A stretch of DNA of 33,627 bases from NCBI GenBank assembly GCA_024278375.1, contig JAJRTH010000012.1, forward strand, positions 1 through 33,627, written 5' to 3'. The number at the start of each line of letters is the position of its first letter. Position 1 is the first letter of the stretch. The stretch is from an archaeon (lineage in GTDB: Archaea > Thermoplasmatota > Thermoplasmata > WALJ01). This document shows, piece after piece, positions 1 through 33,627 of the stretch. The notes beneath the pieces were generated by a model. That model made no database searches and was not told the DNA's origin. It saw only the letters and a list, made by a program, of their open reading frames with translations. The translations under genes and the position numbers were made by a program.

Positions 1-50
1 AAGGCGTTACTTTGCTCCCCCCCATCCATAGTTTTCTGGTTATCTGCCAT
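1..50 (-). CDS. possible 5' end of a divergent gene, cut by the window edge
   Basis: On the minus strand an ATG at 50 opens 16 codons that run to the window edge (MADNQKTMDGGEQSNA). An AT-rich box at about 76-88 (minus-strand gaaaatattatta) lies some 25-35 bases upstream, the spacing expected for an archaeal TATA box and a leaderless message. The hydrophilic, glycine-containing N-terminus matches no family that I recognise. It could equally be a chance open stretch, since only 50 bases are visible. Confidence 0.3.
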   Translation of the reverse strand, partial: MADNQKTMDGGEQSNA

Positions 51-98
51 AAAGTATGGCACCATGGCCCAATATGCTAATAATATTTTCTTAGCAGA

Positions 99-117
99 AG
101 ACTTCCTGTGGAAGTCT
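99..117. repeat. perfect 8-bp hairpin, related to one near tRNA-Asp
   Basis: Arms agacttcc (99-106) and ggaagtct (110-117) enclose a 3-base loop. The core gacttcctgyggaagtc recurs at 8426-8442. In both places it is followed by a gtgc...cggcac segment (131-143 here, 8449-8466 there). The hairpin lies upstream of the ileS TATA box, so it is not part of that message if the promoter call is right. Confidence 0.5.
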
Positions 118-154
118 GTAAAACTATTTGTGCAATACGGCACCCATCCATGCA

Positions 155-166
155 AAACTTAAATAA
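155..166 (+). promoter_or_regulatory. TATA box for ileS
   Basis: The stretch aaacttaaataa resembles the archaeal TATA consensus. A start of transcription about 25 bases downstream (near 185-190) leaves a short leader holding the ribosome-binding site aggtga (191-196) just before the ATG at 201. Confidence 0.55.
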
Positions 167-200
167 CTCTCGCTTTATCGGGCCATGCTCAGGTGAATAC

Positions 201-3200
201 ATGGCTGAAACAGTGTTTAAAGAGGTTAAACCCGGTGTGAACTTTCCGGAACTCGAAAAGAAGATAATCTCATTCTGGAAAGAGAACGACATCTTCGAGA
301 AATCCCGCCAGATGAGAAAAGGGAATGAGAGATTCATATTTCTCGAAGGGCCTCCCACGGCAAACGGAATGCCACACATAGGTCACGCACTCACCAGGGC
401 GATAAAGGATGCTTTTATCAGATACAAATTGATGGATGGCTATGATATACAGCCGTACATAGCCGGATGGGACTGCCACGGCCTGCCGGTTGAGATTGAA
501 GTGGAAAAAGAAATAGGCTCCAAAAGCAAAGGAGATATAGAGAAGTTCGGCATCAAAAAGTTCAATCAGCTCTGCAAGAAGAGCGTATTCAGGTACAAGG
601 GCGAATGGGAGAGGATGTCCGAAAGGATAGGATTCTGGATTGACCTTGATAACGCCTATATCACCATGAGGGACGAGTATATAGAGAGCGTGTGGTGGTC
701 TTTAAGTCAGGCGTGGGAGAAAGGTCTTCTTTTTAAGGATTATAAGGTCGTTCCTTACTGCCCCAGATGCGGAACTCCGCTATCGAGCCATGAGGTCGCA
801 CAGGGATACAGAGAAACGAAGGACCCGTCCATATTCGTGAAGTTCAGGGTGAAGGATGAGGATGCGTATTTTCTGGTATGGACCACGACACCTTGGACAC
901 TAATATCGAACCTTCTGCTCGCGGTGGGGAAAGAACTGGATTATGTGCTGGTTGAGAACGAAGGAGACAGATTGTATCTCGCGAAAGCAAGGCTCCCTGT
1001 CCTGAAAGGAGAGTATAAAATAATACGGGAGATGAAAGGTACAGAACTCATCGGAAAGAGATACGAGCGCCTTTATGCATATGTCAGACCGGATACGGAT
1101 TCCCATTTCGTCGTGCATGCGGACTTCGTGAGCCTTGAGGAAGGTACCGGTATAGTCCACATAGCACCGGCCTTCGGTGTGGATGATCACAATCTGTGCA
1201 GAGAGAACGGTGTCGGAATGGTGAAACCCGTTGACGAAGCGGGAAGATTCACGGACGATGTGCCTCCTTACAGCGGAAGGTTTGTCAAGGACTGCGACAG
1301 AGACATAATGATAGACCTGGAAAAGAGAGGGCTTCTCTATTCACACGGAAAGGTGAGGCACACCTATCCCTTCTGCTGGCGCTGCGATTCTCCGCTGCTT
1401 TACTATGCGCTTGATACGTGGTTCATAAGGACATCCGCCATAAGGGAGAATCTGATAAGGAACAACGAGAAGATAAACTGGAAACCCGAACACCTCAAGC
1501 ACGGCAGGTTCGGGAACTTCCTGGAGGAGCTCAAGGACTGGGCATTGAGCAGAAACAGGTACTGGGGAACGCCCCTTCCGGTATGGACATGCGAAAAAGG
1601 ACATCAGGTCTGCATATCCTCGGTGGGCGAGCTTAAAAAGATGGCTGTGACGGATTTTCCGGAGGACTTCGAGCTTCACAGACCATGGGTGGATGAAATC
1701 AATCTGAAATGTCCGGAATGCGGTGCTCCTATGAAGAGGGAACCCTATACCATAGATGGATGGTATGATTCCGGAAGCGCTCCCTTTGCACAGTTCCACT
1801 ATCCGTTTGAAAATAATGAGGACTTCGAGCGCTCCTTCCCAGTGGATTTCATAACCGAGGCCATAGACCAGACAAGAGGATGGTTTTACACCCTTCTGGC
1901 AGTCAATACCATGACCTTCGACGAAGCGCCTTACAGAAACGTGCTCACACTCGGACTGATACTGGACGAGGACGGGGAGAAGATGTCGAAATCCAAGGGC
2001 AATGCCATAAGCCCGATGGAGATCATGGAAAGATTCGGTGCGGATGCGGTGCGTTTCTACTTCTACACCTCGCCGGTATGGTATTCCAGACGCTTCGGTA
2101 ACGAACTCGTTAAGGATACCATGAACAAGAGCATAACCACGCTGTGGAATGTCTATTCCTTCTTTGTGACAAATGCGAACCTCGATAATTTCAGGCCGGA
2201 AGGTGCGGAAATAAAGGATGAGCTGGATCGCTGGCTGCTATCAAGGCTCAATTCCCTCATAAGAGAGGTCAGGAACGGATTCGATACCTACGAGGTACAC
2301 AGGTCCGGCAGGGCTGTCATGCAGTTCATAGATGATCTGAGCAACTGGTATCTCAGGCGCTCCAGAAGACGGTTCTGGGAGGGTAGCCCGGATGAAAAGA
2401 AAGGTGCGTATGAAGCTCTCTACATAACGCTTGTAACCCTGACAAAACTGCTTTCTCCCATGACCCCCTTCATAGCCGAGGAGATGTATCAGAATCTCGC
2501 CCGCTCCCTTGACCCGGAGGCACCTGAGAGCGTCAACATGTGCAAGTATCCGGAATACGATGGCGATATGGTGGACGAAGAGCTTGAAAGAGATATGGGT
2601 TTGGCGATAAAGGCTGTCGAAGCCGGAAGAAGTGCCAGGCAGAGTGCTAACATAAAGCTCAGGATGCCGCTCAGCGAGGTGATAATCAGCGGACCGGAAA
2701 GCGACCTGAAAAGGCTGGAGCGCTTCGCCAATGTAATAAGAGAGGAGCTGAATGTGAAGAATGTGATATTCACTTCCAGTACCGGAATGATGGAAGCGAA
2801 CATATCCCCCAATTACGGGGTTCTCGGCCCGAAGTTCAGGGCAAGAATGAAGGATGCTGTTGCCGTGATAAACTCGCTCGGACCGGAGGACGTCGAAAGG
2901 CTAAGAAAAGGCGAGGTTCTTGACTTTGAAGACATAAGTATATCCCAGGAGGACGTCATAATCGTTGATAAGGTGAAGGAAGGGTATTCAGGAGCGCATG
3001 CCGAAGGCACCTCCATATCCGTCCTCATAAAAACGGAGATGACCCCCGAGCTCAGATACGAGGGTCTGGCCAGAGAAATAGTGAGGAGGATACAGAACAT
3101 GAGAAAGGACCTGGACCTCGAATACGATGCTCGCATAGAAACCAGATATTCCGGAGATATGGAACTCGAAAAGGCGATAGAGAAGCACAGGGACTACATA

Positions 3201-3308
3201 ATGAAGGAAACTCTCTCCGATGGTCTAAGGAAATCGGATGAAATCGATGGGACCGAATGGAAGATTGAGGGGATGAAAATAAGGATTGACATTGAAAAGA
3301 GAGGCTGA
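201..3308 (+). CDS. ileS: isoleucyl-tRNA synthetase
   Basis: Class I aminoacyl-tRNA synthetase that charges tRNA-Ile and edits valine. The protein has 1035 residues, normal for the archaeal/eukaryotic type. The HIGH signature follows PPTANGMP (HIGH at residues 59-62) and KMSKS sits at 594-598 within DEDGEKMSKSKGN. Cysteine pairs typical of the family's zinc sites occur in CPRCGTPLSSHE, CWRCDSPL and CPECGAPM. The open frame extends upstream to an ATG at 108, but I chose 201: aggtga lies 4 bases upstream, a TATA box lies at 155-166, and MAETVFKEVKPGVNFPELE is a normal N-terminus. It appears to be a single-gene unit, with a new TATA box before the next gene. Confidence 0.97.
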   Translation: MAETVFKEVKPGVNFPELEKKIISFWKENDIFEKSRQMRKGNERFIFLEGPPTANGMPHIGHALTRAIKDAFIRYKLMDGYDIQPYIAGWDCHGLPVEIEVEKEIGSKSKGDIEKFGIKKFNQLCKKSVFRYKGEWERMSERIGFWIDLDNAYITMRDEYIESVWWSLSQAWEKGLLFKDYKVVPYCPRCGTPLSSHEVAQGYRETKDPSIFVKFRVKDEDAYFLVWTTTPWTLISNLLLAVGKELDYVLVENEGDRLYLAKARLPVLKGEYKIIREMKGTELIGKRYERLYAYVRPDTDSHFVVHADFVSLEEGTGIVHIAPAFGVDDHNLCRENGVGMVKPVDEAGRFTDDVPPYSGRFVKDCDRDIMIDLEKRGLLYSHGKVRHTYPFCWRCDSPLLYYALDTWFIRTSAIRENLIRNNEKINWKPEHLKHGRFGNFLEELKDWALSRNRYWGTPLPVWTCEKGHQVCISSVGELKKMAVTDFPEDFELHRPWVDEINLKCPECGAPMKREPYTIDGWYDSGSAPFAQFHYPFENNEDFERSFPVDFITEAIDQTRGWFYTLLAVNTMTFDEAPYRNVLTLGLILDEDGEKMSKSKGNAISPMEIMERFGADAVRFYFYTSPVWYSRRFGNELVKDTMNKSITTLWNVYSFFVTNANLDNFRPEGAEIKDELDRWLLSRLNSLIREVRNGFDTYEVHRSGRAVMQFIDDLSNWYLRRSRRRFWEGSPDEKKGAYEALYITLVTLTKLLSPMTPFIAEEMYQNLARSLDPEAPESVNMCKYPEYDGDMVDEELERDMGLAIKAVEAGRSARQSANIKLRMPLSEVIISGPESDLKRLERFANVIREELNVKNVIFTSSTGMMEANISPNYGVLGPKFRARMKDAVAVINSLGPEDVERLRKGEVLDFEDISISQEDVIIVDKVKEGYSGAHAEGTSISVLIKTEMTPELRYEGLAREIVRRIQNMRKDLDLEYDARIETRYSGDMELEKAIEKHRDYIMKETLSDGLRKSDEIDGTEWKIEGMKIRIDIEKRG

Positions 3309-3357
3309 CAAAAACAAAATAGAGAAAAATTATTAAAGTTAAAGAAGATGTGGTAGC

Positions 3358-4002
3358 GTGGATACCCTATCTTTCATTGTGACCGCAATAGCAGCAATAT
3401 TCTCCATTGTCAATCCCATAGGAGCAATACCTCTTTTCGTCACAATAACCGAAGGATATTCGAAAAAGGAAAGACTGAATGTGATAACAAAGGCGATTTT
3501 TTCGGCTTTCGTCATCCTCCTGACCTTCGCCATATTCGGCAACTTCATATTTGCCTTTTTCGGGATCACCATATATTCTTTCAGAATAGCCGGAGGTCTC
3601 CTTTTGATGACCGTGGGTTTTAGCATGATGCGCGGACAACCACCGCGAACAAAAAGCACTCCCGAGGAAAGGCTGGAAGCCGCAGAAAGAGAGGAGGTTG
3701 GCATAGTTCCGATGGGCACTCCTATGCTGGCCGGCCCTGGATCGATAACAACTGTAATGATACTCATCTCCAAAAGCGAAGACGGATTGCAGGCAGGGGC
3801 AGTTCTTTTCTCCATACTCATCACCTTAATAATAGCCTATCTTCTTTTCATATATGGAGATAAGATATTTGAAAGGGTTGGAAAAGTCGGTGCCAGGGCA
3901 TTTTCCAGGATAATGGGTCTCATACTGACGGCTATTGCCGTACAGTTCATCATAGAGGGCATACGTTCCATACTCATAGAATGGGGCGTGCTTCTCGGAT
4001 AG
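3358..4002 (+). CDS. MarC-family integral membrane protein
   Basis: The 214-residue protein is very hydrophobic, with about six membrane segments. It carries the MarC/UPF0056 signatures NPIGAIPLFV near the N-terminus and PMGTPMLAGPGSITT in the middle, so the family assignment is firm. The family's transport role and substrate remain uncertain. It starts at GTG 3358. An AT-rich box (aaaattatta, about 3327-3336) centred 25 bases upstream suggests a leaderless transcript separate from ileS. The next gene follows after 34 bases. Confidence 0.9.
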   Translation: MDTLSFIVTAIAAIFSIVNPIGAIPLFVTITEGYSKKERLNVITKAIFSAFVILLTFAIFGNFIFAFFGITIYSFRIAGGLLLMTVGFSMMRGQPPRTKSTPEERLEAAEREEVGIVPMGTPMLAGPGSITTVMILISKSEDGLQAGAVLFSILITLIIAYLLFIYGDKIFERVGKVGARAFSRIMGLILTAIAVQFIIEGIRSILIEWGVLLG

Positions 4003-4036
4003 GAAAAGATTGATAACAGGAAGGATATGCAGGCGC

Positions 4037-4819
4037 ATGATTACAAGGATGAGATTCTTGGGTACAGGCGGCGGAAGATTTTCCACCATATTCCAGTCCC
4101 GTGCCACCGGTGGCATCTACATAGAGAGCGGCATAAGGCTTCACGTGGACCCTGGACCCTGCTCACTCAATCAACTTAAAAATTTCCACATAAACCCCAC
4201 AAAAACCGATGTGCTTCTGATATCGCACTGCCATCCGGATCATTACACGGACGGAGAGATAATGGTGGAGGGTATGACACATGGCGGAAGGAAGAGAAGG
4301 GGGCTTTTGGTCGGTTCCAAAAGCGTCTTGGAGGGTGTGGATGACGTAGGCCCTGCCATATCTCCATACCATCGTTCCCTGATAAACCATAAAACCCTCG
4401 AAGCCGGTGATTTTCTGAACCTCGGTGATGTCGACCTAGAGGCGACCCGTTCCGTGCATTCCGACCCGACCACCATCGGTTTCAAGTTTCATACGCAGAA
4501 CGGTGTGATATCCTATGTGGCGGATACGGAGCTTTCTGACGAGGTCGTGGAGGCACACAGGGGCGCGAGGGTTCTTATACTGCCCGTAACAAGGCCGCGC
4601 TCTTCCAGAATCGACTGGCATCTTTCCACGGAGGATGCTGTGGATTTCATAAAAAGGGTTGAGCCGGAAATAACCTTCTTCACGCATTTCGGACTGAAGA
4701 TGCTCAGAGTTCCGCCTGAAATAGAGGCCTACTGGGTACAGGAAGAGACCGGATATAGGGTCATAGCAGCCAAGGACGGCATGAAGGTGAGCATAGGCAC
4801 CAGAATAACGGTGAAATGA
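4037..4819 (+). CDS. metallo-beta-lactamase-fold hydrolase
   Basis: The protein has 260 residues. The zinc-binding signature HxHxDH appears as HCHPDHYTD; further fold ligands are likely the H of SVHSDP, the D of YVADTE and the H of FFTHFG. The N-terminus MRFLGTGGGRFS is typical of RNase Z/PhnP-like members, but the substrate cannot be told from the sequence. The frame opens at TTG 4010. ATG 4037 (aaggat upstream) or ATG 4049 are better starts, the latter giving MRFLGTGG directly. Its stop overlaps the start of the pterin enzyme gene (ATGA), so the two are translationally coupled. Confidence 0.88.
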   Translation: MITRMRFLGTGGGRFSTIFQSRATGGIYIESGIRLHVDPGPCSLNQLKNFHINPTKTDVLLISHCHPDHYTDGEIMVEGMTHGGRKRRGLLVGSKSVLEGVDDVGPAISPYHRSLINHKTLEAGDFLNLGDVDLEATRSVHSDPTTIGFKFHTQNGVISYVADTELSDEVVEAHRGARVLILPVTRPRSSRIDWHLSTEDAVDFIKRVEPEITFFTHFGLKMLRVPPEIEAYWVQEETGYRVIAAKDGMKVSIGTRITVK

Positions 4820-5457
4820 TGGAGTACCGGGAGTGGGAGCTCTATTACCTGAGAATTCTGGAAGATTTCGGATTCGATAGGGAAAAGGATGTCGAAGCCG
4901 GAAAGATTCTCGCGGAACTTCTGAAAGGGCATGATCTGGTTGACTTCAGCGCTCTGAGAGCGGTGATTTCTGGGAAGGACGTCCTTATTACGGGGCCTCT
5001 TACTAGGAAAATCCCCGACACAGGGTATGTAATAATAGCAACCGACCTCTCCACCGCAATTCTGCTTGAAAAAGGGATCGTGCCGGACATCATTGTCACG
5101 TACCTCGACGGAGATGTGGAAGATGAGATCGAAGCGAACGGAAAAGGTTCCGTTGTGTTGATTCACGCTCACGGAGACAACACGGATTCTCTGAGGAGAT
5201 ATGTTCATAGGTTCAAAGGAAAGATAGGAGGGACTGTACAGACCGAACCGTTTTTCCCGCTCATGAACTTCGGAGGTTTCACGGACGGAGACCGGGCTGT
5301 TTTTCTGGTGGAGAGCGCCGGAGCTAAAAGAATATACCTGACAGGTTTCGATTTCAAGAATCCGGTCCCGAAAGCCGGAAAAGATATTGAAATAAAGAAA
5401 AAGAAGCTTTTATGGGCCGAAGCCCTTATTTCTATTTTCGATGTGACCTATCTCTAG
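4816..5457 (+). CDS. mptE: MptE-like (DUF115) 6-hydroxymethylpterin pyrophosphokinase
   Basis: The protein has 213 residues. The segment running from LITGPLTRK through ATDLSTAILLEKGIVPDI to VTYLDGDVEDEIEANGKG matches the archaeal DUF115/MptE family, which transfers pyrophosphate from ATP to 6-hydroxymethyl-7,8-dihydropterin in methanopterin or folate synthesis. LDGD and the later HAHGDN are likely metal/ATP-binding positions. Two adjacent ATGs (4816, 4819) are possible starts; the first overlaps the upstream stop. The 3' end overlaps that of the convergent VWA gene by 4 bases. The family call is good; whether the product feeds methanopterin or folate is unknown. Confidence 0.82.
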   Translation: MMEYREWELYYLRILEDFGFDREKDVEAGKILAELLKGHDLVDFSALRAVISGKDVLITGPLTRKIPDTGYVIIATDLSTAILLEKGIVPDIIVTYLDGDVEDEIEANGKGSVVLIHAHGDNTDSLRRYVHRFKGKIGGTVQTEPFFPLMNFGGFTDGDRAVFLVESAGAKRIYLTGFDFKNPVPKAGKDIEIKKKKLLWAEALISIFDVTYL

Positions 5458-6947
5458 AACTGGTCGAAGTCTTCCTCCTCAAACTCTTCGTCCTCGAAAT
5501 CCTCGTCGAATTCATCCTCGAAATCCTCGTCAGATTCGTCCTCTGGCACCACCTCTTTGTCCGTTGTTCCGAGGTCGAATATAAGCGACTGAGCGGCACC
5601 CTCATAGAACTTGGCCAGCTCCTTGAACTCTTTCGGTATTATCAACTGTCCGTTGGTTATCTCCGTTATCCTCTTCAAGGTGTCTATGGCTATCTGGGCC
5701 CTCTCCTTTTTCTTTATAAGCCTATCGGCCTCCTCTCCTTCCGGAATCTCTTCAAGCTGCTCTGGAGTATCCCCTATGTAGACCGCATTTATTATTACGC
5801 CCCTTGATGGTGGAAAGCGCTCCTTTACGAAGTTCACTATGGCCTCGGAGACTTCTAACACATCTTCGGTCTTGGCGAAACTTCCTTTCCAGCCGTTGAA
5901 CTCTCCGTCTGACAGGATGATTATCATGGTGGGCATCCTCTTCTTGGAGTCCTTCTCCATGAGGGTAAGAAGCTTATCGAGTTCTTCGAAGGCATTGACT
6001 CCATTGGTCGGCTTGTTGCTCTCTTTTGGTATGTATGCGAAAAGCATCTTTATGAGCATTTCTTTGTACTGTTCTGTTGTTTCAACGCCTGCGGCACCTA
6101 TCTGGAGCCAATATCTTATCTTTCCCTTGTACTTGTATGCAGCGCTCTTGGCTTGGCTGGAATAGGTTATCAAAGCGACTCTTTCGCTCAGTTCTCTCTC
6201 GGCCTTCTCAGAGAAATACAGAAGAACGGCTGTTATGGCCGCATGAATCCTAAGAATCTCTTTGTCGTTCTCCACACTTCTGACTGTCTCCTCCAACATC
6301 TCATACTTTGGGTCCTCCATGAGTTTGCTTATTATCGGATCGCCCGAGAGCTTCATAAGACCGGGGGAATTTGGTATGTAATTGAAGTACATAGATCCTG
6401 AAACATCCACCATCAAAATGCCGTTGAACGGCGATGTTACTGATACTTTGACCTTGGTATTGGGCGTATAGACCGCATACGGGAAGGGAGATACCTTTGC
6501 AACGGTAAGAGATATGCCTCTCTCATCCCAGTATATTTTTGCACCGTGATTGAAAACCGGCTGCTTTTCCCCGAAGAATCTGTGCACCTCCTCGCCGCCG
6601 TTCTCATTTATTTCGCGAACGACTTCAAGGAGCTCCTCCCTCTCTCTCCCTTCCATCTCTACTTTGAGAACGACCTCTTCGGCACTCACTTCTTCGGCGC
6701 TTATTATATCCAACGCATCTCCGTTGGTCGCACCTGAAAGCTGAGCGCTCAGCCTGTTTATGTGTGCCTCGTCCTTTCGCACCCTGCCATCAAGTATAAC
6801 CCTGTAATATTTCGATTCTCCTCGATCCCTGTTGAACACTTCAACTATGTCTTTGCTCTTGAGTCCGAGTTTCTTCCCGGTTGTTCTGTTTATCTTTATT
6901 GCCCAGGAGTCGACGTTGTCCTTCAATACTGCCGAAAGAGGTTCCAT
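5454..6947 (-). CDS. Cdc48/VAT N-domain-like protein fused to a von Willebrand A domain, acidic tail
   Basis: The protein has 497 residues. Residues 5-85 resemble the double-psi barrel of archaeal Cdc48/VAT (WAIKINRTTGKKLGLKSKDI compared with the VAT pattern of a small gene-spanning run ending in xxxGDVVEIE). Residues 86-170 resemble the second N-subdomain and end in ISLTVAKVSPFP...TKVKVS. A VWA domain follows at about 174-455 with an intact MIDAS: DVSGS at 181-185, T314 and LSDGE at 346-349. The last 35 residues are almost all D/E/F. There is no AAA domain and no MoxR-type ATPase next door. A ribosome-binding site ggtgac (6956-6951) and a TATA-like box near 6977-6985 support the start. The VWA call is sure; the VAT-N call is by eye. 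Confidence 0.85.
   Translation of the reverse strand: MEPLSAVLKDNVDSWAIKINRTTGKKLGLKSKDIVEVFNRDRGESKYYRVILDGRVRKDEAHINRLSAQLSGATNGDALDIISAEEVSAEEVVLKVEMEGREREELLEVVREINENGGEEVHRFFGEKQPVFNHGAKIYWDERGISLTVAKVSPFPYAVYTPNTKVKVSVTSPFNGILMVDVSGSMYFNYIPNSPGLMKLSGDPIISKLMEDPKYEMLEETVRSVENDKEILRIHAAITAVLLYFSEKAERELSERVALITYSSQAKSAAYKYKGKIRYWLQIGAAGVETTEQYKEMLIKMLFAYIPKESNKPTNGVNAFEELDKLLTLMEKDSKKRMPTMIIILSDGEFNGWKGSFAKTEDVLEVSEAIVNFVKERFPPSRGVIINAVYIGDTPEQLEEIPEGEEADRLIKKKERAQIAIDTLKRITEITNGQLIIPKEFKELAKFYEGAAQSLIFDLGTTDKEVVPEDESDEDFEDEFDEDFEDEEFEEEDFDQF
5491..5531. repeat. 24-bp period tandem repeat in the acidic tail
   Basis: An exact 17-base unit (tcctcgaaatcctcgtc) occurs at 5491-5507 and 5515-5531, 24 bases apart. 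It encodes the E/D/F-rich repeat at the C-terminus of the VWA protein. Slippage at this low-complexity stretch would change tail length by 8 residues per unit. Confidence 0.8.
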
Positions 6948-7008
6948 AATGTCACCGCACGCCGATAAAAGCTATCTGATTTAAGTTTTTTGGGTGATGT
7001 CGGTTTCC

Positions 7009-7308
7009 CTAGGCGCTAACCAGAGGGAGAAGAAGGTGCCTTATTGCATGGAGTTGTTCGGGATTCTTTCCACTGACAGTTACGATGACATCTTTCAGGG
7101 TGAACTGTATCTTAAGGGGAGATTCGTCTATTACCTCGATACCTTCCAGATCCTTTATGGGAATCTCATACAGTTTGTCTCCCGCCCCTATGAGTATCCC
7201 GGAGAGCGCCAGATAGAGTTGCCCCTCCTTCCATTTCAACTCGACATTGACCTCTCCGTCCATGAGCTGAACTGAGAATGCCACATCTTCGACTTTTTTC
7301 ACTTTCAT
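7009..7308 (-). CDS. small protein of unknown function
   Basis: The 99-residue protein is predicted to be mostly beta-strand, with alternating hydrophobic residues, and ends in AIRHLLLPLVSA. The frame opens further upstream (7389), but ATG 7308 is preferred: a TATA-like box (aatatatag, about 7348-7340) lies the right distance upstream, and MKVKKVEDVAFSV makes a sensible N-terminus. There are no cysteines, catalytic motifs or membrane segments. Its compact strand pattern and LLLPL ending remind me weakly of archaeal CheF-like proteins, but I would not name it so. It has its own promoter between its neighbours. Confidence 0.65.
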   Translation of the reverse strand: MKVKKVEDVAFSVQLMDGEVNVELKWKEGQLYLALSGILIGAGDKLYEIPIKDLEGIEVIDESPLKIQFTLKDVIVTVSGKNPEQLHAIRHLLLPLVSA

Positions 7309-7424
7309 ATTATTCTCGTATTCGCCTATTGCACAACCGCTATATATTCTTTTTGGAAATCCGTGTGACTCTCCCCGCTGAAGACCCAATTAATCGAATG
7401 GAACAGAGGGTGATATATTCCCTT

Positions 7425-8348
7425 TCACAGGTCCATCCCGAAGAATGTTCTGACCGCTACGCCTATGAGAAAGGAAGCGGCGGCTATGCCCATGCTTATG
7501 GCCAGCATTTCCAAGAACATGCGCCTGAAAGATATCTCCTTGACTACGGAAACGAAGAAAGTAAAGACGAAGATCACTAATATTCCAACAACAAGTGTGC
7601 CCAGAAGTGCGAAATAATACCTTTCAACGAGAAAATACGGAAGTACGAGCATGAGCACCGTCATTATGTATGCGATTCCGGTATAAAAAGAGGCTTTCAT
7701 AGGACTCTTTCCTCCTTTTTCCGATTTTTTCGATAGATACTCGGAAGCAGACATGGACATTGCTGCGGATATCCCTGTTATCAGTCCTATGAACCCTATT
7801 ATTCTTGTGTTCTGGATTGCAAAGCTGAGACCGGCGAGCGCTCCCGTTAGCTCCACCAGGGCATCGTTGAGACCCAGAACCATGGAGCCTATGTACCCTA
7901 TTCTCTCTTCGTCTATCATATCTATCAGTAGTTTTTCATGGACAACTTCATCCTCGGCTATGCTCTTGGCCTCGGGTATTCTCGCGGATATTTCCCTGTA
8001 TTTTTCCGTGGCCTCATCCTCCCCCTCTTCCATCATCTTTATGGCGAATGTGATGCCAAAAATCGAGGCGATTAGAGAATAACTGAAAATCTTTGCTTTA
8101 TTGGGTTTTACCTCTTCTTCAGTTAACCTTTTCCACTCATTGTAATGCCTGAACTCGTCATCTGCAATCTTCTTCAGTACCTTGGAATTCTTTTTGTCTG
8201 CTTTCTTGGAGAGAATTCCGTACACATGGTACTCGGTTATCTCGTTCCTCTGGAATTCCAGGATTTTCTCTCTGAACTCTCTGTCCATGATTTCAGATAA
8301 AACATTCTCTATATCAGCTTTATCGGACCCTTCTTTGCGCCCCACCAT
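7425..8348 (-). CDS. ferritin-like domain fused to VIT1/CCC1-type iron/manganese transporter
   Basis: The protein has 307 residues. The N-terminal half (about 1-145) is a ferritin/rubrerythrin-like four-helix domain with ExxH-type metal motifs in EITEYH, DEFRHYNEW and EDEVVHEKL. The C-terminal half is a VIT1/CCC1 membrane domain with the family signature GLNDALVELTGALAG, the MSASEYLSKKSEKG loop and about five membrane helices. Such fusions are thought to bind or oxidise iron in the cytoplasm and pass it across the membrane. The frame opens at TTG 8351; I use ATG 8348. A minus-strand cataaaag box at about 8369-8376 lies about 24 bases upstream and would give a leaderless message. Confidence 0.88.
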   Translation of the reverse strand: MVGRKEGSDKADIENVLSEIMDREFREKILEFQRNEITEYHVYGILSKKADKKNSKVLKKIADDEFRHYNEWKRLTEEEVKPNKAKIFSYSLIASIFGITFAIKMMEEGEDEATEKYREISARIPEAKSIAEDEVVHEKLLIDMIDEERIGYIGSMVLGLNDALVELTGALAGLSFAIQNTRIIGFIGLITGISAAMSMSASEYLSKKSEKGGKSPMKASFYTGIAYIMTVLMLVLPYFLVERYYFALLGTLVVGILVIFVFTFFVSVVKEISFRRMFLEMLAISMGIAAASFLIGVAVRTFFGMDL

Positions 8349-8353
8349 CAAAT

Positions 8354-8361
8354 CTTATATA
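8354..8361 (+). promoter_or_regulatory. TATA box, probably for the tRNA-Asp precursor
   Basis: The sequence cttatata has no plus-strand start codon 25 bases on, and is too close to the minus-strand ATG at 8348 to serve it. Transcription from about 8386 would yield a precursor carrying the truncated tRNA copy, the hairpin pair and tRNA-Asp. This is inferred from spacing only. Confidence 0.4.
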
Positions 8362-8392
8362 CCCCTTCTTTTATGGCGCTCCACATCCCAAG

Positions 8393-8421
8393 AACCTGTT
8401 AACAATAAGCCCCGGTAGTGT
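8393..8421 (+). repeat. upstream copy of the tRNA-Asp leader and first 13 tRNA bases
   Basis: These 29 bases match 8500-8528 at 27 positions (differences at 8397 and 8404). The last 13 bases are the tRNA-Asp 5' end (acceptor GCCCCGG and the following bases). The copy then diverges into the hairpin pair and cannot fold as a tRNA, because no matching 3' acceptor strand follows. Confidence 0.85.
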
Positions 8422-8423
8422 CT

Positions 8424-8472
8424 GGGACTTCCTGCGGAAGTCCTGCTCGTGCCGACATAACGGCACTCGAGC
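8424..8472 (+). other. two adjacent strong hairpins, possible small RNA
   Basis: Hairpin one pairs 8425-8432 with 8436-8443 (8 bp, 3-base loop). Hairpin two pairs 8445-8454 with 8461-8472 (about 10 bp with a two-base bulge, loop acataa). They lie between the truncated tRNA copy and tRNA-Asp. The first hairpin recurs at 99-117. No coding frame explains them and no T-run follows, so they are not typical terminators. Confidence 0.45.
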
Positions 8473-8515
8473 GGCCTTCATGCGGCGGACCTACTGAAAA
8501 ACCCGTTAACCATAA

Positions 8516-8588
<73 letters not shown>

Positions 8589-8800
8589 CTTCACTCACTA
8601 TCGTTCGCGCTCTGGTCTTACTCGCGAAATTCCTGCTGAATTTTGTTGCGGCGCTGCTACCACTAATTTCACCTCGGTTTTGCACCACAGTAAGGGTAAA
8701 ATAATGGCATCTGGAGGCATGTCTTTATATTACCACCCTACTTCTTCCCATCTATGTCCTCTATCTGTTCCATCTATAAAAGAACCTTTTCAAGGACCAA
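8589..8800. other. intergenic stretch without a convincing gene
   Basis: This is the part of the gene-poor interval 8349-8800 that lies after the tRNA. It contains another small hairpin (aaattc/gaattt around ctgct, about 8635-8651) whose loop region resembles the ttcctgc hairpins, and AT-rich boxes near 8725 and 8775. A 40-codon minus-strand frame starting MPPDAIILPLLWCK has no clear ribosome-binding site or family resemblance and is not called. Confidence 0.5.
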
Positions 8801-9088
8801 TCACTCGCTCAATGTGAAAAGTTTCCAGTCCCCACCCACATCAAAGAGTCCCAGGCGAGCTCCAGCGTCGAGCCAACCATGTGCGTAATTCACTGCTGCA
8901 AAAGCGTTTATCAGATCCCCCTTTTCCCTGAAGTGGAGCGCATCATTGTAATATGACCGAGCCATGTTCAGGAAGTCCCATGCTATTTTTCTCGCATAGG
9001 ATGGCTCAGGAGCGGTTATTTTGACCTTTTCCAGGGCCTTTTTCGTTATCTCCAGATATCTCTCAACATACTCCTCCGAAAGTTCTAT
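8801..9088 (-). CDS. DUF357 family protein, start codon missing or non-standard
   Basis: About 95 residues can be read: a helical N-part (IELSEEYVERYLEITKKALE), DFLNMARSYYNDALHFREKG, then the hallmark FAAVNYAHGWLDAGARLGLF. This matches archaeal DUF357 proteins, whose function is unknown. The in-frame stretch upstream has no ATG, GTG or TTG before the family's first helix. The position given is where an ATA follows the ThyX GTG region. One extra A in the run at 9091-9094 would create GTG-AAA-AAG-ATA-GAA, but would also put the gene in frame with thyX. It therefore starts at a rare codon, is fused to ThyX by frameshifting, or contains a base error. Confidence 0.75.
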   Translation of the reverse strand: MELSEEYVERYLEITKKALEKVKITAPEPSYARKIAWDFLNMARSYYNDALHFREKGDLINAFAAVNYAHGWLDAGARLGLFDVGGDWKLFTLSE

Positions 9089-9765
9089 CTTTTCACCCCC
9101 CTTAATCCCCTTCTAACGCGCTCCGCACATTCCCTCTCTCCCTCGGGGCATGGACCTCGCAGACATGCCGGTCCAGCACCTTCGAAAAGTGTCGGTGCAA
9201 CGTCTCTGACCTGTCTCAGCATGATGTATGCTAGGGTTCTTATCTCCCACTGCGCTTTCATGCATGTCCTCAGAGTGAAGAAATTCCAGAGCTCTCTGGC
9301 ATTCATCGTCACAACTATGTTCGTGTGCGTTGCATTTGGAAGTATGTATCTGGCATCCTCAAGAGGAATTCCAATGTCCACCATCTCATGATAGCTTTTT
9401 TCGAGGTATTCCATGATCTCTTCGTATTTTTCCCTAGCTTTCCGATTGCTTGAAACAGTGGGCGGAGCTACATATTCCAGCGGTTCTAAATTGACATATC
9501 TCTGGCTCTGCTGGGAGTATGACGCAAGGCGATGGCGAACAAGCTGATGTGTGAGAGCACGGGAAACGTCTTCTATGGAAAATGTGAAGCTGGCGTGCTC
9601 CATAACGCTGTGATGCCCTGCATCTCTCGTTATCCGTATTATTGCCTCTATCTCCTTCTCGCTCATCTCCTCCGTTTTCGGTATATCCACAGTATGGCAG
9701 CTTTTGGCAGCCATCGCAACTACCCTTTCAGGGTCGGGGGTGTGGGTTATGAGTCTTACTTTCAC
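9085..9765 (-). CDS. thyX: flavin-dependent thymidylate synthase
   Basis: The enzyme makes dTMP from dUMP with FAD/NADPH and methylene-tetrahydrofolate (or a methanopterin-type carbon donor in archaea). The diagnostic motif RHRxxSxxxxSxR is present as RHRLASYSQQSQR at about residues 75-87, followed by the YVAPP region. The length of 226 residues is normal. It starts at GTG 9765; a minus-strand TATA-like box (aaaactattaaacc, about 9803-9790) gives a very short or absent leader. Its end overlaps the DUF357 frame beside a G6 run and an A4 run, so a frameshifted fusion is possible. Confidence 0.96.
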   Translation of the reverse strand: MKVRLITHTPDPERVVAMAAKSCHTVDIPKTEEMSEKEIEAIIRITRDAGHHSVMEHASFTFSIEDVSRALTHQLVRHRLASYSQQSQRYVNLEPLEYVAPPTVSSNRKAREKYEEIMEYLEKSYHEMVDIGIPLEDARYILPNATHTNIVVTMNARELWNFFTLRTCMKAQWEIRTLAYIMLRQVRDVAPTLFEGAGPACLRGPCPEGERECAERVRRGLRGVKR

Positions 9766-9818
9766 GGTATCGGTAGGGCATAGCAGGAGGGTTTAATAGT
9801 TTTTCAGTGGATGCGATC

Positions 9819-12590
9819 CTATCCCTTATCCAGCTTTCTTCTTTTTATAATGACAAGGATGGATATCGCAGCGATGAGGAACGCTGTGCCGCCCGCCAAG
9901 ATATGGAATTCATCACCGTTTTTCGAGATATCCGGTGGAAGACCATCAACAGAGGTGTTCGTCAGGTTTCCGTCATCCGTATTCGTTGTCGCATTGTTTT
10001 CCTGGGACGGCTCCTCGGGTCCAGAATCTCCCATGACGTTTATGGTTATGTTCTTCCATGCGGAAGTCACGGGTTCACCGAAGGAATACAGAACCGCATT
10101 GAGAAAGATATCGTACTGCGTGAAATTGTCGTGCGCATACCCCACGAACTCGAAAGTCCATGTTCTGTTCTTACAATCGATAAGCTCGAAAGTCGCATCC
10201 TCCGGGAATACGCTGTAGTTCAGGAGTGCTCCCAGCGTGCCGTTATAATGCCCGTAGTATTCCAGAGTTTTCTGGTTGTAAACCCGTATCTCGAGGGGAA
10301 TCGTTTCATTCTCGCCGACATTCAGGAGCATCGGAGGGTAGATTTGGATTTCAATCTCCGTTTCTGGAGGCGGCTGTTGCGGCAGGACCACTATTTCTTT
10401 CGTAGCTTTCAAAACCGTATCTGACCATTCGTCGTAGTAAATGGCAGTTATTTTTATGGTGGTCGAATTCCAGTGAACGACAGGAGCCATGAACCGCACC
10501 ACAGCACAGCCGTTGGCATCTGTAATCGCATAATCCGGAGACAGCGTACCGTTATCCGCCGAAAAACTGACATTCACCCCAGAAAGTGGCACATATGTGG
10601 TTAAGGAATACACATAAGTGCGCACCTCGACATCCTCACCCGAATTTATCATGGATGGAGCGGATAGAGATATCTGCCAACAAGGATTGGGGTAGTATCT
10701 CAGATTTCTGAGGGCATGTATGTTGAATAATGTGCCAGATGCTGGTATCCAGCCGGTCCACGCACTGTTGTAGGCCTCCAACCTGTCCCGATAATCGAGA
10801 ACTATGTAAGGAAGATTTTCGGCTATTGAATTCTGAAGTTCGAAGGAGATGTTCTTTCTATTCTCGATTTCGTGTTCGCTTACAAATTCAGAACATAGTA
10901 CATCGAATGTTTCGTTATGGTAACCCGCATAATTAGTTCCGCCGTGGAAATCATTTTCGGAATGAGCAAGTTCCCAAGGTGTGTTGATGGATTCTCTTCC
11001 GGTCATCGGCTTCCATTCTGCCAGATACATATCGAAATCCCGGCCGTCCATTTTTTCCGATATGTTGTAGGGAGAGGTTGGTACCGAGGTGATATTAAGG
11101 CCCAGCTCACGTGCTTCGTCCTGTATGAGAATGCCCATCCGTGCTCCTGCCGAATCGCAATCCGCCGGAGGTGTCAGAATACATATTCCCTCTTCACCGC
11201 GATATGGCAGCTCCCTTATTCCATCACCGTCGGTGTCGGGCGCATACTTGTTTAGTATCTGCTCGGCCTTTGATATATTGTATCCATATATCTTTATGTT
11301 CGGATTGTACCAGAATGAGTTCACAGGAGATATAACAGAGGTCCCGATACATCCGAACTTATCGAAGATGTCGATAATGATTCTGGATTTGTCCGTTAGA
11401 TATGCCATTGCCTTCCTGAAAGGTCTTCCAATGTCCGTGTAGTTTCCCTCGTATTTCGGCGGTTCTCCTGGAATTCGCGGAGCATCGCTTTCCAGATATC
11501 CGGCATATCCGAATTCCGGTTTTCTCATATTTATGCCGAGATAGTCGAATGAAAGGTCAGAATTTCTGACCAATGATATATATGGATCATTTGCAATCTT
11601 ATCTATATATTGTGGGCCTATCGGCCGCGCTATGTAATCCACCTTACAGTCCTGGACGAGCGCATCTACGGCAAGGGCGGCGTTTGAATATACAATGAAC
11701 TCAATAGCGTCAATATATGGTTTCTGCCGACCTTTACTGTCATATTCGGCATGAAAATAGTCTCTGAACGTGCTTATCCTGCCTCCGGTGCCGTTCCAGT
11801 ACTTGAATTCAAACTGTCCGAAATTTATCAGTGCCTCCGGATCGGACCATGTGAGTTTCTCCGTTATGTGGTACTTCCATATCCTCTCTGGGAACACGGG
11901 CAGTCCTAGCGTCTTCGATGTGAAATACACGTAGGGGTAGCTGAGATTGTAAACCAGCGTCCAGTTATCGATGGCCCGCACGTTCACCTCGGGAAGTTCT
12001 CCATATCCGCTGTAGTTGCTGAAGATAACGCTGCCGTTTTCATCCCTTTTCAGAAGGCAGTAGAGGGCCGCGGAATATTTCGGAGTGTCAGCCATCAATC
12101 TCAGTGAGAAAAGTACATCATTCGCAGTGATCATACCCTTTCTCTCGTCAGGGTCGTTTGGATCGAGTGCGCCGTCGCCGTTTACATCGAATTTCTCCCA
12201 GTCATGCCATTTTATCCCTGTTCTGAGCCTGACGGTCCAGTTGAGGAAATCCATATTGTTGTCATTGTCGGAGTAAGGCTCTGGGCTCCACGTATTCTCC
12301 GGTCCGTGATGGAACCATTTGGCGGCCCAGGGTTCTATGTGGTATCCGTTGGAGATGTTCTCCCATGTCAAACCGTCGAACATCCAGCGTATTACCTTCC
12401 CGGTGGAATCATCCATGGCGGAAATAGGGTTCAGGGTGCTAATCCCATTAATTATTGCGACTCTTAAGGGTGGTTCGCTTCCTCTTGTCCCATGATCCTC
12501 ATAGGAATTCGCTGGATAAACCGGAATCTGAAAAACAAGGATTACTATCACCAGCATGGTGAGCATAGTGATTCTGAATGATGATTGCAT
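9819..12590 (-). CDS. membrane-anchored oligopeptide-binding protein (SBP family 5) with Ig-like C-terminal domains
   Basis: The protein has 923 residues: an N-terminal signal/anchor (MLTMLVIVILVFQIPVYP), a DppA/OppA-type solute-binding domain at about 40-630 (opening PLRVAIINGISTLNPISAMD), then an Ig-like domain with the invasin/Big_1 pattern (SGVNVSFSADNGTLS...DANGCAVVRF), a further beta-rich segment, an N/T/D-rich linker, and a C-terminal membrane helix followed by KRRKLDKG. It probably captures peptides or other solutes at the outer face. No permease or ATPase gene adjoins it. The frame opens at 12641 inside ubiX; I chose ATG 12590, where a TATA box (actatttatagc, about 12629-12618) gives a short leader. 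Confidence 0.9.
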   Translation of the reverse strand: MQSSFRITMLTMLVIVILVFQIPVYPANSYEDHGTRGSEPPLRVAIINGISTLNPISAMDDSTGKVIRWMFDGLTWENISNGYHIEPWAAKWFHHGPENTWSPEPYSDNDNNMDFLNWTVRLRTGIKWHDWEKFDVNGDGALDPNDPDERKGMITANDVLFSLRLMADTPKYSAALYCLLKRDENGSVIFSNYSGYGELPEVNVRAIDNWTLVYNLSYPYVYFTSKTLGLPVFPERIWKYHITEKLTWSDPEALINFGQFEFKYWNGTGGRISTFRDYFHAEYDSKGRQKPYIDAIEFIVYSNAALAVDALVQDCKVDYIARPIGPQYIDKIANDPYISLVRNSDLSFDYLGINMRKPEFGYAGYLESDAPRIPGEPPKYEGNYTDIGRPFRKAMAYLTDKSRIIIDIFDKFGCIGTSVISPVNSFWYNPNIKIYGYNISKAEQILNKYAPDTDGDGIRELPYRGEEGICILTPPADCDSAGARMGILIQDEARELGLNITSVPTSPYNISEKMDGRDFDMYLAEWKPMTGRESINTPWELAHSENDFHGGTNYAGYHNETFDVLCSEFVSEHEIENRKNISFELQNSIAENLPYIVLDYRDRLEAYNSAWTGWIPASGTLFNIHALRNLRYYPNPCWQISLSAPSMINSGEDVEVRTYVYSLTTYVPLSGVNVSFSADNGTLSPDYAITDANGCAVVRFMAPVVHWNSTTIKITAIYYDEWSDTVLKATKEIVVLPQQPPPETEIEIQIYPPMLLNVGENETIPLEIRVYNQKTLEYYGHYNGTLGALLNYSVFPEDATFELIDCKNRTWTFEFVGYAHDNFTQYDIFLNAVLYSFGEPVTSAWKNITINVMGDSGPEEPSQENNATTNTDDGNLTNTSVDGLPPDISKNGDEFHILAGGTAFLIAAISILVIIKRRKLDKG

Positions 12591-12628
12591 GATTTCCCGT
12601 ATAATAGATGTTATGCCGCTATAAATAG

Positions 12629-13170
12629 TTATCCTTCCCACCTTTTATACAGACTGTGCTCTATCCTGAGCGCGTCCAGAACCCTTCCCACCACGAAATT
12701 GACCATATCATCCACGCTCTCCGGCCTGTTATAAAAAGCCGGTGCCGGCAGGACTATGTCAGCGCCGTTTTCCGCCAGAATCATGAGGTTTTTAAGGTGT
12801 ATTGCGCTCATCGGCGTTTCTCTCGGTACAATGACAAGTCTTCTCCCTTCCTTTAAAGCGACGGAAGCGGTCCTGGTTATCAGATTGTCCGCTATTCCGT
12901 GAGCTATCTTCGCCACGGTGTTCATGGATGCGGGAGCGATTATCATGGCATCGAAAAGGAAGCTCCCGGATGCGAACATGCTCTCCAGTTCGTCCTCTCT
13001 GTAAACTTTCGCAAGTTTCCCGAGGTCCTCCATGGTCTTTTCAGTCTCGAACTCCATTATTTTCAGGCCGTTGTCAGAGATTATGCAGTGCTTTCCCCGG
13101 GAAGCTCCTCGAGCAGTCTTATTCCATATATCGCTCCGGATGCACCGGTGATTGCCACTATGTATCTCAC
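12629..13170 (-). CDS. ubiX: UbiX-family flavin prenyltransferase, frameshifted
   Basis: UbiX attaches a dimethylallyl group to FMN to make the prenylated flavin used by UbiD decarboxylases. GTG 13170 gives the proper start VRYIVAITGASGAIYGIRLL, but that frame stops after EELPGESTA. The rest of the protein (HCIISDNGLKIMEFETE, MIIAPASMNTVAKIAHGIADNL, LVIVPRETPMS, PAPAFYNRP) continues in another frame. Adding one base in the cccgggg run at 13095-13101 joins them as a full-length 181-residue protein. This is either a recent mutation or, more likely, a base-calling error. No ubiD is nearby. Confidence 0.9.
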
Positions 13171-13210
13171 GGTTTTGCATCCTGGAGCGCTATAAATAAC
13201 TTTGCAGGCG

Positions 13211-14350
13211 TCATCTGGGCTCTATGTGTAGTTCCACCCGGTATTTCGGATATTTCTTTTTCAGTCTTTCATCTATGGAATGGGTCAATCTGTGTGATTC
13301 ATCCACGCTCATGTCCCTTCTAACTGCGATGTGAGCGCTCACATGCCCCCCTCTTTCGTCGAAATAGGCGTGTATGTTGTGGTAACCCCTCACCTCGGGA
13401 GATTCTTCGAGTATCCTTTCCAGAGCACTCTCCACATCTCTGTTCAACACAGGTCCGGTTGGTTCCGTATGCACAACGGCCTCTCCTTTTACAACGTCCC
13501 TGACCGCTTTCTCAACCTCTGAAGCTATCTTGTGCGCATAGTCCATACCTGTCTGTCCGTCAACCTCCACATGTAGTGTGGCAACTCTGTTGTTCCCGTA
13601 GTCATGGACAAATATCTTATGGACACCGAGGACACCATCGACTGACCTTGCCGCCCTCTCTATCTCCATTATCTTTTCGGGAGAAGCGTTCTTTCCGGCC
13701 AAGACCGTAGCTGTCTCGAAGGCCATTTTCGCACCGGTGTATGCTATGAAAATGCTTATACCCATGCCTATGAGCGCATCTGCCAGGGGAAATCCGGCCT
13801 GAACCAGAAGAACGCCGATAAGAACGCCCACTGTAGTCAGAGCATCTGATCTGTGATGCCAACCATCTCCTTTCAACATATTGCTGTCCGTCTTATTTGC
13901 CAGATAGAAACTGTATCTTGCCATGGCCTCCTTGACCAATATACCGGCGATGAGAACGGCGTAAACCGGTATGGAAAGATTCCCTATCATGGGTCTGCTA
14001 TGGCCAGACATCCTTTCGACCGAACCGATCATCAACTCTATTCCAACCAGTATCAGAGCTAAATATATTATTAATGATGCTATGTATTCGTATCTTCCGT
14101 GCCCGAAGGGATGTTCCCTGTCCGGTGCCTTCCCGGAAGCCTTGGCACCAAGAATGACCACGAAACTCGTTCCCACATCGCTTAGGGTGTGTACTCCGTC
14201 GGCAACTATGGCAACACTCAGGACCATCATGCCGATAATTATTTTTGCTGCCGCCAGTATCAAATTTCCCGCTATGCTTATCACTGCCTCCTTGTATGCG
14301 TATCTGGCCCTTAACGTGTGGTGGTCAATCGTCTCCTCGGTTCTGCGCAC
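13211..14350 (-). CDS. cation diffusion facilitator (CDF) metal transporter
   Basis: The protein has 380 residues and about six membrane helices. CDF signatures include DGVHTLSD in the second helix and HHRSDAL in the fifth; the aspartate/histidine pairs bind Zn, Fe or Mn for proton-driven efflux. A cytoplasmic ferredoxin-like domain follows, and a second, similar C-terminal segment (from PVLNRDVESALERIL on) makes it longer than the usual ~300 residues. The frame opens far upstream (14584), overlapping the S8e gene. I chose GTG 14350, preceded by ggggag, giving MRRTEETIDHHTLRARYAYK. Confidence 0.92.
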   Translation of the reverse strand: MRRTEETIDHHTLRARYAYKEAVISIAGNLILAAAKIIIGMMVLSVAIVADGVHTLSDVGTSFVVILGAKASGKAPDREHPFGHGRYEYIASLIIYLALILVGIELMIGSVERMSGHSRPMIGNLSIPVYAVLIAGILVKEAMARYSFYLANKTDSNMLKGDGWHHRSDALTTVGVLIGVLLVQAGFPLADALIGMGISIFIAYTGAKMAFETATVLAGKNASPEKIMEIERAARSVDGVLGVHKIFVHDYGNNRVATLHVEVDGQTGMDYAHKIASEVEKAVRDVVKGEAVVHTEPTGPVLNRDVESALERILEESPEVRGYHNIHAYFDERGGHVSAHIAVRRDMSVDESHRLTHSIDERLKKKYPKYRVELHIEPR

Positions 14351-14412
14351 ATCTCCCCATTTCGCAGACAGATAAGGTTTTTTCGGCCGTGCGTTCGATA
14401 GGGTTCTCGCAA

Positions 14413-14424
14413 GCCTTAAATAAC
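14413..14424. promoter_or_regulatory. shared TATA region of the CDF and S8e genes
   Basis: The sequence agccttaaataa lies about 40 bases upstream of the S8e ATG, leaving a short leader with ggtga (14447-14451). On the other strand it reads ttatttaagg and could drive the CDF gene with a leader of about 45 bases. Confidence 0.5.
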
Positions 14425-14456
14425 AAATTGATTTATGCGCAAAAACTGGTGAAAAT

Positions 14457-14836
14457 ATGGCTCTATGGCAAGGCAGGTCCGTAAGGAAGCGCACAGGCGG
14501 AAGGTATCGCCCTTTCAGAAAGAAGAGAAAATTCGAGATAGGTGCGGAACAGCAGTTCACCGTCATCGGAGATAGAAGGCTCAAGAGAACGAGGGTTAGG
14601 GGTGGAAATCAGAAAATAAGGGTGCTGGCCGAAAAATACGCCAATGTCCTGGATCCTAAAAAGAAAAGGTAATCAAGGCAGAAATCATAAGTGTGGTCGA
14701 AAACCCGGCGAATCCGAACTATGTCCAGAGAAACATAATAACAAAGGGAGCCATAATAAAGACCTCCGCCGGAAACGCAAAGGTTACATCCAGACCGGGA
14801 CAGGATGGCACAATAAACGCTGTTCTGGTGAAGTGA
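14457..14836 (+). CDS. rps8e: ribosomal protein S8e, one-base frameshift
   Basis: Small-subunit protein of archaea and eukaryotes. The N-terminal part ([19 protein letters not shown] ... VLDPKKKR) stops early at 14672. The conserved C-terminal half continues in another frame ([20 protein letters not shown], then [20 protein letters not shown], ending AVLVK). One extra base in the A/G run at 14658-14668 restores a normal protein of 126 residues. The gene is essential and the second half is undamaged, so a base error or programmed shift is more likely than a dead gene. It is followed after one base by SRP19, and ggtga precedes the ATG. Confidence 0.95.
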
Positions 14837-14837
14837 A

Positions 14838-15131
14838 ATGCCTTCCAGAAAGGAGGGTAAAAAGGTCCTTTGGCCTGCTTATTTTGACATTCATACAAAA
14901 AGATCGGGAGGACGAAGAATTCCGAAAAACCTTGCTGTCGAGAACCCGAAAATAGAGGATATCGCAAGGGCGGTTAAGACCCTTGGAATCGAGTATGAGG
15001 TGGAATACGAGCCCAGATATCCTTCCAAATGGTGGAAGGAAACGGGCAGAGTGCTCGTAAAAACACCCATGAAAAAAGAAGAACTTCTTAAAAAGGTTGC
15101 CGAGATAATAAAAAATAATAGATCGGATTAA
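14838..15131 (+). CDS. srp19: signal recognition particle 19 kDa protein
   Basis: The 97-residue protein binds the tips of helices 6 and 8 of 7S RNA and prepares it for SRP54. Family features are LWPAYFD near the start, the RRIPKNLAVENP segment and the lysine-rich YPSKWWKETGRVLVKTP. Its ATG follows the S8e stop by one base, so the two are cotranslated. Its RNA partner lies in this window at 23323-23632. The 3' end faces the DUF211 gene with a 5-base gap. Confidence 0.95.
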   Translation: MPSRKEGKKVLWPAYFDIHTKRSGGRRIPKNLAVENPKIEDIARAVKTLGIEYEVEYEPRYPSKWWKETGRVLVKTPMKKEELLKKVAEIIKNNRSD

Positions 15132-15136
15132 AAGGA

Positions 15137-15427
15137 TTATCTGTCCTGAGGAGTTTCCACTTCATCCACTATCTTTTTTCCCGTAGCCACACTATCGATG
15201 GAGTGTATGTCTGCACCCGACTCCTCAAGGACCATCTTTATCTTTTCAAAGTCCAGGTCATCCCCTTCTATGGTTATCTTTATTGTCTCGGTCTCCTGGT
15301 CCACTTCTTCCAGCGTGCAGTTGACGCCGCTTACTCCGCCGAGAGCGCTCAACTTCTTCGATACCTCGACTATTGAAGGGGAATGCGGCTTCAGGACGTC
15401 CAGCACAAGCCTTCGTATGTCGCCCAC
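15137..15427 (-). CDS. DUF211 family protein
   Basis: This is a 96-residue ferredoxin-like alpha/beta protein typical of the archaeal DUF211 family (IRRLVLDVLKPHSPSIVEVS, GVSGVNCTLEEVDQETETIK, LEESGADIHSIDSV). Its function is not established; members may bind metals or small molecules. It starts at GTG 15427 with aggaagg upstream, and a minus-strand TATA-like attcttaaatagg lies at about 15478-15466. It is convergent with SRP19 and divergent from the KaiC-like operon. Confidence 0.88.
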   Translation of the reverse strand: MGDIRRLVLDVLKPHSPSIVEVSKKLSALGGVSGVNCTLEEVDQETETIKITIEGDDLDFEKIKMVLEESGADIHSIDSVATGKKIVDEVETPQDR

Positions 15428-15509
15428 TTTTATTCCTTCCTGTTGGTATGGGCAGATTTGAACACCTATTTAAGAATATCCTCGCAAGCATCGATGTGGT
15501 GGCACAAAA

Positions 15510-15520
15510 GATATATTATA
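15510..15520 (+). promoter_or_regulatory. TATA box of the KaiC-like operon
   Basis: The sequence gatatattata is centred 26 bases before the ATG at 15541, with no ribosome-binding site between them, as expected for a leaderless archaeal transcript. Confidence 0.65.
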
Positions 15521-15540
15521 GAAGTCTTATCGGCGGTCGC

Positions 15541-16317
15541 ATGCCAGAGCAAAAGCAGAGTGAAGTTTTCTCCCTTCCCAAGAAAGGACAGAGGAATAGA
15601 TGTAAGACTGGTATAGATACTCTGGATGCGATTTTAAATGGTGGAATACCCCGTGGTAACACTGTTCTGGTAACTGGTAGTTGCGGTACAGGAAAGACAA
15701 CAACCAGCCTTGAATTCCTCGTGCATGGAGCGCTCTATGGTGAGAACTGTCTTTTCATATCGGTTACAGAAGCCTCTGAAAAATTGCTAGCCAATCTCAT
15801 ACCCTATGAATTCTTCGACGAAAGCCTCCTGAAAAGAGGAAAACTCATATTCATCGATATGCCTGCCATATACGAACGTCTCGGCCTTCAGAAATCCGAG
15901 TTTTCCTTTGAGGAAATAGATCTTCTCGTCAATGCCATCGGAGATATCGTGAAGGAATTGAAGATAAAGAGACTGGTAATAGATTCCGTCACATCCGTGT
16001 GTTTCCAGCTGAAAACCGAAGAGAAGATAAGGGATTTCATACTCAAACTCGGCAAGAAGCTCTCGGACCTCGGCTGTACGAGTCTCCTTGTCTCGGAGAT
16101 ACTGCCGTCCGATGCGAGATATTCCACATACGGAGTTGAGGAGGCGATAGCGGACGGTATAATCCTTATGGGGAACTATGAAAGAAGGGGCGACCTTCTC
16201 AGAACGCTTCAGGTCGTGAAAATGAGGGGGACCACCCATTCGAGGGCAAAATACGTTCTCGACCTGACTCCGATAGGAGTTCTCCTGGTCCCGATGCTGA
16301 AGGGAGGCGGTGATTGA
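15541..16317 (+). CDS. KaiC/RecA-superfamily ATPase, intact P-loop
   Basis: This is a single-domain KaiC-like protein of 258 residues. The KTGIDTLDAILNGGIPRGN entry motif precedes Walker A GSCGTGKT at 46-53, then a KaiC-type LFISVTEA strand and a Walker B-like IKRLVIDSVTS (D148). The frame opens upstream at 15373, but the TATA box at 15510 and the family N-terminus support ATG 15541. Archaeal paralogues include FlaH and signalling ATPases; no flagellar or chemotaxis genes are nearby, so the role is unknown. Its stop overlaps the next start by one base. Confidence 0.9.
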   Translation: MPEQKQSEVFSLPKKGQRNRCKTGIDTLDAILNGGIPRGNTVLVTGSCGTGKTTTSLEFLVHGALYGENCLFISVTEASEKLLANLIPYEFFDESLLKRGKLIFIDMPAIYERLGLQKSEFSFEEIDLLVNAIGDIVKELKIKRLVIDSVTSVCFQLKTEEKIRDFILKLGKKLSDLGCTSLLVSEILPSDARYSTYGVEEAIADGIILMGNYERRGDLLRTLQVVKMRGTTHSRAKYVLDLTPIGVLLVPMLKGGGD

Positions 16318-16892
16318 TGGGTGTTGTCGAAAAGGTTTTTGAGAGTCTCAAAGAGATACCGGAAAGTTCGGTCATAGCTCTGGAAGCGAACTCGGACGCC
16401 TACTTCGATGTCATACGCGCAATAACCGAAAAAATACCCACTTACAAGAATCTGGATGTGATATATATCAATTCAACCCTTCCCGCGAATTCCATAATAA
16501 ACGTCATGGACCTTCTGGACATAAAACGAGATAATATCTATTTCGTTGACTGCGGTTCGAGCGTACTGCTCACCCAGCAGACAAAAAACGGACATGTGCT
16601 TTTCGTCGAAAGCCCGACCATGCTCGAGAACATCATGTTGAAGGTGGAATTCCTCTTCAGAAAGCTCGATAAGAAAAAGGGAAAACTGGTGTTCCTGGAT
16701 TCGATAAACTCGCTGGCGATACACAATAGTCTGAGCATTCTCTCGGAGTTTATGCACATACTGTTCAACAATATGAGGTCGAAAGGAGCATACACCGTAG
16801 TTCTTTCCATAAAGGAGCAGAGTTCCGAGGATATCTCGAGGGCTCTGACCATGGTATGTGATGAAAAGATAGACGTTAAGGAGGAGTGGTGA
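16317..16892 (+). CDS. degenerate KaiC-like protein lacking a P-loop
   Basis: The protein has 191 residues. Its layout parallels a shortened KaiC domain: an opening strand where the P-loop should be (SSVIALEANSDAYFDVIRAI, with no GxxxxGK), a long middle with VIYINS, and a Walker B-like strand KKGKLVFLDSINSL. It probably cannot bind ATP in the normal way and may cap or regulate its neighbours. ATG 16317 overlaps the upstream stop (TGATG) with ggaggcggtg as ribosome-binding site. It resembles the archaeal family of inactive RecA-like proteins, but I cannot name it. Confidence 0.8.
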   Translation: MGVVEKVFESLKEIPESSVIALEANSDAYFDVIRAITEKIPTYKNLDVIYINSTLPANSIINVMDLLDIKRDNIYFVDCGSSVLLTQQTKNGHVLFVESPTMLENIMLKVEFLFRKLDKKKGKLVFLDSINSLAIHNSLSILSEFMHILFNNMRSKGAYTVVLSIKEQSSEDISRALTMVCDEKIDVKEEW

Positions 16893-17620
16893 TGGCGGTA
16901 AGAGAATCGGGCGTGCCCGAGCTGGATAAATCTCTAGGAGGAATTCCCGAGGGTTTTGCCATCCTGGTTTACGGTTCTCCCGGCTCGGGTACCGAACTTT
17001 TTGCAAAGCAGTTCGCAGCGGCCGGTGTTGGGAAGGAAAATGTCATATATTTCACGACCAGCGAGAGAGACGAGGATGTTAGAAGCACAATGAAGCATTT
17101 CGGCTGGAACCCAAACATAACCATAATCAACATAGGGGAAGAATACTATGATAAGGTGCTTGCAAAGGAGCTTGAGATAAGCAAATACAGACAGGAAGGT
17201 GTCTCGATAAAGGATATAAAGAGGCTCAGAGGTCATGAGATTTCAAAGGGAATAAACTTCCTTACGAAGATAACATATGAGATTTCAAAACTGAAACCTC
17301 CCTTCAGAGTCATAATCGATTCTCTCGACTTCTTCCTCGAATACTACGAACCACAGCAGGTCATATCCGCCCTGAGAACGATCAAAGCCCATAGCCAGTA
17401 TCAGAGAGGTATCGTGCTGGCGACCATGCTGAAAGGCGTCCACGAACCGAAGACGGAAAGCGGTGTCGAAGAGGTCGTTGATATAATAATCGAACTCGAA
17501 AAACTCAGAAAAGAGAAAGAGTTTCAGAGGTACCTAATAATCCAGAAGGTCAGAAATCATCCCGAAAAAGTCGGGATAATGGAATACACAATCACACAAA
17601 GAGGGATTACACCAAAGTGA
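16892..17620 (+). CDS. KaiC-like ATPase paralogue with altered Walker A
   Basis: The protein has 242 residues. RESGVPELDKSLGGIPEGFA is the KaiC entry motif, but Walker A reads GSPGSGTE (28-35), with the invariant lysine replaced by threonine. A Walker B-like strand FRVIIDSLDFFLEYY and a late KVRNHPEKVG strand, typical of KaiC domains, are kept. ATP hydrolysis is probably lost, though binding may remain. The ATG overlaps the upstream stop by one base after a strong aaggaggag, and the next gene begins 4 bases after its stop. An alternative GTG start two codons earlier is possible. Confidence 0.87.
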   Translation: MAVRESGVPELDKSLGGIPEGFAILVYGSPGSGTELFAKQFAAAGVGKENVIYFTTSERDEDVRSTMKHFGWNPNITIINIGEEYYDKVLAKELEISKYRQEGVSIKDIKRLRGHEISKGINFLTKITYEISKLKPPFRVIIDSLDFFLEYYEPQQVISALRTIKAHSQYQRGIVLATMLKGVHEPKTESGVEEVVDIIIELEKLRKEKEFQRYLIIQKVRNHPEKVGIMEYTITQRGITPK

Positions 17621-17624
17621 TGGA

Positions 17625-18767
17625 ATGGAATATGACGCTGTTGTTGTAGGCGGAGGGCCTGCAGGGAGTAAAGTTGCCGATATCATAGCAAAATCGGGTT
17701 TTTCCGTACTTATTATTGAAGAACATAGGGAGATAGGGAGGCCTGTACAGTGTTCCGGTCTTGTAAGCGAAAAGGTCTTGGAGCTTTCGGGAACCGGGAA
17801 AAGTTCGGTTATTCGGGGACTGAAAAGAGCGAAGATACTATCACAGAATGCCGAACTGACGATAGAATCCGAAAAAGAAAGGGTTTTTGTCATAGACCGG
17901 AGTATATTTGACAAAGAAATGACCAGAAACGCCATAAAAAACGGCTCGGACGTAATCCTCGGGACCCGGGTCGAAGGCCTTTTCAGAAATAAAGATGGAG
18001 TGGAAATAGCAGCTAACTCGGGTGGAGAGAAGATAAGGATAAAGACGGGGCTACTTATAGGTGCTGATGGGCTTTACTCGGTAACCGCCCGCTCCTTCGG
18101 ACTCGACAGGCCGACGGAGATTCTCGGAGTGTTTCAGGCCCATGTATCGGAGGAAGTGAATGAAGTGAGAGTTTTTCCGGAGCCGGAAAATTCGTTTTTT
18201 TCTTGGCAGATACCTCTGTCAAAAGGCTCGTTGATAGGGACCGCCGCTTTAGGGGAAAAAAAGGCATACGATATTTTCAAAAACAGATTCGGAGATTTCG
18301 AGAAAAAATCGATTGCGCTCTACGGCGGAGGAATACCTCTGGGATACTCCAGAAAAACAGTGGATGACAATGTAATGATTGTGGGTGATGCCGCTTCACA
18401 GGTGAAACCTCTCTCTGGAGGCGGCCTTTATCCGGGTCTTGTTGCTGCGGAGATATGCGGAAAGGTGGCAGTCAAGGCGCTTGAAAATAAGGACTACAGT
18501 AAAAAAGCACTGATGGAATATCAGAGAGGATGGCAGGGCGGCGTTGGTAAAGAGATAAAAAACGGAATATATCTAAGGAAGATTTATCGAAATCTCAAAC
18601 ACAGAGATATGGATAGGATACTGAATGCTCTGAATAACGAGAAATCGCTGTCCATAATAGGAAGCATGGGTGATATAGACCATCCGTCAGCGATTGCGGG
18701 CTCTCTCGTAAAGAGTTCTCCTAAACTTCTCGTATTTGCCCGCTATCTGTCTGGTCTTCTCATCTAA
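17625..18767 (+). CDS. geranylgeranyl reductase-family FAD oxidoreductase
   Basis: The protein has 380 residues. The dinucleotide-binding motif YDAVVVGGGPAGSKVAD opens the protein, followed by GRPVQCSGLV (the PxxCxG-type motif of the geranylgeranyl reductase family), LLIGADG and the second FAD motif DNVMIVGDAASQVKPLSGGG. The family saturates isoprenoid chains of archaeal lipids or related compounds. It is the last gene of the KaiC-like operon, which suggests, but does not show, a lipid- or redox-linked role for that operon. Its last 81 bases overlap the 3' end of the opposite-strand gene. Confidence 0.92.
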   Translation: MEYDAVVVGGGPAGSKVADIIAKSGFSVLIIEEHREIGRPVQCSGLVSEKVLELSGTGKSSVIRGLKRAKILSQNAELTIESEKERVFVIDRSIFDKEMTRNAIKNGSDVILGTRVEGLFRNKDGVEIAANSGGEKIRIKTGLLIGADGLYSVTARSFGLDRPTEILGVFQAHVSEEVNEVRVFPEPENSFFSWQIPLSKGSLIGTAALGEKKAYDIFKNRFGDFEKKSIALYGGGIPLGYSRKTVDDNVMIVGDAASQVKPLSGGGLYPGLVAAEICGKVAVKALENKDYSKKALMEYQRGWQGGVGKEIKNGIYLRKIYRNLKHRDMDRILNALNNEKSLSIIGSMGDIDHPSAIAGSLVKSSPKLLVFARYLSGLLI

Positions 18768-19529
18768 CCAGGGGAATTTTCCGTAGTTATCATTCAGATA
18801 ATACATATACGCGAGTATTGCGGAGCCTCCGGCCAGACCTATGAAAAGGAACAGAGGCCAGAGAGGGATGCCCCTTCTAACGGAGAAACTTGTATATGGA
18901 ATTATGGCATCGACCCCCAGATATGTTACGTTCAGGCCGTGCCTGTAATACGGCATATCGGTGGCATTAGGTATTCTTGTGGCATACTCCCACTCCTCCT
19001 TCGAAAAGAACGACATGGATTTCATTATGAAATGTCTCGGCGTGTTGTTGGTTGAATTGGAATAATCGAATTCCAGAGAAAATCTGACGTAATATACTCC
19101 TTCCGGAGTAGATTCCGAGGTCTTCATTGTCAGAGTAAAGGATATGCTTGAACCTGGATGCAGTTCTGGGATTATCTCCGCATATCTCAGGCCGTTACCC
19201 TGCTGAATCTCCGGCGGGTTTGAGAATTTTTCATCGACCTCACTATATGTTTCCAGAGTGGCATATGCGTATATCTCCGAGGACAGTATTATATTCTCCA
19301 TCGTCCTGTTATATGGGTTGTAAAGCCTGAATTGGAGATTTCCGGAATTTCCTGGATATATGGTCGGACCGGAGAAGTTCTGAAACAGGAAATTGGTTTT
19401 TGCAGGATTGCAAACATATTCCTCCACCGTTGGTACCGTAAAAGGGTCGTCTGCAGCCACCAAAGAAAGCGTAGGAAACATGAGTACGGAGACCGCAAAC
19501 AACACGGACAGGAGTCTCTTAATCATCAT
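18687..19529 (-). CDS. secreted, membrane-anchored beta-sandwich protein
   Basis: The 280-residue protein has a signal peptide (MIKRLLSVLFAVSVLMFPTL), then an extracellular region with the look of a NEW3/CARDB-like sandwich (YPGNSGNLQFRLYNPYNRTM, HPGSSISFTLTMKTSESTPE), then a membrane helix (IPLWPLFLFIGLAGGSAILA) and a basic cytoplasmic tail. The frame opens at TTG 19538. ATG 19529 is preferred because a TATA-like attttatacc (about 19559-19550) lies 25 bases upstream. Function is unknown. Its C-terminus shares 81 bases with the end of the convergent flavoprotein gene. Confidence 0.85.
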   Translation of the reverse strand: MMIKRLLSVLFAVSVLMFPTLSLVAADDPFTVPTVEEYVCNPAKTNFLFQNFSGPTIYPGNSGNLQFRLYNPYNRTMENIILSSEIYAYATLETYSEVDEKFSNPPEIQQGNGLRYAEIIPELHPGSSISFTLTMKTSESTPEGVYYVRFSLEFDYSNSTNNTPRHFIMKSMSFFSKEEWEYATRIPNATDMPYYRHGLNVTYLGVDAIIPYTSFSVRRGIPLWPLFLFIGLAGGSAILAYMYYLNDNYGKFPWLDEKTRQIAGKYEKFRRTLYERARNR

Positions 19530-19562
19530 GCTCCACAACCGACAAAGGTATAAAATATTTTC

Positions 19563-20222
19563 TTAAAGAAGTGAGAAAGCATCTTCCACCCTGCTTATCT
19601 CTATGTTTGTGCTTCTGTTGCCCAGAATAGCACCTTTGGAATTGACAATGAGACAAGCTCCCACGAAACCGCTTCCGTAATTGACCGTTCCTCTGTAAAA
19701 CGGAACGCCGAATATTTCTCTCAGTTCCCCAAGTTCGATATCGTCCGCTTCCGGATGGCAAAGTCCTCCTTCGTTCGTGACGGCCCCGGCAGAGCCCACC
19801 GTGGGTATATCGGCAATGGATTTTCTTTCAACAGGCACTCCGAGGACATCTTCTATCTTTTTAACCCATTTCCTCGATATTCTGGGATGCAGTATGGCTC
19901 CTTTGTCATTGACGAGTATATTATTTCCAGCTGCATTATATTTATCGCCCAGAACCAGGACGTTTACATATTCTTCCAGCGGTTTTATCTCTTCTTCCTC
20001 GGCAAGATACGAGACAACCGCTCCGTTGGAATTTGCAGCCATGAGAGCACCTACAAGTCTGGAGCCTCCTATTTCCATTTCGATTACCGGCACGGATAGG
20101 ACTCTTTCCAAGTCAGCCAGGACCTCTGCCGGAAGACCCTTCTGGACAGCGGTAAAACTATCCGTAGCAACGCCGAGAAGGCCGAGAAACGGATTGGAGT
20201 GAAACTCCATTAGCCTTATCAT
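19563..20222 (-). CDS. eif6: translation initiation factor aIF6
   Basis: aIF6 binds the 50S subunit and blocks early joining to 30S. The 219 residues cover the pentameric pseudo-symmetry of the family: GLLGVATDSFTAV, then VPVIEMEIGGSRLVGALMAA, YVNVLVLGDKYNAAGNNILV, VPVERKSIADIPTVGSAGAV and VPFYRGTVNYGSGFVGACLI. It is the last gene of the S19e-PDCD5-L39e-L31e-aIF6 operon, an order common in euryarchaea. ATG 20222 follows the L31e stop by one base. Confidence 0.97.
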   Translation of the reverse strand: MIRLMEFHSNPFLGLLGVATDSFTAVQKGLPAEVLADLERVLSVPVIEMEIGGSRLVGALMAANSNGAVVSYLAEEEEIKPLEEYVNVLVLGDKYNAAGNNILVNDKGAILHPRISRKWVKKIEDVLGVPVERKSIADIPTVGSAGAVTNEGGLCHPEADDIELGELREIFGVPFYRGTVNYGSGFVGACLIVNSKGAILGNRSTNIEISRVEDAFSLL

Positions 20223-20223
20223 G

Positions 20224-20490
20224 TCACTCTTCCGGAGGCACTACTTCGACAACTTCTTCGAACTTTATCATTTTCACTCTTATCCTGCTGGGTATCTTCT
20301 TCTTACCCCTTGCCCAGACCATTTCGTTGATCCGGTGATCGATCCAGACCTCCTCCGGTCCCACTTTCATGTGTCTGGCCGCAAATTCCCGGATGTGCTT
20401 TATAGCTCTGTCCGCTCTTTTCGTTCTCGGTATGTTTTTGAGGTCCCTGAACGTTATGGTATAAACCCTCTCTATCTCCTCATCAGCCAT
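20224..20490 (-). CDS. rpl31e: ribosomal protein L31e
   Basis: The 88-residue large-subunit protein of archaea and eukaryotes lies near the exit tunnel. Family features are ERVYTITFRDLKNIPRTKRA, RAIKHIREFAARHMK and VWIDHRINEMVWARGKKKIP. Length is normal, and an acidic tail ends VVPPEE. The gene sits between L39e and aIF6, with gaps of 9 and 1 bases, and ggtgag precedes its start. Confidence 0.97.
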   Translation of the reverse strand: MADEEIERVYTITFRDLKNIPRTKRADRAIKHIREFAARHMKVGPEEVWIDHRINEMVWARGKKKIPSRIRVKMIKFEEVVEVVPPEE

Positions 20491-20499
20491 TTTCTCACC

Positions 20500-20655
20500 T
20501 CATAGCTTGAGCTTTCCTCTTCTCCAGCTTCTCTGCTTCGGATGCCTCATGAAGTTTCTGTTGGTCCTCTGCATAACCCATGCCGGGACCCTTCTGTTCT
20601 GTTTCACCCTTTTAAGCAATCTTACCTTCTTTCCATACGGTCTGTTATGTGCCAC
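20500..20655 (-). CDS. rpl39e: ribosomal protein L39e
   Basis: The gene encodes 51 residues: [20 protein letters not shown], then [20 protein letters not shown], ending [10 protein letters not shown]. This is the short, arginine/lysine-rich L39e that lines the peptide exit tunnel. It starts at GTG 20655 with ggtgagcag just upstream, and stops 9 bases before the L31e start. Its place in the S19e-PDCD5-L39e-L31e-aIF6 order confirms it. Confidence 0.96.
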
Positions 20656-20659
20656 CTGC

Positions 20660-20986
20660 TCACCTTCTTTTTATCCTTATTTCCCTCTTTTTCGGAATGG
20701 CTCTTTCGAGTATCCTTTTGAGGGTTTCGTCATCTATTATTCTGTCAAGTCGCCCTGTCTGAGCCAAGGCGATGAGCTGGTTTTCAACACTTTCCGCTAT
20801 CTCCGGATGTGCCATCTTTATCCTGGCAAGCCTCTCTCTGGCTTCCGGCGTCATTATCTGTCTCAGTATCGCCGCTCTTTCCATCTCAACCTGTCTTCTC
20901 TGCTCTTCCTGCATTGCAGCGATTTCTTGCTGTTTCTGAAGTTCCATCAGTTTCCTTTTTTTTATCTCTTCCAGCTCGTCATCCAT
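20660..20986 (-). CDS. PDCD5-like DNA-binding protein
   Basis: The 108-residue, charged, helical protein of the archaeal/eukaryotic PDCD5 (TFAR19) family has [20 protein letters not shown], then [20 protein letters not shown] and [20 protein letters not shown]. Archaeal members are reported to bind DNA; the cellular role is unclear. A GTG at 20995 is in frame, but ATG 20986 gives the usual MDDEL start. It overlaps no neighbour: S19e stops 5 bases before, and L39e follows after 4 bases. Confidence 0.95.
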
Positions 20987-20991
20987 AAATC

Positions 20992-21456
20992 TCACTTCTT
21001 CGAAAGGTATTTCTTCAACTCTGGGCTTGTTTTAACAAGTTCCTTCATAATCTCATAGGACAGATTGTCGAGCAACCTCTGCCCCTCAGGAGTTATCTTT
21101 CTCCCTTTCTTCCCGTCTTTCACGATAAAACCGGCATTTTCCAGCTGTATGAGCCCTGTCTGAATTATGGATCTGCTGCCTCTTGCCGGATGATATCTCT
21201 TCGATCCTCTGTCCACTCTTCCTCCGAACATGGCGCTCAGCCTCATCAATCCTATGGGTCCGTGAATGTAGACCTTTCTGAGAATCGCGGCCGTTCTGAT
21301 ATACCACCATTCGGGGTCGACAGGCTTTTTCTCCCTGTGTATGCCTGTCTTGACGTAAGGGGCCCATTTGGGTACGTATATTGCATCTATGCCTTTCAGT
21401 TTCTCGGCTGTTTTTTCGATTAATAGCTCCGCAGGAACATCTCTTACTCCTGTCAT
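20992..21456 (-). CDS. rps19e: ribosomal protein S19e
   Basis: The 154-residue small-subunit protein has family features [15 protein letters not shown], then [40 protein letters not shown] and [20 protein letters not shown]. The frame runs upstream to 21585, but ATG 21456 is clear: aggaggaatt lies just before it and a TATA box lies at 21495-21505. It is the first gene of the five-gene operon ending with aIF6. Confidence 0.96.
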
Positions 21457-21494
21457 TGAATTCCTCCTGAGGGATGTTGCGCCTACCTGCTTCC

Positions 21495-21505
21495 CATATA
21501 TAAAG
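21495..21505 (-). promoter_or_regulatory. TATA box of the S19e-aIF6 operon
   Basis: On the minus strand this reads ctttatatatg. A start about 25 bases on (near 21474) leaves a leader of about 18 bases containing the strong site aggagg. Confidence 0.65.
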
Positions 21506-21562
21506 CTTTGCACATCTCCGTAGATAAGTTTTTTATCGGGTAACTGATGGAGCCCTGGTGCA

Positions 21563-22780
21563 ATGATGTACTGCCTCCTCTGCAAAAAAGAACTGGAGGG
21601 CGACTATCAGTTATGCCCCGAATGTTTCGTGGAGCTTACGAAGAATGACCCTCTGTGGCACTGTAAAGGCTTTTCCGTCGGAGAGAGTGTCCCGGACCTT
21701 CTGGCTAAGGAATCCATAGTGGTTCTCTCATTATCCAAAGAGGGCAAGGGGCTCACGGACGAAAAGACCATAGAAGAAGATGTAACGATGCCTGAAAATC
21801 CGGATTTCGAGGATGCGGAGAAGATTTTCTGGAAAATAAACAACCACATGAAACACATGGGCATAGGGACATATCTGGAAGATGCCAAAAATCTCGAGTT
21901 GACTGTGAATGACCTGCTTAACCTCTCTCATATGTTGAAGATAGCGGAAGATCTGGTCGATTTCAAGGGTGCTGCCGAGGAGGAGACACTTTCCAGGATA
22001 TCGACGACATATTTCTACGCCTATCTTAGAATGGATATCGTTAAGGGTGTTGATGCGAAAACGATAAAAAAAGGGAAAAGAGACCTCTATTCTCTAGTAT
22101 CAAGATACACAAAGATGGCCGAAAGCGTGAAGCCGTCCAAAGGTATTGCAGAACTAAACAGAGGCTTTCTGCACATACACCTGCACAGATACAAGGATGC
22201 CGTGGCCCACTTCAAGCGTGTAAGGGACTTTGAGAAAAAACCCAGAGTTCTAAGCGACATAGGGCTGGCTTTCGAGGGTATGGAGATGTATGAAGAAGCC
22301 GATGAATACTACACTAAAGCCCTGAAAATAGATGAAAAATGTATAAAAGCCTGGATGGGACGTGCATCTGTCGCACTCTACATGAGAAAATGGGGTGCTG
22401 CGCTCCAATTCGCTTCCAAAGCCATAAGTCTTGACCCGAATCTGCCTGAGGCATACATTCTGGAGGGAGATATTTTCCTTAACCAGGGACTGTATGCGGA
22501 AGCGGATAAAGCCTATGAACGGGCCATAAAACTCAGAGGCGGGGATAAAGGATGGCTTAAAAGGGCTAGCGGTATGTTCAGGGCCGGCAGATGGGGTGCT
22601 GCGCTCCAGTTCATTGACAGGTATCTCTTCATATTCCCGAACGACCACGAGGGCTGGGTTATGAAGGCAAGAATACTTCGGGAGAAAGGAGACCGCGAAG
22701 AGGCGAAAAAAGCATATAAAAGAGCACTTGAGATAAAAAACACCTCCGAGATACGGGAAGAAATGAAAAATATGGCGTGA
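21563..22780 (+). CDS. zinc-ribbon TPR-repeat protein
   Basis: The protein has 405 residues. A four-cysteine ribbon opens it (C-x2-C and C-x2-C in MMYCLLCKKELEGDYQLCPE; the second ATG is also possible), then comes a helical middle of about 150 residues and at least four TPR units from about residue 195 (IAELNRGFLHIHLHRYKDAV, MYEEADEYYTKALKIDEKCI, PEAYILEGDIFLNQGLYAEA, EEAKKAYKRALEI). Two units share a near-identical DNA core. It is probably a protein-interaction scaffold; the partner is unknown. The start is likely leaderless, with a ttttttatcgg box at about 21528-21538. It is followed after 4 bases by the PUA protein. Confidence 0.9.
   Translation: MMYCLLCKKELEGDYQLCPECFVELTKNDPLWHCKGFSVGESVPDLLAKESIVVLSLSKEGKGLTDEKTIEEDVTMPENPDFEDAEKIFWKINNHMKHMGIGTYLEDAKNLELTVNDLLNLSHMLKIAEDLVDFKGAAEEETLSRISTTYFYAYLRMDIVKGVDAKTIKKGKRDLYSLVSRYTKMAESVKPSKGIAELNRGFLHIHLHRYKDAVAHFKRVRDFEKKPRVLSDIGLAFEGMEMYEEADEYYTKALKIDEKCIKAWMGRASVALYMRKWGAALQFASKAISLDPNLPEAYILEGDIFLNQGLYAEADKAYERAIKLRGGDKGWLKRASGMFRAGRWGAALQFIDRYLFIFPNDHEGWVMKARILREKGDREEAKKAYKRALEIKNTSEIREEMKNMA
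22391..22413. repeat. first copy of a near-identical TPR core
   Basis: A 23-base core (tggggtgctgcgctcca followed by ttc) is repeated at about 22593-22615 with a single difference, 204 bases (68 codons, two TPR units) apart. It encodes WGAALQF in both copies. Confidence 0.7.
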
Positions 22781-22784
22781 TAGG

Positions 22785-23267
22785 ATGGAATACAGAAAAA
22801 GGCGGAGAATACGGAGAAAAGAGGCAAGAAAACTCAGTGATGAAATAAGGGAAAGATGGGGTGATTGCCCTTTTTCGGGTGACCATCAGGTGGATTTGGC
22901 AGAGGGCAGGGATTTCGGTCTCATATTTTCGGATGGGAAACTTGTAGGCCTGATTTACAATGGAATGGCATTTCTAACGCTCAGAGGCATTCTTCTGTGC
23001 AGTCCTTCCAAGAAATGGGTTACGGTGGATATGGGCGCCGTAAAATTCCTTTACAACGGGGCGGATGTGATGGCTCCCGGGATAGTCGATGCGGATATCG
23101 AGATAAGGGAAGGAGACCCAGTATGGGTAAAAGAAGAGAAGCACGGAAAACCTCTGGCAGTCGGCATCGCTCTGATGGAGGGTGGCGAGATGGTAACATC
23201 CAGAAAGGGCAAGGCCATAAAAACACTGCATCACATTGGCGATAAAGTATGGAAGGCCGATGAATAA
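22785..23267 (+). CDS. PUA-domain protein, archaeal MCT-1/Tma20-like
   Basis: The protein has 160 residues: a basic N-terminus (MEYRKRRRIRRKEARKLSDE), a small N-domain, then a PUA RNA-binding domain from about 75 on (KWVTVDMGAVKFLYNGADVM, APGIVDADIEIREGDPVWV, KPLAVGIALMEGGEM). This layout matches the archaeal group related to eukaryotic MCT-1/eIF2D-N, which act with tRNA and 40S subunits. It is cotranscribed with the TPR gene and lies just upstream of the SRP RNA. Confidence 0.9.
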   Translation: MEYRKRRRIRRKEARKLSDEIRERWGDCPFSGDHQVDLAEGRDFGLIFSDGKLVGLIYNGMAFLTLRGILLCSPSKKWVTVDMGAVKFLYNGADVMAPGIVDADIEIREGDPVWVKEEKHGKPLAVGIALMEGGEMVTSRKGKAIKTLHHIGDKVWKADE

Positions 23268-23290
23268 CCCGGGAGAGGTGAGATACTGAA

Positions 23291-23300
23291 ACTTTAAATA
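23291..23300 (+). promoter_or_regulatory. TATA box of the SRP RNA gene
   Basis: The sequence actttaaata is centred about 27 bases before the proposed 7S RNA 5' end at 23323, so the RNA has its own promoter after the PUA gene. Confidence 0.7.
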
Positions 23301-23322
23301 TCAAATCATAACTCCATCCTTC

Positions 23323-23632
23323 GCCAGGCTTGACCGGGGGGTCAGGCGTCCCCTGTAACCCGAAATCGCCTATATGCGGGGGTGACGGCCGGGAGAGGCG
23401 TAGCCGGTTTCTCCTTCGGTCCGGAGCCGACTATGAGGCCCTGTCCTGTGGGGCTGAAGGTGGTTCAGCAAGGCTGCCGGAGGGCAGTCTTCTGGCCTCT
23501 GTCGCAGAAATCGGGTCAGGCCCGGAAGGGAGCAGCCCTACTGCGAACTCTCAGCGCTCTCAGGGTTGCGGGGCCGAGAAGGTTTCCGGGCAAACCGGAG
23601 GCGTGCCGAGCGTCGATCCCGGCTGGCCTGGC
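23323..23632 (+). ncRNA. ffs: signal recognition particle 7S RNA
   Basis: The RNA has about 310 bases. The ends pair (gccagg at 23323 with cctggc at 23627-23632, extended by further G-C and G-T pairs to accggg/cccggct), as in archaeal SRP RNA with helix 1. The conserved helix 8 region tcaggcccggaagggagcag (from 23516) is the SRP54-binding site, and a GC-rich Alu-type 5' domain (gtaacccgaaat near 23357) precedes it. It acts with SRP19 (gene in this window) and SRP54. Its 3' end lies 2 bases from the MATE stop codon on the other strand. Confidence 0.95.
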
Positions 23633-23634
23633 AA

Positions 23635-25092
23635 TTAAGCGGATACGGCTCTCTTTTCTATGACGCCCCTCTTGATTTTCACAAGAAGGACAAGGGCAAT
23701 TCCCAGGAGAGCGCTGGTTACATTGGACAGAGCCATGCCGTACCATATCCCTGCAGCACCCATCGTCACAGCCAGAAAATAACACATGGGCAGTCTCATA
23801 CCCCACAATCTTGTCATACTCATGACCATATTGAACTCCGTCCTTCCCGCACCGCTGAAGAACCCGACAGAGGCGCGGAATATGCTGAAAAAAGGAAGAC
23901 CCATTGCTACAATGGACATAAACACGGCTCCGCTGGATATGACAAGGGAATCCGCGGTGAAGGCGGAGAGGATTTCCTCCGGGAATAGGAAGAACACCGC
24001 AGAGAACAGCCAGAGTATGATGAAACTTATGCCGGCTATCTTCCAGTAGCTCTCTCTGGCCCTATCCAGTTTCCCGGCACCTATGTTCTGACCAACTATG
24101 GTCGTGAGTGAGAAAGCCAAGCCATCAACAACTATGAACGTCAGATTTACCATCCTGTTCCCTATGCCGTACGCTGCCAAAGCAAGGGTGGAATTGGGCA
24201 CTCCTTCCGTGTTTCCGGGTAGAGAGGCTATTATGAACATCAGGAAAACAAAGCCAGTTGCTGTTAAACTCATCCCGATGGTTGATGGCAAACCTATTCT
24301 CAATATCTTCTTTATCAGTCCTCGGTCCGGTTTCATCTCTTTCCATCTGACCCTTATATCCACTCTTCCGCTGTAAAGCCAAAGAATTGCGAGAACAGCG
24401 TACAGCATACGGGAAATCAGCGTGGCTATGGCAGCGCCGACTACACCCATTTCCGGAAAACCAAACCATCCGAATATCATTATCGGATCCAGAACGATGT
24501 TTATGCCCAGAGTTATTCCGTTCATCCACATGGGAGTGACTGTGTTCCCCCAACCCCTGAGTATCATTGTGAAAACTATTGTGACGAACATGAAAGGCAG
24601 GCTGAGAAATATTATGCTCGTATACTCTATGGCCAGTGAGGTCACATTGTCAGGAGCGCCTATGGCCTTTATTATATCCCCAACGAAGATGTAACCGATG
24701 ATGGACATGACTATGGAAATGCCCAGAGAAAATGTCAGCATCTGACCAGAGACCTTATCCACCATCTTCTTGTCCCCTGCCCCGGTATACTGCGAGACAA
24801 GGGCGGTCCCTGCGGTCCCGAACCCCATCGCCAGAGACATGAATACGAATATCAACGGCCAGGCCACGTTTATGGCCGAAATAGCTATGGCGCTCTCTCC
24901 GACAGGAAGATGGCCCACCCAGAACGTATCCGCCAGATTATAACCGCTCTGCATGAGGCTTGATACCATCATGGGCCACCCCAAAAGAAAGGCCGCTTTC
25001 ACCACATTTCCATGGAGAATTTCACGCTGGACCTCTTTTGGTGTTCTGACCATCTGAAACAGCATATGTCTCGCATTAAAAAACCTTTGCAT
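23635..25092 (-). CDS. MATE-family multidrug/Na+ antiporter
   Basis: The 485-residue protein has about twelve membrane helices in two similar halves. Family features are AAFLLGWPMMVSSLMQSGYN with LADTFWVGHL in the first half, then GFGTAGTALVSQYTGAGDKK, and in the second half VGQNIGAGKLDRARES. It exports drugs or metabolites in exchange for sodium or protons. ATG 25092 is used, but ATG 25053 (MVRTPKEVQREIL) also fits the family. A palindrome covers the first start codon. Confidence 0.93.
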   Translation of the reverse strand: MQRFFNARHMLFQMVRTPKEVQREILHGNVVKAAFLLGWPMMVSSLMQSGYNLADTFWVGHLPVGESAIAISAINVAWPLIFVFMSLAMGFGTAGTALVSQYTGAGDKKMVDKVSGQMLTFSLGISIVMSIIGYIFVGDIIKAIGAPDNVTSLAIEYTSIIFLSLPFMFVTIVFTMILRGWGNTVTPMWMNGITLGINIVLDPIMIFGWFGFPEMGVVGAAIATLISRMLYAVLAILWLYSGRVDIRVRWKEMKPDRGLIKKILRIGLPSTIGMSLTATGFVFLMFIIASLPGNTEGVPNSTLALAAYGIGNRMVNLTFIVVDGLAFSLTTIVGQNIGAGKLDRARESYWKIAGISFIILWLFSAVFFLFPEEILSAFTADSLVISSGAVFMSIVAMGLPFFSIFRASVGFFSGAGRTEFNMVMSMTRLWGMRLPMCYFLAVTMGAAGIWYGMALSNVTSALLGIALVLLVKIKRGVIEKRAVSA

Positions 25093-25102
25093 GAAAATGC
25101 AA
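25087..25102. promoter_or_regulatory. inverted repeat over the MATE start, possible operator
   Basis: The sequence TTGCAT-GAAA-ATGCAA is a perfect 6-bp inverted repeat with a 4-base spacer overlapping the first MATE ATG. Similar tgca half-sites lie in the intergenic region (attgcat at 25144, atgcat at 25186). The rest of 25103-25281 is AT-rich and holds only promoter-like sequence. Confidence 0.35.
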
Positions 25103-25251
25103 TCATTTCCTGTCCTATTTTTTTAAGCGTATTTTGCCCTCTAATTGCATTTCTATATCAGATTTTTTGCAGAAATTTATTTTGAATGCATATAACTGTA
25201 GAAAAGAAGAATTTTTTCCAACCGAATAAGCAAACATTGAGTGAAGGAAAA

Positions 25252-25260
25252 GAGATATAT
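25252..25260 (+). promoter_or_regulatory. TATA box of the FtsJ/RlmE gene
   Basis: The sequence gagatatat is centred 26 bases before GTG 25282. No ribosome-binding site intervenes, so the message is probably leaderless. It decides the start codon of the gene. Confidence 0.6.
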
Positions 25261-25281
25261 CTGCAACTCATTACGGCCTAC

Positions 25282-25920
25282 GTGTCGAAAAACTGGATTA
25301 AAGAAAAGAGAAGAGATCACTATTATCGAAAAGCGAAGGAGGAGGGATACAGGTCAAGAGCCGCCTACAAACTCATACAGATCCATAATCGCTTTGGAAT
25401 CTTCAGAAGAGGGGATGTGGTGGTGGATCTGGGTGCCGCACCGGGAGGGTGGTCGCAGATAGCTCTCCGCTTCATAGGTAAGGAAGGTATGCTTGTAGGT
25501 GTGGACCTCCAGAGAGTGGCTCCGCTAGAGGGGGCTATTTTCATAAGAGGTGATTTTACTTGGAAAGAGACCGCGGATAGGATTGGGGAGATACTCAAAG
25601 GCAGGGAGGTCTCTGTAGTGATTTCGGATATGTCTCCGAACATCTCCGGCGTCTATTCCACGGACCATGCCCGTTCCGTTTATCTGGCGGAGAGCGCACT
25701 TAGATTCGCTGTGGAAAATCTGAAAAAAGGAGGGGTTTTCGTTGTTAAGATATTTGAAGGGGATATGACAGGAGATTATGTTAAAGAGGTGAAAAAGCAT
25801 TTCGGTATGGTGAAACTTTATTCTCCGAAAGCATCCAGAAGTTCCAGTTCCGAGATATACCTGATTGCGAAGGGTTTCAGGGGAGCGGATGAATCGGATG
25901 ATCTCGCAGAAAATCAATGA
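25282..25920 (+). CDS. rlmE: 23S rRNA 2'-O-methyltransferase, FtsJ/RlmE family
   Basis: The 212-residue SAM-dependent methyltransferase acts on a 2'-OH of large-subunit rRNA (or tRNA). SKNWIKEKRRDHYYRKAKEE and GYRSRAAYKLIQI are the family N-terminus with the catalytic lysine. DLGAAPGGWSQ is the SAM-binding motif, DMSPNISG carries the catalytic aspartate, VVKIFEGD the second lysine, and SSEIYLIAKGF the final glutamate. The frame opens at 25186; GTG 25282 is chosen because of the TATA box and family N-terminus. Its last 44 bases overlap the convergent DUF123 gene. Confidence 0.95.
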   Translation: MSKNWIKEKRRDHYYRKAKEEGYRSRAAYKLIQIHNRFGIFRRGDVVVDLGAAPGGWSQIALRFIGKEGMLVGVDLQRVAPLEGAIFIRGDFTWKETADRIGEILKGREVSVVISDMSPNISGVYSTDHARSVYLAESALRFAVENLKKGGVFVVKIFEGDMTGDYVKEVKKHFGMVKLYSPKASRSSSSEIYLIAKGFRGADESDDLAENQ

Positions 25921-26272
25921 GTTTTTCCTTCTCACAGACGAAGAGGTGAGTGCGGAAAGGGGAATCGGACGAGCCAAAACCGGAGATCCCGGTAAATTCC
26001 TTCGAAATATGGCGGACAACATCCGTTTCACTCATTTCCGTGGAGTAGTACACCCTCTCAACGGCAGCATATTGCAAAAGATAATCTATGTGCCATCTCA
26101 ATTTATTTCTCTTTTTAAGGTGTCTTTCAACCCTTGCTTCTATCCCTCCCGGACCGAGGGCCGAGCCAACATAGCAGTAACGGCCCTTTTTAAAAAAGAT
26201 TTTTCCTAGGGCACCTATTTCTATCTTCTCATCCTTTTCGGTGACTATAAGGAGTATGTATGCACCTTTCAA
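25877..26272 (-). CDS. DUF123 GIY-YIG-like nuclease-domain protein
   Basis: The 131-residue protein opens KGAYILLIVTEKDEKIEIGA, then KGRYCYVGSALGPGGIEARV (the GIY-YIG-like YCYVGSA strand and arginine), then HLKKRNKLRWHIDYLLQYA. This is the DUF123 family, related to GIY-YIG endonucleases; a nuclease role is likely but unproven. The start overlaps the SDR stop by 4 bases (ATGA), so it is translated from the SDR message. The 3' end overlaps that of rlmE. Confidence 0.92.
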   Translation of the reverse strand: MKGAYILLIVTEKDEKIEIGALGKIFFKKGRYCYVGSALGPGGIEARVERHLKKRNKLRWHIDYLLQYAAVERVYYSTEMSETDVVRHISKEFTGISGFGSSDSPFRTHLFVCEKEKLIDFLRDHPIHPLP

Positions 26273-26991
26273 TCCATATACCTTCCGCCGTTCACATTTA
26301 TGGTTTCTCCGGTTATATGCTCGTTCTCTATGAGGAATATAACCGCGTGTGCGACCTCTTCGGGCCTTGCGATTCTTCCTAACAGAGATAGCTTGGAAAG
26401 TTTCGCTTTGAGATCCTCGCTAAGAAATTCCGTGTCCACCGGCCCGGGAGCAACCGCGTTCACCCTTATATTGTATGGTGCCAGTTCTCTTGCCAGAGAT
26501 TTTGTAAATCCGATCATGCCTGCTTTCGAAGCCGCATAATGAGCTCCTACGGTGCCGCCCTCTTTTCCTGCAACGGAAGAGCTGTTGACGATGTTTCCGG
26601 CCCTTTGTTTCTTCATATACTTCACTGCCGCTCTTGTGCAGTAAAAAGTGCCTTTTAGATTTATTCCCATAACCCGGTCCCATTCCTGATCATTTATTTC
26701 TTCGAGTTTTCTCGGGTTCGGAAGTATTCCCGCATTGTTCACAAGTACGTCTATTCTGTCCCATCTTGCGATTACCTGTTCAATAAGGTTCTCCGCATCT
26801 TCGTTCCATGAAACATCGGCCTTTATGAGAATGGCCTCACCACCCATATTCTCTATTTCCTCCACAGTATGTCTGGCAGCCATCTCATCCCTATCGTAAT
26901 TTATCACAACGGAATGCCCTGTTCTGGCAAGCTCCAGCGCGATTGCTTTTCCGATTCCTCTGCTCGAGCCTGTGACTATTGCGCTCTTCAT
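26269..26991 (-). CDS. short-chain dehydrogenase/reductase, FabG-like
   Basis: The 240-residue protein has the NAD(P)-binding TGSSRGIG at 8-15, NNAG at about 85-88, a catalytic Ser near 139 with YxxxK at 152-156 (YAASK), and VNAVAPGPVDTEF, all standard for 3-oxoacyl-ACP-reductase-type SDRs. The substrate is unknown; in archaea such enzymes often reduce ketones or sugars rather than ACP thioesters. The frame opens at 27048. ATG 26991 is chosen because it gives MKSAIVTG, with ggtga upstream and a TATA-like ataataaata near 27015-27024. Confidence 0.93.
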   Translation of the reverse strand: MKSAIVTGSSRGIGKAIALELARTGHSVVINYDRDEMAARHTVEEIENMGGEAILIKADVSWNEDAENLIEQVIARWDRIDVLVNNAGILPNPRKLEEINDQEWDRVMGINLKGTFYCTRAAVKYMKKQRAGNIVNSSSVAGKEGGTVGAHYAASKAGMIGFTKSLARELAPYNIRVNAVAPGPVDTEFLSEDLKAKLSKLSLLGRIARPEEVAHAVIFLIENEHITGETINVNGGRYMD

Positions 26992-27037
26992 CCGTTCACC
27001 GATTGAATTATCATTGGTATTTATTATTTGGCATCGC

Positions 27038-27919
27038 TCAGTAGACATCTATGGAAATCAATTTCACCCAGAATACAAGGGTTCTTCCCTGCGTTACCTC
27101 ATTGTAATCTATGGTATATGTGCCTGCAGTCTCATTGACATCCGTTAGTATGAACGTCCTTTCGACCCCTTTGATGTATCCCACTCCGGTCGTCTGAAAT
27201 TCGTCCTCTTCCGTTATTAGGTGTCTTATCTTTATCGTGCCGTTGCCGCCATCGGCCGTGCTGTCCATATCGAGAACCCTTATGCTCCATCCCTCTGTCA
27301 AATATTCCTTTCCTACCTCCGGGTCGTTTCTCACCACGACATAGTTTTCAAACAGGTTTTCAACAACCATCGGCCAGTGGTAGAGCGGGTGTTCTACGAC
27401 CTCGCCCACATATGGTGTGGCATCGAAATAGGCATCGAACTGCTTTGTACTGTACGTCTCCCTCATTTTAACGGTTTCTACAATAGGAAGCGTCTTTATC
27501 AGAGACGGATCGCCGTTTCCGTAGCCTTTCTCCGGTGGAACCACTATCGTCCTCGTTTCTCCGGGCTTCATCCCGAGAAGCCCCTCGCTAAACCCCTCCA
27601 CAACCCGTGTATATCCCCCTTCGCTTGCACCGCCGACATGTACCATTAGTGGAACGTATTGATTTTTGTCCCTGAGTTTGAAAGTTGCAACCTTCGGATA
27701 TGTGATATTGTCCACGGCCACTTCGTATATTGAAGTATCGAAGACAAGACTTCCGTATTCCGGAGCCAGCATACCGATGTAATCCACCTGAACTTTGGAA
27801 CCGTTTCGCACCCCTCTCTCTTCGGTTCCTGTGACCGGGGATAGAGTCGCTTGATAGGCAGCGAATAACACCAGCACTGTGAGAATCGCTGTAATCAATA
27901 CCATTGTTTCCTTCTTCAT
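27038..27919 (-). CDS. membrane-anchored FKBP-type peptidyl-prolyl isomerase
   Basis: The 293-residue protein has an N-terminal membrane anchor (MVLITAILTVLVLFAAYQAT) that places the rest outside. The FKBP core is recognisable as GSKVQVDYIGMLAPEYGSLV, then FSEGLLGMKPGETRTIVVPP with EKGYGNGDPS. A long C-terminal part (about 120 residues) follows, as in archaeal long FKBPs with chaperone activity. It probably helps fold exported proteins, fitting the large surface protein upstream. A TATA-like agtatttattta at about 27955-27943 gives a short leader before ATG 27919. Confidence 0.9.
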   Translation of the reverse strand: MKKETMVLITAILTVLVLFAAYQATLSPVTGTEERGVRNGSKVQVDYIGMLAPEYGSLVFDTSIYEVAVDNITYPKVATFKLRDKNQYVPLMVHVGGASEGGYTRVVEGFSEGLLGMKPGETRTIVVPPEKGYGNGDPSLIKTLPIVETVKMRETYSTKQFDAYFDATPYVGEVVEHPLYHWPMVVENLFENYVVVRNDPEVGKEYLTEGWSIRVLDMDSTADGGNGTIKIRHLITEEDEFQTTGVGYIKGVERTFILTDVNETAGTYTIDYNEVTQGRTLVFWVKLISIDVY

Positions 27920-27990
27920 TGAATCATGCCGATATCGAGCCTAAATAAATACTTTGCTCTTCTTCATCAGAAATAATTAAAGAAAAAGGT

Positions 27991-30900
27991 TTATCTGACA
28001 AATCTTCTTTTACTGACCAGCAATACAGCGATTGCGACTAGGAGCGCCAGTGACCAGAAGACAGGGGGCTCAGATGGGTTCGGTTGCCCATTCCTGGAGA
28101 GCAACTCAATATTTCCGTTATCCGGCGGTTTTATCTTCAACTTGTTTATCTCCACGGTAATGGGATCGGTAGGTCCTGCGAAAATCTCACCGCCTGTAAG
28201 CGTATCCACTCCGATAACTCTTGCTCCCTTGTTCAGATAGTGTACGCCGGGATTGCAAAATCCGCAGTCTTTGGTCGATACCATAAGGTATAACCTCTGT
28301 GATTCGCCGGGCATGAGTTTTTCGAGATTCCATGTAATCTGTGTTTCTTTCATAGGAAATGTTGTCGGTGGAGAAGGAGCCGCATCGATGGATATCTCCG
28401 AAGACGCTCTTGTACCTGTACCGTTGCAAGCGTCAACTATGGTTACGTTGCCGGCAGTCGTCGCATAATCGACAAGGACCAGATTATGTGGCATGCCGTC
28501 TTTGACCTCTATTTCTATTGCATCGGACCAGCCCGTGTTGGTGACCTCGATGACGAGTTCCCATTCATAATATGTGTGGACATATCCTTTGTCAACGCCG
28601 CTGGTCTTTACTTTGGTAATCTCCAGATTCGCAGGTACGGGCAAAACTTCGACAGTGAGGCTATCGGTAGCCGATGCACCTTCGTCATCCGTAATAATCA
28701 GGGTTACATTGTAGATTCCTGCTTCCATATATGTGTGGCTCGCAATCACTCCGGTTCCGGTACTTCCATCCCCGAAATTCCAGAGGTAGAAAAGTATTTG
28801 TCCGTCAGAATCGTAAGAATTCGATGCATTGAAGGTGATTTCCTCGTGAACATAAGCCGTTATGTCCGGGCCGGCTACGGCAACGGGAGGGATGTTCCTG
28901 TGTTCTACATATATATTTTTTGCGGCCATGTTGTTGGACAGGTCATAATCGGGGGGGTTCACTCCGGAGATGTTGACTATTATCGTATGTTCGCCTTCCA
29001 CAGCCGTCCAAGGAGCGGTTACTGTAACCTCCCCGTTCGCAGGCACGGAAACATTTTCCGCCCTGTATATAAGATTTGTATCGCCGATCTCATCGAGATA
29101 GAAAGAGACCGTGCAGGTGGCGTTCTGTGCTTTGTGTGCAAGTTTTTGTGTTTCTATGTATCCGGTTACTGTAACATCATCTAGATAAGCATCGCCCCAT
29201 ATTCCTCCACTACCACCCAGATCTCCGAATACAGTGGTGTTTATAGGCCTGTCGTCATATCTAAATCCCTTATAAATTGGTGTATTATTAACAAAAATTT
29301 CGAATTGATCCGATATAACTTTTATTCCAAGTTTATACCAAGTTTCTGGTTGTAACGTATAAACATCCATTGTAATGTTCTCCTTTTGTTCAGGCTCATT
29401 TTCTATCTGTCGTATATCTATATCATAATCGTCATCCCATAGTCTGATGTCCAGACCATACGTAGGATTACTGAAAGATGCGCCATCTGGAATTGCCCTT
29501 ACCTGTAAAAGAGCAAATCTGTCATATTCCTGTATTTTTTGTGGCAGATATATCCAACCCTCTACTAGAACATAATTACTTTCGCTGAACTGCGTCCATA
29601 TATATGGTGCGGTGTTGGTACCCGGGTCCGACTGGGAATGAGCACTGTAATCCGGTGAATGGCTAACCGCGTTCGTAACCTCCATCACACCAGCAGGATT
29701 CCATGGGCCCACATACCATTTGTTCAATGTTCCGTCATCGAAGTCATCAGAGAACAAGAGTTCGCTTTCCGTAATGTTTTCCCAGACATCATAGTCGCCG
29801 TGGATTGTAGCAGAAATCGCCATATCGTCCCTTTCGATAGGGGCCTCATTGGAAAACGAAATGTCGAAATCGGACATCGAAAGATCTGCGACTCCCGACT
29901 TTTTCACAAAAACAGTTGCAGAAGCTCCGTTATTGGAATAATCCCTGTCATCAGGATTAACATTCTCTACCTTCACTATGATGGTATGGTTCCCTTCCAC
30001 GGCGACCCAAGGAGCGGCGACGGTTATTTCTCCGTTAGCTGGTACAAAGACGTTATCCACCCTATAAATCACGCTGTCCTCACTTACATTATCGAGATAG
30101 AAAGAGACCGTACAAGTAGCATTATTAGCTTTTTGATAGATGTATGGGAAAGGCGTATAGCCTGTAACGAGGACGTTGTCTAGATATGCATCTCCCCATC
30201 TTCCAGCACTTCCTCCAGTATCTCCAAAAGCGGTCACATTTACTGGTCTGTCATCATACCTTGTCCCTTTATAAACAGATTCGTCATTCACTAATATCTC
30301 ATATTGGTTTCCATCGATGAGTAGTCCGAGCTTATACCATGTTTCTGGCTCTAGAGTGAAAATATTCATTACCCAGTTATCTCTTTTTGTTGGGCTAACT
30401 TCTATTTCATCCACATCCAAACTGTAATTATCATCTCCGAGGAATATTCCGATGTAATACGTTGTGCGATCACCCACAACCCCATAGGATGGGTCGGGCA
30501 TGTCCTCGAGACCATTTATGAGACTTCTTGCTTGCAAGAGTGAAAATCTATCATATTCCTGCTGTTTTTGAGGGAGATAAATCCATCCCTCAATAAGCAC
30601 ATGGTTAGTGTCATTGAAATCTGCTGCAATATATGGCGCAGTATTGGTATCTGGATCTGACTGGGAATGTGCACAATAATTCGGCGAATGGCTCACAGCA
30701 TCTGTAACTTCCATAATTCCCACTGGATTCCATGGACCAATGTACCACTTATTCAGCGTTCCATCGTCGAAGTTATCCGAGAACAGAATCTCGCTCTCTG
30801 TCGTGTTCTCCCAGATATCATAATCTCCGTGAATTGTTGCCTGAATCGTTATTGAATTGCCCTCTGTTAAATTATCATCGGAGAATGAGATGTCGGAGTC

Positions 30901-31668
30901 AGAGATGGAAAGATCAACATTTTCTGTAGGAAGCTTTTTCACTACGACATCGTCCAGATAGGCATCACCACAAACACCGCTAGTACCACCCACATCTCCA
31001 AAAAGAACACTATCCAGGGCCGTTGATTTGGTCCGAGTACCCTTATACACATTCACGTCATTAACGAATACCTCATAATCAAACTCCTCCACTAGCAAAC
31101 CTATTTTGTACCATGTTTCCTGCTGAAGAGTATAAAGGTCAAATATTGCCTGATCTGCGTCCGACAAATCTGTATCTGTGGTGGTGTCCTCAACAATATC
31201 TATGCTGTAGTCATCATCATCCAACAAAATCCCAAGAAGGTATTTTCCCGACACATTATTTACCTGCAAAAGTCTAAATCTATCATATGCTTGAGTTTTT
31301 TCAGGTAGATATATCCAGGCCTCTACAAGGACATGATTGGTATAGTTGTAATAGGCTCGGATATACGGAGCAGTATTCGTTCCAGGATCAGATTGTGAGT
31401 GAGCACTGTAATCCGGCGAATGGCTAACCGCGTTCGTAACCTCCATCACACCGGTAGGATTCCATGGGCCCACATGCCATTTGTTCAATGTTCCGTCATC
31501 GAAGTCATCAGAGAACAGGATTTCGCCCGACACATTCGATACTAAGGGCTTCTCTTCTGTGGAAACTGACGAAAAAACTGTCTGTATGGGTACAATCAGT
31601 ATAAACGCTATCATTAAAGCTAAGAGTGCGCAATTCGATCTGCTACGCGAGAACATTTTCCTCCGCAT
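27991..31668 (-). CDS. large surface protein with repeated LamG-like and CARDB-like modules, PKD and C-terminal anchor
   Basis: The protein has 1225 residues: a signal peptide at 1-34; a LamG-like jelly-roll at 49-245; a first CARDB-like half at 252-289, a second LamG-like module at 293-503 and the matching CARDB half at 504-590; the same arrangement again (594-633, module at 636-837, 838-922); a PKD domain at about 926-1009 (YLWNFGDGSTGTG); a DUF11-like domain at about 1012-1175; and a membrane helix at 1203-1219 with tail KRRFVR. It is probably an S-layer-associated or adhesive protein that may bind carbohydrate. ATG 31668 has aggtga upstream and a TATA box near 31698-31710. The LamG stretches are visibly more AT-rich than the 3' part. 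Confidence 0.92.
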   Translation of the reverse strand: MRRKMFSRSRSNCALLALMIAFILIVPIQTVFSSVSTEEKPLVSNVSGEILFSDDFDDGTLNKWHVGPWNPTGVMEVTNAVSHSPDYSAHSQSDPGTNTAPYIRAYYNYTNHVLVEAWIYLPEKTQAYDRFRLLQVNNVSGKYLLGILLDDDDYSIDIVEDTTTDTDLSDADQAIFDLYTLQQETWYKIGLLVEEFDYEVFVNDVNVYKGTRTKSTALDSVLFGDVGGTSGVCGDAYLDDVVVKKLPTENVDLSISDSDISFSDDNLTEGNSITIQATIHGDYDIWENTTESEILFSDNFDDGTLNKWYIGPWNPVGIMEVTDAVSHSPNYCAHSQSDPDTNTAPYIAADFNDTNHVLIEGWIYLPQKQQEYDRFSLLQARSLINGLEDMPDPSYGVVGDRTTYYIGIFLGDDNYSLDVDEIEVSPTKRDNWVMNIFTLEPETWYKLGLLIDGNQYEILVNDESVYKGTRYDDRPVNVTAFGDTGGSAGRWGDAYLDNVLVTGYTPFPYIYQKANNATCTVSFYLDNVSEDSVIYRVDNVFVPANGEITVAAPWVAVEGNHTIIVKVENVNPDDRDYSNNGASATVFVKKSGVADLSMSDFDISFSNEAPIERDDMAISATIHGDYDVWENITESELLFSDDFDDGTLNKWYVGPWNPAGVMEVTNAVSHSPDYSAHSQSDPGTNTAPYIWTQFSESNYVLVEGWIYLPQKIQEYDRFALLQVRAIPDGASFSNPTYGLDIRLWDDDYDIDIRQIENEPEQKENITMDVYTLQPETWYKLGIKVISDQFEIFVNNTPIYKGFRYDDRPINTTVFGDLGGSGGIWGDAYLDDVTVTGYIETQKLAHKAQNATCTVSFYLDEIGDTNLIYRAENVSVPANGEVTVTAPWTAVEGEHTIIVNISGVNPPDYDLSNNMAAKNIYVEHRNIPPVAVAGPDITAYVHEEITFNASNSYDSDGQILFYLWNFGDGSTGTGVIASHTYMEAGIYNVTLIITDDEGASATDSLTVEVLPVPANLEITKVKTSGVDKGYVHTYYEWELVIEVTNTGWSDAIEIEVKDGMPHNLVLVDYATTAGNVTIVDACNGTGTRASSEISIDAAPSPPTTFPMKETQITWNLEKLMPGESQRLYLMVSTKDCGFCNPGVHYLNKGARVIGVDTLTGGEIFAGPTDPITVEINKLKIKPPDNGNIELLSRNGQPNPSEPPVFWSLALLVAIAVLLVSKRRFVR
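29158..29763 (-). repeat. LamG-like module 3
   Basis: This module begins ELLFSDDFDDGTLNKWYVGP and ends AYLDDVTVTGY. Its second half resembles module 2 (ETWYKL, YKG-RYDDRP); its first 130 bases match module 1. It is flanked by CARDB-like halves. Confidence 0.85.
30160..30792 (-). repeat. LamG-like module 2
   Basis: This module begins EILFSDNFDDGTLNKWYIGP and ends AYLDNVLVTGY. It is the longest copy (211 residues) and the most diverged in DNA. It is flanked by the two halves of a CARDB-like domain. Confidence 0.85.
30934..31524 (-). repeat. LamG-like module 1
   Basis: This module begins EILFSDDFDDGTLNKWHVGP and ends AYLDDVVVKK. Its first 130 bases (about 31390-31520) are almost identical in DNA to module 3 and clearly less so to module 2. 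The middle differs, with a D/T-rich insert. Confidence 0.85.
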
Positions 31669-31822
31669 ATGCTCACCTGATATCCCTATACACTACTGGT
31701 TTATAAATCTTTTGGAGAATCGTACAAATTATCGAAATACTCTTTTTCTACATCTCTTTATGTCGTTTGAACAAAAAGTGCAAAGAAGGGCGCGGAGAAG
31801 TGGACGGAACATCCACGATAAC

Positions 31823-31833
31823 CTTTATAAATA
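31823..31833 (+). promoter_or_regulatory. TATA box of the L1-L10-L12 operon
   Basis: The sequence ctttataaata predicts transcription from about 31853 and a leader of about 49 bases before the TTG start at 31902, unusually long for this window. Confidence 0.7.
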
Positions 31834-31858
31834 GGACCTTTTTATGCGGCCATACCCT

Positions 31859-31889
31859 TGTAGGAGAGGCACGACCTCGCAGCACTACA
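31859..31889 (+). promoter_or_regulatory. leader hairpin touching the L1 ribosome-binding site, possible L1 operator
   Basis: The outer stem tgtag (31859-31863) pairs with ctaca (31885-31889) and the inner stem gagg (31866-31869) with cctc (31875-31878). They are separated by an asymmetric internal loop (2 and 6 bases). The outer stem ends at the first base of aggaggt (31889-31895). L1 is known to repress its own operon by binding an rRNA-like structure in the mRNA; this placement would suit such control, but the match to the L1 consensus was not tested. Confidence 0.4.
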
Positions 31890-31901
31890 GGAGGTAATAA
31901 C

Positions 31902-32540
31902 TTGGCAGAAAAAAAGACGATTGAAGCTGTGAAAAAAGCGATCGAAAGCGCTCCTCCCCGTAAATTCAGGGAAAGCCTCGAGCTTGCCATAAACCTGAAG
32001 GATGTGGACCTCAAGAATCCGAAGAACAGGATAGAGGAGGAGATAATACTTCCCAATGGCAGAGGGAAGCCGATAAAGATTGGTATTTTCGCAACGGGAG
32101 AGCTTGCTCTGAAATCAAAAGATGTTGCTGATGTTGTTCTCGGCCCCGAAGACATAGATGACCTGGCCGAAAACAAAAGAAAGGCGAAAAAACTCGCTAA
32201 TGAGGTGGATTTCTTCATTGCGGAGGCACCCCTGATGCCAGTGATAGGTAAAAAACTAGGAGTTGTGCTGGGTCCCAGGGGAAAGATGCCGAAACCAGTG
32301 CCACCGAACATAGATCCTAAGGGCATAGTGGAAAATCTGAAGAAGACCGTCAAGGTCAGATCCAAGGACCGACCGACGTTTCACGCCCATGTGGGTACCG
32401 TTGACATGAGCCCGGAAGAAATCGCAGACAACATAGAGACCGTGATAAAGAGGCTTGAATCGAAGCTGGAGAGAGGAAGAATGAACATAAAATCGGCCTA
32501 TGTTAAGACAACCATGGGCCCTGCCGTGAGGTTGTGGTAA
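31902..32540 (+). CDS. rpl1: ribosomal protein L1
   Basis: The 212-residue L1-stalk protein binds 23S rRNA near the E site. Family motifs are the basic SAPPRKFRESLELAINLKDV at the N-terminus, then VLGPRGKMPKPVPPN and the C-terminal VKTTMGPAVRLW. The frame opens at 31767, but TTG 31902 is preferred: aggaggt lies 6 bases before it and MAEKKTIEAVKKAIES is the usual archaeal start. L10 begins one base after its stop. The leader may hold an autoregulatory site. Confidence 0.97.
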   Translation: MAEKKTIEAVKKAIESAPPRKFRESLELAINLKDVDLKNPKNRIEEEIILPNGRGKPIKIGIFATGELALKSKDVADVVLGPEDIDDLAENKRKAKKLANEVDFFIAEAPLMPVIGKKLGVVLGPRGKMPKPVPPNIDPKGIVENLKKTVKVRSKDRPTFHAHVGTVDMSPEEIADNIETVIKRLESKLERGRMNIKSAYVKTTMGPAVRLW

Positions 32541-32541
32541 G

Positions 32542-33555
32542 ATGGCGCATGTGGCACAGTGGAAAAAGGAAGTCGTCGCCGAGCTTCAGGACATAATAAA
32601 GAACAGCAAGACCGTGGCCCTTGTTTCAATAAACGGAATTCCGGCCGTTCAGATGCAGAAGATGAGGGAGAACCTAAGAGAAAAGGCGAAAGTCAGGGTG
32701 GCGAAGAACAAACTCCTAAAAATAGCTCTCCAGAATGCGGCGCAGGAAAAACCGGGAGTCGAAACTCTCGTCGATTACATACAGCATCAGCAGCTTGCCA
32801 TAGTCGGCACGGAGAACAATGCATTCTCATTCTTCAAGGAGATAGAAAAATCGAAGACAAGAGCACCTGCAAAGGGCGGAGAGACCGCTCCCGAGGACAT
32901 AGTCGTCAAGGCGGGACCGACGTCATTCAAGCCCGGCCCGATAGTGGGTGAGTTCGGGAAGGTGGGAATCCCAGCAGCGATAGAGGGCGGAAAGATAGTG
33001 ATAAAGAAGGATAAGACCGTGGTCAAGGCCGGAGAAAAGATTCCCAGAGACCTCGCTCAGATGCTAACGAAACTTGAGATTTATCCCATAACCGTCGGAA
33101 TGGACGTTTTAGCGGCATACGAGGAAGGAACAGTATTCGACAAATCCGTGCTTGCGGTGGACGAATCGGAGTATCTGGGAAAGGTGCGGAGCGCAGCAAG
33201 CGGAGCGTTCAACCTTGCCATGTACATGGGATATGTGTCGGATATGACCATAGAGCCACTGCTTGCAAAGGCCGCAAGAGATGCACTGAATCTGGCGGTT
33301 AACGCCGCGGTTCCGACATCAGAGTCAATAGAGGCACTAATAGCAAGGGCACAGAGAGAGATGCTTGCTCTGGCATCCCTCGCGCCCGATGCGCTGGATG
33401 ACGAGCTTAAAGACGCTCTGTCATCGCAACCCTCTCAGAAACCGCCCAAGGACGGCGGTGAGCAGAAAGAAGAAGAGGAAAAGAAAGAAGAAGAACAGGA
33501 AGAGGAGGTGTCCGAAGAGGATGCCGCAGCAGGATTAGGAGCATTATTTGGATAA
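32542..33555 (+). CDS. rpl10: ribosomal protein L10 (P0)
   Basis: The 337-residue stalk base protein binds 23S rRNA and several L12 dimers. It has the N-terminal rRNA-binding domain (KTVALVSINGIPAVQMQKMR, VRVAKNKLLKIAL), the archaeal insertion domain, the helical L12-binding spine (NLAVNAAVPTSESIEALIAR) and the charged tail ending AAGLGALFG, shared with L12 and contacting elongation factors. It follows L1 by one base and precedes L12 by 12 bases. Confidence 0.97.
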   Translation: MAHVAQWKKEVVAELQDIIKNSKTVALVSINGIPAVQMQKMRENLREKAKVRVAKNKLLKIALQNAAQEKPGVETLVDYIQHQQLAIVGTENNAFSFFKEIEKSKTRAPAKGGETAPEDIVVKAGPTSFKPGPIVGEFGKVGIPAAIEGGKIVIKKDKTVVKAGEKIPRDLAQMLTKLEIYPITVGMDVLAAYEEGTVFDKSVLAVDESEYLGKVRSAASGAFNLAMYMGYVSDMTIEPLLAKAARDALNLAVNAAVPTSESIEALIARAQREMLALASLAPDALDDELKDALSSQPSQKPPKDGGEQKEEEEKKEEEQEEEVSEEDAAAGLGALFG

Positions 33556-33567
33556 GGAGGTAGAAAA

Positions 33568-33627
33568 ATGGAATATATATACAGCGCTCTGGTACTTCAC
33601 TCCGCCGGAAAGGAGATAACGGAGGAA
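33568..33627 (+). CDS. rpl12: ribosomal protein L12 (P1), start only
   Basis: Twenty codons are visible before the window ends: MEYIYSALVLHSAGKEITEE, the dimerisation N-terminus of archaeal L12/P1. A strong aaggaggt lies 7 bases upstream, and the order L1-L10-L12 is standard for archaea. The gene is cut by the window edge. Confidence 0.95.
   Translation, partial: MEYIYSALVLHSAGKEITEE

Follow-up and report, generated by a model that had tools for sequence, protein, structure and literature searches.

A VAT/Cdc48-type N-domain joined to a VWA domain in Thermoplasmata: a candidate subunit of a proposed archaeal amide-bond modification module

The window analysed here, a stretch of 33,627 nucleotides from an archaeon of the Thermoplasmata (contig JAJRTH010000012.1), encodes a protein in which a VAT/p97-type N-domain is joined to a VWA domain with a complete metal site. 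We tentatively propose that this protein acts as receptor or scaffold subunit in an archaeal module for amide-bond modification, which has three parts, or five in some lineages, and whose other core members are a GCS2/YbdK-type carboxylate-amine ligase with the glutamine synthetase (GS) fold and an Amidohydro_2 hydrolase that depends on metal. The original prediction, made from the sequence of the window, had read these domains correctly; the adaptor or decoy function that it attached to them is possible but is not what the genomes point to first. The partners that genomes do show are the GCS2-type ligase, the amidohydrolase, ubiquitin-like proteins (Ubls) and, beside two members of the family, genes for type IV pili.

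The fusion gene begins with an ATG that is common to all of its orthologues in the same GTDB family (f1; 92, 86 and 81% identity) and is also the start in a second family (f15; 56% identity), represented by CP070739 (Methanomassiliicoccales archaeon bin396) and CP070751 (Thermoplasmata archaeon bin33). Between the fusion genes of the host genome (G000) and of G001, pS is 0.74, with synonymous sites saturated, and pN is 0.043; over the orthologue comparisons pN lies at about 0.04-0.13, again with saturated silent sites. Saturated silent sites together with a low pN indicate a conserved protein rather than a chance ORF; by this measure the gene is real, and purifying selection on it is strong (Table 1). 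On the plus strand a gene for an MptE-like pyrophosphokinase (4816-5457; identity read from the sequence) is convergent with it and overlaps its stop by 4 bases, an arrangement kept in the f1 relatives. A minus-strand gene of 126 aa with no Pfam match (7009-7389) lies 61 bases upstream of the fusion; in our neighbourhood comparison this adjacency was not kept in relatives.

Table 1. Features of the VAT-N-VWA fusion gene, in window coordinates
Feature	Position	Strand	Basis
VAT-N-VWA fusion gene, 497 aa	5454..6947	-	ORF/translation, orthologues, purifying selection
Double-psi beta-barrel half, VAT-Nn-like, residues 1-84	6696..6947	-	hhalign, Foldseek, Molydop_binding match
Second subdomain, VAT-Nc-like, residues 90-170	6438..6680	-	hhalign continuing to residue 169; strand/helix order in models
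VWA domain, residues 174-455	5583..6428	-	Pfam VWA/VWA_2
MIDAS DxSxS motif, D181-S185	6393..6407	-	Invariant in family
MIDAS T314	6006..6008	-	Invariant in family
MIDAS D347 (SDGE)	5907..5909	-	Invariant in family
Acidic D/E/F tail, residues 463-497	5457..5561	-	Composition

The claim that residues 5-170 follow the order of the VAT N-domain was borne out by profile comparison and by fold search alike. Aligned with hhalign, six fusion N-domains matched a set of about two dozen VAT-N domains, all from Thermoplasmata, in the host's own phylum, at E 4.7e-7 over 137 columns spanning both subdomains, whereas the best of 60 column shuffles reached E 0.017. The fusion-family profile by itself also recovered a Cdc48 N-domain, identified on reading its locus. 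The Pfam and NCBIfam signals for this region, taken alone, would be hints only: TIGR01243 (CDC48) is colinear with the fusion (residues 7-111 on model positions 9-113) at E 0.006, or E 6.3e-4 when scored within its own genome, and Pfam Molydop_binding, another double-psi barrel, matches residues 16-64 at E 0.005. Searched against the PDB, the family profile gave weak matches (E 0.02-0.1) to the double-psi beta-barrel (DPBB) of AMP phosphorylase, a designed DPBB and yeast Cdc48. Matches to the Aureocin and TOM22 domains, which were short, low-complexity or chance, were dropped.

AlphaFold2 models, built from a six-sequence alignment whose shallowness accounts for their modest mean pLDDT (54.7 for the full protein, 66.8 for the N-domain), place the structural elements in the order of VAT-Nn and then Nc. 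For the full model the 50 best PDB fold matches in Foldseek were Cdc48/p97; for the N-domain modelled separately they were Cdc48/p97 or the related Pex1 N-domain, so that structure prediction gave the VAT/p97 N-domain fold and not an unrelated one. The N-domain of p97 alone scored TMt 0.68 against the full model and about 0.45 against the N-domain model, the lower value perhaps reflecting a different placement of the two subdomains. With Nn and Nc both present and homologous in sequence to VAT-N, we regard residues 1-170 as a confirmed VAT/p97-type N-domain. The protein is nevertheless no Cdc48/VAT ATPase: Pfam and NCBIfam models found no AAA domain in it, the remainder being VWA. It shares with VAT, Cdc48 and p97 the fold, the Nn-Nc order and detectable sequence homology but has a VWA domain in place of the AAA domains, and for that reason cannot form a Cdc48 ring by itself. 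The Cdc48 adaptor Ufd1 likewise carries a Cdc48-N-type fold outside an AAA ATPase; Ufd1, however, has no VWA domain, no Npl4-like partner was seen here, and the likeness is one of shared fold only.

The second part of the domain reading, a VWA domain following the N-domain with its metal site intact, also proved correct. Pfam VWA and VWA_2 match the host protein weakly and its relatives strongly (E 2.4e-11 for L115, 1.5e-15 for L019), and D181, S183, S185, T314 and D347 are invariant in two alignments, one of nine and one of seven diverse members; judged by these residues, the VWA domain carries a complete MIDAS. The tail is as originally described, with D, E or F at 29 of its 35 residues. Its length varies and its character is common to f1 and f15, being shorter and E-rich in the latter; f6 members have no such tail, those of f11 and f22 carry two zinc ribbons and that of f41 has a K/E-rich tail. 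The acidic tail is not a fixed part of the fusion family. The C-termini read DQF, DKF or DDF in f1 and VGE or VEA in f15, with no HbYX proteasome-docking motif.

The same fusion was found in other archaea. Of 400 genomes searched in the class, nine have fusions of the f1/f15/f6 type, and reading of loci added members in G047 (f6), G101 (f11) and G065 (f22); a further VAT-N plus VWA protein occurs in another class (G405, f41), its N-domain matching VAT-N at E 2.5e-6. The layout is thus that of a protein family which, though sparse, spans six or more families of the phylum to which the host belongs. A scan of all GTDB species, which used motifs specific to f1 and f15, found members only in these two. 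Taken alone, the f6 N-domains match VAT-N at E 0.075, which is within the shuffle range and not significant, whereas f6 together with f11 and f22 matches the f1/f15 N-domain at E 2.4e-8; the membership of f6, f11 and f22 therefore rests on a chain of homology through f1/f15. Among the candidates rejected, L012 came from the genome scan through a short motif that the fusion has in common with its DPBB, and proved to be a molybdopterin oxidoreductase, and L020, a weak profile match, turned out on reading the locus to be a large surface protein with a VWA domain of its own; weak matches in G017 and G027 were taken, by similarity, to be of the L020 kind. No relative of the fusion was found on viral contigs, and a fold search of BFVD, whose best matches include Cdc48-like AAA and Ufd1-like proteins of giant viruses, gave no match named as VWA.

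Literature searches, with a coverage outside which most subscription journals fall, returned no paper that describes the VAT-N-VWA fusion or the module; the original prediction, likewise, stated that no described family of this layout was known to its author. The fusion is a new combination of known domains, within a module that is apparently undescribed.

The association with the two enzymes takes different forms in different lineages. In f15 (G018 and G028) two genes precede the fusion in its operon, the first for a carboxylate-amine ligase of 502 aa, GCS2/YbdK-like, and the second for an Amidohydro_2 protein of 488 aa; the fusion is the third and last. In f6 (G062, G070, G078 and G047) the distant form of the fusion gene is convergent with that of a 730 aa ligase carrying an N-terminal membrane segment, beyond which come two small Ubl genes and a 370 aa form of the hydrolase; this five-gene cluster is complete in G062, G078 and G047, and the G070 contig ends before the hydrolase. 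In the host genome the ligase (3857-5392) and hydrolase (5376-6809) form an operon on contig 52, away from the window, with 47-48% identity to the f15 pair.

Across the class, the ligase family was present in 12 of the 400 genomes, namely all nine in which the class search had found the fusion, together with G047, G050 (f22) and G003, a member of the host genus in which no fusion was found and whose MAG is 82% complete. Counting the deeper members, ten genomes have both genes, two the ligase only, two the fusion only and 386 neither. Because the genomes are related, a genus-level figure is fairer than this genome-level table; Fisher's test on genera, treated as independent, gives p 1.5e-5, on a basis of four to five lineages and incomplete MAGs.

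Both enzymes should be active by motif. The ligase keeps the GhExE motif of the carboxylate-amine ligase superfamily as GIEVE or GIECE, or in f1 as ALEME (AhExE, with G changed to A), this motif being the Mg/ATP site of PafA and GCS2 (PMC2588565). The hydrolase keeps the HxH, Lys, two His and Asp of its superfamily. Among models the ligase is closest to the YbdK/gshA-related ones, and among structures to YbdK (1r8g, E 1.6e-10) rather than PafA.

The f6 cluster contributes the Ubls. UblA and UblB have N-terminal ubiquitin-like domains (for UblB, Pfam ubiquitin at 3.4e-9 and, by profile, single ubiquitin structures at about 1e-4 to 1e-5) and a common C-terminal WLxxNIG domain; this domain, of unknown family, occurs at L028:9343-11532 and L028:11652-12606 both in the ligase, in its N-terminal region, and in the two Ubls. 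Neither a C-terminal GG nor a Glu is conserved in them. A search for E2 found it in f15, f5, f11, f14, f18 and f25 but in none of the genomes of f6 and f1, where these Ubls, if used, probably do not depend on an E2. In the host family, f1, no Ubl was detected. The f6 Ubls are thus detectably related in their Ubl domain to those of canonical archaeal E1-E2-Ubl operons, but differ in their second domain, in the end that lacks a conserved GG and in genomes without a detected E2, and E1-E2 ubiquitin-like conjugation is not what f1 and f6 present. A protein of 435 aa from f15 (G018, L132:6804-8111) consists of Ubl, WLxxNIG domain, f6-type VWA and zinc ribbon; here a Ubl stands in place of VAT-N at the head of the same type of VWA, which ties Ubl and VWA together. 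Elsewhere in the class, a locus of G008 (L134:5915-7405) is an operon with E1/ThiF (E 1.9e-48), E2 of the UQ_con family (3.2e-13) and a GG-motif Ubl, and in G086 (L150:2811-4439) a Ubl with a GG end adjoins E2; small Ubls of these kinds occur in many genomes of the class.

The chemistry and recognition that we infer for the module would run as follows. On a protein or peptide, the ligase would couple a carboxylate with an amine, the hydrolase would reverse the resulting amide bond, and the VAT-N-VWA protein would recognise the modified or client protein, its MIDAS binding one partner and the groove of its N-domain another. The groove of the p97 N-domain binds UBX, a ubiquitin-like fold, and for this reason Ubls may be the natural ligands or tags in the lineage that has them. 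Hand-over of the client to the Cdc48 of the cell, whose N-domain is of this type too, is a plausible last step; degradation of clients through Cdc48 or the proteasome is unproven. The host has two full-length Cdc48/VAT paralogues, on contigs 15 (L033) and 40 (L034), of which only the latter ends in an HbYX-like YYS, and on contig 13 (L035:1132-3419) a gene for a PAN-like proteasomal ATPase is immediately followed by one for another VWA protein, which by our reading resembles those of Mg-chelatase type.

Several observations weigh against this proposal, and the rival explanations draw on them. In G101 and G065 the fusion occurs with no detected ligase and adjoins T2SSE/T2SSF and prepilin-like genes, G101 having a Ubl on the far side as well, and in G078 (L102:2021-9000, contig 28) a second amidohydrolase and Ubl pair lies beside archaeal pilin, T2SSE and T2SSF genes. 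With these neighbourhoods it is a serious rival view that the protein is a regulatory or structural component of an archaeal surface system like the type IV pilus, in which the VWA protein would control or anchor the filament while the enzymes modify pilins or surface proteins. The membrane segment of the f6 ligase would suit it, and vWA proteins have been proposed as type IV pilus modulators in archaea (PMC4858521). Even so, we consider it rather unlikely, given that in the main clusters of f1, f15 and f6 neither the fusion nor the ligase has a recognised pilus gene beside it and that VWA and pilus genes are close in two MAG contigs only. ArnB-type and MoxR-associated archaeal VWA proteins share with the fusion a MIDAS VWA and, in these two members, the pilus proximity; the fusion differs in its VAT-N head, and no MoxR/GvpN ATPase or FHA partner was recognised in the neighbourhoods read. 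The match solely to MoxR-associated VWA proteins envisaged as an alternative to the original prediction did not occur.

The ligase itself raises the question of substrate. Enzymes like YbdK mostly make small gamma-glutamyl compounds, as most of the carboxylate-amine ligase superfamily makes small-molecule products (PMC2588565), and the module could make and recycle such a compound, with the VAT-N-VWA protein as chaperone or regulator of the two enzymes. The lack of a detected Ubl in f1 would fit, but the f6-cluster Ubls and the G018 Ubl-VWA fusion point to protein ligands, and we hold this unlikely. A further reading, in which the ligase would extend acidic protein tails, the fusion's own among them, with glutamates that the hydrolase takes off again, accords with the use of glutamate in the superfamily and with the tail character kept in f1 and f15; since an acidic tail is absent from the members in f6, f11 and f22 while f6 has the same enzymes, it is highly improbable. 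Rpn10 uses a VWA domain at the proteasome, and this, with the Cdc48-type N-domain and the host's Cdc48 paralogues and PAN, favours the originally suggested adaptor or decoy that would bring VWA-bound clients to Cdc48 or the proteasome with no covalent modification. Rpn10, however, has no N-domain, and the genomes show no proteasome link for the fusion: in the neighbourhoods read, none of the genes close to it was recognised as Cdc48, PAN or 20S, which counts equally against the hand-over step of our module. The absence of an HbYX end also speaks against the adaptor. As the adaptor idea would also leave the association of ligase and hydrolase unexplained, we judge it decidedly unlikely.

The amide-bond module that we prefer resembles pupylation (PafA, Dop and Pup) in its GS-fold carboxylate-amine ligase, possible bond-reversing enzyme and possible receptor, but it is not pupylation: its ligase is YbdK-like, its reversing enzyme would be an amidohydrolase rather than a PafA paralogue, no Pup was recognised, and Ubls are present in some lineages only. 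A full protein-tagging system, in which the GS-fold ligase replaces E1 and E2 for Ubls, the amidohydrolase acts as deconjugase and the VAT-N-VWA receptor passes tagged clients to Cdc48, seems to us a distinctly improbable form for it to take; if true, ubiquitin and Pup would be joined by a third build of ubiquitin-like system. Little is known of how archaeal proteins are selected for Cdc48 and the proteasome, and the fusion, ligase, hydrolase and, in some lineages, Ubls make up a compact group of genes open to in vitro tests of chemistry and binding. If the substrates are proteins, the module would represent a new type of protein modification, with parts common to the ubiquitin and Pup systems.
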